Source: Ferruginibacter sp.
GTDB taxonomy: Bacteria; Bacteroidota; Bacteroidia; Chitinophagales; Chitinophagaceae
Reading direction: 5' to 3'
NCBI RefSeq assembly: GCF_028288465.1
Contig: NZ_JAQBNR010000016.1
Location: 121,213-185,212 of the forward strand
Length of the DNA stretch: 64,000 bases
Made by a program: the position numbers and the translations under genes. Of the stretch, positions 1 through 64,000 are shown in pieces. The notes under the pieces are model-generated. The model was not told the DNA's origin. It was given only the letters and a program-made list of their open reading frames with translations, and made no database searches. Positions within the stretch are counted from its first letter, which is position 1, and every line of letters starts with the position of its first letter.

Positions 1-387
1 GTTACTCAATTATTACATAAGGTTGCTTTATCCTCTTCCATATCACTGGCAAAAGCGGTGGACAACGGCAACAACAACAAATATGTATATGGCACAAAAA
101 ATAACAAGGCAATCAACTACAGTTTATCAATTGGAAAATTAATGTTACCGAAGGAATACAGTAATTACCATCAGACAAATATAAACCTGATGGTAGAAAC
201 CTTAAGCCAGGTTAATACCGGATCAGGAAAATATTACCTGGATATTGCGCCTTCCATTCAATTGATATTTAACAGCGAAAGCAGGATAGATATAGGCTAT
301 AGAAAACAAGTAAGCAGCAGTTTATTAAGAACCGCACCAAATGGATTTTTTATCCGGCTGGAGCATAACTTTTTTAATGCTTTTTAA
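1..387 (+). CDS. C-terminal part of an outer-membrane beta-barrel-like protein (5' end outside window)
   Basis: The frame is open from base 1, so this is the 3' end of a longer gene; the GTG at 58 is only an internal codon. The visible 128 residues alternate polar and hydrophobic residues in short strand-like stretches, and the protein ends in an aromatic residue (NAF), as outer-membrane barrels often do. The last segments, around GYRKQ and FFIRLEHNFF, read like closing beta-strands. No catalytic motif is visible. A barrel or transporter-like outer-membrane protein is an inference from this pattern; the family cannot be named from this fragment. Confidence 0.45.
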   Translation, partial: VTQLLHKVALSSSISLAKAVDNGNNNKYVYGTKNNKAINYSLSIGKLMLPKEYSNYHQTNINLMVETLSQVNTGSGKYYLDIAPSIQLIFNSESRIDIGYRKQVSSSLLRTAPNGFFIRLEHNFFNAF

Positions 388-549
388 AATCAGCGTTTTA
401 CAATCCCTTCTTTCTATAACTAATCTAAAAGCATCTCTTCGGTAAAAGTAGTAAAAATGGATTGTCCGTTTTTGACATCATGCTGTCCTTTAAGGCGCTG
501 AAAGCCACAATACCTTTACATCATCAAATAGCAGGGAAATAAAAACAAC

Positions 550-744
550 ATGAAAAAAATCTTATTTGGATTACAGGCTGTCGGCTCCGTTGCTTTATTT
601 CTGAAATGTGTATCACTTGAAATAAAGCCGGGCACTGGGAGATTGCCTGGAAATATTGCGGTGCAAATTTCAAAACCCAATTCACATACCAACGGCAATC
701 TTGGAGTGTTCAATCATATAAATCAAATAAAACAAAATAAATAA
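550..744 (+). CDS. Small hypothetical protein, 64 aa
   Basis: The ORF starts MKKILFGL and has a short hydrophobic N-terminus that could be a weak signal or membrane segment, followed by a polar tail with no recognised motif. It ends one base before the next gene, which also starts with MKK, so the two could be cotranscribed. An antisense ORF of similar size exists, and nothing but the start context and the close spacing supports this one. It is not a family I recognise and it may not be expressed. Confidence 0.33.
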   Translation: MKKILFGLQAVGSVALFLKCVSLEIKPGTGRLPGNIAVQISKPNSHTNGNLGVFNHINQIKQNK

Positions 745-745
745 C

Positions 746-1102
746 ATGAAAAAGATATTAGTAATCGCGATAGTCTTATTGTATTCCCAGGCTTCAAATG
801 CCCAGCGGGACACATCTACGATTGAACAATATTGCCAGCTAATCGCTACTCAAAGACTATTGAGCAACAAAGTAACCATTGATATTGACTTTGGTGAAGA
901 GAAAAGTTTTTGGCGGGATACAAGGCTTAAAACTTATGGTGGAAAAATTAAAAAATTTAATACCATTATTGATGCCATGAATTATATGAGTAGAGACGGT
1001 TGGGTATTCATTAACGCCTATCCTGTTCGCATTGGTGAAAGTGAGCGGTATCATTTTGCTTTTAAAAAGCAATTCGCAAAATCTGAAATTCAGGACTACT
1101 AA
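746..1102 (+). CDS. Secreted hypothetical protein, 118 aa
   Basis: A clear signal peptide (MKKILVIAIVLLYSQASNA, cleavage near ANAQ) is followed by a compact domain of about 98 residues. The domain has an acidic stretch around DIDFGEEKSFW and a segment DAMNYMSRDGWVFINAY, which resembles the ending of small Bacteroidota proteins distantly like DUF4177 (a helix, then a tryptophan-containing strand). Export to the periplasm or cell surface is likely. The function is unknown. It directly follows the small ORF at 550-744 and is separated by 116 bases from the lipoprotein gene downstream. Confidence 0.7.
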   Translation: MKKILVIAIVLLYSQASNAQRDTSTIEQYCQLIATQRLLSNKVTIDIDFGEEKSFWRDTRLKTYGGKIKKFNTIIDAMNYMSRDGWVFINAYPVRIGESERYHFAFKKQFAKSEIQDY

Positions 1103-1218
1103 TTCAATACTTAGTCAGTAGAATGGCTGTCATTTTTTGCCGTCTGTTTTTGACGGCAGATTCTCCGAAAAAATATTAATTACAAGGCATTTTTTTGCCA
1201 TCAAAAACTATCATCATC

Positions 1219-2400
1219 ATGAAAATATTTAAAACTTCAGCTTTAGCAGTAAGCTTATTATTGTTAGCAGCAATATGCTTAAATGCTTGCGGACCTGTTC
1301 GCAATCTTACACATCCGCCAGCCCCCTGGCAGGGTGAACGTAATTTTGAGATCAAAAAGCTGGTTCATGATACGACAAAAAAAAATGTCTTCATCATAGC
1401 AGACTCCAGATTGACCGTACTGTTTGATATGTTGGCTCCATTCTATTTATTCAATGCAACTGAAAAAGCCAATGTGTATATCATTACAAAAGACAAAACG
1501 CCCATTTTAATAAAGCGGGACCTGTTTGTAGCACCACAATTAACTTTTGACGAAGCCGATGCTATGCAACTGCAGGCTGATGTTATTGTAATTCCGGCCT
1601 TATCAACAAGAGATGAGCAGCAGGATCCGGTAATCATCCATTGGATAAAAACCCATTTTACACCAACCACTAAAATGCTGGCCGTATGTGATGGCGCATC
1701 TACTGCAGCTGCCACCGGGCTCTACGATGGCAAACCATTAACCTGTCATGCATCTGACTTTACCGGTTTGAAAAAACACTTCAGTAAACCGGATTGGATA
1801 AAAGATGTTGCGGTTGCAAATAGCGGCAATCTTTACAGTACCGCGGGTGTATCCAATGCTGTGGAAGGCAGCCTTACGGTTATCAATGAATTGTTTGGCA
1901 GGGAAACAATGCAAACCGTTTTGACAAGTATCTCTTACCCCGGCAATGCAATAAAAACAGCACATACAAGTGTGGCACTCGGTGGCAGCAATATATTTAC
2001 TGTGGTTAAAAAAGTTATGTTTAGAAAGAACAGGAACATAGGTATGCTGCTCGACAATGGAATGAATGAATTTGAAATGGCAAGCATCATAGAGACCTAT
2101 GGCCGCACTTTCCCGGCATCGTTTACCACTTTCAATTTAAACGACTCTACTATCCATACAAAATATGGACTGACATTGATAAATACAGGTAAAGCCCGGT
2201 TAAAAGGATTGGATGAAGTGCACTTATTGAAATCCTCCTCATTTCCAAAAGTTGGCGGATCGATTTTTAACAATGCTAAAATAATCTGTTACGATACAGT
2301 CCAATCCCAATACCCGATTGATATTTGTTTGAAAAGAATCAATGAGCAATATGGAACCCGGTTCGGCGAATTTGTAAAAATATCGCTGGATTACAACTAA
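1219..2400 (+). CDS. DJ-1/PfpI-like domain lipoprotein
   Basis: I prefer the ATG at 1219 over the upstream in-frame start at 1195 because it places a normal lipoprotein signal at the N-terminus, with lipobox LNAC and the lipidated Cys at residue 24. The body (about residues 45-240) has the fold order of the DJ-1/PfpI glutamine-amidotransferase-like superfamily: a first strand KKNVFIIAD and a nucleophile elbow AVCDGAS with Cys about 157. A second stretch after residue 260 (NIGMLLDNGMNEFEMASII) looks like the start of another DJ-1-type unit. Members of this superfamily act as amidases, chaperones or glyoxalases, or as sensor domains of AraC regulators; the substrate is not predictable. Membrane anchoring is unusual for this fold. 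The protein is 393 aa. Confidence 0.75.
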   Translation: MKIFKTSALAVSLLLLAAICLNACGPVRNLTHPPAPWQGERNFEIKKLVHDTTKKNVFIIADSRLTVLFDMLAPFYLFNATEKANVYIITKDKTPILIKRDLFVAPQLTFDEADAMQLQADVIVIPALSTRDEQQDPVIIHWIKTHFTPTTKMLAVCDGASTAAATGLYDGKPLTCHASDFTGLKKHFSKPDWIKDVAVANSGNLYSTAGVSNAVEGSLTVINELFGRETMQTVLTSISYPGNAIKTAHTSVALGGSNIFTVVKKVMFRKNRNIGMLLDNGMNEFEMASIIETYGRTFPASFTTFNLNDSTIHTKYGLTLINTGKARLKGLDEVHLLKSSSFPKVGGSIFNNAKIICYDTVQSQYPIDICLKRINEQYGTRFGEFVKISLDYN

Positions 2401-2467
2401 TAAGTTAACGCAAAAATAAAATCAATAAAAAGAATATAATCACTAACGATAAACTTAAATAAAGGTT

Positions 2468-2893
2468 ATGAAAAAACTACACACAGTTATCTTTTTGACT
2501 TTACTGTCACTATTTTCACAGGCATTTATGGAGATGAAAAATATTTCTCCCAATGAAATTATCGGGATATACTGGTCGCCTAAAAAAGATGCAAAAATTG
2601 AAATTTATATAAAGGGGCAGCAATACTTTGGGAAATTTATATGGCTGGCAACACCCAAAAAGGACACTAAAAACCCGGCAAAAGAATTACAAAGCAGGGA
2701 TGTGCTGGGATTGGAATTGTTAACTAAGTTTTCTTACAATAACGGGGTATACAGTGGCGGTGAAATATATGATCCGGAAACTGGTAAAACGTACTCCTGC
2801 AAAATGAACCTGGAAGGCGATAAACTTAAAGTAAGAGGATATGTTGGCATTTCTCTGTTTGGCCGCACTGAATATTTTGAAAGAATAAAATAA
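2468..2893 (+). CDS. DUF2147-like secreted protein, 141 aa
   Basis: An N-terminal signal peptide (about residues 1-19) precedes a single domain. The domain contains the typical DUF2147 pattern: a start like IIGIYWSPKKDAKIEIY, a central GGEIYDPETGKTYSCKM, and a final LKVRGYVGISLFGRTEYFER. DUF2147 proteins are small periplasmic proteins of unknown function, common in Bacteroidota and Proteobacteria. The length fits the family. The ATG is well supported by the signal peptide. It sits 67 bases after the DJ-1-like lipoprotein and 28 bases before a small membrane protein gene, which suggests one transcript. Confidence 0.82.
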   Translation: MKKLHTVIFLTLLSLFSQAFMEMKNISPNEIIGIYWSPKKDAKIEIYIKGQQYFGKFIWLATPKKDTKNPAKELQSRDVLGLELLTKFSYNNGVYSGGEIYDPETGKTYSCKMNLEGDKLKVRGYVGISLFGRTEYFERIK

Positions 2894-2921
2894 AAACATT
2901 GACATATTAAACGACAAAACA

Positions 2922-3323
2922 ATGGCTGCAACAATCATCGGAATTTCTTCGGGGCTTTTAATAATATTATTGATTGGTCTTTTAAAACAACTGGATAAAA
3001 AGATAATTTATGGCATGGCACTTGCAGGAATTGGATTTCTCTACGTTGGCTTTGCCTGGACGAATTTGCAGGCACTCGTTGTAAATTGTGCGCAGGCAAT
3101 CCTGTTCTTGTTCCTGGCCTATTATGGAATTAAAAAGAGCCTCAACTTTTTGGCTGCAGGGTATTTCCTGCATGGCTGCTGGGATATTGCATACCACTAT
3201 TTTCAGGACCCCGGATTAATTCCCCCGCACTACGATTTATTTTGTTCCTCGCTCGACTTTACCATTGCTGTATACCTTTTGATTCTTAACAAGCGAAACT
3301 TGAAAATGAAGGCACATAATTAA
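2922..3323 (+). CDS. Four-helix membrane protein, DUF6010-like
   Basis: The protein is 133 aa with four hydrophobic helices. The conserved-looking motif LHGCWDIAYHYF between helices 3 and 4 resembles the HGxWDxxHH signature I associate with DUF6010 proteins. No enzymatic role is known for that family; the clustered His/Trp/Asp residues could bind a metal or proton, but that is speculation. The ATG at 2922 has an ordinary AT-rich leader. It lies 12 bases upstream of the CxxC-AraC regulator, so it is probably cotranscribed with it. Confidence 0.6.
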   Translation: MAATIIGISSGLLIILLIGLLKQLDKKIIYGMALAGIGFLYVGFAWTNLQALVVNCAQAILFLFLAYYGIKKSLNFLAAGYFLHGCWDIAYHYFQDPGLIPPHYDLFCSSLDFTIAVYLLILNKRNLKMKAHN

Positions 3324-3335
3324 AATAGCATCGTT

Positions 3336-3911
3336 ATGACTTCAACAACATTACTTATTAAAAACATGGTATGTCATCGCTGCATACTTGCGGTGGAGGA
3401 CATTTTAAAAAAGGAATCAATCCCCTTTCAAAATGTAAATTTTGGTGAGATCAATTTGGTGGAAAACCTATCGCCGGACCAACAGGAGCGGCTGGTAAAT
3501 AAGCTGGATAAAATTGGCTTTGAACTGATTGACAATTATACCGGCGGACTCATTGAAAAAATTAAGCAGGTTGTAATTAAACGGGCCCGGAATGAAGTTG
3601 ACGAAAGGGAAAGTAAAATAAAACTGTCACATTATCTTACCGGAAAAGTGAGTCATGAATACACTTACCTGAGCAGTTTATTTTCTTCTGTTGAAGGAAG
3701 AACTATTGAAAATTATTTTATTGAACAGCGGATTGAAAAAGCCAAAGAGCTATTAATTTACGGGCAACTGACTTTATCGCAAATTGCCTTTGATCTTGAG
3801 TACAGCAGTACGGCACATCTCTCCTCCCAATTTAAAAAAATAACCGGGCTAACGCCTACTTACTTTAAAGAGATTGGTATTGCAAAGCGTAAATCGCTGG
3901 ATAAAATTTAA
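3336..3911 (+). CDS. AraC-family regulator with N-terminal heavy-metal-associated-like domain
   Basis: Residues 1-65 resemble an HMA/ferredoxin-like metal-binding domain with the sequence NMVCHRC (Cys13 and Cys16, a CxxC site). Residues about 95-190 form an AraC-type double helix-turn-helix, including LTLSQIAFDLEYSSTAHLSSQFKK and the ending GLTPTYFKE. The protein is 191 aa, short because the HMA-like domain replaces the usual sugar-sensing domain. Related Bacteroidota regulators of this architecture are often found beside metal-homeostasis genes. The next gene is a cysteine-rich metallothionein-like peptide, which makes metal-responsive control of that peptide plausible. The sensing metal cannot be read from the sequence. 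Confidence 0.82.
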   Translation: MTSTTLLIKNMVCHRCILAVEDILKKESIPFQNVNFGEINLVENLSPDQQERLVNKLDKIGFELIDNYTGGLIEKIKQVVIKRARNEVDERESKIKLSHYLTGKVSHEYTYLSSLFSSVEGRTIENYFIEQRIEKAKELLIYGQLTLSQIAFDLEYSSTAHLSSQFKKITGLTPTYFKEIGIAKRKSLDKI

Positions 3912-3919
3912 ACCCAAAA

Positions 3920-3927
3920 TTGTACAA
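3920..3927. promoter_or_regulatory. Short palindrome, possible operator
   Basis: The perfect 8-base palindrome TTGTACAA lies 8 bases after the regulator stop codon and about 45 bases upstream of the -7-like element of the cysteine-rich peptide gene. Its position suits an operator for the adjacent regulator, but AraC proteins usually bind direct repeats, so the role is tentative. Confidence 0.25.
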
Positions 3928-3970
3928 CGTTTACCCAAAGTAATGTAACAACCACCCCTCTTTCTCCAAC

Positions 3971-3978
3971 TACTTTTG
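3971..3978 (+). promoter_or_regulatory. Bacteroidota-type -7 element (TACTTTTG)
   Basis: TACTTTTG fits the Bacteroidota consensus TAnnTTTG exactly and lies 31 bases before the ATG of the metallothionein-like gene. No convincing -33 TTG is visible, which could mean activator dependence. Confidence 0.4.
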
Positions 3979-4009
3979 TGATATCAAATAAAAATTAAAA
4001 AATAAAAAC

Positions 4010-4126
4010 ATGAAATCAACGACAACAAAAAACCAGGGCGCACAAAATGTAAAATGCAGTAACCCAAACTGCGACTGTCTTAACTGCAACTGCGGTGCTG
4101 ACTGTACTTGTGCAAATTGTAAGTAA
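4010..4126 (+). CDS. Metallothionein-like cysteine-rich peptide, 38 aa
   Basis: This short ORF encodes 38 residues with eight cysteines at positions 16, 21, 23, 26, 28, 32, 34 and 37, giving C-x4-C-x-C-x2-C-x-C-x3-C-x-C-x2-C. The spacing, with three CxC pairs and no aromatic residues or histidines, is what thiolate metal-cluster proteins look like. The polar N-terminus (MKSTTTKNQGAQNV) has no export signal, so the peptide should be cytoplasmic. It has its own promoter-like element at 3971 and a strong terminator at 4151, and it follows the CxxC-AraC regulator. The role inferred is binding soft metals (Cu(I), Zn, Cd). I cannot assign it to a named metallothionein family. Confidence 0.75.
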   Translation: MKSTTTKNQGAQNVKCSNPNCDCLNCNCGADCTCANCK

Positions 4127-4150
4127 GTTAATCCTGTTGAAGCAACCTCC

Positions 4151-4179
4151 AGCCGTTCCTTATAGGGGCGGCTTTTTTT
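4151..4179 (+). terminator. Intrinsic terminator after the cysteine-rich peptide gene
   Basis: A 9-bp stem (AGCCGTTCC / GGGGCGGCT, with two G-U pairs) and a TTATA loop are followed by a run of seven T. It sits 24 bases after the stop codon, which supports the short gene being a real transcription unit. Confidence 0.8.
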
Positions 4180-4312
4180 ATGTCTGTTTATGACAGAAGT
4201 TTGTCTTCCCGGATTATCCCATTACGGATAACTTTATGTTCAGAGCACCTGTAAAAATCAAAATAAGTTCAGACATAAATGGCTCACCAAATAAATACTT
4301 ATACCACGATAG

Positions 4313-4505
4313 ATGAATGGTCAAAGTAAGGCAGCTGCAAAATGCATATAATTTAGCGTGACAAAAGTATTTTCTGATGCCGGGGTAAATTTTGACTTGC
4401 ATAATTCCGAAAAGTTTTTTGATTAAATGGAAGGAAAATTCCCATACAGAGGAACTTGAAAAAGATCTGAATAACCTGGGATTTAAATGTGAAATTTTAA
4501 ATTAA
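4313..4505 (+). pseudogene. Decayed small CxxC/HMA-like domain gene
   Basis: From the ATG at 4313 the frame reads MNGQSKAAAKCI, meets a TAA at 4349-4351, then continues as FSVTKVFSDAGVNFDLHNSEKF. At a run of six T a one-base shift restores a tail IKWKENSHTEELEKDLNNL, then GFKCEILN, ending at 4505. The reconstructed tail resembles the C-terminal half of the metal-binding-like domain of the regulator at 3336 (both have a DKIGFEL/NNLGFKCEI-type ending). An old HMA-like gene is inferred; the family call is tentative, but the two-frame continuity suggests a decayed coding region. Confidence 0.42.
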
Positions 4506-4546
4506 CTTGACACAGGTTAGCTGTAGCAGGGTTAAAATATAAATGA

Positions 4547-6070
4547 ATGAAAAAGAAAATAAACATCTTAATACTCTTTGTAATTGCGAAATTGCTGCTG
4601 CAATACATGGTAGTGGGCCAGGAATATGAGTTGCACAGGGACGAGTTTTTACATCTTGACCAGGCAAAACATTTGGCCTGGGGATATACCTCGGTACCTC
4701 CTGTTACAAGCTGGATTTCCAGCATCATCATCTTTTTAGGCAACTCCCTTTTTTGGGTTAGATTTTTTCCTGCTTTATTTGGTGCGCTGACAATAGTAGT
4801 TGTCTGGAAAACCATTGAAGCATTGAACGGAAATCTTTTTGCATTGATATCAGGCGCCACCTGCGTATTATTTTCCGCTCTTCTGCGATTGAACTTATTA
4901 TATCATCCCAATTCGCTGGATGTACTTTGCTGGACCACCTTTTGCTTTGTTCTAGTGAAATACTCCAATGATGAACATCCGAAATGGTTTTACATAGCAA
5001 TGACTGTGTTTGCTATCGGTTTTTTAAATAAATATAATATTGTCTTTTTGCTGGCAGGACTTGTGCCCGCTCTCATACTAACAAGGCGCCCGGTTTTTAC
5101 CAATAAACATTTTTACCTTTCAATTTTACCTGGCCTCGCATTGATTTCACCCAATCTTGCATGGCAGTATAACAACCACTTTCCTGTATTTCACCATTTG
5201 GAACAGTTGGCTAAAACACAGTTGGTTAATGTAAACAGGTGGAGTTTTTTAAAAGATCAGTTGCTATTTTTTATCGGCTCATTGTTGGTGATTTTTTCAG
5301 CACTGTATGCACTGTTATTTTACCCGCCGTTCAAAAAATACAGGTTTTTCTTTTGGACACTGTGCTTTACGCTGGCAATTTTTACTTACCTGAAAGCAAA
5401 AAGCTACTATGCCATCGGATTATATCCAGTTTACATAGCTTTTGGTTCCGTTTACCTCGAAAGGACTTTACAACCTGGCTGGAAAAAATACTTAAAGCCC
5501 CTTGTAATAGCCCTGCCATTATTATTTTTCATCCCTCTATACAAAATAATATTTCCAAATAAAAGCCCCGCCTATATTGCAGGTCATCCAGGAGCATATA
5601 AAAATTGGGGCTTATTACGCTGGGAAGACGGCAAAGACCATTCCCTGCCACAGGACTTTGCAGACATGCTTGGCTGGAAAGAGCTGGCGCACAAGATTGA
5701 CTCAATTGATTCAACGCTTCCGGAGCGTGAACACACGCTCATTCTTTGTGACAATTATGGCCAGGCCGGGGCTATCAATTACTATACAAAAAATAAAAAC
5801 AACAGGGCCGTTTCTTTTAATGCAGATTATATCAACTGGTTTGTACTGGATACAAAATTTGTTAATCTGATAAGGGTAAAAACAGTGGAGGGCGTAGGCA
5901 GTGAACTCAAAAAATCAAGTCCTTTTTTTGACACTGCGTATGTAGCAGGGGCAATAACAAATTCTTTTGCCAGGGAATATGGAACAACCATATTTGTTTT
6001 TATAAAGGCTAAGATTGATATCAATAAAAGAATACAGAACGAAATTGATGAAGTGAAAAACGATCGCTGA
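4547..6070 (+). CDS. GT39-type (ArnT/PMT-like) membrane glycosyltransferase
   Basis: The protein is 507 aa with about 10 transmembrane helices in the first 340 residues. The first periplasmic loop carries HRDEFLHLDQAKHLAWGY, matching the YRDELYYL-type segment of GT39/dolichyl-phosphate-mannose-transferase-like enzymes, where the acidic residue takes part in catalysis. The C-terminal 150 residues form a soluble periplasmic domain. Such enzymes transfer a sugar from a polyprenyl-phosphate donor to lipids or proteins on the outer face of the inner membrane. The donor and acceptor here are unknown. It stands alone, with the nearest gene 198 bases downstream. Confidence 0.85.
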   Translation: MKKKINILILFVIAKLLLQYMVVGQEYELHRDEFLHLDQAKHLAWGYTSVPPVTSWISSIIIFLGNSLFWVRFFPALFGALTIVVVWKTIEALNGNLFALISGATCVLFSALLRLNLLYHPNSLDVLCWTTFCFVLVKYSNDEHPKWFYIAMTVFAIGFLNKYNIVFLLAGLVPALILTRRPVFTNKHFYLSILPGLALISPNLAWQYNNHFPVFHHLEQLAKTQLVNVNRWSFLKDQLLFFIGSLLVIFSALYALLFYPPFKKYRFFFWTLCFTLAIFTYLKAKSYYAIGLYPVYIAFGSVYLERTLQPGWKKYLKPLVIALPLLFFIPLYKIIFPNKSPAYIAGHPGAYKNWGLLRWEDGKDHSLPQDFADMLGWKELAHKIDSIDSTLPEREHTLILCDNYGQAGAINYYTKNKNNRAVSFNADYINWFVLDTKFVNLIRVKTVEGVGSELKKSSPFFDTAYVAGAITNSFAREYGTTIFVFIKAKIDINKRIQNEIDEVKNDR

Positions 6071-6268
6071 TATGGCTAAAGCTGCAAAGGAAAGCCATGG
6101 ATTCGGGTTCAATTTGCTACACGGTTGGCAGCTTAAATATTTATCCGGTAATTTTAAAATATCCGTGAAACTGAAAGCAATTTAACTGTCTGTAATTGAC
6201 ACCATCTTGTCCGGCTCTCAGCAAAACATCGCTTTACCTTTATTAAATAATTTAAAGAACAAAATAAT

Positions 6269-7183
6269 ATGCAAAAGGTAGCCTTTATCATCCCTCCTGC
6301 GGTCGAACTGCTGGACCTTGCCGGTCCTGTCCAGGTTTTTACAGAAGCTAAATTTTATGGTTTCGAAATAGAAATGGAATTTTATCAGTACAGCGAGGAA
6401 CCCGTTAGCACGGCCGGCCTTGGATTTGGTAAAATTGAAAATTATAAAAAAGCAAAATTAAAAGAAGGAGATTTTGTTTTTGTACCCGGCATGGACAACG
6501 ACTATATTAACAGTATTCCATTTAAAGCCGAAAGGGCATTCTTTAACTGGCTGAAAGAATGTTCGGAAAAGAAAGTAATTGTATGTTCAATTTGCAACGG
6601 TGCTTTTGCGTTGGGGCATGCAGGACTGCTGAAAGATACCGAATGTACCACGCACTGGAGAAGAGTGAAGGCCTTACAAACACAGTTTCCACAGGCAAAA
6701 GTAGTTGAAGATATCCTATACATAAAAAGCAACAATGTTTACACAAGCGCAGGTATCAGTGCCGGTATTGACCTGGCATTAGCCATTCTTGAAGATTTAA
6801 AAGGTGCACTGTTTACGCATAAAGTTGCCCGTGGACTGGTTGTTTATCACAGAAGGAGCGGCAGGCATAAGCAACAAAGCATATACCTCGACTACAGGAA
6901 TCACATCAATCCCCAGGTACATGAGGTGCAGGATCACCTGATTGATAATCTTTCCAAAGAGAACAGTATTGAATCCCTGGCGTCGCTGGTGGGTATGAGT
7001 CCAAGAAATCTGAGCAGGGTGTTTAAAGAAAAAACGGGCTCTACGGTATTGGAATATTTAACACTGCTACGAAAAGAGTATGCTAATACAATGCTGAATA
7101 ATCCTGATTATACTATTGAATATATCGCCTCCCAGTGCGGCTTTAAAACAGCAAGACAATTACAGCGAATCTTAAAAAACTGA
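6269..7183 (+). CDS. GlxA/FtrA-type transcriptional regulator (DJ-1/PfpI domain + AraC HTH)
   Basis: Residues 1-175 form a DJ-1/PfpI-like domain beginning KVAFIIPPAVELLDLAGPVQVF, with nucleophile-elbow cysteine in CSICNGAF. Residues about 215-304 are an AraC double helix-turn-helix (SIESLASLVGMSPRNLSRVFKE and DYTIEYIASQCGF). At 304 aa the length is typical for this regulator class. These proteins respond to small metabolites such as arginine, carnitine or aldehydes through the DJ-1 domain, although catalysis is usually lost. The target is unknown; no operon partner is adjacent. It differs from the DJ-1-like lipoprotein at 1219, which has no DNA-binding domain. Confidence 0.9.
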   Translation: MQKVAFIIPPAVELLDLAGPVQVFTEAKFYGFEIEMEFYQYSEEPVSTAGLGFGKIENYKKAKLKEGDFVFVPGMDNDYINSIPFKAERAFFNWLKECSEKKVIVCSICNGAFALGHAGLLKDTECTTHWRRVKALQTQFPQAKVVEDILYIKSNNVYTSAGISAGIDLALAILEDLKGALFTHKVARGLVVYHRRSGRHKQQSIYLDYRNHINPQVHEVQDHLIDNLSKENSIESLASLVGMSPRNLSRVFKEKTGSTVLEYLTLLRKEYANTMLNNPDYTIEYIASQCGFKTARQLQRILKN

Positions 7184-7286
7184 GGCAGCCCCGGTTGCTG
7201 ATTAATTAGAGTTAAATCCTGCTCCTGGTTAAAACAACTTTTCTTACAGGCGAGAATCAGGACTGGAAGATTCATTACCTTACTTT

Positions 7287-7750
7287 TTATTGCTGATAAA
7301 AATTTACTGCATTGTCATTTGTATAAACAACGCCCAGTATTATTTGCTCATGCTGCCTATTGTCAAAAGCTTTATTAATGATCAGTTAAAGTAATTTGGT
7401 ACCGACTCCCTGACTTGCATATTGTGTCTTAACAGACACGTGTGCAATCTCTTCCCGATGGTCTGTTTCAATCGTGGCACTTTTATAAAACCACAAATAC
7501 CAACAATTCTTTCACCTGAAGAAAAAGCGCCAAAGGCCGTTTTTAAATCAACTACGATCCGTGTTTTTGAAAATGTAAGGTGGGCCTTTTTCAGGCGTGC
7601 TTCCGGTGGATGAGCAAGTATATTGTCACGGTTGCCTGCTGGACGGGTTTTGACAAATCTTGTTGCAACTATTTTAACCAGGCTGTGCACAATGTTCTGC
7701 CTTGCAAAGCAACCTTTTTTTAGTCTATACCTATGCCGGCGAAACTGCAA
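7287..7750 (-). pseudogene. GNAT acetyltransferase pseudogene
   Basis: On the minus strand the frame from 7750 reads a diverged N-terminal half ending AFGAFSSGERIVGICGFIKV. A one-base shift near 7490 then gives ATIETDHREEIAHVSVKTQY and ASQGVGTKLL, a clear GNAT acetyl-CoA-binding motif A (QGVGT). A TAA follows, and in the same frame the text continues LIINKAFDNRQHEQIILGVV, then YTNDNAVNFYQQ before a second stop at 7287-7289. That continuation is the usual motif B (LGVVYTNDNAVNFY). One frameshift and one internal stop therefore break a single acetyltransferase gene, and the end is also missing. Substrate unknown. Confidence 0.75.
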
Positions 7751-7869
7751 AAAGTTGCCGTTTAAAAAATTGCCCGGGTAATTTTATTGATCCAGGCTGC
7801 ATGGCTTAAAAATTACAATTACTGAAAAATTAGTTCTGCTATTTTCTGACTGCTATAATAATTCTTACT

Positions 7870-8433
7870 ATGAAAAAGATCATTCTTAAGGAACAAACAG
7901 AACGGGTAGATTCACAACATGAACAATTTGAAATGATCCTGGATGGCTGCAGGCTTAATGAAGGAGCGGCGCAAAGACAATTGTACAACAGGTATTACAG
8001 ATATGCCATGTCAATTGCTTTTAGATATACTTCAGATTATGATAATGCAGTAGAAATGGTAAATGACGGATTTTTTAAAATTTTCAGGGAGCTGAAAAAA
8101 TTTGCGCCGAGAAATGAGAATACAGCTGCTTCATTTATGGCGTGGTTTAAACAAGTAATAATATTTGCCTGCATTGATCACTTAAGGAAGTATAATAAAA
8201 AGGAAGGAAGGGTAATAGTGGAGCCCGCCAAGGTAGCAATTGAAGATACCTGTAAAAATGCCGTGGGAATATTACAGCACAAAGACATAATCCACTGCAT
8301 CCAGCAGTTATCACCAGTTTATAAAATGGTCTTTGACTTGTATGCCATAGAAGGTTATTCGCATGCGGAAATTGCTAATAAACTCAACATTTCCGAAGGT
8401 ACCTCAAAAGTAATTTTCATAAAGCAAGGCTAA
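7870..8433 (+). CDS. ECF-type RNA polymerase sigma factor, C-terminus frameshifted
   Basis: Region sigma2 is recognisable at about residues 28-95 (LYNRYYRYAMSIAFRYTSDY, then NAVEMVNDGFFKIF) and sigma4 at about 135-180 (IQQLSPVYKMVFDLYAIEGY, SHAEIANKLNISEGTSK). Such factors guide RNA polymerase to specific promoters, often together with a membrane anti-sigma factor, which is not present here. The last residues read VIFIKQG and stop. Adding one A to the A-run at 8406-8409 would instead give SNFHKARLNLQVFLKKDK ending at 8465, the normal end of this family. Either the gene lost its last recognition-helix residues or the base is a sequencing error. Confidence 0.8.
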   Translation: MKKIILKEQTERVDSQHEQFEMILDGCRLNEGAAQRQLYNRYYRYAMSIAFRYTSDYDNAVEMVNDGFFKIFRELKKFAPRNENTAASFMAWFKQVIIFACIDHLRKYNKKEGRVIVEPAKVAIEDTCKNAVGILQHKDIIHCIQQLSPVYKMVFDLYAIEGYSHAEIANKLNISEGTSKVIFIKQG

Positions 8434-8613
8434 ACCTGCAGGTGTTTTTGAAAAAAGATAAATAATAAGACTTACGAACGGGCCATATAGAAACCAACTA
8501 GTTAAGACTCCGTCACATACTGGTAAAGGTCAATTCATGCACAAAAAATAACAACCAGGGACATTTCCTTTAAAAATTGCGAATCGGATTGTTTCTTTAA
8601 TAACATTCGACGA

Positions 8614-9249
8614 TTATCTTTTCCTTCCAACAAACCTTATTACCGAACCCTGTCCGTTATGGTACTTCCCTTCATTCAGACTTATTTCTTCTTCCTCCAA
8701 TTTCAGCACCTGATAGCCATCAAAGTCTTTCAATACTTCCTCTTTAGAATACAACATGTCAATATCCTTCGGGCCGCCAACACCGGGATTGTGCTTATTG
8801 AGTGCAATATGATTTTTGCTAAAAGCTTCCATAATAATTAGTCCTCCCGGCTTTAAATATTTATTCAATTTAGCGTGAAATGCTGCTTTTTTATCGGCTG
8901 CAAAATGGGCATAGATCAGCCCGATTGCATCAAAAGGTTCATTGCTGAAGTCGAGTTGCTCCAGGTCTGCAACGATATAATCTAGCGTAACATTAAACTC
9001 TTTTGCCAGTGCCAATGCTTTTGTTTTTCCCTCAATACTCAAATCAAAGGAGGTTACCTTCCAGCCCAAACGTGCAGCAAAAACTCCATTGCGGCCTTCA
9101 CCATCCGCAGGCATTAAAATGGTACCGGGTGTAAATTTTTCAAGCCATTCTTTAAAAAAGACATTAGGCCGTTTACCGTAAGCATACGTCGTTTCTTTAT
9201 AGCGTTCATCCCACATATTTTTATACATTTCATCCCAGCTTTTTTTCAT
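8614..9249 (-). CDS. Class I SAM-dependent methyltransferase
   Basis: The protein is 211 aa. The glycine-rich SAM-binding motif is PADGEGRNGVFAARLG (about residues 47-62), followed by the acidic end of strand 2 (SFDLS) and motif FDAIGLIYAHF. This arrangement resembles TehB/thiopurine-like small methyltransferases that act on small molecules. The N-terminus MKKSWDEMYKNMWDERYKET repeats itself, so an internal Met (about residue 12) could be an alternative start. It ends 11 bases downstream of the flavoprotein gene at 9261 on the same strand and is probably cotranscribed with it. Confidence 0.87.
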   Translation of the reverse strand: MKKSWDEMYKNMWDERYKETTYAYGKRPNVFFKEWLEKFTPGTILMPADGEGRNGVFAARLGWKVTSFDLSIEGKTKALALAKEFNVTLDYIVADLEQLDFSNEPFDAIGLIYAHFAADKKAAFHAKLNKYLKPGGLIIMEAFSKNHIALNKHNPGVGGPKDIDMLYSKEEVLKDFDGYQVLKLEEEEISLNEGKYHNGQGSVIRFVGRKR

Positions 9250-9260
9250 AATTATTTGTT

Positions 9261-10169
9261 TTAAAATTCTTCTAAAATCATTTTCTTACTTATGGCTATG
9301 CCGGCAGTTGTTCCCATCGACACTGCGTTTGCTACGGTCCGAATGCGGCTTACATTGTCGCCAGCAGCATAAATACCTTTTATGGTAGTTTCCTGCAAAT
9401 GATCCACTTTGATGTATCCATCTTCAGTCAGTTCACACCCCAATGATTGTGATATTGTGCCGTGCTGTTCAAATGGAGCGGGTGCATATAGAACGCTTAA
9501 GGGTGTTGTTGTACCATCGCTGAAAACAATGCTTTCAAGATGCCCTTTAACGTGAGCTAATTTTTCAATTTGCTTTTCAATTATTTTGATGTGGTGACTT
9601 TCGAGCTTTGCAGACTGTTCGGCAGATAAAGTAGAAGGTTTATTAGTAAACAAAGTTAAATCCGTTGTCCAATTAGCTATAAGCCTGGCAAAATCAAAGG
9701 CAGCATCACCATTTAAAAATATGCCAGTCTTTTCATTTCTTACTTCGTAGCCGTGGCAGTACGGGCAATGGAGCACAGAAATTCCCCAACATGGTGCAAA
9801 CCCTTCAATAGCAGGAAGCATGTCACGGATGCCTGTTGCGAAAATTAGTTTTTTTGCCATAAATATTTCGCCGGTGGCCACCTGTATTTGAAAGCCCTTT
9901 TCAATTTGTTTTGCCGCAACAGCGAGACCATTGAAAAACTGAACGGTTTCATACCTGCTTACCTGAAGGTTGGCCAATGCTGTTATTTCAGTGGGTGTTT
10001 TTCCATCGTTTGTAAGAAAATTGTGCGAATGAAGTGTTTGCCTGTTACACGGTTTTCCATTGTCGATTATTAATACCTTTCTTAAGGCCCGGCCAAGTGC
10101 CATACCGGCAGCAAGGCCGGAGTAACTGCCTCCAATAATGATTACATCAAATTTATTTTCGGGTGCCAT
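9261..10169 (-). CDS. Thioredoxin-reductase-like NAD(P)/FAD oxidoreductase
   Basis: The 302-aa protein starts with an FAD-binding Rossmann motif GGSYSGLAAGMALGRA, has a redox-active-type CPYCHG motif near residue 135, an NADP-type second Rossmann segment, and the C-terminal FAD motif IKGIYAAGDNVS. This is the layout of low-molecular-weight thioredoxin reductase relatives (GliT/HlmI-like, with CPYC instead of CATC). It would use NADPH to reduce a disulfide or small substrate. It is followed closely by a methyltransferase. A short ORF with a twin-arginine-like leader overlaps its 5' end in another frame (10142-10267). Confidence 0.87.
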   Translation of the reverse strand: MAPENKFDVIIIGGSYSGLAAGMALGRALRKVLIIDNGKPCNRQTLHSHNFLTNDGKTPTEITALANLQVSRYETVQFFNGLAVAAKQIEKGFQIQVATGEIFMAKKLIFATGIRDMLPAIEGFAPCWGISVLHCPYCHGYEVRNEKTGIFLNGDAAFDFARLIANWTTDLTLFTNKPSTLSAEQSAKLESHHIKIIEKQIEKLAHVKGHLESIVFSDGTTTPLSVLYAPAPFEQHGTISQSLGCELTEDGYIKVDHLQETTIKGIYAAGDNVSRIRTVANAVSMGTTAGIAISKKMILEEF

Positions 10170-10267
10170 GTTATATTTAGTATTGTTGAAGAAGAAAATG
10201 GTAACGCAATAGTTTGTATTGCAATCGTACCCATTTTTATAAAGTCACGTCTTTGTATTTGCATCAT
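10142..10267 (-). other. Short ORF with twin-arginine-like leader, overlapping the flavoprotein start
   Basis: On the minus strand an ATG pair at 10262-10267 opens a 41-codon frame reading MMQIQRRDFIKMGTIAIQTI, then a hydrophobic stretch and a stop at 10142-10144, inside the flavoprotein gene but in another frame. RRDFIK is a good twin-arginine signal. It may be the leftover leader of a lost exported enzyme or a frameshifted leader of the flavoprotein. Nothing shows that it is expressed. Confidence 0.35.
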
Positions 10268-10295
10268 AGTAGCGACGCGTTTTATTTTTTCGGTT

Positions 10296-10511
10296 CTAAC
10301 TATTAGATGCAACTCTTTTAAGTATTGTATCTATAAATGGAACAGCAGCAAATACAATCCAGGACACCAATGAAATGGTTAACAGAAATGTTCGCAGGTA
10401 CGATGGTAATGCAGCCAGCTTTTCCCCAAACAGGTAAAGAAACAAAGTGATAGAAGGATAGATAGCAATCCAGATTTTTAAAGATGCGATCACTTTCATT
10501 TTTGTTTTCAT
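10296..10511 (-). CDS. Small two-helix membrane protein, 71 aa
   Basis: I choose the ATG at 10511 because the longer in-frame extension to 10664 gives an unlikely N-terminus, while MKTKMKVIASLKIWIAIYPS begins a normal inner-membrane protein. Two hydrophobic helices (about residues 10-30 and 38-60) are separated by a short loop GEKLAALPSYLR. The pattern is seen in small Bacteroidota membrane proteins of unknown function. It lies upstream of the Tat-leader ORF and flavoprotein on the same strand. Confidence 0.65.
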   Translation of the reverse strand: MKTKMKVIASLKIWIAIYPSITLFLYLFGEKLAALPSYLRTFLLTISLVSWIVFAAVPFIDTILKRVASNS

Positions 10512-10954
10512 GATAAATATTTTTAAGTGAATGATTTCTTTGCTGGCACAAAAGTAGTTTTTGCAGTGGCTTCCGTAGTAGGACAAACGTGCAATTGTAT
10601 AGCACATTTTTAAAACCAGTGTAACCAGGTTTAGCGGCGGCATCGGCACATAACCTTCATCCACGGCTTTTTTAAAAACTTCAGAAACAATAACATGGGG
10701 CGGTGCTGCTTCCAGCCTTAAAACTCATTACCAATAATAGGTACCTGATAAAGATGCCCAAATTGAATTATAAAAAATAACAGAGGGCATTATTCTGCTA
10801 TCAAAATATTTGTAAATAAAGGAATTGTTTTTAAAGAGAGAAACGGACAGCAAACTGTGCAGGCTAATCCTAAAGTAATTTAACATTTAGCATACTCAAC
10901 ATGGTAATCGATACCTTTTTGAGCGTTATAATACTCAATATAAATGTAAAAAAT
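10512..10954. other. Intergenic stretch without a recognisable gene
   Basis: Between the small membrane protein and the terminator at 10955, about 440 bases show no convincing coding frame on either strand and no RNA gene. The 5' extension of the minus-strand ORF into this stretch has no family-like sequence. Confidence 0.5.
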
Positions 10955-10989
10955 GAGCCCTGGCTTTTAAAAATCCGGGCTCTTTTTTT
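10955..10989 (-). terminator. Bidirectional hairpin terminator
   Basis: GAGCCC and GGGCTC pair around an A/T-rich loop, with extra GG/CC pairing across a bulged T. T-runs flank it on both strands. It lies just downstream of the SDR gene that ends at 11010. Confidence 0.65.
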
Positions 10990-11009
10990 AAGCTGATTGA
11001 ATGTTGTAA

Positions 11010-11606
11010 TTAATAAGGTTTAATTATTTGGCCGGTATTTGCGCCAAATATAGATTTACGAAATCCATATTCTAATTGCTGCATCGTTACGGGAATATCA
11101 CCTGGAAAATAGGGGAAATATTGCGGGGAGTTTTCTATAACAGTTGGACTAACTGCATTAATACGGATACCATTTTCCAACTCAATAGCCGCTCCTCTCA
11201 CAAATCCCTCTACCGCTCCATTGGCCGCCGATGCATTGGCAAAATTCTTCTGCGGATCATGTGACAGAGCTCCCGTTATCAATGTAAATGATCCCTTTGG
11301 ATTAATATAATGCTGGCCTATTAATACAAGGTTAATCTGCCCCATCATTTTACCTTCCACGCCTTGCCGAAATTCTTTATCAGTTAGCTTTTTCCAGGGA
11401 CCAACAAAGGTTGGACCTGCAGTTGAAATCAATGCATCAAATGCGCCAGCTTGCCTGTACATATTTTCAACGGATGTTGTTGAAGTAATATCTACCTGCA
11501 CATCACATCCTTTGGAAGCTGCTGTGATTACTTCGTGATCTTTTGTAAAGGCTGTTGTTAAATGCTTTCCCATAGTGCCTGATGCACCAACGATGATAAT
11601 TTTCAT
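11010..11606 (-). CDS. Short-chain dehydrogenase/reductase (SDR)
   Basis: The 198-aa protein starts MKIIIVGASGTMGKHL, a Rossmann nucleotide-binding motif (GASGTMG), and contains STAGPT (the NNAG-equivalent) and a catalytic region SASAANGAVEGFVRGAAIELE in which the usual YxxxK is replaced by a NGAVEG-type segment, followed by RINAVSPTVIENS. It belongs to the atypical short SDRs that lack the Tyr of the YxxxK motif, so its activity is uncertain. Likely a cytosolic NAD(P) enzyme. The AraC gene at 11692 lies 85 bases upstream on the same strand. Confidence 0.85.
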   Translation of the reverse strand: MKIIIVGASGTMGKHLTTAFTKDHEVITAASKGCDVQVDITSTTSVENMYRQAGAFDALISTAGPTFVGPWKKLTDKEFRQGVEGKMMGQINLVLIGQHYINPKGSFTLITGALSHDPQKNFANASAANGAVEGFVRGAAIELENGIRINAVSPTVIENSPQYFPYFPGDIPVTMQQLEYGFRKSIFGANTGQIIKPY

Positions 11607-11691
11607 TTTTGTAAATTTTTAAAGTTTATTTACGCAAAAGTAAATTCACCGCAAGGCAGTATAACAGGACGATACCGCAGTTATGCAGGAC

Positions 11692-12357
11692 TTATTTAAA
11701 GCTTTGTCGGAACGCTTCAGGCGAATGGTCTATATGCTTTTTAAAGAAGCGAATAAAATAAGAGGTGTCTTCAAACCCTAGTTGGTCAGCAATATCTTTT
11801 ACCTGGTTTGGAGTTGCTAATAAATATCTCTTAGCTTCCAGGATAATGTGTTCATTGATCATATCTGAAGCCGTTTTACCAATAGATGATTTTACGATTT
11901 CATTTAGCTGGTAGGAAGAGAGGTTCATCAAATCAGTGTATTGGGCAACCTGCTTATGAGTGGCAATATGGTTTTCCAGTAATTCTAAGTATTCTTCAAA
12001 GCGCTCATGTGTATAGGAATTAGCAGCTGTTTGTATTCCCCTGGGATTGGAACTTTGTCTTCCAAATTCAATAAAGAAAATGTCAAGGCTCGATTTTATA
12101 ACATCCCGGTATCCTTCATCTTTGCAAGTGTATTCATCCAGCATAGAGGACAGAATGTTTTGCAGTTTATTAAACCTGCTTATTTCCAATTCGCAATAAT
12201 TTTTATTGCTTGCTTTTCTTAAGCGCTGGATTGAAAGCTTGTCTTTAGGGTGATAAAATTCAGCATTGAACTCAACTAAATATCCCGTGCAACATGCTTT
12301 CAATCCCAACTGGTGCACCTGGCCGGGGCGTATAAAAAAAACTGAATTATCCATCAC
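11692..12357 (-). CDS. AraC-family transcriptional regulator, 5' end probably eroded
   Basis: The C-terminal 100 residues form an AraC double helix-turn-helix (MNLSSYQLNEIVKSSIGKTA and VKDIADQLGFEDTSYFIRFF). The N-terminal part retains a cupin-like ending (SVFFIRPGQVHQLGL). At 221 aa it is roughly 60 residues shorter than related regulators. Upstream, the same frame still reads family-like sequence (HEIDFTAYDV) but is interrupted by TAG at 12385-12387 and TGA at 12391-12393. The usable start is GTG at 12357 or ATG at 12354. It probably regulated the neighbouring SDR. It may be inactive as a sensor. Confidence 0.72.
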   Translation of the reverse strand: MMDNSVFFIRPGQVHQLGLKACCTGYLVEFNAEFYHPKDKLSIQRLRKASNKNYCELEISRFNKLQNILSSMLDEYTCKDEGYRDVIKSSLDIFFIEFGRQSSNPRGIQTAANSYTHERFEEYLELLENHIATHKQVAQYTDLMNLSSYQLNEIVKSSIGKTASDMINEHIILEAKRYLLATPNQVKDIADQLGFEDTSYFIRFFKKHIDHSPEAFRQSFK

Positions 12358-12621
12358 ATCGTAGGCTGTAAAGTCTATTTCATGCTAATGTCAACCGTTG
12401 TGAAAGACTTTTACAAAGACAAGAGCTTTTGCAGGGATAATGACGGGAACATCAACCTCTGGAAACTGCATAATCTGTTCACTGGCGCCAATAAGAGTAG
12501 CTATATTGATAGCTTTCTGGAACGCTCCGTTGGTGCACATAATTTCGTTGAACAGATACGGTCCGGGCTTGAAGGAAGAAGCAGCAATTGGTATTTAAAC
12601 TAAGAGAAAACAAACTTCTAA

Positions 12622-12823
12622 ATCATTAATATAGACCCTCCAGAATCGATATACATGAACGCCGGATCAATGATGGTGATCAACCCGGCAGGTAAAATAC
12701 TCCAGCTGTTTGTTCCCATACCAGCAGTATGTAAATATGCTGTTAAAGGAATACCTGTTGGTACCACCGTTTTCATTGAAAGAATTATTTTGCACAAAGA
12801 ACACAAAATGTGCTACCGGATAA
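12622..12823 (+). pseudogene. SMP-30/gluconolactonase C-terminal remnant
   Basis: On the plus strand the frame reads SIYMNAGSMMVINPAGKILQ, LFVPIPAVCKYAVKG and GTTVFI, and a one-base shift gives ELFCTKNTKCATG followed by TAA at 12821-12823. This matches the last propeller blade of SMP-30/gluconolactonase proteins (vINPxGKxL...GTTLFIT...LYxxxTKxxG). Everything upstream is gone and the frame is broken, so it is a fragment. The neighbouring minus-strand regulator is also eroded. Confidence 0.5.
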
Positions 12824-12968
12824 CCGGGAACTGGTATGTGTACTGGTGCTTTACTATTTTGCGGCAATAACGACAACAACAGCTTCACTAATAAACTGGT
12901 GGAGCTTTTTCATTTTTTAACAACCCGAAATGCCGGGTTAGGATTTTGCGGGTTCAATTGAAAAATAA

Positions 12969-13823
12969 TTAAAAAGACCTAATAGCCCGAACAGCGTATC
13001 CGTAGTACCTATAGTCCGGTAGTTGTTGACCACCGTCAAAATTCTGTAAATATGCAGCCCTTAAATCCGCTTGTGATGATGACCAATATTTCGTTACAAA
13101 GAGATTTGGCAAAGCTGGCAATAATAATGTACTATAAAAGCCGCTAACAACCGATCTATTTAAAAACAACAAATTTAATTCATCTTGACTCGGTAAATAC
13201 CAATCTGTATACCCGCCACCATTATACGCTCTTGCTAACCCAGCTGCATAGCTTGTGGATGGTTGCCCCAGAGATTTTATGATTGCATTAGTATTTGATA
13301 ACCCTGTTCCAATTGAATTTTCTGTTTCTGGTACTATAAGTGGGCAGACTTTGGGAGGATCTTGATTAGCAGGGTCAGAAATAGTATCATAAGGACACTC
13401 ACTCCAATTAGTAGCTATCGTACTTTGATCTGAAGTAGCAGCAATTAAACCATGTATTTCACCAACCTTATATCCTGGGTCGCTTGGTTGTAAAATATAA
13501 AAAACAATACCACCTTGAAATGCCGATCCAATTGCTAAAGGTGGTGCTACAGGTCCTCCTGTTAGATTTACCCATTTTGAACTGTTATTCAGATATTCTG
13601 GTTCACCGTCTCCACAATCTGTACAATAAATCATCAAGCCCTGCGCAGGATGCTCAATTGAATCTCTTTGTGCAGCTGTCATTCTTGGTGGTAAAAATCC
13701 CTTGCTAGTTGAACTCAGATCCAACTGCGCTGATGTGTTAGGTGTCGCTGTTCCGATACCAACCTGTGCCCGGGTTACACTAAACATGAGGAAAACTGCA
13801 ACAAATAACGTGATACTTTTCAT
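12969..13823 (-). CDS. Secreted DUF1566 (Lcl-like) domain protein
   Basis: The 284-aa protein has a signal peptide (MKSITLFVAVFLMFSVTRAQ), then a Bacteroidota-typical linker VGIGTATPNTSAQLDLSSTS. The rest carries DUF1566-type signatures: GGIVFYI, an inner GGYTDWYLPSQDELNLLF, and YWSSSQ with a closing YYGYAVRAIRSF. DUF1566/Lcl domains are found in surface proteins that may bind ligands or take part in adhesion. There is no T9SS tail. It probably acts outside the inner membrane; the function is unknown. Confidence 0.85.
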   Translation of the reverse strand: MKSITLFVAVFLMFSVTRAQVGIGTATPNTSAQLDLSSTSKGFLPPRMTAAQRDSIEHPAQGLMIYCTDCGDGEPEYLNNSSKWVNLTGGPVAPPLAIGSAFQGGIVFYILQPSDPGYKVGEIHGLIAATSDQSTIATNWSECPYDTISDPANQDPPKVCPLIVPETENSIGTGLSNTNAIIKSLGQPSTSYAAGLARAYNGGGYTDWYLPSQDELNLLFLNRSVVSGFYSTLLLPALPNLFVTKYWSSSQADLRAAYLQNFDGGQQLPDYRYYGYAVRAIRSF

Positions 13824-14189
13824 TTTTTTAGTTTTTGTTTGTCACCAATCAGAAAGAAAATACCTGCAGCTACAAAGGATTTTGAGTAACAAACTAATAT
13901 AAAAGTACTATTGAATCAAATGATGGTTGTCAGAGATTATCTTGATGTTCATCATTGCACGTTGTTGTCCAAAAAAGTTATCGCAGTTTTGCTATTTTAA
14001 AATATGAAGTACCCTGAAATGCCAGTAAGCATCTTACATTAATTTGGATCAGAATGAATAGACGGGAATTTTATCCGTGCTAACTATTCAAAATGGGGGA
14101 GCTTTTTTATTCTCGATATTTTAATGAAATTAAAAGCGTTGGTGAAACAAATTCCCTGCATTGGCACAGAAAGGATTTGTAAATATTTC
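13824..14189. other. Intergenic stretch without a recognisable gene
   Basis: About 366 AT-rich bases lie between two minus-strand genes. I see no convincing ORF, RNA gene or strong hairpin. It must hold the promoter of the gene starting at 13823. Confidence 0.5.
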
Positions 14190-16460
14190 TTATTGTTTTA
14201 TCACCTTTATTGTTTTGCGCTGATCTCCCTGGGTTATTTGAACCATATAAACGCCAGGTCTTAAATCCTCGCCAAACCGAAAAGTGTTATTTTTTACTGT
14301 ATTTAATTTTAACATTAACCTTCCATTCAAATCAAGTAGAAAAGCTTCCACTTTTTTGGCGTTGGTTGAGGTGACTTGTATTGTAAAATAATGGTTGCTT
14401 GGGTTGGGCAGTATTTTACAATCAAAATGATGGTGAAGACCGTCGTCTCCGCCATTACCATTTTTATCATGCAGTACCACCACTTTGGTTTTTTCTGTGG
14501 AAGTATTACCGGAAGCATCGGTGCTGGTGATGGTAATGGTATAAATCCTTCCATTCCCGCGGCCTGATCTTTCTGCACGTAATTGTAGATGATGATTGTC
14601 AAGTATTATCCAGTCCGGTGATGCATCGCCATTTTCTGTGCAGTCCGCTGGTTCATTACTGGTAACTGAAAGCGAACTGTTGATAGCTCCGCAATCACTC
14701 CATGCGTTGTAATTAACCGTTACATTTTTCATCTGATGGTTCGGCGGCCATAGTATTGCGGGTGTTACACAAACGTTTGAAATATGTGGCGTTCCGGACA
14801 AGCATTTACCTGCGATATAAAATGAAGAAAAAGAGTGGATGCTTGCAGAGAAAACATAATCTGCCCCCCAGATAGCGGCATTAGTTTCAACAGCATTTTT
14901 TAAAACTGAAATTTGACTTTGACAACCTTTGTCACTTTGATAAATGCCTAAATCGTTTATACTGTTAATACCAGATGACTGACCATTTGAATTATCTGCG
15001 TTTTTTAAAGCTGAATATTCTGTAGCCTTAATGTATAAACGTATGTCTACAGGAGATGTTGGTTGTGTCTGGCATGTTATAGATATATTCCTGTCAAGGT
15101 ATAACTTTTGGGATTCATCTTGTCTTACAGTTGCATTGTTAATGAAGATAGATGTACTAACAACACCAAGATTATTACCATTAGCTTTTATCTCGGCTAC
15201 TGCATTTCCCTGTTCATCTACGATAGGCACCCATTGATTATTATTATTTTGATCAATCGCTATTGATGGTACAGTAATGCAACTACCTGGAAGCCCTTTA
15301 GTAACAGGAGCTGCGGCGAGTGTAAGGTCATTGTTCTGTGGAGATGCACCGTTGACGCCATTAAAATCGTCCTTTTTAGTATATACATTGGTAACCGGAT
15401 CCCACTCAAAGAACGCTCCGAGATTATTAGTACCCCCGGCTTTCATCATCCCATAAAATTTACTGCCACTCATTGTTAAACTTCCGGCAGGGGAATATTC
15501 AGTTGAATTAGCATTATCAAAGCCTGCTTTGTTTTCATATTCTCTCGTAACCGGATCCCATGCATAAATTGTACCACCAGAAAAATCACCCGCACTTGTG
15601 GATACGCCATACAGATGATCATCATGGAATTTTAAACTACCAATTGAAAAAACATAGTAACCGATAAAATTATTGTCAGTATAAAGGTTTGTTAATGGGT
15701 CCCACGTACAAATACTATTTGTATGACCTCTCACTATATCTGTCGCCACTGAGTAGAATTTACCATTGTTTAATAATAAGGGTGTACCCTGTGGCCTGGT
15801 TTGAGCAAAGATTGGTGGTTGGTATTGATAATTGAAATCTATCTTTTTAAGATAGCTATTTGTTACGGGATCCCACTCAAAAATAACACCGCCGTGTAAG
15901 GATCCTCCCTGATTTGCTGCACTATAGAATTTTCCGTCTTTGAGCGTCATACGACCACCCAACTCATAGCTATAACCGGTGGTATCACTTAGGTCCATCA
16001 TTTTCGTGAGTGTATTCGTCAAAGGATTCCATTCAAAAATAACTCCCTTGTTATAAAGTCCGCCGGCTAAGGTGGTACCATAAAATATGTTGTTGTACAA
16101 ACTTAAACCAGCATGTGGATTAGCGCCATTTAACCCATTAAAATCTGCCTTTCTCGTGTATGTATTTTTCTCCGGGTTCCATTCAAATATAACTCCCTTG
16201 TTATTTTTACCCCCCGATAGGGTTGATCCATATAATTTTCCATTCCATTCGGTCAACACTGACCTGGGTTCTGCCCCCTGCGTGCTATCACTGAAATCAT
16301 ATACGGGTTTTAAATGATTGCCGTTACCGTCTGTGTAAAAAAGTACACCCTTATTAAGAGAACCGCCCTTCGACGTCGTTCCCCAAATTTTGTAAATTCC
16401 TTGTGAGTGCAGAAATAAAAAACATAATAGGTAAATAGTAACCATTGCAATCTTTTTCAT
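14190..16460 (-). CDS. Seven-repeat secreted surface protein with T9SS C-terminal sorting domain
   Basis: This 756-aa protein has a signal peptide, then about seven units of 50-70 residues, each with a core like GGxxNKGVIFEWNPxTNxYTKK and a following FYG/LYG turn. These resemble GloVer-type tandem repeats (choice-of-anchor repeat proteins), probably forming a beta-propeller. Residues about 400-560 are a linker domain, then about 570-660 an Ig-like domain (VTPAILWPPNHQMKNVTVNY and a DASGN segment), and the last 75 residues form a T9SS type A sorting domain (ILPNPSNHYF ... GRLMLKLNT ... GVYMVQI). The protein is predicted to be exported by the type IX system and attached to the surface or released. 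Its ligand is unknown. Confidence 0.87.
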   Translation of the reverse strand: MKKIAMVTIYLLCFLFLHSQGIYKIWGTTSKGGSLNKGVLFYTDGNGNHLKPVYDFSDSTQGAEPRSVLTEWNGKLYGSTLSGGKNNKGVIFEWNPEKNTYTRKADFNGLNGANPHAGLSLYNNIFYGTTLAGGLYNKGVIFEWNPLTNTLTKMMDLSDTTGYSYELGGRMTLKDGKFYSAANQGGSLHGGVIFEWDPVTNSYLKKIDFNYQYQPPIFAQTRPQGTPLLLNNGKFYSVATDIVRGHTNSICTWDPLTNLYTDNNFIGYYVFSIGSLKFHDDHLYGVSTSAGDFSGGTIYAWDPVTREYENKAGFDNANSTEYSPAGSLTMSGSKFYGMMKAGGTNNLGAFFEWDPVTNVYTKKDDFNGVNGASPQNNDLTLAAAPVTKGLPGSCITVPSIAIDQNNNNQWVPIVDEQGNAVAEIKANGNNLGVVSTSIFINNATVRQDESQKLYLDRNISITCQTQPTSPVDIRLYIKATEYSALKNADNSNGQSSGINSINDLGIYQSDKGCQSQISVLKNAVETNAAIWGADYVFSASIHSFSSFYIAGKCLSGTPHISNVCVTPAILWPPNHQMKNVTVNYNAWSDCGAINSSLSVTSNEPADCTENGDASPDWIILDNHHLQLRAERSGRGNGRIYTITITSTDASGNTSTEKTKVVVLHDKNGNGGDDGLHHHFDCKILPNPSNHYFTIQVTSTNAKKVEAFLLDLNGRLMLKLNTVKNNTFRFGEDLRPGVYMVQITQGDQRKTIKVIKQ

Positions 16461-16758
16461 AAAGTGAATTTATAGTTTAAAAATGTTGCAGTAATAAAGG
16501 GAGAACTGTGTGGAGTAAAAAAAGCACAACAAAAAAAGTGAACTTACTTAGTTTTAAAAATGATGGGTATCAGTCTATTTCTTGATTACCATCATTTCGG
16601 CAATAAACACACTTGATGCAATTTCAATCCAGTTAAATTTCGTTGTCGTCGAGGTTTAATACCATGTGGTCCTTCAATGAAATCCGTACATATAAAAAAA
16701 ACAAAAAACACTTAACGGTCCCTGGTGCAACAATGCATCAGGAATTATTTTTAACCAC
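16461..16758. other. Intergenic stretch with an imperfect inverted repeat
   Basis: No gene is visible. An imperfect 14-base inverted repeat spans 16559-16596 (AATGATGGGTATCA against TGATTACCATCATT). Its function is unknown; it lies between the T9SS gene start and the RadC gene. Confidence 0.4.
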
Positions 16759-16799
16759 TGTCCGGTTGTCCGTTTTATTATAAGAACGGACGCCGGACA
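16759..16799. repeat. Imperfect inverted repeat upstream of radC
   Basis: TGTCCGG plus GTCCGTT on the left pair with AACGGAC plus CCGGACA on the right around an A/T-rich loop, with a 1-2 base bulge. It ends 17 bases before the RadC ATG and has no T-run, so it may be a protein site or a leader hairpin rather than a terminator. Confidence 0.55.
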
Positions 16800-16816
16800 T
16801 TTTAATTTATAGAATC

Positions 16817-17254
16817 ATGGTAAAAGAAAATACAAAAGTCGCTGAGATCAGCGTCAGTTATCGTCCGGCAGTTGCGAACAAACCAATTGTCATCAGCTCC
16901 CTCCATGCATACCTTATATTTAAACCGTTTTTTGATGATAGTCCCATCAATTTGCAGGAATCGTTTATGGTAATGTACATGAACGGGATGAGCCGCATTT
17001 TAGGCGTCTATCCAATGTACATCGGTGAAATGACAGGTACCGTTGCTGATATAAGATTGATCTTTTCTGTGGCGCTTACAATATCTTTCACAAGTGTCCT
17101 GCAGGCACATAATCACCCATCTGGTAACATGAAATCGTCAAAAGGAGATATTGATTTGACAAAGCGAATTAAGGATGCGGGAAAGCTACTGGATATAAAG
17201 CTGCTGGACCATTTGATAATATCGCCAGCGGATCGAGAACATCAATTGTTATAA
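16817..17254 (+). CDS. RadC-like JAB/MPN domain protein of the mobile-element type
   Basis: The 145-aa protein lacks the N-terminal HhH part of full-length RadC and holds only the MPN/JAB domain: SFMVMYMNGMSRILGVYP, the metal-site motif HNHPSG at about residues 97-102, the following acidic residue in SSKGDIDLT, and LLDIKLLDHLIIS. Such solo RadC genes are common on Bacteroidota mobile elements near integrases and anti-restriction genes; their role is unsettled. The tail ADREHQLL is shorter than the usual GYYSFADEGLL, suggesting an in-frame loss of about five residues. An integrase gene lies 240 bases downstream on the other strand. Confidence 0.87.
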   Translation: MVKENTKVAEISVSYRPAVANKPIVISSLHAYLIFKPFFDDSPINLQESFMVMYMNGMSRILGVYPMYIGEMTGTVADIRLIFSVALTISFTSVLQAHNHPSGNMKSSKGDIDLTKRIKDAGKLLDIKLLDHLIISPADREHQLL

Positions 17255-17496
17255 CTGACCCATCTGATTGGTGAACTCCTTTTCTAATGATTGAAAAATT
17301 GCTTCTACCTGTAATTATTCGGTTGAATTCCATCTGCGATAATAAGTGTGCAAAAACATTTGCAAACAGGTCTGGTAAAGAAAAGGCAAGCTGTATTAAA
17401 AAACCAACATCATTTCTTCTGTATTGAAATCACGTGAATTAGCAATATTTTAGTTTGGGTGGAAAGTTTTTAAATGACCTGCTATATCCTAGTAAA

Positions 17497-18738
17497 TCAT
17501 GAATCAACTTTTAACTTCTTTTTTTTTTCAGCAAATTTATTTCTCAAGACTTGCATATCATTACTTACCCGTCTGTCAAGTATCTTCGCATAAAGTTGCG
17601 TCACCTTTATACTTTTATGCCCAAGCATCTGGCTAACCGTATCAATGGGTACTCCATTACTCAAGGTGACTGTAGTTGCAAAGGTGTGCCGGGCAATATG
17701 AAAAGTGAGGTGTTTATTAATACCACAGATGTCAGCCACTTCTTTTAAATAGGCATTCAATTTTACGTTGCTGGGAACTGGTAGCAACGAATCCTTATTG
17801 ATACATTGAGGGTGCGTTTTATATCTGTCCAAAATGTCAAGTACTGCAGGCAGCAATGGCACACGGGTTGGTGAATCTGTTTTCTTTCTTTTAGTGAATA
17901 ACCATTTTTCTCCATCCATACCAATGCCTATATCGGCACGTTTTAGTCTTTGTGCATCAATATATGCAAGACCAGTATAGCAACTAAAAATAAAAATGTC
18001 CCTTACCTGGTTTAAACGATCATTGCCAAAGTCTTTTGTTATAACTGTCTGTATTTCTTCTTGTGTGAGAAATTGGCGAATAACCTCCTTTTTACTCATT
18101 TTAAAACCAAAGAAGGGATCTTTCGCCAGCCACCCATTCTTAATGCAAACACCCACAATCTTTTTCAGATTGCTCAAATATTTGATCGTTGTATTGTGGT
18201 TACACTTTTGTTTGCTTTTCAGGTAAAATTCAAATTCTGTGAGAAAATTATAGGTCAGCTTTTGTACTTCAATATCTTTCAATTGATATTTCCACTCCAG
18301 GAACGCTTTGGTATGATCATAAGTCGTTTTGTATTTGCCATGGGTTGCTTTGGAACAGTCAATTCCGATCAATTCAAACATCTGATCATTGTGTTTTTTA
18401 AACACTTCCAGCAAAGTGAAAACCTTCTCTTTAATGCCGAACCATTTTATTCGAAAGTTATTAGCATCCACAGGCAGGCCTTCCATAACGATCTCTATTT
18501 GGTAAGAATACACCCTTTGTTTTAGCGCATCCAAAAAGCTGTTGATTGATTTTGCTTCTTCGGTATTGCCTTTTGCATAGCCCGTATCAACAGACCATTT
18601 TTCCGGGCTTATATACCGCTGTGTTGTCTGTTCAAATCTTACTCAGTTGATGGTAACTCTTAAGTAAATAGGAACCAATCCGTCTTTGTTTTTTTTAGAT
18701 GTTTTGCTGTAAAAAAGAATACTCAGTTTCGTGTCCAT
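17497..18738 (-). pseudogene. Bacteroidetes-type tyrosine recombinase/integrase with one in-frame stop
   Basis: From a strong start (SD AAGGAGG, then ATG at 18738) the frame reads MDTKLSILFYSKTSKKNKDG, LVPIYLRVTIN, then TGA at 18643-18645 (codon 32), then continues without shift through VRFEQTTQRYISPEKWSVDT to the end, 413 codons in total. The arm-binding and core domains are intact, and the C-terminal catalytic region has HIARHTF, LGHKSIKVTQLY (His-x2-Arg, His, Tyr nucleophile). The first catalytic Arg is replaced in TGLAYIDAQRL, as in CTnDOT-type integrases. The 345-codon part starting at 18534 could still be made, but without its N-terminal arm domain. The gene lies 250 bases from the 3' end of tRNA-Asp, a usual integration site. 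Confidence 0.8.
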
Positions 18739-18743
18739 AATTT

Positions 18744-18750
18744 CCTCCTT
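18744..18750 (-). promoter_or_regulatory. Strong Shine-Dalgarno (AAGGAGG) of the integrase
   Basis: AAGGAGG lies 5 bases upstream of the minus-strand ATG at 18738. Most genes in this window have no such site, so it fixes the true start upstream of the nonsense codon and suggests an imported gene. Confidence 0.75.
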
Positions 18751-18794
18751 TTCTTTTAGTTAAAAATAAATTTTAAAAGCCTTTAAAACAAGAT

Positions 18795-18809
18795 GTCCAT
18801 TCAATGGAC
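18795..18809. repeat. Perfect 7-bp palindrome near the integrase
   Basis: GTCCATT and AATGGAC pair around a single C. It sits between the integrase start and tRNA-Asp, 25 bases from a second, larger palindrome. Confidence 0.6.
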
Positions 18810-18834
18810 TGCTCGCCTGTACTGCATTTCATTG

Positions 18835-18879
18835 AAATTCGGTTACCCGGTGAATGGAAAAATGCGGGTAACCGAATTT
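18835..18879. repeat. Perfect 15-bp inverted repeat between integrase and tRNA-Asp
   Basis: AAATTCGGTTACCCG at 18835-18849 and its exact complement at 18865-18879 enclose a 15-base loop. No T-run follows, so it is not an ordinary terminator. Its place beside a tyrosine recombinase gene and a tRNA suggests a recombination-related or protein-binding site; this is inference. Confidence 0.75.
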
Positions 18880-18928
18880 GCCTCAGAAATTTGAGCTTAT
18901 TTGATACTTTTTGAGAAGGTGGAAAAAC

Positions 18929-18959
18929 AAAAAAGCCCGCAACCATTGAGTTTGCGAGC
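18929..18959 (-). terminator. Intrinsic terminator of tRNA-Asp
   Basis: Read on the minus strand, GCTCGCAA pairs with TTGCGGGC (one G-U pair) and is followed by six T. It begins 29 bases past the tRNA 3' end. Confidence 0.75.
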
Positions 18960-18987
18960 GTTTGAAGTATTTGAGTAAGTAACTCTG

Positions 18988-19061
18988 CGGACTGGACGGG
19001 ACTCGAACCCGCGACCTCCGCCGTGACAGGGCGGCATTCTAACCAACTGAACTACCAATCC
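18988..19061 (-). tRNA. tRNA-Asp (anticodon GTC)
   Basis: The minus strand folds into a full cloverleaf: acceptor GGATTGG/CCAGTCC (one G-U pair), D arm with GTTCAGTTGGTTAGAA, anticodon arm GCCGCC..GGCGG with loop CTGTCAC, and T arm GCGGG-TTCGAGT-CCCGT. The discriminator is G73, as expected for Asp. CCA is not encoded. The 3' end points to the broken integrase. Confidence 0.93.
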
Positions 19062-19239
19062 GTTTCCCTTTTTACAGCAACAAAATTCATTTAAAAATCC
19101 TGCTTTGTTTTTCGGGATTGCAAAGATATGTTTTTCAATTTCCTGAGCCAAAACTTTTATTAAAAATTTTGAAGACTTATTTTTGCAACGCTGATTTATT
19201 ATTTTTCACTGCTTACACACAAAGCTGTAAATTGCTCTT

Positions 19240-20232
19240 ATGCCTGAATTTAAAAAACGACAATTCCTTGATTTTGAAAAGCCAATCAAGGACTTATACG
19301 ACCAGATAGAACAGATAAAAGTATCCGCTGAAAAAAACAAGACTGATGTAAGCGGATATGTACAAACACTGGAACAAAAAATCAATGATACTAAACGCGA
19401 TCTGACCGCCAATCTTACTCCATGGCAAAAAGTGCAACTCAGCAGGCACCCCGACAGACCGTATACTTTAAAGTACATTGATAAAATGACGGAAAATTTT
19501 ATTGAACTGCATGGCGACAGAAATGTGAAAGATGATAAAGCCATGGTGGGCGGTTTTGCCCAGCTGGATGGAGAAACCGTTATGTTTATAGGGCAGCAAA
19601 AAGGAATCAACACCAAAATGCGTCAGCTGCGGAATTTTGGTATGGCCAACCCGGAAGGCTATAGAAAAGCCCTGCGGTTAATGCGCCTGGCCGAGAAGTT
19701 TAATAAACCTATTGTTACCTTAATTGATACACCGGGCGCATACCCCGGAATGGAAGCTGAAGAACGTGGACAGGGCGAAGCCATTGCCCGCAACATTTAC
19801 GAAATGATGCGGTTGAAGGTACCGGTGATTTGCGTAATTATTGGTGAAGGCGCCAGTGGTGGTGCGCTAGGCATAGGTGTTGGTGACAGGATTTTGATGT
19901 TAGAGAACAGCTGGTACACTGTAATATCGCCGGAAAACTGCAGTTCCATTTTATGGCGTAGCTGGGATAAAAAAGAAATAGCAGCTGAACAATTGCGTTT
20001 AACCGGTCCGGATATGATGCGGTTTGGCCTGGTGGATGGCGTGGTGCCAGAGCCCGCCGGTGGCAGTCACTGGGATTATGATGAGGCAGGCCGGATTTTA
20101 AAAGAACATTTGATACCAATTATAAAAGAATTGAAACAGATACCTGCTGAAAAACGTTGTGCTGACCGCATTGTAAAATTTGGAAAAATGGGCTTCTGGA
20201 ATGAGTTGCCCGCGGAAGCTGCCGGTGTTTAA
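19240..20232 (+). CDS. accA: Acetyl-CoA carboxylase carboxyltransferase subunit alpha
   Basis: The 330-aa protein has an N-terminal helical part (FLDFEKPIKDLYDQIEQIK) and a crotonase-fold core with IELHGDR, PEGYRKALRLM, IDTPGAYPG and EGASGGALGIG, all typical of AccA. With AccD it transfers the carboxyl group from biotin to acetyl-CoA, making malonyl-CoA, the first committed step of fatty-acid synthesis in the cytosol. AccD and the biotin carboxylase genes are not in this window. The ATG gives the usual short N-terminus of the family. It is preceded by the tRNA-Asp region on the other strand. Confidence 0.96.
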   Translation: MPEFKKRQFLDFEKPIKDLYDQIEQIKVSAEKNKTDVSGYVQTLEQKINDTKRDLTANLTPWQKVQLSRHPDRPYTLKYIDKMTENFIELHGDRNVKDDKAMVGGFAQLDGETVMFIGQQKGINTKMRQLRNFGMANPEGYRKALRLMRLAEKFNKPIVTLIDTPGAYPGMEAEERGQGEAIARNIYEMMRLKVPVICVIIGEGASGGALGIGVGDRILMLENSWYTVISPENCSSILWRSWDKKEIAAEQLRLTGPDMMRFGLVDGVVPEPAGGSHWDYDEAGRILKEHLIPIIKELKQIPAEKRCADRIVKFGKMGFWNELPAEAAGV

Positions 20233-20379
20233 TAATCCCAGTTTTTTATTTTTTCTGTGTAGATATTAAAACACCCGCTACGCTTTGATAAAAGTTGCCC
20301 GTTGCTGTTTTAGTACAAGAGTGCGACGCCAATACAGCTTAATTGAAATACATAAGTTGGGTACATAAAAATATTAACG

Positions 20380-22113
20380 ATGCCTGGTGATTCTTCAAAA
20401 GTGAATATTAACAGTGGCGGTGCTGAAAAAAATACCTACGATGCCATTGTGATCGGCAGCGGCATCAGTGGCGGCTGGGCGGCAAAAGAGTTGTGTGAAA
20501 AAGGATTGAAAACACTGGTGCTTGAAAGAGGCCGTAATGTGGAACACAACAAGGATTATCCTACTGCTACCAAAGACCCATGGGAATTAAAACACCGCGG
20601 CAGAATTACCAAGGAAACACATGAACAAAATCCACTGATAACAAAGGCGGCTGGTTATGGCGAAGACAACCAGCATTTTTTTGTAAATGATAAAGACCAT
20701 CCTTACGTGCAGGAAAAACCTTTTGACTGGATAAGGGGTTACCAGGTGGGCGGCAAATCGCTTACATGGGGAAGGGCTACGCAGCGCTGGAGCGATTTTG
20801 AATTTACCGGCCCGCAGCGGTTTGGTTATGGATGGGACTGGCCGATTCGATACGCTGATGTAGCTCCCTGGTATAGCCATGTTGAAAAATTTATTGGTAT
20901 TTGTGGTAATAAGGATGGCATTGAATCTATGCCCGATGGAGAGTTTTTACCGCCCTTTGATTTGAATGTGGTGGAGCAGCATTTGAAAGATAGTTTCTTA
21001 AAAAATTATGGCAACCGCTACCTGGTACATGCACGATGGGCGCACTTAACAAAGCCCAATCAAATACATCTAGACCAGGGACGTGCGCAATGCCAGGCAA
21101 GAAATTTATGCATGCGTGGTTGTCCGTTTGGCGGTTATTTCAGCAGCAACTCTTCTACCCTTCCATGGGCTGCCAAAACAGGTAATCTTACCATCAGGCC
21201 TTTCTCGGTTGTGCACTCCATTATTTACGATGATAAGCTGCAAAAAGCAAGCGGCGTAAGGGTTATAGACTCCGTTACAAAAGAAACAACAGAGTACTTT
21301 GCTAAAATAATTTTTGTAAACGGCTCTGCATTAAACAGCAATTTAATTCTGCTGAATTCAACCTCTGCAAGGTTTCCTAACGGACTTGGAAATGACAGTG
21401 GCATTTTAGGAAAATATGTTTGCTTTCACAACTACCGTGGCTGGATGAGTGGCCACATTGATGGCTTTGAAGACAAGTATGTATACGGCCGAAATCCAAC
21501 AGATACCATAATTGCGAACTATAGAAATTTACATAAAATAGATACTGACTTTGTGGGTGGCTTTACCACCTTCGCCGGCGCCTACCGTGAAAGAGGTGAT
21601 GGCGACCGTTGCCCTGAACAAATCGGGGCAGCTTACAAAGAGGCGATGACGGAAGCAGGTCCGTGGCATGTATATGCGTATGTGCAGGGCGAAACCATTC
21701 CGAAAGCAATCAACCATGTTCGCTTAAGTGCTGATAAAAAAGACCAGTGGGGAATTCCATTGCTGGTTACCTCTGTTGGATATGATGACAATGATGAAAG
21801 ATTATTGAAAGATTTTTTTACGCAGACAGAAGAAATGCTTACCGGCGCCGGCGTAAAAAATATTACGCACAGCGACAGCAAACAGGCGCCGGGACTGGAT
21901 ATTCACGAGATGGGCGGTTGCAGGATGGGGAACGATCCCAACAATTCGATGCTGGACAAATGGAATGCGTTGCACCATTGTAAAAATGTTTTTGTAACAG
22001 ACGGCGCCTGCATGACAAGTACAGGCAATCAAAGCCCGTCGATATTATACATGACATTAACAGCAAGGGCTGCCAACCATGCGGTGGAAGAATTGAAGAA
22101 AGGAAACCTTTAA
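20380..22113 (+). CDS. GMC family FAD oxidoreductase (copy 1)
   Basis: The 577-aa enzyme has the FAD-binding motif DAIVIGSGISGGWAAKEL, the GMC signature region GGKSLTWGRATQRW, a cysteine-rich segment CQARNLCMRGCPFGG (an Fe-S-like or structural Cys cluster seen in the gluconate-dehydrogenase branch), and a C-terminal HEMGGCRMG plus VFVTDGACM motif with the catalytic histidine region. Members oxidise sugars or alcohols and pass electrons to a carrier, often with a small partner subunit; none is encoded here. No signal peptide is visible. A second, highly similar copy follows 179 bases downstream, so a tandem duplication is clear. Confidence 0.92.
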   Translation: MPGDSSKVNINSGGAEKNTYDAIVIGSGISGGWAAKELCEKGLKTLVLERGRNVEHNKDYPTATKDPWELKHRGRITKETHEQNPLITKAAGYGEDNQHFFVNDKDHPYVQEKPFDWIRGYQVGGKSLTWGRATQRWSDFEFTGPQRFGYGWDWPIRYADVAPWYSHVEKFIGICGNKDGIESMPDGEFLPPFDLNVVEQHLKDSFLKNYGNRYLVHARWAHLTKPNQIHLDQGRAQCQARNLCMRGCPFGGYFSSNSSTLPWAAKTGNLTIRPFSVVHSIIYDDKLQKASGVRVIDSVTKETTEYFAKIIFVNGSALNSNLILLNSTSARFPNGLGNDSGILGKYVCFHNYRGWMSGHIDGFEDKYVYGRNPTDTIIANYRNLHKIDTDFVGGFTTFAGAYRERGDGDRCPEQIGAAYKEAMTEAGPWHVYAYVQGETIPKAINHVRLSADKKDQWGIPLLVTSVGYDDNDERLLKDFFTQTEEMLTGAGVKNITHSDSKQAPGLDIHEMGGCRMGNDPNNSMLDKWNALHHCKNVFVTDGACMTSTGNQSPSILYMTLTARAANHAVEELKKGNL

Positions 22114-22115
22114 AG

Positions 22116-22147
22116 AGTTATGAGTTATAGTGATAAGTTATGAGTTA
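22116..22147. repeat. Short AGTTATGAGTTA-type repeat tract (copy 1)
   Basis: Variants of AGTTATGAGTTATAGTGATA are repeated just after the first GMC gene. A similar tract follows the second GMC gene, so the duplication unit seems to extend past the stop codon. Confidence 0.5.
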
Positions 22148-22292
22148 CAAAGTCATAGATTAAAAGTGATCAGCTATAGGGATCAGATTGACAGGCTCTT
22201 TTTGAATTTTTCTTTTTGAATTTTTACTTATTTCTGTATTGCTGATTCGAAAAAATTGTTAATTCTTAATTATTAATTTTTAATTACAAACT

Positions 22293-24023
22293 ATGCCGGG
22301 CGATTCAACACAAATCAACATCAATTCAGGCGGTACTGCCAAAAACACTTTTGATGCCATCGTAATAGGTTCGGGAATAAGTGGTGGATGGGCTGCGAAA
22401 GAACTATGTGAAAAAGGATTAAAAACGCTTGTACTGGAAAGAGGTAAAAATGTAGTGCATTTAAAAGACTACCCTACCGCTACCAAAGATCCATGGGATT
22501 TTACACATCGTTTACGCATGCCGCTGAAAGTGGAAAAAGAAAACCCCATAGTAAGCAGGTGCTATGCACTGAGTGAAGCGACTGAACATTTTTTTGTAAA
22601 AGATAAACAACATCCTTACGTACAGGAAAAGCCATTCGACTGGATTCGTGGCTACCAGGTTGGAGGAAAATCTTTGTTGTGGGCAAGGGCTACGCAGCGC
22701 TGGAGCAAATACGATTTTGAAGGGCCGGGAAGGGATGGATTTGCAGTAGAATGGCCGATTACATATGATGAACTGGCGCCATGGTACAGTCATGTAGAAA
22801 AGTTTGCAGGCATCAGCGGCAATATGGATGGACTGGACACAATGCCGGACGGTGAATTTTTACCGCCGTGGGAATTGAACACCGTAGAGAAGGAATTACA
22901 ACAAAAAATAAACAGCAATTATAAAGACCGCAATGTTATCATTGGCCGTTGTGCGCATTTAACCAAACCCAATCAAATTCATCTTGACCAGGGCAGGCAA
23001 CAATGCCAGGGCCGAACCATGTGCGATCGTGGTTGTCCCTTTGGAGGTTATTTTAGTTCCAATGCTTCTACCCTGCCGTGGGCTGAGAAGACCGGCAACC
23101 TTACCTTGCGGCCTGATTCGGTTGTACATTCAATCATCTATGATGAAAAAAAACAGAAGGCAACGGGTGTACGGGTAATTGATGCACACACCAAAGTTGC
23201 TACTGAATATTTTGCCAAAGTGATATTTGTAAATGCAGCCTGTTTAAATTCTAACCTGGTATTATTGAATTCAACTTCAAGTCGCTTTCCGAATGGATTG
23301 GGTAACGACAATGGACTACTGGGAAAATATGTTGCCTTTCACAATTACCGTGGCACTTTAACAGCGGATGTGGATGGACACCTGGATCAATATTATTATG
23401 GCCGTAAGCCAACAGGTGCCATGATGCCGAATTTTAGAAATGTACACAAACAGGAAATGGATTTCTTGCGTGGCTATATGGTTCATTACAGCGCGGGCAG
23501 AAGAACCGGTGATGGCAGTAACAAAGAAGATATTGGCGGCGCTTATAAAGATGCGATGTCTGAACCGGGCGGCTGGGGCGTGTTTATGATGATGCAGGGG
23601 GAAACGATTCCGAAAGAATCTAATCATCTGCGCTTAAGCAAAGATGAAAAAGATGAATGGGGCATCCCGTTGCTGGTAACCTCAGTTGCTTATGATGATA
23701 ATGACGAAAAATTATTAAAAGATTTTTTAGAGCAGGGACAGGAAATGCTTACCAAAGCAGGTTGTAAAAATATCCGCACCAACGACAGCAAACAGGCGCC
23801 GGGATTGGATATACATGAAATGGGTGGTGTAAGGATGGGTAAAGATCCGGCCACTTCCTTGTTAGATAAAAACAATGCCATGCACCATTGTAAAAACGTT
23901 TTTGTTACCGATGGCGCCAGCATGGTTTCAACCAGTACACAAAACCCATCGTTGACTTTTATGGCTTTAACAGCAAGAGCGGCTAATTATGCGGTGGACG
24001 AGTTAAAGAAAGGAAACCTTTAG
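22293..24023 (+). CDS. GMC family FAD oxidoreductase (copy 2)
   Basis: This 576-aa paralog of the preceding gene is similar along its whole length: the same FAD motif (DAIVIGSGISGGWAAKEL), QVGGKSLLWARATQRW, a Cys segment CQGRTMCDRGCPFGG, and the C-terminal HEMGGVRMGKDP with FVTDGASMVSTSTQNPS. Differences cluster in the middle substrate-facing part (about residues 350-420) and in the conserved tail, where GGCRMG becomes GGVRMG and TGNQSPS becomes TSTQNPS. The two copies may therefore act on different sugars or alcohols. The FAD-dependent dehydrogenase role is known for the family; the substrate is not predictable. Confidence 0.92.
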   Translation: MPGDSTQININSGGTAKNTFDAIVIGSGISGGWAAKELCEKGLKTLVLERGKNVVHLKDYPTATKDPWDFTHRLRMPLKVEKENPIVSRCYALSEATEHFFVKDKQHPYVQEKPFDWIRGYQVGGKSLLWARATQRWSKYDFEGPGRDGFAVEWPITYDELAPWYSHVEKFAGISGNMDGLDTMPDGEFLPPWELNTVEKELQQKINSNYKDRNVIIGRCAHLTKPNQIHLDQGRQQCQGRTMCDRGCPFGGYFSSNASTLPWAEKTGNLTLRPDSVVHSIIYDEKKQKATGVRVIDAHTKVATEYFAKVIFVNAACLNSNLVLLNSTSSRFPNGLGNDNGLLGKYVAFHNYRGTLTADVDGHLDQYYYGRKPTGAMMPNFRNVHKQEMDFLRGYMVHYSAGRRTGDGSNKEDIGGAYKDAMSEPGGWGVFMMMQGETIPKESNHLRLSKDEKDEWGIPLLVTSVAYDDNDEKLLKDFLEQGQEMLTKAGCKNIRTNDSKQAPGLDIHEMGGVRMGKDPATSLLDKNNAMHHCKNVFVTDGASMVSTSTQNPSLTFMALTARAANYAVDELKKGNL

Positions 24024-24025
24024 AT

Positions 24026-24058
24026 AGTTATAAGTTATAGGTGGTAAGTGATAAGTTG
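24026..24058. repeat. Short AGTTATAAGTTATAGG-type repeat tract (copy 2)
   Basis: This tract directly follows the second GMC gene and parallels the one after the first copy, both in position relative to the stop codon and in sequence. Confidence 0.5.
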
Positions 24059-24160
24059 ATTTTAGCGAGGTGGAGTATGTGTACGACAGCTTTGTTAGTG
24101 TGGGCATGTGATGTGAACAGCGTAACAAACTTAATAACTGCACATTAAACGATACAATGG

Positions 24161-24168
24161 TATCTTTG
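24161..24168 (+). promoter_or_regulatory. Bacteroidota-type -7 element (TATCTTTG)
   Basis: TATCTTTG matches TAnnTTTG and lies 16 bases upstream of the ATG at 24185. It probably drives the Gfo/Idh/MocA and sugar-transferase pair. No clear -33 TTG is visible. Confidence 0.4.
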
Positions 24169-24184
24169 AACAAAGAATATTGAT

Positions 24185-25147
24185 ATGCTTAAAGTGGGTG
24201 TTTTAGGAGTTGGCCATCTCGGAAAGTTTCATTTAAATAACTGGCTGGAAATAGAAGGCGCAACACTTGTTGGTTTTTTTGACCCCAATGATGAAATAGC
24301 CAACGCGGTTATTGAAAAATACAAGTTAGTAAGATTTGATAATGCGGAAGAATTGATGGACGCCTGTGATGCCGTTGACATTGTAGCACCTACTATCACC
24401 CATTTTAATTTGTGCAAAGCAGCTATTACCAAAGGCAAGCATGTGTTTGTTGAAAAACCTTTGGCCAACACAATGGATGAGGCAAGGCAACTCGTAAAAC
24501 TTACCAAAGAAGCCAATATAAAATTCCAGGTGGGGCATGTGGAACGATTTAACCCTGCTTTTTTAGCATTGAAAAATCGCAGGCTGGAACCCATGTTTAT
24601 TGAAGTGCATCGCCTGGCACAATTTAATCCCCGGGGTACAGATGTTAGTGTGATACTGGATTTGATGATACACGACATCGACATTATTTTAAGCCTTGTA
24701 AAAAGCAATGTAAAATCAATCAATGCCAATGGTGTTGCTGTAATGAGTGACACGCCGGATATTGCCAACGTACGCATAGAGTTCGATAATGGATGTGTTG
24801 CCAACCTTACCAGCAGCCGTATCTCCATGAAAAAAATGCGGAAGATGCGCCTGTTTCAAAAAGATGCCTATATTGGTATTGATTTTTTAGAAAAGAAAAC
24901 AGAAATTATTAAGCTCAGTGCACCGGACGACACCAATGTATTTACGTTTGATATTGAAACCAACAATGGTAAAAAAACGATTGCCATTGCCAACCCGGTT
25001 ATTGAAGAGGGCAATGCCATAAAGATGGAACTGCAGGCATTTTACCAGGCCATTGTACAAAATACAGATACACCGGTAAATGTAGTAGATGGTTTCAGAG
25101 CAATGGATGTGGCCCACCAGATACTGGATAAAATTGGCGGCGTATAG
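24185..25147 (+). CDS. Gfo/Idh/MocA family oxidoreductase
   Basis: The 320-aa protein starts with a dinucleotide-binding motif GVGHLGKFH, includes the signature VEKPLANT at about residues 91-98, and the C-terminal alpha/beta domain with HDIDIILSLVK. This family oxidises or reduces sugars and sugar nucleotides with NAD(P). The stop is 38 bases before a polyprenyl glycosylphosphotransferase gene on the same strand, which suggests a role in making an unusual sugar for a surface polysaccharide. Cytoplasmic; no signal peptide. Confidence 0.9.
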   Translation: MLKVGVLGVGHLGKFHLNNWLEIEGATLVGFFDPNDEIANAVIEKYKLVRFDNAEELMDACDAVDIVAPTITHFNLCKAAITKGKHVFVEKPLANTMDEARQLVKLTKEANIKFQVGHVERFNPAFLALKNRRLEPMFIEVHRLAQFNPRGTDVSVILDLMIHDIDIILSLVKSNVKSINANGVAVMSDTPDIANVRIEFDNGCVANLTSSRISMKKMRKMRLFQKDAYIGIDFLEKKTEIIKLSAPDDTNVFTFDIETNNGKKTIAIANPVIEEGNAIKMELQAFYQAIVQNTDTPVNVVDGFRAMDVAHQILDKIGGV

Positions 25148-25185
25148 ACTTTCATTTTTTTCCATAAGATAATTCACGCTGCATT

Positions 25186-26583
25186 TTGAAGCAACCCAGG
25201 ATAAATAGTACCTTATATATACTCAGCGATGCAGGTATCGCCATACTTACATGGCTTTGCTTCTATTTTCTTAGAACCGTTATTTACCACTATCCTTTTA
25301 CACTACCTGCCGGGTTTTATCTCGGACTGCTTTTATACACCACTGGTTGGTTAAGTCTGCATTTTTTAAGCGGCGCATATGAAGATATCTATCACAAATC
25401 AAAATTGTCTGAGGTTTTAAGAACAATTGTTGTAAGCCTGATTGGGGCTCTTGTGCTGCTTTTTATCTTTATATTAAAAAATCCCCAGCAAAATAATTTT
25501 AATTATTACGCTGAATTTTACAGCCTGTTGATTCCGATACTTTTCCTTACCATTGTTTCAAGACTCTTATTTTTAAGAGCCGTTAATTTGCAGCTAAAAA
25601 AGAATAAAGTATTTTTTAATGTGCTGCTTATTGGAACCAGTAAAAATGCTGTTCGTTTTTTTAATACGTTTACTACTACCAATTCTCACTCAGGGTATTT
25701 AATAACAAGCTTTTTAAATATTAATGGTAATGCAGGCATTGACTTACCTGCCTCAGTCTATAAATACAATCAGCTGTCTGCCATTGACGATATTATTGCC
25801 GGCGATGCCATTGAAGAAGTTATTATTACTGTTGAAAAAAACGAGCGGGATCTGCTCGCTGACATTTTAAGACTGCTGAGTGATAAAGATGTCAATATTA
25901 AAATCACACCTGATGCCGTTGATATCATAAGTGGTGCTGTGCAGGCAACCAACGTAATGGGGATACCATTAATTGATGTACATAGTGGTATATTGCCATC
26001 CTGGCAAAAAAATATCAAACGCCTGATGGATATTTCGATCGCACTTACGGGACTGGTAATACTCTTTCCATTATTATTATACGCCGCCGTCAGAACACTC
26101 TTTTCATCTGCAGGATCGGTCATTTTTTTTCAGCAAAGAATGGGTTATAAGGGAAAACCTTTCACTATTTACAAGTTCAGGAGCATGAATAAAAATGCGG
26201 AAGAAGATGGGCCGATGTTAAGCAGTGCCAATGATCAGCGTATTACAAGGTGGGGGAAAATAATGCGCAAATGGCGCTTGGATGAACTACCTCAACTAAT
26301 CAATATTATAAAGGGAGAAATGAGCCTGGTGGGCCCCCGCCCCGAAAGAAAATTTTATATTGACCAGATTGTGGCTAAACATCCTGAATATAAATACCTG
26401 CTGAAAGTAAAACCCGGCTTAACAAGTTGGGGTATGGTAAAGTTTGGCTATGCTTCAACCGTTGACGAAATGATTGAACGCATGCCCTATGACATTATGT
26501 ATATAGAGAACGTATCCATCATCTTAGATTTGAAAATTATGCTGCACAGCATTCGCATTATTTTATCCGGAAAAGGAAAATAA
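25186..26583 (+). CDS. Polyprenyl glycosylphosphotransferase (WcaJ/WbaP-like sugar transferase)
   Basis: The 465-aa membrane enzyme has about four N-terminal transmembrane helices, a soluble middle part like CoA-binding (nucleotide-binding-like) domains, a fifth membrane segment near residue 290, and a C-terminal catalytic domain with KFRSMNKNA, WRLDELPQL and SLVGPRPE. These motifs define the bacterial sugar transferases that move a sugar-1-phosphate from a UDP-sugar to undecaprenyl phosphate, starting exopolysaccharide or O-antigen units. The only sensible start is TTG at 25186: an upstream stop is close, and no ATG lies near the start. Confidence 0.93.
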   Translation: MKQPRINSTLYILSDAGIAILTWLCFYFLRTVIYHYPFTLPAGFYLGLLLYTTGWLSLHFLSGAYEDIYHKSKLSEVLRTIVVSLIGALVLLFIFILKNPQQNNFNYYAEFYSLLIPILFLTIVSRLLFLRAVNLQLKKNKVFFNVLLIGTSKNAVRFFNTFTTTNSHSGYLITSFLNINGNAGIDLPASVYKYNQLSAIDDIIAGDAIEEVIITVEKNERDLLADILRLLSDKDVNIKITPDAVDIISGAVQATNVMGIPLIDVHSGILPSWQKNIKRLMDISIALTGLVILFPLLLYAAVRTLFSSAGSVIFFQQRMGYKGKPFTIYKFRSMNKNAEEDGPMLSSANDQRITRWGKIMRKWRLDELPQLINIIKGEMSLVGPRPERKFYIDQIVAKHPEYKYLLKVKPGLTSWGMVKFGYASTVDEMIERMPYDIMYIENVSIILDLKIMLHSIRIILSGKGK

Positions 26584-26698
26584 CTGCATGAGGCTTTGTC
26601 CTGAAAACATCTGTAATCAAAGTACAACAAAAGTCCTTGGCGCCCGTTGTATCCGTTGTTCACTTGGTGTGAAACCCGTCAGTGCGAAACATTTTTAT

Positions 26699-26706
26699 TA
26701 TTTTTG
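26699..26706 (+). promoter_or_regulatory. Bacteroidota-type -7 element (TATTTTTG)
   Basis: TATTTTTG matches TAnnTTTG, 17 bases upstream of the TTG start of the M1 peptidase. No -33 TTG is convincing. Confidence 0.35.
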
Positions 26707-26723
26707 GATAAACCCCAACTGTC

Positions 26724-29573
26724 TTGAAAAAAACAATCCTGTTAATGGTTCTTTTTAGTTTTTGTTTTTCAGCAATATTTTGTCAAACTAACTATTGGCA
26801 GCAGCAGGTAAATTATACAATCGATGTTACTTTAAATGACACTGCCCATACACTGGATGGGTATGTAAAAATGGATTATTCTAACAACTCGCCTGATACA
26901 CTTTTTTTCATCTGGATACACGCCTGGCCCAATGCGTATAAAAACGATCGAACGGCCTTTAGCGATCAGTTGCTGCATAATGGACGAACCGATTTTTATT
27001 TTAGCAATGAAGATAAACGCGGCTACATTAACCGGCTTGATTTTAAGGTGAACGGACAACTGGCACCGTTACAGGATCATCCGGAGCACCAGGATATTTT
27101 TAAACTACTGTTGCCGCAACCACTTACACCACATAGCACGGCGAAAATTGAAACGCCTTTTCATGTCAAACTGCCTTACAATTTTTCACGTGGAGGCCAT
27201 GTTGGGCAGACTTATCAAATAACTCAATGGTATCCCAAACCGGCGGTGTATGACCGTAAGGGTTGGCATACGATGCCGTACCTTGATCAGGGTGAATTTT
27301 ACAGCGAGTTTGGAAATTATGAAGTACAAATAACTTTACCTGCCAATTATGTAGTGGCCGCTACTGGCGAACTAGTCAGTGAGACCACATCACCCGTTGG
27401 TTTAAAAACTAAATTTGTACAACAGGTAATTACCACTCCAAAGCATCCTCCGTTTCTTAAAAAAAAGAAGGCTCCAGACAATTCCATTCTATCTGCAACC
27501 AATACCAAAACCCTTGTTTACAAACAAGCCAATGTGCATGACTTTGCCTGGTTTGCTGACAAATCTTTTATTGTAAAAAAAGACAGTTTGCAGTTGCCGT
27601 CGGGAAGAGTCATCCAGGTGGCAACATATTACCAGCCCGGGCAAGCAGACATTTGGAAAAATAGTTTGCAGTATATCAAACAAGCAGTTATTACAAGAAG
27701 TAGTTTTTTGGGTGAATACCCTTACAGCACAGTTACAGCGGTTGAAGCGGAAATGGGTTTTGACGGCGGTATGGAATATCCAACTATTACTTCCATTTCG
27801 CCCGTCAAAAGCAGCGCAGCACTGGAAAGCGTACTGGAACACGAAGTGGGCCACAACTGGAATTATGGTATCCTGGCGACGAACGAAAGAATGCATCCAT
27901 GGATGGATGAAGGTATCAATACCTATTACGACAACCGCTATTACAGCGCTGGTAAAAACATTGTTCCCCAAAATGAAGATGCAAGAAACAGGAGATATTT
28001 GGAAAGCAAGATGCCGGCAGACCATGACCAGTTTATAGCAGCAAATTTATATGATTCAAAAAAAGACCAGCCCATTGAAACTGAATCACAGAATTTTAAT
28101 GAACCCAATTATAATACCATCGCTTACTATAAAACAGGCAAGTGGATGGAGATGCTGGAAGAGCATTTAGGCAGGGCAATATTTGACAGTTGTATGCATA
28201 CCTATTACCAGCGCTGGCAATTTAAACATCCTTATCCCGAAGACTTGCAAAAAGTATTTGAAGCAGTGAGCGGCAAGGATTTGGAGGCCGACTTTAACCT
28301 GCTCAATAAAAAAGGACAGCTTCCGCAAAAAGCAGTAAAAAGAGATATCAAATTTACATCCCTATTTAGTTTCAACAATACGGATAAGCATCACTACATT
28401 TTTGTTGCACCGGCTATTGGCGCCAATATTTATGACAAGCTGATGATGGGTATTTTGATACATAATTATACTTTGCCTGCAGAAAAATTTCAATTTTTTT
28501 TAGCTCCCATGTACGCAACCGGAAGCCGTCAGTTGAATGGGCTTGGGCGAATCAGTTATCATTGGTACAATGGCAGTAATGGTGCCAATACAGCAATATC
28601 CTTCTCCGGCGAGACATTTAGCAATGATTCTTTCACAGACTCTGCCGGCAACAAAAAAACATTTCGCTTCAGCAAACTGGTGCCTTCTGTAAAATATACT
28701 TTTGGCAGAAAAAATGCTTTGAATACAACCATCAAATTTATTCAATGGAAAACATTTATTATTAAAGAACAGGGCCTTCTTTTTACAAAAGATACTGTTC
28801 ACCAACAAAACATAATTACCTATCCGACAGCCAGCCGTTATCTGAATCAACTTCGTTTTGTGCTGGCAAACAGCAGGGTGCTATATCCATATAACACCGA
28901 ATTACTTACGGAACAGGGCGAAGGTTTTTTAAGGCTGGCATTTACAGGTAACTATTATTTTAACTATGCAAAGGAAGGTGGCTTAAACCTACGCCTATTT
29001 GCAGGCAAGTTTATTTACCTGGGTGATAAGACTTATTTAAAACAATTTGAAACAGATGCCTACCATTTGAACATGAGTGGACCAAAAGGATATGAAGACT
29101 ATACATACAGCAATTACTTTGCGGGTCGACACGAATTCAACGGGTGGGCATCACAACAAATAATGAACCGCGATGGCTTTTTTAAAGTAAGGACCGATTT
29201 GCTGAGTAGCAAAGTTGGTAAAACAGACAACTGGCTGATGGCAGCCAACTTTACAACCGACATACCTAAAGCGATCAATATTTTACAGTTGTTGCCGGTA
29301 AAAATTCCGTTAAAAGCCTTCGTGGATGTGGGCACTTACGCAGAATCATGGCAAAAAAATGCTGCAACAGGCCGTTTTATTTATGATGCCGGCCTGCAAT
29401 TATCTTTCTTTAAAGATGTAGTACAGGTGTATGTTCCGCTGCTGTACAGTAAGGTATACAGGGATTATTTTAAATCAACGATACCTGAAAAGCGATTCTT
29501 AAAAAATATCTCTTTCAGCATCGACATACAAAACTTCAGCCTTAAGAAAGTTGTTCCTCAAATTGCATTTTAA
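26724..29573 (+). CDS. M1 family metallopeptidase
   Basis: This 949-aa protein has a signal peptide (about residues 1-20) and is predicted to be periplasmic or surface-located. The gluzincin signature HEVGHNW lies at about residues 373-379, with the third zinc ligand in WMDEGINTYYDNRY, and a GFDGGMEYP segment upstream that matches the aminopeptidase exopeptidase motif (GxMEN type). The last 350 residues read as beta-strand-rich, typical of Bacteroidota M1 peptidases with C-terminal extensions. The start is TTG at 26724. It would cleave N-terminal residues from peptides; the specificity is unknown. A small acyltransferase-like gene follows after 2 bases. Confidence 0.92.
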   Translation: MKKTILLMVLFSFCFSAIFCQTNYWQQQVNYTIDVTLNDTAHTLDGYVKMDYSNNSPDTLFFIWIHAWPNAYKNDRTAFSDQLLHNGRTDFYFSNEDKRGYINRLDFKVNGQLAPLQDHPEHQDIFKLLLPQPLTPHSTAKIETPFHVKLPYNFSRGGHVGQTYQITQWYPKPAVYDRKGWHTMPYLDQGEFYSEFGNYEVQITLPANYVVAATGELVSETTSPVGLKTKFVQQVITTPKHPPFLKKKKAPDNSILSATNTKTLVYKQANVHDFAWFADKSFIVKKDSLQLPSGRVIQVATYYQPGQADIWKNSLQYIKQAVITRSSFLGEYPYSTVTAVEAEMGFDGGMEYPTITSISPVKSSAALESVLEHEVGHNWNYGILATNERMHPWMDEGINTYYDNRYYSAGKNIVPQNEDARNRRYLESKMPADHDQFIAANLYDSKKDQPIETESQNFNEPNYNTIAYYKTGKWMEMLEEHLGRAIFDSCMHTYYQRWQFKHPYPEDLQKVFEAVSGKDLEADFNLLNKKGQLPQKAVKRDIKFTSLFSFNNTDKHHYIFVAPAIGANIYDKLMMGILIHNYTLPAEKFQFFLAPMYATGSRQLNGLGRISYHWYNGSNGANTAISFSGETFSNDSFTDSAGNKKTFRFSKLVPSVKYTFGRKNALNTTIKFIQWKTFIIKEQGLLFTKDTVHQQNIITYPTASRYLNQLRFVLANSRVLYPYNTELLTEQGEGFLRLAFTGNYYFNYAKEGGLNLRLFAGKFIYLGDKTYLKQFETDAYHLNMSGPKGYEDYTYSNYFAGRHEFNGWASQQIMNRDGFFKVRTDLLSSKVGKTDNWLMAANFTTDIPKAINILQLLPVKIPLKAFVDVGTYAESWQKNAATGRFIYDAGLQLSFFKDVVQVYVPLLYSKVYRDYFKSTIPEKRFLKNISFSIDIQNFSLKKVVPQIAF

Positions 29574-29575
29574 CT

Positions 29576-30466
29576 GTGCCTGTTCAATACATTCCATATC
29601 AGCAAATCAATAAACAAAAATGGGATGCCTGTATCGAGTCAGCCTGTAACAGCCTGGTATATGCCCGTTCGTTTTACCTGGATGCCATGGCCAAACACTG
29701 GGATGCGCTTGTACTAAATGATTATGAAGCTGTAATGCCATTGACCTGGAATAAAAAATATGGCATCGCTTATTTGTACCAGCCGCCGTTTACACAACAA
29801 CTAGGTATTTTCGCCCCGGCAAACACCGATGACATACTGCATCAATTATTTATTACCGGAGCAAAACAACGATTCCGGTTTGCTGAAATATTTGTCAATT
29901 TTTCTGTCGGTACAGCCCAGGTGAATTTTATTTTACCGCTTCAACAGCCATACGAAATAACACGGCAGCAATACAAAAATGATTTACTCAAAAATTTGAA
30001 ACACGCGGCTAAATTCCATCTCAGCTATGTTTCGTCACACGATATACAAGAGGCTATACAGCTTTACCAGCTTCACTACGCACAAAGAATGCCGCATGTG
30101 CATCAGCATGATTATGCACGTTTTTCGGTGCTTTGCCAGTCTGCAAAACAAAAAGGGTTGTTATTGATACGAAAGGTTATAAATGACGATGGCGCTACGA
30201 TCGCTGTTGGACTGCTGTTGAAGGACAAGCAACGTTTGTACAATCTCATGTCAACTGTTACAAAAGAGGGCAGGCAATGCGAAGCCAATCATTTTTTATT
30301 TGATCAATTGATAAAGGAATTCAGCGGGCAGGATTTTGTGCTGGATTTTGAAGGTTCTTCCATCCCCGGCATAGCCGGCTTTTACCAAAAATTCGGAGCT
30401 GTTAATGAACCTTATTTCTTTCTGCGATACAATCATTTGCCCTGGCCGCTGAAGTATTTGAAATAG
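29576..30466 (+). CDS. FemAB/GNAT-like acyltransferase family protein
   Basis: The 296-aa protein starts with GTG at 29576, two bases after the M1 peptidase stop, so translation is probably coupled. It contains IYQPPFTQQLGIF-like and ISKLY-type segments, and an ending LDFEGSSIPGIAGFYQKFGA that resembles the C-terminal sequence of FemAB/BioF2-like acetyltransferase-fold proteins. These proteins transfer aminoacyl or acyl groups, for instance in peptidoglycan or lipid modification. The reading as a GNAT-fold protein is moderate; the substrate is unknown. Confidence 0.7.
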   Translation: MPVQYIPYQQINKQKWDACIESACNSLVYARSFYLDAMAKHWDALVLNDYEAVMPLTWNKKYGIAYLYQPPFTQQLGIFAPANTDDILHQLFITGAKQRFRFAEIFVNFSVGTAQVNFILPLQQPYEITRQQYKNDLLKNLKHAAKFHLSYVSSHDIQEAIQLYQLHYAQRMPHVHQHDYARFSVLCQSAKQKGLLLIRKVINDDGATIAVGLLLKDKQRLYNLMSTVTKEGRQCEANHFLFDQLIKEFSGQDFVLDFEGSSIPGIAGFYQKFGAVNEPYFFLRYNHLPWPLKYLK

Positions 30467-30486
30467 CAACAACCTGCCGGGAAAGA

Positions 30487-31152
30487 TTATTCAGCCAATA
30501 GTGTTTCGGCTATTACAAGGTCAATTGGCCGGGTAATTTTGATATTGTCTTCTTCGCCTTCTACCAGGTATACTTTTAAACCAAAAGCTTCTACAACGGT
30601 TGCCTCGTCTGTAAATTTATCTTTGTAGTCAATTTTAAAAGCAGGTAATAAAATTTTACTGTGAAAGGTTTGCGGTGTTTGCACGAGTTTTACCCTGTTG
30701 CGGTCAAAAGCTTCGTTGTCATCTTCTTTTATAAGGCGGATGCTATCTTTGCATTCTGTCACTGGCACTGCAGAACCAAATTCAAGGGCCGCCTCGTAAC
30801 AATCCTTGATCAGCTTTTTTGTGAGCAGGCATCTTACGCCATCATGTACAAACACCATGCATTCATCAGTTATCAAAGCAAGCCCATTTTGTACAGAATG
30901 AAACCTGGTGCGTCCGCCCGCTGTAATCTGAATTCTTTTATAATCAAAAAATGCATCTATGATTTCCTGGCCTGCCGCAATATGCTCTTCCGGCAGTACC
31001 AAAATTATTTCAAGATCTTTGTAACTATCTAAAAAGGTCCTGAGTGTATAATACAAAACGGGTTTACCCTTAACAAGCAAAAACTGTTTGGGGATTGTAT
31101 TGTTCATTCTTGTGCCGCTACCGCCGGCCACTATTACTGCTACTTTTTTCAT
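30487..31152 (-). CDS. ispD: 2-C-methyl-D-erythritol 4-phosphate cytidylyltransferase
   Basis: The 221-aa protein begins with the nucleotidyltransferase motif VAVIVAGGSGTRMNNTIPKQF and contains HDGVRCLL, VKLVQTPQTFH and TDEATVVEAFGLKVYLVEG. These are typical of IspD, which converts MEP and CTP to CDP-ME in the non-mevalonate isoprenoid pathway. I prefer the ATG at 31152 over the longer in-frame start at 31182 because it begins with the motif-proximal MKKVAVIV. Cytoplasmic. The downstream IspF is not adjacent. The opposite-strand DUF4230 gene starts 55 bases upstream. Confidence 0.94.
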   Translation of the reverse strand: MKKVAVIVAGGSGTRMNNTIPKQFLLVKGKPVLYYTLRTFLDSYKDLEIILVLPEEHIAAGQEIIDAFFDYKRIQITAGGRTRFHSVQNGLALITDECMVFVHDGVRCLLTKKLIKDCYEAALEFGSAVPVTECKDSIRLIKEDDNEAFDRNRVKLVQTPQTFHSKILLPAFKIDYKDKFTDEATVVEAFGLKVYLVEGEEDNIKITRPIDLVIAETLLAE

Positions 31153-31207
31153 TACTACAAAATTATAATTTTTCGGGTACAATAAATATTAGTAATTATT
31201 TTGCACC

Positions 31208-31774
31208 ATGTTTTTTTGTAGATACAGTCCCCTTTTGCTGTTGGTTCTTTTTTTTTCAGCCTGCAATAAAAAAGAACAACAATTACAGCAGGTAATGGCG
31301 TTGCAACAAATGAGCGATCTTGCTACGGTGGAGTATGTTGTTACTAAAATTATTAAAGCCAGCGATAATAAAACCTGGTATAAAATAGGCGACAGAAAAA
31401 TATTGATGAGTTGCAAAGCCACGCTGACAGCAGGTATTGATCTTTCTTCCATTAAAAGAGAAAATATAAACATTGAGGGGAAAAATATTACACTTATACT
31501 ACCGCACTCTAAAATGATGGCCGTAAATATCAAACCGGAAGACATTGTGGAGGAATATGAATCCATTGACGTTTTACGGCAACCTTTTACGGGAAAAGAA
31601 AGAAACGCCCTTGCTATACAGGCCGAAAACCAGGTAAAAGCCAGTATTGCCGAACTGGGCATTTTACAAACCGCCGAAACAAATGCAGCCCTGTTTGTCA
31701 ACAGCTTTTTACACCATCTGGGATATGAAAAAATAGTGATTCAATTTGGTAACGTCCTCAATACAAAAAATTAA
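31208..31774 (+). CDS. DUF4230 lipoprotein
   Basis: The 188-aa protein has a lipoprotein signal (LLLLVLFFSAC, lipid Cys near residue 19), a short coiled stretch KKEQQLQQVMALQQMSD, then a DUF4230 domain (ATVEYVVTKIIKASDN ... LILPHSKMMAVNIKPEDI ... IQAENQVKASIAELGIL). DUF4230 proteins are common in Bacteroidota and Firmicutes and of unknown function. It is immediately followed (ATG straight after the stop) by a second DUF4230 gene, so the two are surely cotranscribed and may act as a pair in the envelope. Confidence 0.85.
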   Translation: MFFCRYSPLLLLVLFFSACNKKEQQLQQVMALQQMSDLATVEYVVTKIIKASDNKTWYKIGDRKILMSCKATLTAGIDLSSIKRENINIEGKNITLILPHSKMMAVNIKPEDIVEEYESIDVLRQPFTGKERNALAIQAENQVKASIAELGILQTAETNAALFVNSFLHHLGYEKIVIQFGNVLNTKN

Positions 31775-32404
31775 ATGCGTAAAACCATTACCAGGTACCT
31801 ATGGCTAATAGTGCTTTTACTGGCAACGGTGCTGCTATTGCAACAAATAAAATGGTTACCCTCTTTCAAAGATGTATTTACAAGTCAGCCACTTGAAATT
31901 GACAATACGCCCCTGGTAATAAAGGAAGTAAATGCGCTGGCGCAGTTGATTACCATCACGGCCTATAATGAAGTGGTAATTGAACAGACCATAAAGGGAG
32001 TGCCTGTTTTTTCCGGTCCGTTGGTACCCTCCTTACCGGGCATAAAATTCCCTGATAAAAAAATAATACTGATTGGAAAAGGAAAAGTACTGGCAGGCGT
32101 AGAGTTATCCAAACTTTCAGATAAAGATATATTTGTAAAGGGCGATTCAGTGGCAATACATCTGCCCAAGGCCCTGCTGTTACAGGTTATTCTCAATCCG
32201 TCGGATTTTGAAACGTTTGAAGAAACCGGTACCTGGACAGATGATGAAGTAAGAGCTGTAAAACAAAAACTAAAAGACAAACTAATCATCACAGTGCTTA
32301 GACAAAACATCATTCAAAAGGCGGGAGATAAAGCAAAATTGATTATGGAAAATTTTTTACAGAATTCCGGGTTTAAAAAAGTAACAGTTACCGTTGGAAA
32401 TTGA
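31775..32404 (+). CDS. DUF4230 membrane protein
   Basis: The 209-aa paralog of the preceding gene begins with one transmembrane helix or uncleaved signal (LWLIVLLLATVLLLQQ) and has the same domain order: ALAQLITITAYNEVVIEQTI, KKIILIGKGKVLAGVEL, a DSVAIHLPKALLLQVILN segment and a helical end (KLKDKLIITVLRQNIIQKA). It is anchored in the inner membrane where its partner is a lipoprotein. The ATG starts right after the previous stop (31774/31775). The function is unknown. Confidence 0.85.
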   Translation: MRKTITRYLWLIVLLLATVLLLQQIKWLPSFKDVFTSQPLEIDNTPLVIKEVNALAQLITITAYNEVVIEQTIKGVPVFSGPLVPSLPGIKFPDKKIILIGKGKVLAGVELSKLSDKDIFVKGDSVAIHLPKALLLQVILNPSDFETFEETGTWTDDEVRAVKQKLKDKLIITVLRQNIIQKAGDKAKLIMENFLQNSGFKKVTVTVGN

Positions 32405-32550
32405 TTTATGTGCCTGGTTTTTCATAGCTGACACCTGATTTCTGTCGAAACTAAAATACGGTTAGACACTAATAGCTTATTTCTTGTAACCTTGCAGCAC
32501 TTAAATTTATCCGTCATTCAGGATGCAGCACCAAATCAGATATCAAAAAA

Positions 32551-33585
32551 TCATACGTCAGACATCCGTATTATTTTTTCAAGTATCATTTCGCGTGCAA
32601 TCATATTCATACAGGCGTGGTCGCCGCGATAACACGGCTTGTTGCCAAATACGGAACACGGCCTGCAGTATAAATCCGCCTGCACTATATTTTCAGGCAA
32701 TAAACCCCAGCTGGTAAACCCTGCATAGGGGTGAGTAGCGCCCCAAATACTGACTACCGGAACACCAAACAAAGCCGCTAGGTGCATATTGGCAGAATCC
32801 ATACTGACCATTGTACTTAAATTGCTGATGATAGCAAGTTCTTCTGCAAATGAAAATTTACCAGCTACCGAATGTACATTTTCGATATCATTTTCCCATT
32901 GCTGCAAAACAGCTGATTCTTTTTCACCACCGCCAAAAAGCAATACCTTGTTATTTTTAGCCGCAAGTTGTTGGACTACAGTCTGCATTTTTTCAAGCGG
33001 GTACATTTTTTCTTTGTGTTGTGCAAAGGGTGCTACTCCAATTATTTTTTTACCTGTTTCAAACATTGCTGCTGCACCGGCAGGAACAGGCCGCACATCA
33101 AATACGGGCAATTGTTTTTTTATATCCGCAACAAGACCAAGTTGCCTGAACACTTCTGCATAACGTTCATGGGTGGTTGTGAGCGGACGACTAATTTTAT
33201 TTTCCTTTCGGGTCAGCGCCTTTTTTTCTGCCCTGCCTTTATCAATGGTAGCAATTTTGTGACTGCCGGAACGGAAGAAGAACTTAAGGATGGAGGAACG
33301 TAAAACACTGTGCAAATCGGCGATGGCATTGATTTGAGTAAACTTTTTAAGCTCTTGATACAACCTGAAAATGCCCTTCATCCCCTTGTGTTGCTGCTTT
33401 AGGTTGGCAGGATAAAAATGACAACGTTCTATTCCGTGGAAAAGTGGCTGAAAGAATGCATTGGATACAATGGTAATATTTAACTGTGGATTTTGTAACA
33501 GGACGGATTGTATTACCGGTACAGTCATTGCAACGTCACCCATTGCTGAAAAACGGATTACCAGTATATGTTGGGATTGCTGCAC
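32551..33585 (-). CDS. Glycosyltransferase family 9 (heptosyltransferase-like)
   Basis: The 344-aa protein starts with ILVIRFSAMGDVAMTVPVI, the typical GT9 N-terminus, and has IADLHSVLRSSILKFF, GVAPFAQHKEKMYPLEKM and SMDSANMHLAALFGVPVVSI with GATHP, matching the donor-binding part of the GT-B fold. GT9 members add heptose or other sugars to the lipopolysaccharide core on the cytoplasmic side. Several cysteines lie at the end (CRPCSVFGNKPCYRGDHAC), which looks like a metal-binding or structural cluster and is typical of this branch. Its start overlaps the DUF4254 stop, so the two are coupled. Confidence 0.9.
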   Translation of the reverse strand: MQQSQHILVIRFSAMGDVAMTVPVIQSVLLQNPQLNITIVSNAFFQPLFHGIERCHFYPANLKQQHKGMKGIFRLYQELKKFTQINAIADLHSVLRSSILKFFFRSGSHKIATIDKGRAEKKALTRKENKISRPLTTTHERYAEVFRQLGLVADIKKQLPVFDVRPVPAGAAAMFETGKKIIGVAPFAQHKEKMYPLEKMQTVVQQLAAKNNKVLLFGGGEKESAVLQQWENDIENVHSVAGKFSFAEELAIISNLSTMVSMDSANMHLAALFGVPVVSIWGATHPYAGFTSWGLLPENIVQADLYCRPCSVFGNKPCYRGDHACMNMIAREMILEKIIRMSDV

Positions 33586-34196
33586 TACTTGGTTTGCTGT
33601 TGGTACAAAACAGGGTTTAATCCGGGATCGTTGTACATTTTCATTTGTTTGTACACTTTCATGTATTTATCGCCACCTGCGATATCTGCAAGCAATGCAT
33701 CTATGGCAGCCGAAAGGTCTTTTCGTTGCTCCATTAAAATGGCCAGTTTATCCGTGCAGGCTATGATGTGTTCTGCACTGGCATCGCGGCGGTGTACTTC
33801 CACATTCATGTGATAAATTTTAAGGGCGAGTATTGACAAACGGTCAATTGCCCAGGCGGGGCTTTCTGTGTTAATGGTGGCAGTTTTTTTGGGCTGAATA
33901 TCTTTGTACTGGATTAAAAAATAACTGTCGATATATTCTACCATATCTGTCCGCAATTGGTTGGAGGCATCAATTTTTCTTTTTAAAGAAAGACCGTCTA
34001 CAGGATCAATATCCGGGTTACGAACTATATCTTCCAAATGCCATTGTACGGTATCTATCCAGTTCTTTGTGTACAACAGGTGCTCTAAAGTAGCCGCAGT
34101 AAATGGATTTTTAACCTGCGTTTCTACATTATCCTCCACATGATAGTCATTAATACTGCGGTCGAAAATAGTATTGCACAATTCACTTATCATCAT
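33585..34196 (-). CDS. DUF4254 protein
   Basis: The 203-aa soluble helical protein contains the DUF4254 hallmarks NWIDTVQWHLEDIVRNPDI, DGLSLKRKIDASNQLRTDMVE, DIQPKKTATINTESPAWAID and HMNVEVHRRDA. DUF4254 is a Bacteroidota family regularly located next to GT9 glycosyltransferases; the role is not known, although a link to lipopolysaccharide or capsule assembly is implied. Its stop codon overlaps the start of the GT9 gene by one base, so the proteins are likely made together. Confidence 0.88.
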   Translation of the reverse strand: MMISELCNTIFDRSINDYHVEDNVETQVKNPFTAATLEHLLYTKNWIDTVQWHLEDIVRNPDIDPVDGLSLKRKIDASNQLRTDMVEYIDSYFLIQYKDIQPKKTATINTESPAWAIDRLSILALKIYHMNVEVHRRDASAEHIIACTDKLAILMEQRKDLSAAIDALLADIAGGDKYMKVYKQMKMYNDPGLNPVLYQQQTK

Positions 34197-34206
34197 TCTA
34201 AAAAAA

Positions 34207-35673
34207 TTATCCGTTTACTTTTTTATTTCGCACTGCAATATAATAAATAGGGATGCCAATGAGTACAATTATCAGCCCCGGCCAGGTAAATGCCGGTTTA
34301 AACGCAATCAGCAAAATACAAAAAGAGATGGCCATTACAATATAGATGGCCGGCAGTATGGGGTAACCAAAGGCCTTATATGGTCTTTCTGCATCGGGCA
34401 TCTTTTTTCTTAAGATAAAGATACCTGCAATGGTGAGTGCATAAAACATTACTACCACAAACGAAATCATGTCCAGCAAGTCACCGTACTTGCCGCTTAA
34501 ACACAGCAGGGCTGCCACCAGGCATTGTATCCACAAGGCAAAACCCGGAACAGCATTTTTATTAAGTGTAGCGGCCTGCTTAAAAAAGAGTCCATCCTTT
34601 GCCATTGTATTGTATACTCTCGCCCCCGCCAATATCAATCCATTATTACACCCAAAGGTTGAAATCATGATCATAACTGCAATCACGTAAGTACCAATAT
34701 TACCCATGATTGCATTACTGGCAGCAACAGCTACCCTGTCTTTATCAGCGTGCGCAATACTATCCATCGGTAAAACTGCCAGGTAAACCAAATTGGCAGA
34801 AACATATAATACAGTAACGATCAGTGTGCCTAAAAATAAACTGAGGCCAATATTTTTTTTGGGATTTTTAATTTCGCCGGCAATGAAAGTTACATTGTTC
34901 CAGGCATCGCTGCTAAATACCGACCCCACCATGGACGCGGCAATACCGCCCAGTAATGCAGTACCGGTAATAGTTGCAACAGAAAAACCTGCACTGGAGT
35001 TACATACATCCAGCAACGAGGTTTTGGTAGCATGCCAGGCATTGGCCCAGTTGGCATGCCATATTGCCGGATTGAAAGCAAGCAGGCCGGCAAGGATCAA
35101 TCCGAAAAGTGATAATAATTTTGCCGAAGTGAAAATATTTTGAATCCATTTACCTCCTTTTACCCCCTTTGTATTGGTATAAGTTAAAAGCATGATCAGC
35201 AGTATTGCTACTATCTGCGCTGCGCTGATGCTGAAAAAAACGGGTGCGTTGCAGGCATCTGTGCCAGTTTGTACCTGGATTATTTTATTGTCTTCGCTTA
35301 AGGCTGGAATAAGATAGGCAGCGAATTTAGAAAAAGCTACCCCAACGGCTGCAATGGTGCCTGTTTGGATCACGGCGAAAAAACTCCAGCCGTATAAAAA
35401 ACCCACCAGCGGGTTATAAGATTCTTTCAGGTACACATACTGACCGCCTGCTTTAGGAAACATAGCACTCAGTTCACCGTAGCTTAATGCTGCTGTAAGC
35501 GTCATAAATCCTGTGATAAGCCATACAGCAATAAGCCATCCGGCACTGCCTATATTTCGTGTAATATCTGCACTTACAATAAAAATACCGGACCCTATCA
35601 TGGAGCCGGCAACAATCATCGTAGCATCAAACAAACTCAGGGTGGGTTTAAACGAAGTTATTTTTTCATCCAT
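34207..35673 (-). CDS. APC-superfamily amino acid permease
   Basis: The 488-aa protein has 12 predicted membrane helices. The N-terminal helix carries MIGSGIFIVSADITRNIGSA, with the broken-helix GSGIF motif of amino acid/polyamine/organocation transporters, and the second helix segment has PKAGGQYVYLKESYNPL. It resembles LAT/YfnA-like antiporters. The substrate is not clear (basic or branched amino acids are common). Inner membrane. The gene stands between DUF4254 and the OmpH-like gene; a terminator at 35697 separates it from the latter. Confidence 0.92.
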   Translation of the reverse strand: MDEKITSFKPTLSLFDATMIVAGSMIGSGIFIVSADITRNIGSAGWLIAVWLITGFMTLTAALSYGELSAMFPKAGGQYVYLKESYNPLVGFLYGWSFFAVIQTGTIAAVGVAFSKFAAYLIPALSEDNKIIQVQTGTDACNAPVFFSISAAQIVAILLIMLLTYTNTKGVKGGKWIQNIFTSAKLLSLFGLILAGLLAFNPAIWHANWANAWHATKTSLLDVCNSSAGFSVATITGTALLGGIAASMVGSVFSSDAWNNVTFIAGEIKNPKKNIGLSLFLGTLIVTVLYVSANLVYLAVLPMDSIAHADKDRVAVAASNAIMGNIGTYVIAVMIMISTFGCNNGLILAGARVYNTMAKDGLFFKQAATLNKNAVPGFALWIQCLVAALLCLSGKYGDLLDMISFVVVMFYALTIAGIFILRKKMPDAERPYKAFGYPILPAIYIVMAISFCILLIAFKPAFTWPGLIIVLIGIPIYYIAVRNKKVNG

Positions 35674-35696
35674 AATAAGCTGGTAAAATCTTGTAT

Positions 35697-35725
35697 AATA
35701 AAAAATCCCGCTACATTGTAACGGG
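35697..35725 (-). terminator. Intrinsic terminator after the OmpH-like gene
   Basis: On the minus strand a stem of CCCGTTA with TAGCGGG (loop CAATG, one G-U) is followed by a T-rich tract. It lies 26 bases past the OmpH-like stop and upstream of the permease gene. Confidence 0.65.
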
Positions 35726-35751
35726 AATGAAGATATATAAATTGATCGGAA

Positions 35752-36402
35752 TTATTGTTTAACCGTTTCCTTCATTTGCTGGTTTAAACCTTTAATTACA
35801 TCATTGGTAATATTTAAGGTTGAATCTTTAAAAAATAAATAATCTAATCCGGTACCAGTTGCTAAAATATAACTGTAGTTTTTTGTTTTGTTATATTCTT
35901 TCATAAAAGCCCTTACCCGGGTTTGCATATCTTCCATAATTTTAGCTCCTTTTTCTGCCAGTCGCTGACCTTTCACCTGGCGGTTATTTTCAATCTCCTG
36001 TTGCTTTTGGCCCAGCTTTGCCTGGAACGCTTCAGCTTCCTGCTGTGTGATGGCATTGCCCTTTTTTAAAAATTCATCTTTTTCTGCTGTCAGAGAGCGG
36101 TAAGCATTTTCGTACTCCTGTGCAATGCTTTTTTGTTCGGCCTCCAGTTCTTTCTTACGCACTTTAATAAACGACACATTATTGTTCAGTGAGTCCAGCT
36201 CTACATAAGCTACCACCGGAATATTGTCACCGCAGCTGTCTTTAACCCAATAGTTGCTGGTGTGTTTTTCAGCCTCGGTAAGGTTGCCCCTATTGCCTGC
36301 AAAATGCAGGTAAAACAGTACCACCACGGCTGCTGTAAGTAAAATGTTTATTGCTAAGGAAAGTTGCTTCATGCGATGGCTTATTTGTGGCAAGTTAACC
36401 AC
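35752..36402 (-). CDS. OmpH/Skp-family periplasmic chaperone-like protein
   Basis: The 216-aa protein has a hydrophobic signal or anchor (LSLAINILLTAAVVVLFYLHF) and a long coiled-coil rich in E/K/Q (about residues 80-170: VRKKELEAEQKSIAQEYENA, AFQAKLGQKQQEIENN), ending with YIL.TGLDYLFF, the closing motif typical of OmpH/Skp. Skp holds unfolded outer-membrane proteins in the periplasm. The first Met gives an odd N-terminus; MKQLSLAINILL at 36372 is a likely alternative start. A promoter must lie upstream of 36402. Confidence 0.85.
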   Translation of the reverse strand: MVNLPQISHRMKQLSLAINILLTAAVVVLFYLHFAGNRGNLTEAEKHTSNYWVKDSCGDNIPVVAYVELDSLNNNVSFIKVRKKELEAEQKSIAQEYENAYRSLTAEKDEFLKKGNAITQQEAEAFQAKLGQKQQEIENNRQVKGQRLAEKGAKIMEDMQTRVRAFMKEYNKTKNYSYILATGTGLDYLFFKDSTLNITNDVIKGLNQQMKETVKQ

Positions 36403-36528
36403 AAACTGAGATTTTTCAATAAACAGGTGTGGAGATTTAGGAAAGGGTTAACAGCGGCATACCAATTGATATTTTAACTTTTATCACACTTATTTTCAAT
36501 ACATTTTTAAACCACTCAACTATTTTTT

Positions 36529-36771
36529 ATGCAAAAGATTAAATGGCCCATTGCGATTGTAACCAGCTATCTGATTATTTACCAGTCTGCGTCACTCCTC
36601 GGCTTTTCTGACAATACAATCGCCGTAATGTACCTGGCCTCTCCTTTCTTATTACTGTGGATGGTATATAAAATCCTAAAAGATGGTACACCATCAGAAC
36701 GGACCTTTGACGAATATTTTTATGATGATTATGATTACAAAAGAAATCATAGTGAAGAAACAACCAGCTGA
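36529..36771 (+). CDS. Small membrane protein, 80 aa
   Basis: Two hydrophobic helices (about residues 5-25 and 32-50) are followed by a charged tail rich in Asp/Tyr (TFDEYFYDDYDYKRNHSEE). The family is unknown, but the layout of a two-helix anchor with an acidic cytoplasmic tail recurs in Bacteroidota genomes. The ATG lies in an AT-rich context. It reads away from the OmpH-like gene, leaving 126 bases for divergent promoters. Confidence 0.6.
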   Translation: MQKIKWPIAIVTSYLIIYQSASLLGFSDNTIAVMYLASPFLLLWMVYKILKDGTPSERTFDEYFYDDYDYKRNHSEETTS

Positions 36772-37097
36772 CTGTTGGAGGGGTATTATCATCTGATATA
36801 GTCCTCTCAATTGCATACTTATGCTGATGCAAGACCTTTTAATTGGTGGTTTTCTTAAGATGGATATTAACGGAAAGATGACCACGGCACAATAACGGCA
36901 ATACAATTGCCTCCATGCGTCCCTCGTCAATGCTATGCTGAAGGTTTGAAGATTTACATGGGGTATTTGGTTGGTACGATAATTCTTTGACAGTTTTTTT
37001 ACTCAACTGCGGTCACCATCAGTAATGTTGCCTCCGTTTTAAATATTTAAACCTAAAAATAAACCGGGCAAGCAATCATCATAGAATTTATAGTTCA
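36772..37097. other. Intergenic stretch without a recognisable gene
   Basis: About 326 bases separate the convergent small membrane gene and the SGNH hydrolase gene. No ORF, tRNA or clear hairpin stands out. Confidence 0.5.
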
Positions 37098-38057
37098 TTA
37101 TTTAATAAAAGCCTTTACTGCATCAGTACTATTACCAGTGCTAAGCTTAAAGAAATATATTCCGGTTGGTAAAGCTGCTATCGGCACAATCATCCTTTCT
37201 GAAGGCTGAGGTAAATACCATTTTTTTTGCTGCATCAATATACCTGCGATATTGTAAATAGTCATCAAAACATTTTGGTTGCCAATTAAGCTAATCTCTG
37301 CTATTAAATTGTCACCGTTATTCTCCCTATATATTTTAGTAATATTTATGAGACTATTTACAGAAGTGGCACGAAAAATATTTCTATCCTTTACTCTCTT
37401 AAAAAGATAATTGTGTCCTGTATCGTTCGGATGCACCAGGCCGCCAAGGCTCCGTCTGTCCTCCCTGAGCATATTCAGGCCATCCCCAGTCACCAAATCA
37501 TCCCAAAAATTTATTGCAAAATTTCCAAACTCGCCAAGGATAGAGTCTTTCATTACCAGCAAGGCCTGACGTTGTGCAATATTATAATCATTCCTTGGCT
37601 GAGTAGTGGTGATATAACATTTTGCGCCAGCGGCTGTGACTGTATTGTACATCAGCCGAAAATTACACATCGTTTCCGTCAATGAAAAACCGGCGCCGAC
37701 ATCATTGCCGGGCAAATTGATGATAACAATATCAGGATGGAAACCCAGGGCTTTGGTTACATCCGCCAATGGATCGGGGGAAGGGCGACCCGCCGGTTGG
37801 GTATAGCCAGCCGGCAATTCCTGGTAAGTGTTATACCCCCCCACTGCGAGATTGTAAAAAACAGTATCTTCTCCATCCGTTTTGTTGATATTATAACTGT
37901 CTTCCAACCTGCCTGCCCAGGACAACTGATAGGTACTTGATCCAAAACCAGCCGCCGTTGAAGAGCCCATGATTACCACCTTTTTTTGTGCAGCTGCAGA
38001 ATACCAGCCACAAAAGGTACCCGCACAAAGAAGCTTAAGAAGAAATTGAATCTTCAT
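37098..38057 (-). CDS. Secreted SGNH/GDSL hydrolase with T9SS C-terminal sorting domain
   Basis: The 319-aa protein has a signal peptide (about residues 1-24), then an SGNH fold: block I GSSTAAGFG (catalytic Ser), glycine block NLAVGGYNT, asparagine block NLPGNDVG and block V HPNDTGH (catalytic Asp/His region). The last 75 residues are a T9SS type A sorting domain (IYNIAGILMQQKKWYLPQPS ... LPTGIYFFKL). It probably acts on acetyl or other ester groups of carbohydrates on the cell surface and is secreted through the type IX system. Confidence 0.88.
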   Translation of the reverse strand: MKIQFLLKLLCAGTFCGWYSAAAQKKVVIMGSSTAAGFGSSTYQLSWAGRLEDSYNINKTDGEDTVFYNLAVGGYNTYQELPAGYTQPAGRPSPDPLADVTKALGFHPDIVIINLPGNDVGAGFSLTETMCNFRLMYNTVTAAGAKCYITTTQPRNDYNIAQRQALLVMKDSILGEFGNFAINFWDDLVTGDGLNMLREDRRSLGGLVHPNDTGHNYLFKRVKDRNIFRATSVNSLINITKIYRENNGDNLIAEISLIGNQNVLMTIYNIAGILMQQKKWYLPQPSERMIVPIAALPTGIYFFKLSTGNSTDAVKAFIK

Positions 38058-38451
38058 AACATTATATAATTTTCCAATAAAAAAATAACAGGAAGGACGC
38101 AGGTGTGATTGGGTAAGATTTCAGACTATGTAAAGATATGTCATTTGACTGAAATGGGCAAAATGATGAGTACCGGGTACATCGCATGGATCACTTCCGG
38201 CTTTTCCGGCATGCTTTCCACTACTAGATTAAGCGGCATCAGGAAAACATTGCGTGCACAAGGAGTACTTAGTATTTTTATTTAAAGCTCCTTCTATCAT
38301 CCCCGTAAAGTTAGAAGCAATTCTGCCGCTGCTGGTGTTGGTGTCCGGAAACGAAGATTCACCTGGTTGTTACTCCGCGGCCGTTCCAGCGCTGTGAGGG
38401 ATCTGCCATTGTAAATTCAATTACCCTCTCCATATATTAAATCAACCGAAT
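38058..38451. other. Intergenic stretch with a doubtful 43-codon ORF
   Basis: Nearly 400 bases hold no recognisable gene. A plus-strand ORF from 38154 to 38285 (MGKMMSTGYIAWITSGFSGM...) has no family resemblance and no visible leader, so I leave it uncalled. Confidence 0.45.
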
Positions 38452-38481
38452 AAAAAAGACCGCAACTTAATCGCTGCGGTC
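38452..38481 (-). terminator. Intrinsic terminator after dnaK
   Basis: GACCGCA and TGCGGTC pair around a 10-base loop, and the minus strand continues with six T. It lies 25 bases after the dnaK stop codon. Confidence 0.8.
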
Positions 38482-38505
38482 TTCCTTTTTATTTTCATCA
38501 CAACA

Positions 38506-40422
38506 CTACTTCACTTCTTCAAACTCAGCATCTGTAACGTTTTCTGCATTGGCATTACCATCTCCCGCGGCCTGCTCTCCGCCGGCATTACCCTGTGGTT
38601 GTTGCGCACCTGCGTTATCCTGGGTTGCCTTGTACATTTCCTCACTGGCTGCTGTCCATGCTGCGTTCATTTCTGCTACGGCCGAATCAATTTGTGACAG
38701 GTCCTGTACCTTATGAGCTTCCTTTAATTTAGTAAGGGCGGCTTCTATCGGTGCTTTTTTACCACTGCTGATTTTATCGCCATATTCCTTCAATTGCTTT
38801 TCGGTCTGGAATATTAAACTATCAGCCTGGTTAATTTTTTCAATCTTTTCTTTTTCAGCTTTATCAGTCGCTTCATTTGCCTTAGCTTCATTCTTCATCT
38901 TTTCGATTTCTTCTTTGCTTAAGCCACTGCCTGCTTCAATCCGTATATTATGACTTTTACCTGTGCCTTTATCTTTTGCAGTAACATGTAAAATACCGTT
39001 TGCATCAATATCAAAAGTTACTTCTACCTGTGGTACACCACGGGGTGCGGGAGGTATATCGGTTAAATTAAATTTACCCAAACTCTTGTTCTGATTGGCT
39101 AAAGGCCTTTCCCCCTGCAATACATGAATTTCAACACCGGGCTGGTTATCGCTTGCGGTACTGAATGTTTCAGATTTTTTTGTTGGGATTGTGGTGTTGC
39201 TTTCAATCAACCTTGTCATAACGCCACCCATTGTTTCAATACCAAGACTTAATGGCGTAACGTCTAATAACAAAACATCCTTTACATCGCCTGATAAAAC
39301 ACCACCTTGTATTGAAGCTCCGATTGCAACTACTTCATCCGGGTTAACACTACGGTTGGCTTTTCTGCCAAAGAATTTTTCTACAATTTCCTGCACTTTT
39401 GGAATACGAGTGCTACCACCTACCAAAATAACTTCGTTGATATCGTTGATTGTTAAACCAGCATCCTTCAGTGCAAGCTCACAAGGTTTTAAACATCTTG
39501 AAAACAGTTCATCGGACAATTTTTCAAATTGTGCACGGGTAAACTTTTTAACCAAATGCTTTGGCACACCGTCAACAGCGGTAACATAAGGCAGGTTTAT
39601 TTCTGTTTCAGAAGAAGAAGATAATTCCACTTTAGCCTTTTCTGCAGCTTCTTTTAAACGCTGCCAAGCCATTGGATCCTTACGCAGGTCGATGGCTTCA
39701 TCTTTCTTAAATTCTTCAGCCAACCAATCCATGATCACTTTATCAAAATCATCACCACCTAAATGCGTATCACCATTGGTGCTTTTTACTTCAAAAACGC
39801 CTTCGCCCAATTCCAGGATGGAGATATCAAATGTACCACCACCTAAGTCGAACACGGCAATCTTTTGATCCTGGTGCTTTTTATCCAAACCATAAGCCAG
39901 TGCAGCTGCGGTAGGTTCATTGATAATTCTGCGTACGTTTAAGCCCGCAATTTCACCGGCTTCTTTTGTTGCCTGGCGTTGTGCATCATTAAAATATGCC
40001 GGAACAGTAATAACGGCTTCAGTAACTTCTGAACCAAGATAATCTTCTGCAGTTTTTTTCATTTTCTGCAAAATCATGGCACTTATTTCCTGCGGCGTGT
40101 ACATCCTGCCATCTATGTCTATACGAACTGTATCATTGTCACCTTTTACCACTTTGTAACTACTATGGCTGATATCACTTGTAACTTCATTCCATTTGTG
40201 ACCCATGTAACGTTTCACGCTCATGATCGTATTGTGCGGATTGGTAATGGCCTGGCGCTTTGCAGGATCCCCTACTTTACGCTCGCCATTTTTAAGAAAA
40301 GCCACAATAGAAGGTGTGGTGCGGCGACCTTCATCGTTCGCAATTACTACAGGTTCGCTGCCCTCCATTACGGAAACACAACTGTTCGTAGTTCCTAAAT
40401 CTATTCCTATTATCTTACCCAT
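38506..40422 (-). CDS. dnaK: Chaperone protein DnaK (Hsp70)
   Basis: The 638-aa protein starts [20 protein letters not shown]. The N-terminal ATPase domain (about 1-385) has the phosphate-1 motif GIDLGTTNS, a [17 protein letters not shown] segment and phosphate-2 motif [12 protein letters not shown]. The linker [13 protein letters not shown] leads to the substrate-binding domain and the C-terminal lid; the tail ends [11 protein letters not shown]. It binds exposed hydrophobic peptides with help from DnaJ and GrpE, which are not in this window. The 3' end has a clear terminator. The protein is highly conserved and intact. Confidence 0.98.
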
Positions 40423-40580
40423 GATTGATTATTTTTTTGTTTCAAGGTAGATGTTCAATGATTATGCCATAAGGTTTTGGATGAAAAAATGGCAGTACTT
40501 CTTGCTGGTTTTGGTGAAGGGTTAATAATTACATGTCAACCATGTAAAAATTGCGGGGGAATCAGGCGTTTTCGATGACG

Positions 40581-41081
40581 TTAGTTATTGTCAATCTGCG
40601 GCGGTATTTCTCCTTTAACTTTAAAAGTAAAGTATTGCTGCATAAAAAAACTGATGGTTACCACTATAGCGGTGGCTATTACCTGGGCTAGCACAGGATA
40701 TAAATGGAGGTAAAGTACAAGGCCATTCAACACTACATAATTGATGCAAAGGCTGGAGATGGAGGCAAGAAAATAACGGAATAATTGTATGTGTCCCTTA
40801 AGGTTTGAGGAAGTGAAGACAACATATTTGTTGAGCAGAAAGCCTATTATAAAAACTACTGTAGAGGAGCAAAACAAGGAAAAGCTATAGGATTTGAAAG
40901 CAATAAAGCCGAAATTCACCTCCTGCTGTTTGGCAATAAAATGAAATACGCCTGTAAAAACTAAGAACCCCAGTACCATATTTCCGCCGCCACAAGCTGC
41001 ATATCGAAAAGTTTGCCTTGGCATAATTCTACTGAACGGCGGATAAAATACATCAATCAGTGCGAAAATAACATCCCTCAT
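40581..41081 (-). CDS. GtrA family membrane protein
   Basis: The 166-aa protein has four transmembrane helices with the GtrA pattern: FRYAACGGGNMVLGFLVFTG, the middle FLLNKYVVFTSSNLKG region and the closing VTISFFMQQYFTFK. GtrA proteins are small flippase-like proteins that help move polyprenyl-linked glucose across the membrane or work with polysaccharide export. Inner membrane. No bactoprenol glucosyltransferase is adjacent; dnaK follows on the same strand after about 160 bases. Confidence 0.87.
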   Translation of the reverse strand: MRDVIFALIDVFYPPFSRIMPRQTFRYAACGGGNMVLGFLVFTGVFHFIAKQQEVNFGFIAFKSYSFSLFCSSTVVFIIGFLLNKYVVFTSSNLKGHIQLFRYFLASISSLCINYVVLNGLVLYLHLYPVLAQVIATAIVVTISFFMQQYFTFKVKGEIPPQIDNN

Positions 41082-41131
41082 AAAAATATAATCGCCGCGA
41101 AGATAATTATTTTGAGTAGTATCCGTAATGC

Positions 41132-41162
41132 AAACAGTTCTGCCATTGGGGCAGAACTGTTT
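41132..41162 (-). terminator. Perfect 13-bp hairpin after the beta-barrel gene
   Basis: AAACAGTTCTGCC pairs perfectly with its complement around the loop ATTGG. Its position 22 bases past the stop of the 41184-41669 gene suggests a terminator, though the T-run on the minus strand is short. Confidence 0.55.
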
Positions 41163-41183
41163 AATAAATAAAAATTAATTAAT

Positions 41184-41669
41184 TTAAAATGTGTACCTGA
41201 TGGCAAACCCGCCCCAGTTTCCACTAAAGCCGTTGCCATAATTGTTGCCAAACTCAAATGACGGCTGCCAGTCGAGCGACAAATTGATAGGTGCTCCTCC
41301 AATCTTATAATCAAGCCCTAAAACACCATCAACGCCGATAGAAGAACCACCGCCATATTTGGTATTGTAAAAACCAACGTGCGCTCCCGGACCGATATAC
41401 CATTTCAAACCATCTGCCCCATTGATATTGCCGTGAATTTCATACAGCCCGGTGATTCTTGCACCCCTGTTCCAGAAATATGCCAGGCCTTCCAGTGCAG
41501 TATTGTCATTTACGAAATGTTTGATGGTTAAAGCGCCGGGGTAAAATTTAACGCCAACAGCAGTCGTATAACTATCGGATGTGTTATAATCAGTATGACC
41601 ACCTCTTTGAGCGAAGGCTGTTGCAGAAACAAGCAGCATAACAACTGCACTTAAAATAATTTTTCTCAT
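41184..41669 (-). CDS. Small outer-membrane beta-barrel-like protein
   Basis: I choose the ATG at 41669, which starts the signal peptide MRKIILSAVVMLLVSATAFA; a longer in-frame start at 41708 adds residues without a signal. The 161-aa mature-like chain has alternating polar-hydrophobic strands, such as YTTAVGVKFYPGALTIKHF, LKWYIGPGAHVGFY and DGVLGLDYKIGG, and ends in YTF, a terminal aromatic residue typical of barrels. The pattern agrees with small OmpA/OmpX-like or transporter-like barrels. Function unknown. Confidence 0.75.
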   Translation of the reverse strand: MRKIILSAVVMLLVSATAFAQRGGHTDYNTSDSYTTAVGVKFYPGALTIKHFVNDNTALEGLAYFWNRGARITGLYEIHGNINGADGLKWYIGPGAHVGFYNTKYGGGSSIGVDGVLGLDYKIGGAPINLSLDWQPSFEFGNNYGNGFSGNWGGFAIRYTF

Positions 41670-41771
41670 GTATTTAATTTGGGTTTTTGAATGTTTTGTA
41701 AAAATCATGCCAGATCATACGATTGAAACATCTTAATTATCTCAATATCAGGAGACTGGCAAATATTTGTG

Positions 41772-43583
<1,812 letters not shown>

Positions 43584-43647
43584 TCAGCATCGCTGCTGAT
43601 TACCAGCGTAACAACCACAACATCAAAACCATCTAACCTCATTTCAT

Positions 43648-43655
43648 TATTTTTG
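43648..43655 (+). promoter_or_regulatory. Bacteroidota-type -7 element (TATTTTTG)
   Basis: TATTTTTG matches TAnnTTTG but lies only 4 bases before the argS ATG, implying a leaderless or nearly leaderless transcript if used. Confidence 0.3.
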
Positions 43656-43659
43656 CAGC

Positions 43660-45558
43660 ATGTCAATTGTAAACACCATCAAATCGCATGTAACGGCCGC
43701 ATTGTCTGCCCTATACAATCATCCCTATACAGAAAAAGATTTTCAAATCAACCAAACCAAACCTGAGTTTGAAGGAGATTATACCATTGTAATGTTTTCG
43801 CTGGTGAAGTCGCTGAAAACTTCACCGGAAGTAATCGGTGATGCATTGGGGGGCTATCTTGTTCAGCATCACCCCGATTTATTTTCTGATTTTAATATCA
43901 TCAAAGGCTTTTTAAACCTTTCCATTCCGGATACTTTCTGGAGCAATCTGCTGCAGGAAAATTATAGCAATGCTGCTTACGGACATAAAGAAAAAAATGG
44001 CAAAAAGGTTATGGTGGAATACTCCTCCCCTAACACCAACAAGCCGTTGCACTTAGGCCATTTAAGAAATAATTTTTTAGGATGGAGCGTGGCAGAGATT
44101 TACAAAGCAAGCGGATACGACGTTATTAAAAGCTGCATTGTAAACGATCGTGGCATCCACATTTGCAAAAGCATGATTGCCTGGCAGAAGTACGCCAATG
44201 GCGCTACACCGCAATCTACCGGCATCAAAGGCGATCATTTGGTGGGTGATTATTATGTGCGTTTTGAAAATGACTTAAAAGCCGAAAGCCAGATTTTAAT
44301 CAACAAAATTAACCTGGCCGACCTGACCGATTTTAGCGGACCAGCGCTGGAAAAACTGGATAAATTACTCATCGCTTTAACCAAACTGGATGAAATAAAA
44401 GATGAAGAAAAAATCGACAAACTGCATGACGAAATAAAAGAACTGGCAAGGAACAATACCAAAGTCATTGCCGAAGCCAAACAAATGCTGCTGGACTGGG
44501 AAGAAGGTAAACCCGAAGTAATTGACCTGTGGAAAAAAATGAATGGCTGGGTGTATGAAGGCTTTGACATTACCTACAAGCGCATTGGCAGCGACTTTGA
44601 TAAGATCTATTATGAAAGTAACACCTACCTGCTGGGCAAATCCATTGTGCAGCAGGGCCTGGATAAAAACGTATTTTTTAAAAAAGAAGATGGCAGCATC
44701 TGGATAGATTTAACAGCCGACGGGCTTGATGAAAAACTGGTACAACGCAAAGACGGCACATCCGTTTACATTACCCAGGACATTGGTTTAGCTCTTCAAA
44801 AATATGAAGAATTTAAGATTGACAGCAGCATTTATGTAATCGGCAACGAGCAAAACTACCACATGAAAGTATTGCAGCTGATCTGCAAAAAACTGGGCAT
44901 GCCCAACGCCGCAAATATTTTGCACCTAAGTTACGGCATGGTAGAATTAACCACCGGCAAAATGAAAAGCCGTGAAGGAACAGTGGTAGATGCCGATGAC
45001 CTGGTTGATGAAATGATCGCCACTTCGCAGCGCCTTACTGAAGAACTCGGCAAAGTAAAAGACTTTACCGAAGCCGAGCTGAGAGACCTTTATGAAACCA
45101 TTGGCCTGGGCGCTATGAAATTTTATTTGTTGCGGGTAGACCCTAAAAAAACAATGGTATTCAATCCTGAAGAGAGCATCGATTTTCATGGATTTACGGG
45201 ACCTTTTGTACAATACACGCATGCAAGAATTAAAAGCATTTTACGCAAGGAACCAATCATCAGCCAGGAGCCAATAGAAGCAACTGACCTGCTTAAACTG
45301 GAGAAAGAAGTAATTGTATTGCTGGAGCAATATCCTGATGCAATTGAGCAAGCTTGTACAGAACACAACCCCTCTGCAATTGCGATGTACGTTTTCAACC
45401 TGGCAAAAACATTCAATTCATTTTATGTAGAGCACTCCATCGCCAATGCAGAAAGCGATGAAAAGAAACAACTGCGTTTACAGCTCGCCGTTATGACAGC
45501 CAATGTATTAAAAAGCGGTATGGAGTTAATGGGAATAAAAGTGCCGGAAAGAATGTAG
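43660..45558 (+). CDS. argS: Arginyl-tRNA synthetase
   Basis: The 632-aa enzyme has an N-terminal additional domain, the HIGH-type motif HLGHLRN at about residues 131-137, and a degenerate KMSKS region KMKSREG at about residue 433, as usual for ArgRS. The DALR anticodon-binding domain makes up the last 150 residues (NLAKTFNSFYVEHSI). It charges tRNA-Arg with arginine using ATP. Between residues about 195 and 285 lies a Lys/Glu/Asp-rich helical insertion that I do not know from other ArgRS; the rest matches closely. The ATG at 43660 has a -7-like element just upstream. Confidence 0.96.
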   Translation: MSIVNTIKSHVTAALSALYNHPYTEKDFQINQTKPEFEGDYTIVMFSLVKSLKTSPEVIGDALGGYLVQHHPDLFSDFNIIKGFLNLSIPDTFWSNLLQENYSNAAYGHKEKNGKKVMVEYSSPNTNKPLHLGHLRNNFLGWSVAEIYKASGYDVIKSCIVNDRGIHICKSMIAWQKYANGATPQSTGIKGDHLVGDYYVRFENDLKAESQILINKINLADLTDFSGPALEKLDKLLIALTKLDEIKDEEKIDKLHDEIKELARNNTKVIAEAKQMLLDWEEGKPEVIDLWKKMNGWVYEGFDITYKRIGSDFDKIYYESNTYLLGKSIVQQGLDKNVFFKKEDGSIWIDLTADGLDEKLVQRKDGTSVYITQDIGLALQKYEEFKIDSSIYVIGNEQNYHMKVLQLICKKLGMPNAANILHLSYGMVELTTGKMKSREGTVVDADDLVDEMIATSQRLTEELGKVKDFTEAELRDLYETIGLGAMKFYLLRVDPKKTMVFNPEESIDFHGFTGPFVQYTHARIKSILRKEPIISQEPIEATDLLKLEKEVIVLLEQYPDAIEQACTEHNPSAIAMYVFNLAKTFNSFYVEHSIANAESDEKKQLRLQLAVMTANVLKSGMELMGIKVPERM

Positions 45559-45565
45559 GATAGGC

Positions 45566-45625
45566 ACGCTGATCAGACGGACAAATACGGATAAATCGGA
45601 TAAAAAAATCCGTTTAAATCAGCGT
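45566..45625. terminator. Hairpin region between convergent argS and RmlD-like genes
   Basis: ACGCTGAT at 45566 pairs with ATCAGCGT at 45618, and inside it CGGAT pairs with ATCCG around six A. It probably terminates both convergent transcripts, although it does not show a long T-run. Confidence 0.45.
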
Positions 45626-45639
45626 CATCAACGTTTCTA

Positions 45640-46530
45640 TCAAGACAACATTTTTTGTAACCCTTCCTTAAAACTCAGTGGCTCATAGCCAAGTTCATTT
45701 TTCGCTTTATCTATTATAAAACCAGTAGTAGCGGGCCTTTTAGCTGGCTGGGTAAAAACAGCCGCATCCACTTTTTCAATCAGGGAGGCGTCCAAATGCA
45801 GGTATTCCGCTGTGGCCATGGCCATATCATACGGACTTAAAAAATCTTTCCCGGAAATATGAAAAAGTCCGGTGACTTTTTTTTCTGCAATCAGCAAAAT
45901 ACCTTTGGCGAGGTCTTCAATATAAGTAGGTGTGCGCCATTGATCACTTACTACTTTTATCTTCTGCCCCTGCTCCAGGTTTTCTTTTACCCAACTGATG
46001 ACATTGCTCCGGGTGCCAAATAAGATATTGCCGTACAACAGGCAGGTTCTTACAATAGCATACGGCAATCCACTTTCAGCAACTGCTTTTTCTGCCGCCA
46101 CTTTTGTACTGCCATAATAACTTACCGGGTTTACTTCATCCGTTTCTTTATACGGACCATGTATGCCATCAAAAACAAAATCGGTAGAAACAAAAATCAT
46201 AAAAGCATTGATTTGCTTTGCTGCTTCCACCAAAAAACGGGTGGCCGTCACATTGATCTCCCATGCTTTGATGGGGTCCTGTTCACATTCATCCACCTGC
46301 GTTAATGCAGCACAATGAATGATGGTGTCGGGGCGCAATTTTTCCAGCAATAAATTAACCGCCATACCGTCGGTAATGTCGAGCGAATAATAATGAATAC
46401 GGCTATCCTGTATTACCAGCCGCGGTTCCCGTTTGCTGGTGGCCATTACCTCATACGAAGTTGTGTCCAGTATCATTTTTACCAGGTGCTGACCCAGTAA
46501 TCCGTTAGATCCTGTTATTAAAATTTTCAT
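45640..46530 (-). CDS. RmlD-like NAD-dependent sugar epimerase/reductase
   Basis: The 296-aa protein begins KILITGSNGLLGQHLVKMI (Rossmann motif), contains FVSTDFVFDGIHGPYKETD with the catalytic Thr/Ser region, YYGSTKVAAEKAV (YxxxK pair) and a substrate site TPTYIEDLAKGI. These motifs match dTDP-4-dehydrorhamnose reductase and related SDRs. The final nucleotide sugar is not certain without an adjacent rml cluster, so I do not give the gene name. It overlaps the prolyl oligopeptidase stop by one base, so the two are cotranscribed. Confidence 0.88.
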   Translation of the reverse strand: MKILITGSNGLLGQHLVKMILDTTSYEVMATSKREPRLVIQDSRIHYYSLDITDGMAVNLLLEKLRPDTIIHCAALTQVDECEQDPIKAWEINVTATRFLVEAAKQINAFMIFVSTDFVFDGIHGPYKETDEVNPVSYYGSTKVAAEKAVAESGLPYAIVRTCLLYGNILFGTRSNVISWVKENLEQGQKIKVVSDQWRTPTYIEDLAKGILLIAEKKVTGLFHISGKDFLSPYDMAMATAEYLHLDASLIEKVDAAVFTQPAKRPATTGFIIDKAKNELGYEPLSFKEGLQKMLS

Positions 46531-48668
46531 TACAGTTGAGGGGTTACGCCCATGTTATAAAAAATGAAAGAATAAATATCGGCCAGTGTTTCAATGTTCT
46601 TTTTAGTGTTGCTGGCGCCATGTCCGCTGTTGGTATCAATGCGTATCAGAACCGGGTTACTGCCTTTGTATTTTTCCTGAAGCGTGGCAATGTATTTAAA
46701 AGAATGCGCAGGCACTACCCTGTCATCATGATCCGCCGTTGTTACCAATACCGCCGGGTAATTAATGCCAGCCTTAATATTATGCAAAGGCGAAAAAGCA
46801 TACAGGTTTTTAAAATTGGCTTCGTCCTTTTCACTGCTGCCGTAGTCCGCAATCCAGTTCCAACCGATGGTAAATTTGTGAAAGCGCAGCATGTCCATTA
46901 CACCCACCTGCGGAATGGCCACCCTGAAAAGATCCGGTCGCTGGTTGATAACAGCACCAACTAAAAGGCCGCCATTGCTGCCGCCCCGAATAGCCAGTTT
47001 TTGATTGCTCGTATATTTCTGCTGAATCAAATATTCACCTGCCGCTATAAAATCATCAAACACATTTTGCTTGTTAAGGATCATCCCTGCCTTGTGCCAT
47101 TTTTCTCCATACTCGCCGCCACCACGCAGGTTAGCCTGCGCATACACACCACCGGCATTTAAAAACGGCAGCAAGGTTGCGCTGAAAGCAGGCTGCAGGT
47201 TGATGTTAAAACCTCCATATCCATATAGCAAAGTAACATTGTTGCCATCCAGCTTAACACCTTTCTTACTGACAATAAACATGGGTATTTTAGTTCCGTC
47301 TTTTGATGGATAAAAAACCTGCTTCGTTTCGTAATCTGCAGGGTTAAAACTTACTTCCGGCTGGCGAAATACAGTGCTTGTGCCAGAGGCAATATCATAT
47401 TTATAAATGGTAGGTGGAATAGTAAAAGATGTGAACACATAAAACACAAATTTGTCATCTGCTTTTCCACCTATACCGCCACCATTACCCAGGCCGGGAT
47501 ATTTAATTTCATTCAATAATTTTCCTGTTAAATCATAAACGTACGTGCGGCTGGTAACGTCTTTTAAATAATCAACAAACAGTCTTCCGCCGGCGGTATT
47601 GGCACTTTGCAATGGCTCCGGCTTTTCCGGTATAACTATTTTCGCATTTGCAATATCGGGCTTTGCAATGTTCACTGCTATCACTTTACTGTTCGGTGCA
47701 CCATCATTTGTTTTCAAAAAAAACTGGTCTGCCGTATTGTCTATTACCTGGTAATCGCTGTTGGTAATTTCTTTTACAATTGGGATGAATGTTGTGTCGG
47801 TTGCCAGAGAAAGGTCTTTAAAATAAACGGCATTGCCATCGAATCCTTTGCCCCTGTCGCTGATGGTTAAAAATAAATAACGTTCATCTTCACTGGTTGA
47901 GGCTCCAACAAAGCGCTGCGGATTTTCTTTGTTCTCATACACCAGTTTATCTTCCTTCTGGTTGGTACCCACTACATGAAAATACACCTGGTGATTTTCA
48001 TTTTTTGCACTCAGATCACTGCTGCCTTTTTGCGGTTCAGGATACCGGCTGTAATAAAAGCCATTACCCTTCCATGCCGCTCCACTAAATTTTACCCAGC
48101 TTAATTCGTCGGGCAAATTGGTTCCGGTATTCATGTCACGCACATAATAGGTTTGCCAATCACTGCCTCCTTTGCTAAGTCCTACCGCTTCATAACGCCC
48201 ATCCTTGCTTAAGTCAAAAAGCTGCAGACGGGTAGTTCCATCCGCACTTAATTTATTGGGATCAAGTACCAGTTCCGGTTTCCCATCCAGGCCAAACTGC
48301 CGGTACAATACGCTTTGGTTTTGCAGACCATCATTCTTGTAAAAATAAAACCATCCATTGTTTTTAAAAGGGGCTGAATATCTTGGATAGTTAAATACTT
48401 TTTCTATTGCTTCCTGGAAGCTTGCCCTGTAAGGAATTTTACCAAGATAATTTTGCGTAACTAAATTTTCTGCGGTCACCCATTCTTTGGTGGGTTCACT
48501 TTTGTCATCTTCAAGCCAACGGTAGGGATCGCTTACTTTGGTGCCAAAATAATCGTCTGTTTGTTCTATCTTTTTTGTAACGGGGTATTGCAATTGCGCA
48601 TTCACTGTGTTCATAATAAAAAATGTTCCTGCCAGCAGAAACAACATACTTTTTTGGGTCGTTGGCAT
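46530..48668 (-). CDS. Prolyl oligopeptidase family serine peptidase (S9)
   Basis: The 712-aa protein has a signal peptide (about residues 1-24), an N-terminal beta-propeller (about residues 75-430), and a C-terminal alpha/beta hydrolase domain with the nucleophile motif RGGSNGGLLVG (Ser), the Asp in ADHDDRVVPAHS and the His in SGHGASN. This is the family that cleaves peptides after proline, probably in the periplasm. Its length is about the expected 700. The start codon choice is supported by the signal peptide. The RmlD-like gene directly follows on the same strand. Confidence 0.94.
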   Translation of the reverse strand: MPTTQKSMLFLLAGTFFIMNTVNAQLQYPVTKKIEQTDDYFGTKVSDPYRWLEDDKSEPTKEWVTAENLVTQNYLGKIPYRASFQEAIEKVFNYPRYSAPFKNNGWFYFYKNDGLQNQSVLYRQFGLDGKPELVLDPNKLSADGTTRLQLFDLSKDGRYEAVGLSKGGSDWQTYYVRDMNTGTNLPDELSWVKFSGAAWKGNGFYYSRYPEPQKGSSDLSAKNENHQVYFHVVGTNQKEDKLVYENKENPQRFVGASTSEDERYLFLTISDRGKGFDGNAVYFKDLSLATDTTFIPIVKEITNSDYQVIDNTADQFFLKTNDGAPNSKVIAVNIAKPDIANAKIVIPEKPEPLQSANTAGGRLFVDYLKDVTSRTYVYDLTGKLLNEIKYPGLGNGGGIGGKADDKFVFYVFTSFTIPPTIYKYDIASGTSTVFRQPEVSFNPADYETKQVFYPSKDGTKIPMFIVSKKGVKLDGNNVTLLYGYGGFNINLQPAFSATLLPFLNAGGVYAQANLRGGGEYGEKWHKAGMILNKQNVFDDFIAAGEYLIQQKYTSNQKLAIRGGSNGGLLVGAVINQRPDLFRVAIPQVGVMDMLRFHKFTIGWNWIADYGSSEKDEANFKNLYAFSPLHNIKAGINYPAVLVTTADHDDRVVPAHSFKYIATLQEKYKGSNPVLIRIDTNSGHGASNTKKNIETLADIYSFIFYNMGVTPQL

Positions 48669-48813
48669 ATAATGATTTTAAAAGCTGCGGGAAAGATTTT
48701 GAAATTAAACAATTTAGTGCAAAGTGAAAAAGCATTTGCTAAAGTAATCTGCGGCTTTGCATTCCGACGACATATTGCAGCGAAAAACAAATCAAATACG
48801 CATCTATCTTTTA

Positions 48814-49893
48814 TCAGGGAACGGTGCTTGTTTCAGGAGTAAGGGAGATAGTTAATACAAATAAAATCTTCTCTTCGCTAAGCGCATCGCTGGCACTTAT
48901 AACAGGCGTTTTGGAAAATTTATCATCCCGGCAATTGATACAGCTTAATACAATATTTTCCTTTTTAAAATTCAGTTTGCCGCTATTATCTGCCAATATT
49001 AAACCAGAATTAGCAGAGTTAGCTCCGTAAAACTTAAAGTCGTTGTCATTGAGCTTTATTAATTCATACAGGCTCATGCCGGCATGTACACCACTTTTAA
49101 AAAGCCAGTTGTTTTCAGCAACAAAGTTATCTTTTGTAGACAAGCTGGCTAATTTTTGTTGTCCTCCGAATAGCAAATGATCAATGCCACATTTATTAAT
49201 ATCATCTTTCCAGATATATACTACCTGCCGGCTGGTATTTAAAAATAAAACCGAGCAACGGTTCACTTCGTTTTCAGAAAAGAAATACACATCACTCTTT
49301 ACATTATTTTTCCCGAAATAATATACCAGCGATTCATGCGATGTAAAGGCCAGCAAGTCATCCGCATACACAACATCTTTAGGATTTGGAAATACATTTT
49401 TTGACACTCTTAAGTTGAACAATTTTGTGCTGTCGCTTAACGTAAAAAAGGTACGTACCAAATATTGATTGTGTTGAAAAATCAGCGGTTGTGTGGAAAG
49501 TGAGTCGGCGGACTGGTTGGTGTAAAACCCCTTCTTTTTAAATTGGTTTACCAGGTCTCCGAATTCAGTAAACTGAGAAGTTTGATAAATGATACAATTA
49601 GCATCTTTTAACTGGGCTTCATTTATAAAGTGAAGTGAAGAATCAACAGTTGTATCACCCTTCTCCCTCTGCTTTCTGAACTGATAAAAATTAAATGAAG
49701 TGTCGTTTATAAAATCTTTACCGGTATGTTTAAACCCCTTCTTTATGATATAAGATGAAAGTTTTGACTTAGGTAAATCCGTCATGGACAGTAGATTATC
49801 AGCAGACACATCCTGTCCTCTGCCAGCTAGCGCCGGCAGAAATAAAACAAAGAGTATTGTAACGTTCTTAACAACTATTTCTAAACGGATCAT
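48814..49893 (-). CDS. Secreted hypothetical protein, about 360 aa
   Basis: I prefer the ATG at 49893 (MIRLEIVVKNVTILFVLFLP ...) over the longer start at 49980, because it gives a normal signal peptide ending near ALAGRGQ. The mature part alternates hydrophobic and polar residues, with an even spread of Tyr/Phe and several short strand-like stretches, and contains a Cys pair in INKCGI and SCINCRDD. I do not recognise the domain. It could be a surface or periplasmic protein. It lies on the same strand as and upstream of the prolyl oligopeptidase gene, with a gap of about 150 bases. Confidence 0.65.
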   Translation of the reverse strand: MIRLEIVVKNVTILFVLFLPALAGRGQDVSADNLLSMTDLPKSKLSSYIIKKGFKHTGKDFINDTSFNFYQFRKQREKGDTTVDSSLHFINEAQLKDANCIIYQTSQFTEFGDLVNQFKKKGFYTNQSADSLSTQPLIFQHNQYLVRTFFTLSDSTKLFNLRVSKNVFPNPKDVVYADDLLAFTSHESLVYYFGKNNVKSDVYFFSENEVNRCSVLFLNTSRQVVYIWKDDINKCGIDHLLFGGQQKLASLSTKDNFVAENNWLFKSGVHAGMSLYELIKLNDNDFKFYGANSANSGLILADNSGKLNFKKENIVLSCINCRDDKFSKTPVISASDALSEEKILFVLTISLTPETSTVP

Positions 49894-50304
49894 TATTAAA
49901 ACATGTTTACTACAGCGACTGGACAATGTTCGCAGAAAAATATAACTGCGTCTTGTATTAAAACCATACAAATATAACAATCAACCGGTGCAAACCGATG
50001 CACCCGTGTGCAAATTCCTTCTTTAGTTTAATATTAAGCAACCAATTCACAAAAGGAATCACCTGTCCTTTAAATAACCACACTGAAACGACAACGGCTT
50101 TATTATATTATCTTAAAGGCTTTTGGAAGCCGGAAGTATCAAAGAAACCATAAGGGGGTGCACTGCATCCGATATACAAGTAATGACTTTGAATGCGATA
50201 TTTTGGATTGTCAGGCAGCAGAAATTCACATTCTTTAATAACCATGTAATCTGTACGGGAATCTGACTAAACAACAGCAGTTTATGAAAAGAAATCACCG
50301 CGGG
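49894..50304. other. Intergenic stretch without a recognisable gene
   Basis: Some 410 bases separate the secreted-protein gene and the PAP2-like gene. I see no ORF or RNA with supporting features; short G/C-rich repeats near 49984-50012 have no obvious pairing partner. Confidence 0.5.
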
Positions 50305-50952
50305 CTAAACAACAAAAAATTTACGAACACCTTTTACCAGGAAGAAAGTTATAATAAATGCCCCGGCAACGTCCATCGAATAGTGAACATGTTGAATCAG
50401 GACAAGCACTCCAACTGCTATCGAGCAGGCAAGCACAAACCACTTATCTCTTTTTTTGGGAAGTAGTAAATAAACCATAAACAGGTTGCTGGTGTGGCCG
50501 GAGAAAAAAAGATCTTTAGTAATAAACAGTCCACGCCCACCATATGTAAGGCTGGTAAGTGGGTCTTTCAATACAATTAATCCCTCTGGTGGATCAAGTG
50601 CAAACAGGTAGATCGTGGTAATCCTTAACATCAGCAGGGCTACAGTACAAGCCAGCAAGGGTAAAAAAATTGCAGGCTCCTGCACACTGCGGACAATGGC
50701 CAGCAAAAAAACGGACCATATTAAAATAAAAATAGCTACCGAAAAATCACGTGCCGGAATATATTGTAACAACCAGTCATTTAAAACTACCCCATCTCTT
50801 TTTTCAATAAAAGCAAAAAAAGAAGGCAGCAAAAGAAGCTGTGTTAGAAAAAGCACAAAGACGATAATCAGCTTTGCACGAAACAACCTGTCCTGCCAGG
50901 CGTCGCCCCATCCATAGCTTTTATCATAAGCATAACTCGTTACATTGTTCAC
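50305..50952 (-). CDS. PAP2-like membrane phosphatase (sphingomyelin-synthase-like branch)
   Basis: The 215-aa protein has about six hydrophobic helices. The motif DLFFSGHTSNLFM and the later HVHYSMDVAGAF contain the histidine and aspartate residues that mark PAP2_C/sphingomyelin-synthase-related proteins (SGHT followed by HYxxDV). Members transfer or remove phospho-head groups of lipids at the inner membrane. The exact substrate is open, though Bacteroidota make sphingolipids. The ATG at 50952 lies 13 bases upstream of the first charged segment. The neighbours are not obviously related. Confidence 0.85.
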   Translation of the reverse strand: MNNVTSYAYDKSYGWGDAWQDRLFRAKLIIVFVLFLTQLLLLPSFFAFIEKRDGVVLNDWLLQYIPARDFSVAIFILIWSVFLLAIVRSVQEPAIFLPLLACTVALLMLRITTIYLFALDPPEGLIVLKDPLTSLTYGGRGLFITKDLFFSGHTSNLFMVYLLLPKKRDKWFVLACSIAVGVLVLIQHVHYSMDVAGAFIITFFLVKGVRKFFVV

Positions 50953-51181
50953 GGTGCAAAAATAACTACCTGTTTGATAAAATGTAAAAAAAGATAAAAT
51001 ATTAACAACCAGTTTATAACTTATAATAGTGAGTTTTATTGCAACACACGGGCCTCTTCATAAAAATTGTTGCCGGCATTCATTGTAACCCATTAAGCAA
51101 CACGCTATCTTTTTTGCAGAATTAAAAATATTTTAAAAAAGGTTTGTTTTATTTTTTCTTTAAGTTTGCACTCTGAAATTT

Positions 51182-51252
51182 TGCCCGATAGTATAATGGT
51201 AGTACTGCAGATTCTGATTCTGCCTGTCTTGGTTCGAATCCAGGTCGGGTAA
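51182..51252 (+). tRNA. tRNA-Gln (anticodon CTG)
   Basis: The 71-base cloverleaf has acceptor TGCCCGA/TCGGGTA (with one G-U), anticodon arm GCAGA/TCTGC with loop TTCTGAT, and T arm CTTGG-TTCGAAT-CCAGG. The anticodon CTG reads CAG. A3' discriminator A is followed by CA, so CCA is not fully encoded. A strong terminator follows. Confidence 0.93.
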
Positions 51253-51260
51253 CACAAAGT

Positions 51261-51297
51261 GGACAAACCGACATTTAACCCGGTTTGTCCATTTTTA
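51261..51297 (+). terminator. Intrinsic terminator of tRNA-Gln
   Basis: A perfect 10-bp stem (GGACAAACCG / CGGTTTGTCC) with a 10-base loop is followed by ATTTTTATTT. It starts 9 bases after the tRNA end. Confidence 0.85.
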
Positions 51298-51665
51298 TTT
51301 GCGCCAAAATCATTATCCGGAGTCAATATCAGGTCAACGGCCTAATTAAATCCGGACAGTTCAATATTACAATTTACCACTACTGAATTTCTGCTTTAAA
51401 CAACCAATACGTCCCCGTTTATTCGAGTGTATGTTATATGCATCGAAAGCTAAAACATTCGCTTTCGTTCAATTTTAGCAAATTCTTTCAGCGTTCCTGA
51501 ACTGCACTGCAATAATCTGGCGTCTGAACTTCCAGTTCATTCAGCAAGCATAGCTTTATGTTTCTGTAAAAAATGACCAGTATTTTTTTTAACCACAAGA
51601 TGATACCAATAAAAATCACACAAAGGACGGCATTCGCCGCTGAAACAGCTGCTTAAAAAAGATTG
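51298..51665. other. Intergenic stretch without a recognisable gene
   Basis: About 370 bases with no gene. A short inverted repeat GCTAAAA/TTTTAGC spans 51449-51479. It lies between the tRNA terminator and the 3' end of the minus-strand GH97 gene. Confidence 0.5.
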
Positions 51666-54274
<2,609 letters not shown>

Positions 54275-54478
54275 TCAGAAAGCCTTTTTCTTTTGTTTAA
54301 AAAGCACATCCGGAATCTCGACAACTGCATCCATTAGCACCTTATTATCCCAGCGTAATTTATTGATGTATTTTCTAAATGTTATAGACATTGCATCATG
54401 TCTTGCATCAAAAGAATGTTCGCTATCCGGATTTTGCTTGCCTATCGGTGTCCCTTTCTGGCTGCCCTGGATGGTCAT
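54275..54478 (-). CDS. Small hypothetical protein, 67 aa, with an open upstream extension
   Basis: The annotated ATG gives MTIQGSQKGTPIGKQNPDSE followed by a helical charged tail (YINKLRWDNKVLMDAVVEIP). The same frame is open for about 130 more bases upstream, reading KFKISAGTAKGKTWKATGTN, and overlaps the neighbouring 51-aa gene out of frame, but no ATG is available there. The true gene may be longer with a non-standard start, or it may be a decayed 5' end. The family is unknown. Overlap with another small gene in a different frame makes it uncertain. Confidence 0.4.
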   Translation of the reverse strand: MTIQGSQKGTPIGKQNPDSEHSFDARHDAMSITFRKYINKLRWDNKVLMDAVVEIPDVLFKQKKKAF

Positions 54479-54566
54479 AGATTTGCCTGGTTCGGGATTG
54501 GTGCCCGTGGCCTTCCATGTTTTTCCTTTAGCTGTTCCCGCTGAAATTTTAAACTTTGCTATAAGG

Positions 54567-54722
54567 TCATTTTTTCCAGTTATTTTCCATTTTAGTGTAT
54601 GATTTTTTACTTACCGTTGAATCTTTTTTGCTCCTCGAAACGCCTTTTTCTTTTCGTGCATTAATATTATTAACAAGAGAGTTTTCTACGCCAAGCTTAT
54701 TTTTTTTAGCACCTTTTTTCAT
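54567..54722 (-). CDS. Small basic protein, 51 aa
   Basis: The ORF from the ATG at 54722 reads MKKGAKKNKLGVENSLVNNI, NARKEKGVSRSKKDSTVSKK and SYTKMENNWKK. Such short Lys/Arg-rich proteins, with a NINARKxKGxSRxKKxSTVS core, look like a small Bacteroidota family of unknown role. No signal peptide is present. It is a likely nucleic-acid-associated or stress-type small protein, but that is only a guess from the charge. It overlaps the upstream-open frame of the neighbouring ORF in a different frame. Confidence 0.55.
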   Translation of the reverse strand: MKKGAKKNKLGVENSLVNNINARKEKGVSRSKKDSTVSKKSYTKMENNWKK

Positions 54723-54987
54723 TGTTTTATTTTTTAATTATTTTTCAAATAGTATGCCTTCATGAATGTTTAATAATCTCATCAATGATTTAACACCTTG
54801 ACTAAACAGTATGATTAAATAAAGCTTGTGTTGGGAATAAATTGGAAACAGCCGTGAAAAAAATACCACGATAAAACGACATTGAATTACGTTCCATATA
54901 CCGATCGACGTTAAAAACTGTCGTACATTCAGTTAAGTTTTCATTCAATTATTCATGCATGCAATCTGCCGTTTAAATAGTTCGTCA

Positions 54988-55455
54988 ATGAAGCAAAGCG
55001 CCGGCATATTATTATTTAAAAGAGTATCTAAAAAAATAGAAGTGTTGCTCGTACACCCGGGCGGACCTTTCTGGAAAAATAAAGATCTGGGTAGCTGGTC
55101 TATACCCAAGGGCGAGTTTACTGATGAAGAATCTGCACGGGAAGCAGCCAGGCGGGAGTTCAAAGAAGAGACTGGCTTTGCGATTACTGAAAAAGAAAAA
55201 ATGCTACCCCTCACAATGGTAAAACAAAAAAGTGGTAAATTAATTTATGCATGGGCAGTTGAAAAAGATATTGATGCAACAGCTATAAAAAGCAACCATT
55301 TTGAAATAGAGTGGCCGCCAAAATCCGGCCAGTTAAAAAGCTTTCCTGAAATAGATAAAGCAGAATGGTTTTCTCTTGAAGAAGCAATGCAAAAAATCAA
55401 TTCCTCGCAAGCAGCTTTTATAACAGAACTACAGCAATTACTATCCCAAAAATAA
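54988..55455 (+). CDS. NUDIX hydrolase
   Basis: I choose the ATG at 54988 (MKQSAGILLFKR), which starts the first beta-strand; an in-frame Met 33 bases upstream gives a poor N-terminus. The 155-aa protein has the full Nudix box at about residues 43-66, GEFTDEESAREAARREFKEE followed by TGF, with the conserved G, E, RE-x2-EE and G residues. It resembles the AP4A/dinucleotide-type and NUDIX DUF4743-like members (PGGPFWKNKDLGSWSIPKGE). It hydrolyses a nucleoside diphosphate linked to another moiety; the substrate is unknown. Confidence 0.9.
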   Translation: MKQSAGILLFKRVSKKIEVLLVHPGGPFWKNKDLGSWSIPKGEFTDEESAREAARREFKEETGFAITEKEKMLPLTMVKQKSGKLIYAWAVEKDIDATAIKSNHFEIEWPPKSGQLKSFPEIDKAEWFSLEEAMQKINSSQAAFITELQQLLSQK

Positions 55456-56041
55456 AGCAGGAATTTTCTTTCTCCTAAAATCTTACATGTCAATTTTATA
55501 ATTAAAAGATACCGCTATAAATATTAATTACCTGTCAAAATTTTATTGTTGAATCTTGATATCGGTCAGGCCTTATTGCTACCGTTTATTAAATTAAAAT
55601 AATTTTACTTGTTATTTTAACATGTCTTTTTTGCAAATTTCCTTGCTTAATTATTACGCTAAATACAGGGCTTGTTCAACAACTTCTTTTCCTTTTCAAT
55701 CATTCATAATGATGTATCTAGTACACCGTTGACGATTCATCGGCACTTTGGTTCGGTTTACCGTAAATCCATACTCACGTTGCATTCCCGCAATAATTCG
55801 TGCGCCAAGATTATCAAAAGAAAAAACAAAAAAGTCACTTCTTTAACGTCTTCAACCCAACCCTTTTTTAAAGTAACGTATCTAAATAAACAACAACAAA
55901 TATTGAATACCCTAAACAGATAATAAGAAAAAAATTGTTTCCGGTCATGAAATCGCCGGCTTTAACCTAAGCCATTGTTTTTATAAATCATTGCAATTTT
56001 TAAACTATGCTGCTTACTTATTAACCTAAGAAAATTTATTT
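55456..56041. other. Intergenic stretch without a recognisable gene
   Basis: About 590 bases separate the NUDIX gene and the ApbE-like gene. A plus-strand ORF at 55672-55923 has no family-like sequence. Two copies of TTAACCTAAG near 55963 and 56022 lie upstream of the ApbE-like ATG; their role is unknown. Confidence 0.45.
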
Positions 56042-56995
56042 ATGAGACTATATCATAAAAAACAAGATGTCATCAGCTGGCAAATTTTATTAATGGGAGA
56101 AAAGGTTGAAATAAGTATGCTGAGCGATGAGGAGCAATGGCCGGGAAATCTACTTGAAAGTGCGACCAACGAGATGAGAAGAATTGAAGACCTTTTTACA
56201 ACAAGGGATGTATTGAATCCAATAAAACAAATTAACGCACAGGCGGGAATTAAACCTGTTAAAGTCAGTAAAGAGATATACGATGTTATCAGCAGGTGTA
56301 TGCATGTGCTGGAGTTAACGCAGAATGCTTTTAAAATGATTTACGATTTTAAATCCAAACATCGGGCTGTATCCGGCGATTCAGAACACAGCTTCTTTCC
56401 CCCCAAAAAAAATGCACTGGATTTATTTAGCCATATTGAATTCGATAAACAAAATTGTTCTGTTTTTTTAAATGAAAAAGGCCTGCACTTAAACCTCCGT
56501 AACCTGGTAAAAGGCTATGCAAAAGACCGGGCGAAAAACTTGTTAAAACAAAATGGCGTGGATAGCGGATACATAAAATCAGCCAGCGAAATTGTTACCT
56601 GGGGCAGCGGTGTAAATTACCGGGCAGGAGCCGTTAAAGGAGGTATTTCTTCATTGGGTGAGCATGTGTTTTCAGGAATTAATATCAGTGAGCCGGCTTT
56701 TGTTACTTCCGGAGTATATGACACACAGCCTGTTGTCGAAAGACATAGAAATATGCATTTACAGGCAAGAAAAACAGCATCCGGCTGCGGCATTCAAAGC
56801 GCTACTGTCATTTGCAGCAGTGCAGAAATGGCGTGTTCGCTTCACCCATACCTGTTAGAAATCGGGTTAAACAACAGCCTTGAACTGATTAATCAAATGC
56901 AGGACGTGGCGGTGATCTTTACTGACCAGCATGACATCATGCACACATCAAAAAACATAAGGATTCACCAATTAGGGGCGTTGTGTGCTGTATAA
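56042..56995 (+). CDS. Degenerate ApbE-like (FAD:protein FMN transferase family) protein
   Basis: The 317-aa protein aligns along its length with ApbE: a start strand SWQILLMGEKVEISM, the conserved NLRNLVKGYAKDRAKNLLKQ region (normally DLGGIAKGYAVDRA), and a C-terminal half starting at AFVTSGVYDT. However, the residues that bind FAD and Mg (a second GGD motif, HIIDPRTG and the T/D of the metal site) are missing or altered: where DPRTG stands one finds MHLQARKTASGCG, and the metal-site DAL is SSAEMACSL. It therefore looks like a non-catalytic paralog. It is the upstream neighbour of a three-repeat PepSY-like lipoprotein. Location: no signal peptide is evident, so cytosolic. Confidence 0.72.
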   Translation: MRLYHKKQDVISWQILLMGEKVEISMLSDEEQWPGNLLESATNEMRRIEDLFTTRDVLNPIKQINAQAGIKPVKVSKEIYDVISRCMHVLELTQNAFKMIYDFKSKHRAVSGDSEHSFFPPKKNALDLFSHIEFDKQNCSVFLNEKGLHLNLRNLVKGYAKDRAKNLLKQNGVDSGYIKSASEIVTWGSGVNYRAGAVKGGISSLGEHVFSGINISEPAFVTSGVYDTQPVVERHRNMHLQARKTASGCGIQSATVICSSAEMACSLHPYLLEIGLNNSLELINQMQDVAVIFTDQHDIMHTSKNIRIHQLGALCAV

Positions 56996-57107
56996 ATAAA
57001 TTATTACTAACTAAAAAAATCTTACCTGATTAAGCCTATGACAAAAATTCTAGAACAATCACTTCTGAAAATTACAATTACACCTCACCTTTAAACTCGT
57101 TAAAAAA

Positions 57108-58028
57108 ATGAAAATAAGCAATGTAAAAAATTCACTAATTGCCGGTCTCGTATTATTTGTGTTGGGTTCCTGCAAAAAAGAAAATTCTTTAACCGGCACC
57201 ACAGCCAACACCACAACTGTATCGCAGTCTGTGGTAGCAAGTGTACAAGCCATCGCGGTAGGTACTACCAGTTCCAGGATAACGGGCACTGATTCGCTCT
57301 ACGTTATCGGCACCTGCGCCGTCCACCATCATACGGACTCTGTTGCATTCAGCAGTTTGCCATCCACCATTACAGATTACCTTACAGCCAACTATTCCGG
57401 CTACACTGCTCAAAAAGCTTTTACAGACAAGGATTCAACCGGATCAATTTCGGGCTATGTGGTAATTATAGAATACAATGGCAAGCCGGTAGGCTTAAAA
57501 TTTGATGCAACCGGAACTTTTGTGAAAGTACTGGAACAGCGTGAAGGCCACGACCTGGTGGGCCATGGCTGGCACGAGGGCGGCCACTTTGATGACCGCG
57601 GTGGAATGAAACATGACAGCATCGCGATACCATCTTTGCCGTCTGCAATTATATCCTATTTTGCCGCCAACTATGCGCAGGATACGCTGATGCACGCCTT
57701 TAAAAACAACGACAGCAGTATTGTAGTGCTTAGCATTAACAATGGTGTTTATGCTACCCTTTTTGATGCCAGCGGCGTATTTATTCAAAGAACACAATTG
57801 CCTTCACATCATGGCGATTTTAATACAATAGCCCAGTCGGCATTGCCTTCAGCAATTGCAGATTACCTGGCAACTACTTATCCTAATTATGTGTTTAAAC
57901 AGGCGTTCCTCGTAAATGACAGCAGTGGCTTAAAAGGATATGTTGTTTTTATAGATGCCAATGCCACAAAATACGCAGTTGAATTCGATGCCTCGGGCAC
58001 ATTTGTTAAAGCAGTGACTGTGCGGTAA
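57108..58028 (+). CDS. Three-repeat PepSY-like lipoprotein
   Basis: The 306-aa protein starts with a lipoprotein signal (LVLFVLGSC, lipid Cys near residue 22). After a Ser/Thr-rich linker come three repeats, each with a core such as LPSTITDYLTANYSGYTAQKAF, then LPSAIISYFAANYAQDTLMH and LPSAIADYLATTYPNYVFKQ, each followed by strands ending FDATGTFVK or FDASGTFVK. This is the pattern of PepSY-like (DUF2874) proteins of Bacteroidota, which may bind peptides or inhibit enzymes in the periplasm. A His-rich stretch (GHDLVGHGWHEGGHF) between repeats 1 and 2 could bind metal. The gene follows the ApbE-like gene and ends at a strong terminator. Confidence 0.85.
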   Translation: MKISNVKNSLIAGLVLFVLGSCKKENSLTGTTANTTTVSQSVVASVQAIAVGTTSSRITGTDSLYVIGTCAVHHHTDSVAFSSLPSTITDYLTANYSGYTAQKAFTDKDSTGSISGYVVIIEYNGKPVGLKFDATGTFVKVLEQREGHDLVGHGWHEGGHFDDRGGMKHDSIAIPSLPSAIISYFAANYAQDTLMHAFKNNDSSIVVLSINNGVYATLFDASGVFIQRTQLPSHHGDFNTIAQSALPSAIADYLATTYPNYVFKQAFLVNDSSGLKGYVVFIDANATKYAVEFDASGTFVKAVTVR

Positions 58029-58050
58029 AAAACAGGTTCTGGTAACCCTC

Positions 58051-58087
58051 AAGCCTTGCCCGATCAATTGATCAGGCAAGGCTTTTT
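58051..58087 (+). terminator. Intrinsic terminator after the PepSY-like gene
   Basis: AAGCCTTGCC and GGCAAGGCTT form a 10-bp stem, and the loop is itself nearly palindromic (GATCAATTGATC). Five T follow. It lies 23 bases after the stop codon. Confidence 0.85.
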
Positions 58088-58171
58088 GATTACACTAACC
58101 TCTTAAATGAAATTCAAAAAATCAATACGCCTGTTACATTGTACAATCAACATACACGAACAAATTTTACT

Positions 58172-58294
58172 ATGAGTGTACCAAAAGCTAAACGAAAATT
58201 TAATTTGATAAGACCTGTGTTGTTTTTATTATATGGCATCATTACAGGATTATTGCTTTTATACTTTTTTGTAAATAAAATATTTAAGAGATAA
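58172..58294 (+). CDS. Small single-helix membrane peptide, 40 aa
   Basis: The ORF reads MSVPKAKRKFNLIRPVLFLL followed by a hydrophobic helix (YGIITGLLLLYFFV) and a basic end NKIFKR. The pattern of a basic N-terminus, one helix and a basic tail is seen in small membrane proteins and in type I toxins. An antisense ORF spans the same place. It stands alone after a terminator and before the GH20 gene. The function is unknown, and it could be a small membrane regulator or a toxin-like peptide. Confidence 0.5.
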   Translation: MSVPKAKRKFNLIRPVLFLLYGIITGLLLLYFFVNKIFKR

Positions 58295-58423
58295 TAAGCA
58301 TCCTTTATTTTGATTAAAAATGAATTGCTTTTTTTCAAAATGACTGTCCGTTTATTGGGTATTACAGGCATTCTTCCGGCAATACAAAACAGCGTAACAT
58401 TCAACCTTAATAATACTTACATT

Positions 58424-58441
58424 TGACAATTAAAGTTGTCA
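58424..58441. repeat. Short inverted repeat upstream of the GH20 gene
   Basis: TGACAA and TTGTCA flank a 6-base spacer, 29 bases before the GH20 ATG at 58471. It may be an operator or a weak terminator of the small upstream ORF. Confidence 0.4.
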
Positions 58442-58470
58442 TTTTTAAATTATCAAATCTTGTTTGTTTT

Positions 58471-60381
58471 ATGAAAAAATTTGCGTTTTTATTAGCCGGT
58501 TGCCTCCCAGGCATAGTCGCCGTTTGCCAGCAGGCTGCGCCGGTTTCAATTATCCCCGAGCCTGTGCAGATGGTACAAAATGCCGGTGTATTTACGCTGC
58601 CTTCAACCATAACAATTGAAGCGCCCATACTGCCCGCAGTAAAACCAATACTTGATATGTTGCAGCAACGCTTATCGGCGGCTACCGGTTATAAAGTATT
58701 GTTCGGAAACGAAATGCCTTCAGCCATTCTGAAACTCTCTTTAAATAAAACGGCCGATGCCACAATTGGTATTGAAGGATACCGCCTGAATGTAAGCACA
58801 ACGAATATCACCATTTCGGCCAACCAACCTGCCGGTTTATTTTATGGCGTGCAAACGCTGATGCAATTACTACCTGCGGAAATAGAAAGCAAATCAGTTG
58901 TACAAAATGTAAAATGGCAGGCGCCATGTGTAACCATAACCGATTATCCAAAAGTGGGGTGGCGGGGTTTAATGTTTGATGTATCAAGACATTTTTTTAC
59001 AAAGAAAGAAGTGAAGGATTTTATCGACCAGATGTCAAAGTATAAATACAATTTATTTCACTGGCATTTAACAGACGATGAAGGCTGGAGAATAGAAATT
59101 AAAAGCTATCCCAACCTGACAAAAAAAGGTGCCTGGAGTGTAGCAAAAACCGGTTATTTTGGAACCTTCTCTCAGCCCTTACCGGATGAACCTAAAACCA
59201 ACGGCGGCTTTTATACACAGGATGATATTAAAGAAGTTATTCAGTATGCAAAAGACCGTTTTATAAATATTTTACCGGAGGTGGACGTACCGGGTCATAG
59301 CATGGCTGCTGTAGCCTCCTACCCTGAATTATCCTGTACGCCCGGTGCCGATAAGTATGATGTTATTGCAGGAGAAAGTTTTATGGACTGGTCGCACGGT
59401 GCGCCGCCAATAGCTTTAAAGGATAATACCCTTTGCCCTGCCAATGAAAAAGTATATGTTTTTTTAGACAAGGTGATGACGGAAATCGCTGGCCTTTTTC
59501 CATTTGAATACATCCATGTTGGTGGTGATGAATGCCCCAAAAACTTCTGGGAGCAAAGCGATGCCATTAAAGCGCTGATGCAAAAAGAAGGTTTGAAAAC
59601 GATGGAACAGGTGCAGAGTTATTTTGAAAAAAGGCTGGAGAAAATTGTTGAAAGCAAAGGCAAAAAATTCATGGGTTGGGATGAAATACTGGAAGGTGGT
59701 TTGGCCCCCAACGCGGCTGTGATGAGCTGGCGCGGAGAGAAGGGCGGTATTGAAGCAGCCAAATTAAAACATGATGTGGTAATGAGCCCAACTACTTACG
59801 CTTACCTGGATTACATGCAGGGAGATGAAATAATAGAACCCCGCATCTATGCCACATTGCGTTTAAAAAAATCGTACGAATTTGAACCACTGCTTGCTGG
59901 TGTAGATCCCAAATACATCAAAGGCGGACAAGCCAATTTGTGGTCGGAGCAGTTATATAATGTTCGCCATATGCAATACATGCTTTGGCCGAGAGCGTTC
60001 GCCATTGCGGAATGTGTATGGAGCCCGAAGGAAAAAAAAGACTGGAACCATTTTGTTACCAAGGTAGAAGACCAGTTTAAACGGTACGATATTGAACAGG
60101 TAAAATATGCACCCAGCATGTACGATCCGATTTTTACTGCACAAAATACCAACGGACAATTGCAGATTGAACTGGCAACAGAGATTGAAGGACTGGATAT
60201 CTATTACAGCTTTGATAATTCCTTCCCTGACCAGTATTATCCAAAATACACAGCACCATTAACGCCGCCAAAAGATGCCGTAATGATGAAAGTAATTACG
60301 TACAGGGGCAATAAGCCAATCGGCAGAATGATTGCCATGCCGCTTGCTGAAATGCAAAAAAGAGCAGGATTGAAAAAATAA
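58471..60381 (+). CDS. Glycoside hydrolase family 20 beta-N-acetylhexosaminidase
   Basis: I start at the ATG at 58471, which opens the signal peptide MKKFAFLLAGCLPGIVAVCQ; the longer start at 58423 adds residues without a signal. The 636-aa enzyme has the GH20b domain, a (beta/alpha)8 barrel with WHLTDDEGWR and the catalytic Asp-Glu pair in HVGGDECPK, and a C-terminal beta domain with SFDNSFPDQYYPKYTAP. It removes GlcNAc or GalNAc from the end of glycans such as chitin fragments or peptidoglycan pieces, in the periplasm, using substrate-assisted catalysis. It is followed by a strong terminator. Confidence 0.94.
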   Translation: MKKFAFLLAGCLPGIVAVCQQAAPVSIIPEPVQMVQNAGVFTLPSTITIEAPILPAVKPILDMLQQRLSAATGYKVLFGNEMPSAILKLSLNKTADATIGIEGYRLNVSTTNITISANQPAGLFYGVQTLMQLLPAEIESKSVVQNVKWQAPCVTITDYPKVGWRGLMFDVSRHFFTKKEVKDFIDQMSKYKYNLFHWHLTDDEGWRIEIKSYPNLTKKGAWSVAKTGYFGTFSQPLPDEPKTNGGFYTQDDIKEVIQYAKDRFINILPEVDVPGHSMAAVASYPELSCTPGADKYDVIAGESFMDWSHGAPPIALKDNTLCPANEKVYVFLDKVMTEIAGLFPFEYIHVGGDECPKNFWEQSDAIKALMQKEGLKTMEQVQSYFEKRLEKIVESKGKKFMGWDEILEGGLAPNAAVMSWRGEKGGIEAAKLKHDVVMSPTTYAYLDYMQGDEIIEPRIYATLRLKKSYEFEPLLAGVDPKYIKGGQANLWSEQLYNVRHMQYMLWPRAFAIAECVWSPKEKKDWNHFVTKVEDQFKRYDIEQVKYAPSMYDPIFTAQNTNGQLQIELATEIEGLDIYYSFDNSFPDQYYPKYTAPLTPPKDAVMMKVITYRGNKPIGRMIAMPLAEMQKRAGLKK

Positions 60382-60412
60382 AAATCGCCTGTTTTATTAA
60401 GCACTTTTTTTG

Positions 60413-60468
60413 AAACCTTATTACCTGGTGCCGTTTTATCTGCATTGTGGTAATAAGGTTTTATTTTT
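60413..60468 (+). terminator. Intrinsic terminator after the GH20 gene
   Basis: A perfect 13-bp stem (AAACCTTATTACC / GGTAATAAGGTTT) with a 23-base loop is followed by TATTTTT, 32 bases past the stop codon. Confidence 0.8.
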
Positions 60469-60516
60469 AGGTTATCAATTTTGCTAAGCTGGGGTTAGCT
60501 TTCAACAATCAATAAA

Positions 60517-61434
60517 ATGCAAAAGCAATCTTTTACTTTAACCTGCGCTGATGGCCACCTGATGCCGGTGTATGCCTGGTTGCCGGATGCGCCGCCCGTA
60601 AGCATTTTGCATATTGCGCATGGCATGGCCGAATACGCGGAACGCTACAATGATATCGCCACTATTGGGGTGCAACAAGGTATCGCCGTGTATGCACATG
60701 ATCAGCGGGCACATGGCAAAGCAGTTGCTGGTTCGAATGCCCTCGGCCTGGGAGAAAAAGAGTGGTTTAATAAACAGGTTGATGACCTGCATTTGCTGAT
60801 GCTGCACCTGAAAAAAATATGGCCGGAACGTAAATTATTTTTACTGGGGCATAGCATGGGATCATTTTTATGCCAGCGTTTTTTTCAGCTGCATGGCAAC
60901 AGCATTGATGGTTTAATTTTATCGGCTACCAACGGAAAGAAAGATCCGTTAATGGGCGCAGGTATTCTTATTGCCGGTTTGCAAATGAAACTTCTTGGTG
61001 CAAACTATCGGAGCAAGCTCATCAACAAGCTTAGCTTTGGCAAATTTAATAATGCGTTTAAACCGAACCGGACGACATTTGACTGGCTAAGCCGTGATAC
61101 AAAAACAGTGGATGATTACATAGCAAATCCCTTATGCGGCTTTGTTTGCAGCGCCCAATTTTTCTACTATTTTTTTAAGGGGATACAAGCGGCCTTTGAT
61201 AATAATATTCAGTCAATTCCAACAAACATTCCGGTGTATGCCTTTGCTGGCGATAAGGATCCGGTGGGATTGGAAGGGAAAGGCTTTCTTCAATTGATAA
61301 GCAACTGGAAAGCTGCGGGAGTAAAAGACATATCTTATAAATTATATCCGGGCGGTCGGCACGAAATGATGAACGAAATTAATCGTGCTGAAGTGTTGCA
61401 GGATTTATTGCAATGGATAAATAATCATACCTGA
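60517..61434 (+). CDS. Alpha/beta hydrolase, monoacylglycerol-lipase-like
   Basis: The 305-aa protein has the S33/serine aminopeptidase-like fold: N-terminal HIAHGMAEYAERY (oxyanion loop), the nucleophile motif GHSMGS at about residues 113-118, an acid in AGDKDPVG and the catalytic His in GGRHEMMNE. The pattern fits monoacylglycerol lipases and lysophospholipases of the YvaK/BioH-like group. No signal peptide is visible, so it probably acts in the cytosol on fatty-acid esters. The lid region (about residues 150-210) is typical. The substrate is not known. Confidence 0.9.
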   Translation: MQKQSFTLTCADGHLMPVYAWLPDAPPVSILHIAHGMAEYAERYNDIATIGVQQGIAVYAHDQRAHGKAVAGSNALGLGEKEWFNKQVDDLHLLMLHLKKIWPERKLFLLGHSMGSFLCQRFFQLHGNSIDGLILSATNGKKDPLMGAGILIAGLQMKLLGANYRSKLINKLSFGKFNNAFKPNRTTFDWLSRDTKTVDDYIANPLCGFVCSAQFFYYFFKGIQAAFDNNIQSIPTNIPVYAFAGDKDPVGLEGKGFLQLISNWKAAGVKDISYKLYPGGRHEMMNEINRAEVLQDLLQWINNHT

Positions 61435-61629
61435 TGCTAAATCAGATAGCTCTCTTTGATAAACCAGCCTTTATTTTTTGTATAACTCTTTAACTAATAT
61501 CTTCATTTGTTCGGGCACTATATTCGTCAATCAAAGGAAGTTTGTCCCCAATAATTATTAGCTCATCACCTTATTCAACGAAACCAATTCCGGCATAATT
61601 TTCTATTAAGAGAGTTAAAATTTAATTCC

Positions 61630-62439
61630 ATGAGAAAATATTGTACCGTAGCAATCGGACTATTGCTCCTTTCCGGCTGTGTTTCTAAAAAAGTATTACT
61701 GCAATCGCAGATGCAAACCTCTGCACTTCGGGCAGACAGTACGGCTTTGGCTGATAAAATTACTCATTTACAAAGCCAGATGAATGACCTGAACAGCAAG
61801 ATCGCAGATCTCAATCAACAAAACAGTCAACTCGGAAAACAAACCGCCGATCAGCAAAGCAAGCTTGGCCAGAGCCAGCAAACTTTGCAGCAGCAAGAGC
61901 AGACGTTGCAACAACAGCAACAAAAATTACAACAGTTACAAACATTGCTTGCGCAGCAAAAGAATCAATCTTTATTATTAAAAAACAAAATGGCCGAAGC
62001 TTTAAAAGGCTTTAATTCCAACGACCTTTCTGTTGTACAAAAAAACGGAAAGGTGTACGTAAGCCTTTCTGAAAATCTATTATTCCCTTCCGGAAGTGCG
62101 GTAGTAAATAAAAATGGCGTAGATGCTTTGTCAAAACTGGCAGCAGTGTTAAACTTGGAATCTGATGTAGCGGTAAATATTGAAGGACATACGGACAGCA
62201 TTCCTATCAGGGGTAAATACCAGGACAACTGGGATTTGAGTACAGCAAGGGCCAATGCGATAGTGCGGGTACTGGTGAATAACTACAAGGTAGATCCCAC
62301 CAGGGTAATAGCTTCCGGACATAGTTTTTATGATCAGCTGGAAAGCAATTCCACGCCTGAAGGAAGAGCCAAAAACAGGAGGACTGAAATTATTTTATCT
62401 CCCAAACTGGAAGAAATGTATAAGTTACTTGAAATGTAA
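61630..62439 (+). CDS. OmpA-family lipoprotein
   Basis: The 269-aa protein has a lipoprotein signal (LLLLSGCVSKK, lipid Cys at residue 17), a long coiled-coil (about residues 30-120) of Gln/Leu/Lys heptads (QQSKLGQSQQTLQQQEQTL), and a C-terminal OmpA/Pal peptidoglycan-binding domain (about residues 140-255) with NIEGHTDSIPI, the conserved Asp, and SGHSFYDQ plus NRRTEIIL. This anchors the outer membrane to the peptidoglycan. Bacteroidota often have such proteins in gliding or envelope clusters. It converges with the Gfo/Idh/MocA gene at a shared terminator. Confidence 0.92.
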   Translation: MRKYCTVAIGLLLLSGCVSKKVLLQSQMQTSALRADSTALADKITHLQSQMNDLNSKIADLNQQNSQLGKQTADQQSKLGQSQQTLQQQEQTLQQQQQKLQQLQTLLAQQKNQSLLLKNKMAEALKGFNSNDLSVVQKNGKVYVSLSENLLFPSGSAVVNKNGVDALSKLAAVLNLESDVAVNIEGHTDSIPIRGKYQDNWDLSTARANAIVRVLVNNYKVDPTRVIASGHSFYDQLESNSTPEGRAKNRRTEIILSPKLEEMYKLLEM

Positions 62440-62458
62440 TATCGCCAACAGGCTCAAT

Positions 62459-62489
62459 AAAAAACCTCCATTTAAAGTGGAGGTTTTTT
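62459..62489. terminator. Bidirectional terminator between OmpA-like and Gfo/Idh/MocA genes
   Basis: A 12-bp stem AAAAAACCTCCA / TGGAGGTTTTTT has a 7-base loop. The A-run and T-run serve both convergent genes. Confidence 0.85.
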
Positions 62490-62506
62490 ATTGCTATTTT
62501 TTACTG

Positions 62507-63922
62507 TTACAATTCAAATTTATAACCATCCCTGTAAGTTCTTCTTACAAACTGATTGGCAGGATCGTAGTTCGTGATCTTCATATTTTCCGCATCCCAC
62601 AACAACTTCTTTCTTCCGGGGAAACCTTTTCCTTCTTTAATATTCCAGGAACGTAACGCAAGGTTACCCATTAAGATAGATTCTGTTAACGGCCCGGCAT
62701 AGTCGAAGGAAGAACTGAGTTCATTTTTTCCATAACCTGCAATGCATGCATTTACCCACTGTATGTAATGACCTTCGGGCACCCTTTTGGTTACCTGCGG
62801 CACATTTACTTCTTTAGAACGTTCAGTTGGCAATAACATGGCGTTGTTACCATAGGTGCCACACATCATTTTACCTTTTGTACCGGTGATGATGGCTCCC
62901 CCACCGTCATCGCCCATTAATTCGTTGGGCAATAATTCTTCAGGCCGGTCAGGCAATAATCCGCCATCTACCCAATGCAGTATACAATCCGGCTTTCCAT
63001 TCTTACCGGGAAATTTTAATTTTAATGAAGAGGCTGCAGGGAAACTATCCGGATGATAAGCTGGGTTCCACATTTGTTCATATAAATCTACGGCGCTGCA
63101 TTCAACTTCAGATGGATATCCAAGACCAGTCGTTTTAAAAGCAGGATCGATTATATGACATCCCATATCTCCCAATGAACCGGTGCCAAAGCTCGGGTAG
63201 CCACGCCAGTTAAAAGGTACAAACCCTTTGTGGTATTCTTCCCAGGCGGTTGGCCCCAGCCATAAATTCCAGTCTAGTTCCGGCGGTACTTCTTCTTTAC
63301 CAGTCGGCTTGCCAAAGCCCTGAGGCCATACAGGCCGGTTGGTCCAGCACCGGATATCAACGGCATCGCCAATCAAACCGGCTTTATACCAGTCCTGCAT
63401 TTTTTTAACACCATCAAAGGATGCGCCCTGGTTGCCCATTTGCGTTACCACTTTATATTTCCTTGCAGCCTGGGTTAAAATTCTGGCTTCATAAATATCA
63501 TGTGTCATAGGTTTCTGCACGTACACATGTTTACCCATTTGCATGGCGGCAAGCGCTGCTACTGCATGCGTATGATCTGGCGTTGAAACAGACACAGCGT
63601 CAATATTTTTCCCTTCCTTTGCCAGCATCTCCCTGAAGTCTTTATAGTACTTCGCATTGGGAAAACGCTTTCTTGAATTGGCAGCCGAGCGGTCATCCAC
63701 ATCGCACAAAACGATGACATTAGCAGCCGGACTTTTTGAAAATTCAGATAAGTCGCTTTCGCCTTTACCGCCGGCGCCAATGCCGGCAATGTTTAATTTA
63801 TCGCTGGGTGCTATAAAGCCCCTGCCCAATACGTGGCGGGGAACAATAAAGAATCCCGTAGCTGCAACAGAAACATTTTTGATAAACTTTCTGCGTGAAT
63901 TTTGATCTGGTTTCTTTTTCAT
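62507..63922 (-). CDS. Tat-exported Gfo/Idh/MocA family oxidoreductase
   Basis: The 471-aa protein has a twin-arginine signal (SRRKFIKNVSVAATGFFIV), then a Rossmann domain starting LNIAGIGAGGKG, the conserved cluster VQKPMTHDIYEARIL and a C-terminal domain ending HYIQWVNACIAGY plus the typical NLALRSWNIKEGKGFPGRKK of the Bacteroidota exported branch. Such proteins use a bound nicotinamide cofactor and act on sugars or glycans in the periplasm (GH109-like and related types). The cofactor is probably loaded before export. The specific substrate is unknown. Confidence 0.92.
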   Translation of the reverse strand: MKKKPDQNSRRKFIKNVSVAATGFFIVPRHVLGRGFIAPSDKLNIAGIGAGGKGESDLSEFSKSPAANVIVLCDVDDRSAANSRKRFPNAKYYKDFREMLAKEGKNIDAVSVSTPDHTHAVAALAAMQMGKHVYVQKPMTHDIYEARILTQAARKYKVVTQMGNQGASFDGVKKMQDWYKAGLIGDAVDIRCWTNRPVWPQGFGKPTGKEEVPPELDWNLWLGPTAWEEYHKGFVPFNWRGYPSFGTGSLGDMGCHIIDPAFKTTGLGYPSEVECSAVDLYEQMWNPAYHPDSFPAASSLKLKFPGKNGKPDCILHWVDGGLLPDRPEELLPNELMGDDGGGAIITGTKGKMMCGTYGNNAMLLPTERSKEVNVPQVTKRVPEGHYIQWVNACIAGYGKNELSSSFDYAGPLTESILMGNLALRSWNIKEGKGFPGRKKLLWDAENMKITNYDPANQFVRRTYRDGYKFEL

Positions 63923-64000
63923 ACTTTTTTATTATGTGGCAATTTTATTGTTTAAAATTATGTGATGTATTGATCATTTTACAACCTTTTTCATACTCCC

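Follow-up and report, generated by a model that had tools for sequence, protein, structure and literature searches.

SmtB is a repressor of the ArsR family. In Synechococcus, PMC7387436 describes the operon structure of SmtA/SmtB, in which the gene of a metal regulator adjoins that of a small cysteine-rich metal-binding protein. MymT of Mycobacterium tuberculosis, which belongs to the RicR regulon, is presented in PMC7558416 and PMC10141476 as a small, originally non-annotated cysteine-rich ORF and as a copper protein under a copper regulator; according to PMC10141476, RicR is a CsoR homologue. In its working, the unit described here resembles smtB-smtA or ricR-mymT, from which it differs in its parts. 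It lies in the window, i.e., the whole stretch of 64,000 nucleotides of Ferruginibacter sp. that was analysed (genome size 6.88 Mb), and has the following features:

3336..3911, + strand: HMA-AraC regulator of 191 aa, assigned from PF12833, hhalign to HMA domains, AlphaFold and fold matches
3372..3383, + strand: CHRC, residues 13–16 of the regulator, a CxxC metal-site candidate in the b1-a1 loop of the modelled domain
3913..3950, + strand: predicted operator with direct half-sites CCCAAAATTGTACAA and CCCAAAGTAATGTAA and a period of 21 bp
3971..3978, + strand: promoter element of the TAnnTTTG type, here TACTTTTG, 20 nt after the operator
4010..4126, + strand: metallothionein-like peptide of 38 aa with eight cysteines, assigned from its ORF, its relatives and codon comparison
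4151..4180, + strand: intrinsic terminator of the peptide transcript, a stem at 4151–4173 and then a T-run

As in the SmtA/SmtB system, a regulator gene lies beside the gene of a small cysteine-rich protein. The two systems differ in that here the regulator joins a CopZ-like domain to AraC and the predicted site, a tandem direct repeat, occupies an activator position, and in that the inferred metal is copper and not zinc. Moreover, the window peptide reaches no known metallothionein family model at E ≤ 0.1 (Pfam, NCBIfam). MymT, which is under a CsoR homologue, is likened to the peptide by description only. No description of the regulator–peptide pairing was found in the literature searched, which excludes bioRxiv preprints and a large number of subscription journals.

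The earlier note had read an AraC-type regulator with an N-terminal NMVCHRC site from the sequence, and this is what the gene encodes. The protein begins with MTSTTLLIKNMVCHRC and contains KNMVCHRC. In the model, residues 4–65 form a CopZ-like fold, followed by a linker helix (68–84) and an AraC DNA-binding domain (about 90–190). The AraC HTH matches PF12833 with 59.6 bits (cutoff 33.6), and the protein carries the two-HTH DNA-binding domain that marks AraC/XylS transcription factors. AraC-type models were the sole matches in Pfam and NCBIfam, with no ArsR or MerR DNA-binding domain among them. AlphaFold predicts the b-a-b-b-a-b fold of CopZ/Atx1 HMA chaperones for the N-domain, with the CxxC at the b1-a1 metal loop, and both of its cysteines are invariant across the 16 N-domains of alignment A4. 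In contrast to CopZ and Atx1, this domain is fused to a DNA-binding domain and is not called by the Pfam HMA model (PF00403, no row at E ≤ 0.1), which does match other proteins of these clusters. The front part of the regulator is a predicted copper-chaperone-like domain and a putative metal sensor. Like AraC/XylS activators, the regulator combines an AraC DNA-binding domain with predicted direct half-sites 21 bp apart near a promoter, and the half-sites of AraC itself have the same spacing. Unlike AraC, it is without the sugar-binding cupin domain, and the CopZ-like domain stands in its place. The regulator is 95% identical to a Ferruginibacter paludis protein, and its relatives at E ≤ 1e-10 number 7488, some of which may share the AraC domain only.

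The 38-residue peptide was found as it had been proposed, with eight cysteines and three CxC pairs at 4010–4126. It has the make-up by which a metallothionein is recognized (small, with ~20% or more Cys in CxC/CxxC). Its ORF, MKSTTTKNQGAQNVKCSNPNCDCLNCNCGADCTCANCK, starts 98 nt after the regulator gene. Relatives of the peptide occur in 8 of 244 family genomes, its own genome counted, and at 53 loci of a species-genome collection (25 in Bacteroidota, 27 in Actinobacteria and 1 in an Alphaproteobacterium). Seven of the eight cysteines are invariant in the 11 rows of alignment A1 (Cys16, Cys21, Cys23, Cys26, Cys28, Cys34 and Cys37, together with N18-P19 and G29), and the eighth is nearly so, with Tyr in place of Cys32 in L005 and L022. 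Summed over 15 comparisons with the window, which are not independent, pS was 0.775 and pN 0.244; within seven close rows, the values were 0.573 and 0.142. Both TGT and TGC are used at all eight cysteine positions. Because the relatives keep their cysteines while synonymous sites change, the ORF is, by this pattern of substitution, a real gene and more than a chance reading frame.

The peptide family has left few traces in existing collections. When 5.8 billion predicted proteins were searched with a relative of 40 aa, by a method that needs shared exact words, three relatives were returned, so the ORF is probably mostly uncalled. At E ≤ 0.001, the peptide profile matched 3 of 395 class-sample genomes and 3 of 296 phylum-sample genomes, own genome included, and the peptide is therefore rare outside the family. 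When eight relatives were scanned, two had hits to Metallothio_Euk that fell short of its cutoff (E 0.053 and 0.66). A PDB search with the peptide gave no significant family. The C-terminal CxCGxxCxCxxC spacing of the copper metallothionein 1t2y, which we take to be that of Neurospora crassa, resembles that of the peptide, with E = 3, which is not significant and likely reflects convergence. In locus L043 (5283–5663), a second copy of the Cys motif was observed in a protein of 127 aa that has a hydrophobic segment at its N-terminus, which suggests a membrane-anchored version of the peptide. The failure of known metallothionein models to match, together with the fact that a CxxC can be redox-active, speaks for a redox-active or otherwise regulatory thiol peptide, in which case the regulator would sense thiol stress. 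We hold this to be very improbable, since the CxC/CxxC spacing is conserved with NP and CG, the relatives lie in copper-gene neighbourhoods, and the fold predicted for the sensor is CopZ-like.

The adjacency of the two genes, which the earlier note had proposed to look for, is conserved. An adjoining regulator was found in 20 of the 25 Bacteroidota peptide loci (in L020, a fragment at the contig end), and both gene orders occur, with the regulator first in 15 and the peptide first in 5 (L056, L057, L058, L060 and L070). L038 ends 93 nt before the peptide, and in L029, L030, L042 and L052, the regulator is absent within the locus DNA examined. None of the 28 peptide loci from other phyla has the regulator beside the peptide. 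In the family sample, a regulator homologue adjoins the peptide in six of the eight peptide genomes. At E ≤ 1e-58, with at most 13 candidates scored per genome, the regulator was present in seven family genomes, six of which are these same genomes (Fisher's exact P 7e-10, with no kinship correction). In G084, the remaining one, copA and a CopZ-like gene come after the regulator, and a peptide of that pattern is absent from the 12 kb examined. In G081 and G048, which carry the peptide, the best matches to the regulator are 45–50% identical and lie on other contigs. In the regulator tree, one starred branch is common to 21 of the 22 peptide-associated rows, and the Mucilaginibacter row L057 lies outside it on a very long branch. 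One label change is enough (support 64/29, with only four non-associated rows in the tree), so there is no case for an independent gain of the peptide link.

Upstream of the peptide start, there is a 38-bp tandem repeat that consists of CCCAAAATTNTGTAA, six bases and CCCAAAGTANTGTAA. Its self-similarity is maximal at 21 bp, i.e., two DNA turns (0.695, against at most 0.394 for the other periods from 10 to 30). The repeat, scored as at least 20 of 35 consensus letters, is present in 24 of 26 upstream rows, among which L027 was entered twice and L056 and L057 are nearly identical; it is absent in L029 and L064. The distance from the repeat to TAnnTTTG is exactly 20 nt in 22 of these 24 rows and 19 nt in L024 and L067. 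In L074, which was scored separately, the repeat is present and TAnnTTTG is absent. A leave-window-out model gave the window operator 52.7 bits, with a runner-up of 14.1 bits in the 64 kb and a maximum of 13.2 bits on 40 first-order Markov windows. The window site was also the top site in a whole-genome scan (42.4 bits, E 5.6e-10), and the second reached 15.5 bits, with 150 of 5802 first-look candidates scored. A 14.3-bit operator-like site at window 10848 was set aside.

In peptide-first loci, the operator still precedes the peptide, and a site that travels with the peptide when the gene order flips is as expected of an AraC-type activator site. The second half-site sits at the place that the -33 box has in Bacteroidota promoters, which is where a site for a class II AraC activator would be expected. 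The TAnnTTTG element, presumably the -7 type promoter element of Bacteroidota, was used because a sigma-70 promoter scan gave nothing above shuffles. The peptide had been credited with a promoter-like element of its own, and TACTTTTG at 3971–3978, with its conserved spacing to the operator, bears this out. The terminator proposed after the peptide was also located, as a 10-bp stem and T-run at 4151–4173 with a fold z of only -1.31; the terminator scan gave 2 terminator-like sites versus 1.2 in shuffles. Folding of 13 of the loci that have an upstream row placed a hairpin after the peptide stop in every case. The stem sequences differ, and L020 and L024 have a weak T-run.

At the level of sequence, the regulator–peptide pair joined by the tandem operator is a conserved unit. 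The earlier note had placed the peptide under an AraC protein rather than SmtB/ArsR or MerR, and the adjacency together with the conserved tandem site at the peptide promoter strongly supports control of the metallothionein-like peptide by an AraC-type protein that carries a CxxC domain. No significant correlation was seen between the score of the site and the identity of the regulator (Spearman 0.32, P 0.16), and G081 retains the operator though its regulator match is only distant. For these reasons, the pairing of regulator and operator is one that we infer, and the regulator would bind the 38-bp tandem repeat before the peptide.

Similar sites occur elsewhere. In L027 (4579–5123), the peptide and operator are duplicated in tandem, and the two peptides are identical. 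Weaker operator-like sites lie before HMA-type genes in L096 (own genome), L107 (G048) and L120 (G004), which suggests that paralogues read similar sites; TAnnTTTG stands at +20 after the repeats of L096 and L120 and is absent at L107. Another weaker site precedes a CopZ-like gene in L109 (G257). Variant operator-like repeats were also seen before other genes, not of the HMA type, in L088 and L090. The variant repeats of L096, L107, L120, L088 and L090 are possibly the boxes of paralogous HMA-AraC regulators. Most of the remaining weak sites, which lie inside ORFs or are without a +20 element, were regarded as noise.

The earlier note had described a self-contained unit that included an HMA-like remnant. 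Self-containment fits the regulator–peptide pair; what did not hold is its isolation, as the pair sits in a larger Chitinophagaceae cluster. The following further features are concerned:

2468..2893, + strand: neighbour, DUF2147 exported protein, a cluster member
2922..3323, + strand: neighbour, DUF6010 membrane protein, a cluster member
4358..4505, + strand: decayed gene of a small HMA-like protein, in two frames with stops, outside the conserved unit
6269..7183, + strand: neighbour, DJ-1/PfpI-AraC (GlxA/FtrA-like) regulator, the most frequent cluster companion

The decay of the remnant is real, but its membership in the conserved unit was not upheld. The stretch at 4358–4505 is homologous to that just after the peptide in L022, which is also broken, and in L025, where the counterpart is an unbroken ORF of some 70 aa with an HMA-like pattern by eye and without a CxxC. 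As clear counterparts were seen only in L022 and L025 among the loci examined, the remnant was left out of the conserved unit; by comparison with these homologues, it is an accessory gene in decay. When the DNA that follows the peptide was searched across the genus, 9 of 59 genomes matched, own included, and outside the own genome the matches covered at most 122 bases, so the remnant was dropped as a unit member.

The larger cluster spans window 58–7183 and L081:13269–14401. Its members are an exported HMA protein, an outer-membrane protein, a small membrane protein, a VEQYCQ protein, an exported DJ-1/PfpI protein, DUF2147, DUF6010 and the GlxA-like regulator. The window carries DUF2147, DUF6010, the VEQYCQ protein, the exported DJ-1/PfpI protein and the GlxA-like regulator, with the exported HMA protein encoded just before the window begins (L081). 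Across the 25 Bacteroidota loci, matches were found to the GlxA-like regulator in 14, DUF6010 in 9, a cyclase-like protein in 7, the exported HMA, outer-membrane and VEQYCQ proteins in 6 each, exported DJ-1/PfpI in 5 and DUF2147 in 4. A trio named by eye as outer-membrane factor, membrane-fusion protein and RND pump (L081:7753–13239) immediately precedes the exported HMA gene in the own genome. The class III cyclase-like protein (L037:3581–4243; a weak Guanylate_cyc match below cutoff) has a Cys-bearing C-terminus that is YHS-like by eye. It was also noticed in L022, L025, L038, L043, L048 and L055, often just upstream of the regulator, and was not seen in the window.

The cluster accompanies the pair in Chitinophagaceae, and operator-like sites are present elsewhere, namely in L027 at 6045 before an esterase-like gene (41.5 bits) and in L025 at 2675 (28.3 bits). 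Both observations would fit a regulator that chiefly controls the larger cluster (exported HMA protein, outer-membrane protein, DUF2147, DUF6010 and GlxA-like regulator), with the peptide as one of several targets. Nevertheless, this is quite unlikely in our judgement. A single strong site was reported in the window genome, and it lies before the peptide; additionally, 10 of the 25 Bacteroidota loci match no cluster query, and although some of these are short contigs, L023 and L032 are full 10-kb loci.

Copper is the favoured metal, a best guess drawn from the relatives. A 54% identical regulator relative sits before copA, and the copA of L082 has the motifs GMTCASC, CPC and MALSS, which we take as marks of Cu ATPases. 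Within the locus DNA examined, the actinobacterial peptide loci contain a P-type ATPase in 12 of 27 and a CtaG/CopD-like protein in 13 of 27, mostly in Mycolicibacterium, one lineage, in which peptide relatives adjoin Cu-type ATPases. Multicopper oxidases lie near the peptide in the Bacteroidota loci L024, L052 and L074, of which L052 also has a CopB-like ATPase, and a gene of the CsoR family is present in L065, the locus from the Alphaproteobacterium. The same circuit, i.e., an HMA-AraC activator, a tandem operator and a thiolate peptide, might instead serve silver, cadmium, zinc or mercury. CxxC domains and cysteine-rich peptides generally bind several soft metals, the window has no copper enzyme beside the pair, and the eight Tsukamurella loci (L026, L031, L033, L034, L035, L044, L053 and L059) match no copper-gene query, with no ATPase or CopD-like match. 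We consider another metal unlikely all the same, although it is the alternative to be taken most seriously. The one family-sample regulator relative (E ≤ 1e-58) without the peptide precedes copA, whose product shows the CPC motif and an MxxSS signature, and the actinobacterial ATPases and the three loci with multicopper oxidases point the same way.

The reading that appears reasonably probable is that the regulator senses cytosolic copper(I) through its CopZ-like CxxC domain and activates one gene, whose peptide is a copper-sequestering metallothionein. Copper(I), perhaps passed on by a CopZ-type chaperone, would bind C13 and C16 of the regulator. The loaded regulator, perhaps dimeric, would then occupy both half-sites, the second at the place of the -33 box. 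Class II AraC-family activators recruit RNA polymerase, and the regulator would act in the same way. The resulting transcript would be short and monocistronic, and the peptide would buffer copper(I) in thiolate clusters. The regulator is probably made without induction, because the commoner gene order puts its gene outside the peptide transcript.

For phyla including Bacteroidota, a survey of marine bacteria and their copper signalling reported only two-component and ECF sigma homologues (PMC10141476), and cytosolic copper sensing in this phylum seems poorly described. The present locus provides a regulator family of 7488 relatives with a putative domain for metal sensing, a DNA site that is predicted precisely and a gene as its direct target. 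A broader proposal, whose chances we see as evenly balanced, is that HMA-AraC proteins form a class of their own among the cytosolic metal sensors of bacteria, outside ArsR, MerR, CsoR and CopY, and that Bacteroidota sense copper(I) mainly through them. They would bind 21-bp tandem repeats of the CCCAAAATTNTGTAA type one promoter-length before TAnnTTTG; paralogues would drive copA and HMA genes, and this clade would drive little-noticed tiny copper metallothioneins that occur in Actinobacteria as well. Since the peptide family is nearly traceless among predicted proteins, small copper-sequestering peptides have probably been overlooked far beyond the Ferruginibacter genome. A regulator of this kind that switches on such a peptide against excess metal, probably copper, would represent a new mode of toxic-metal sensing in bacteria.
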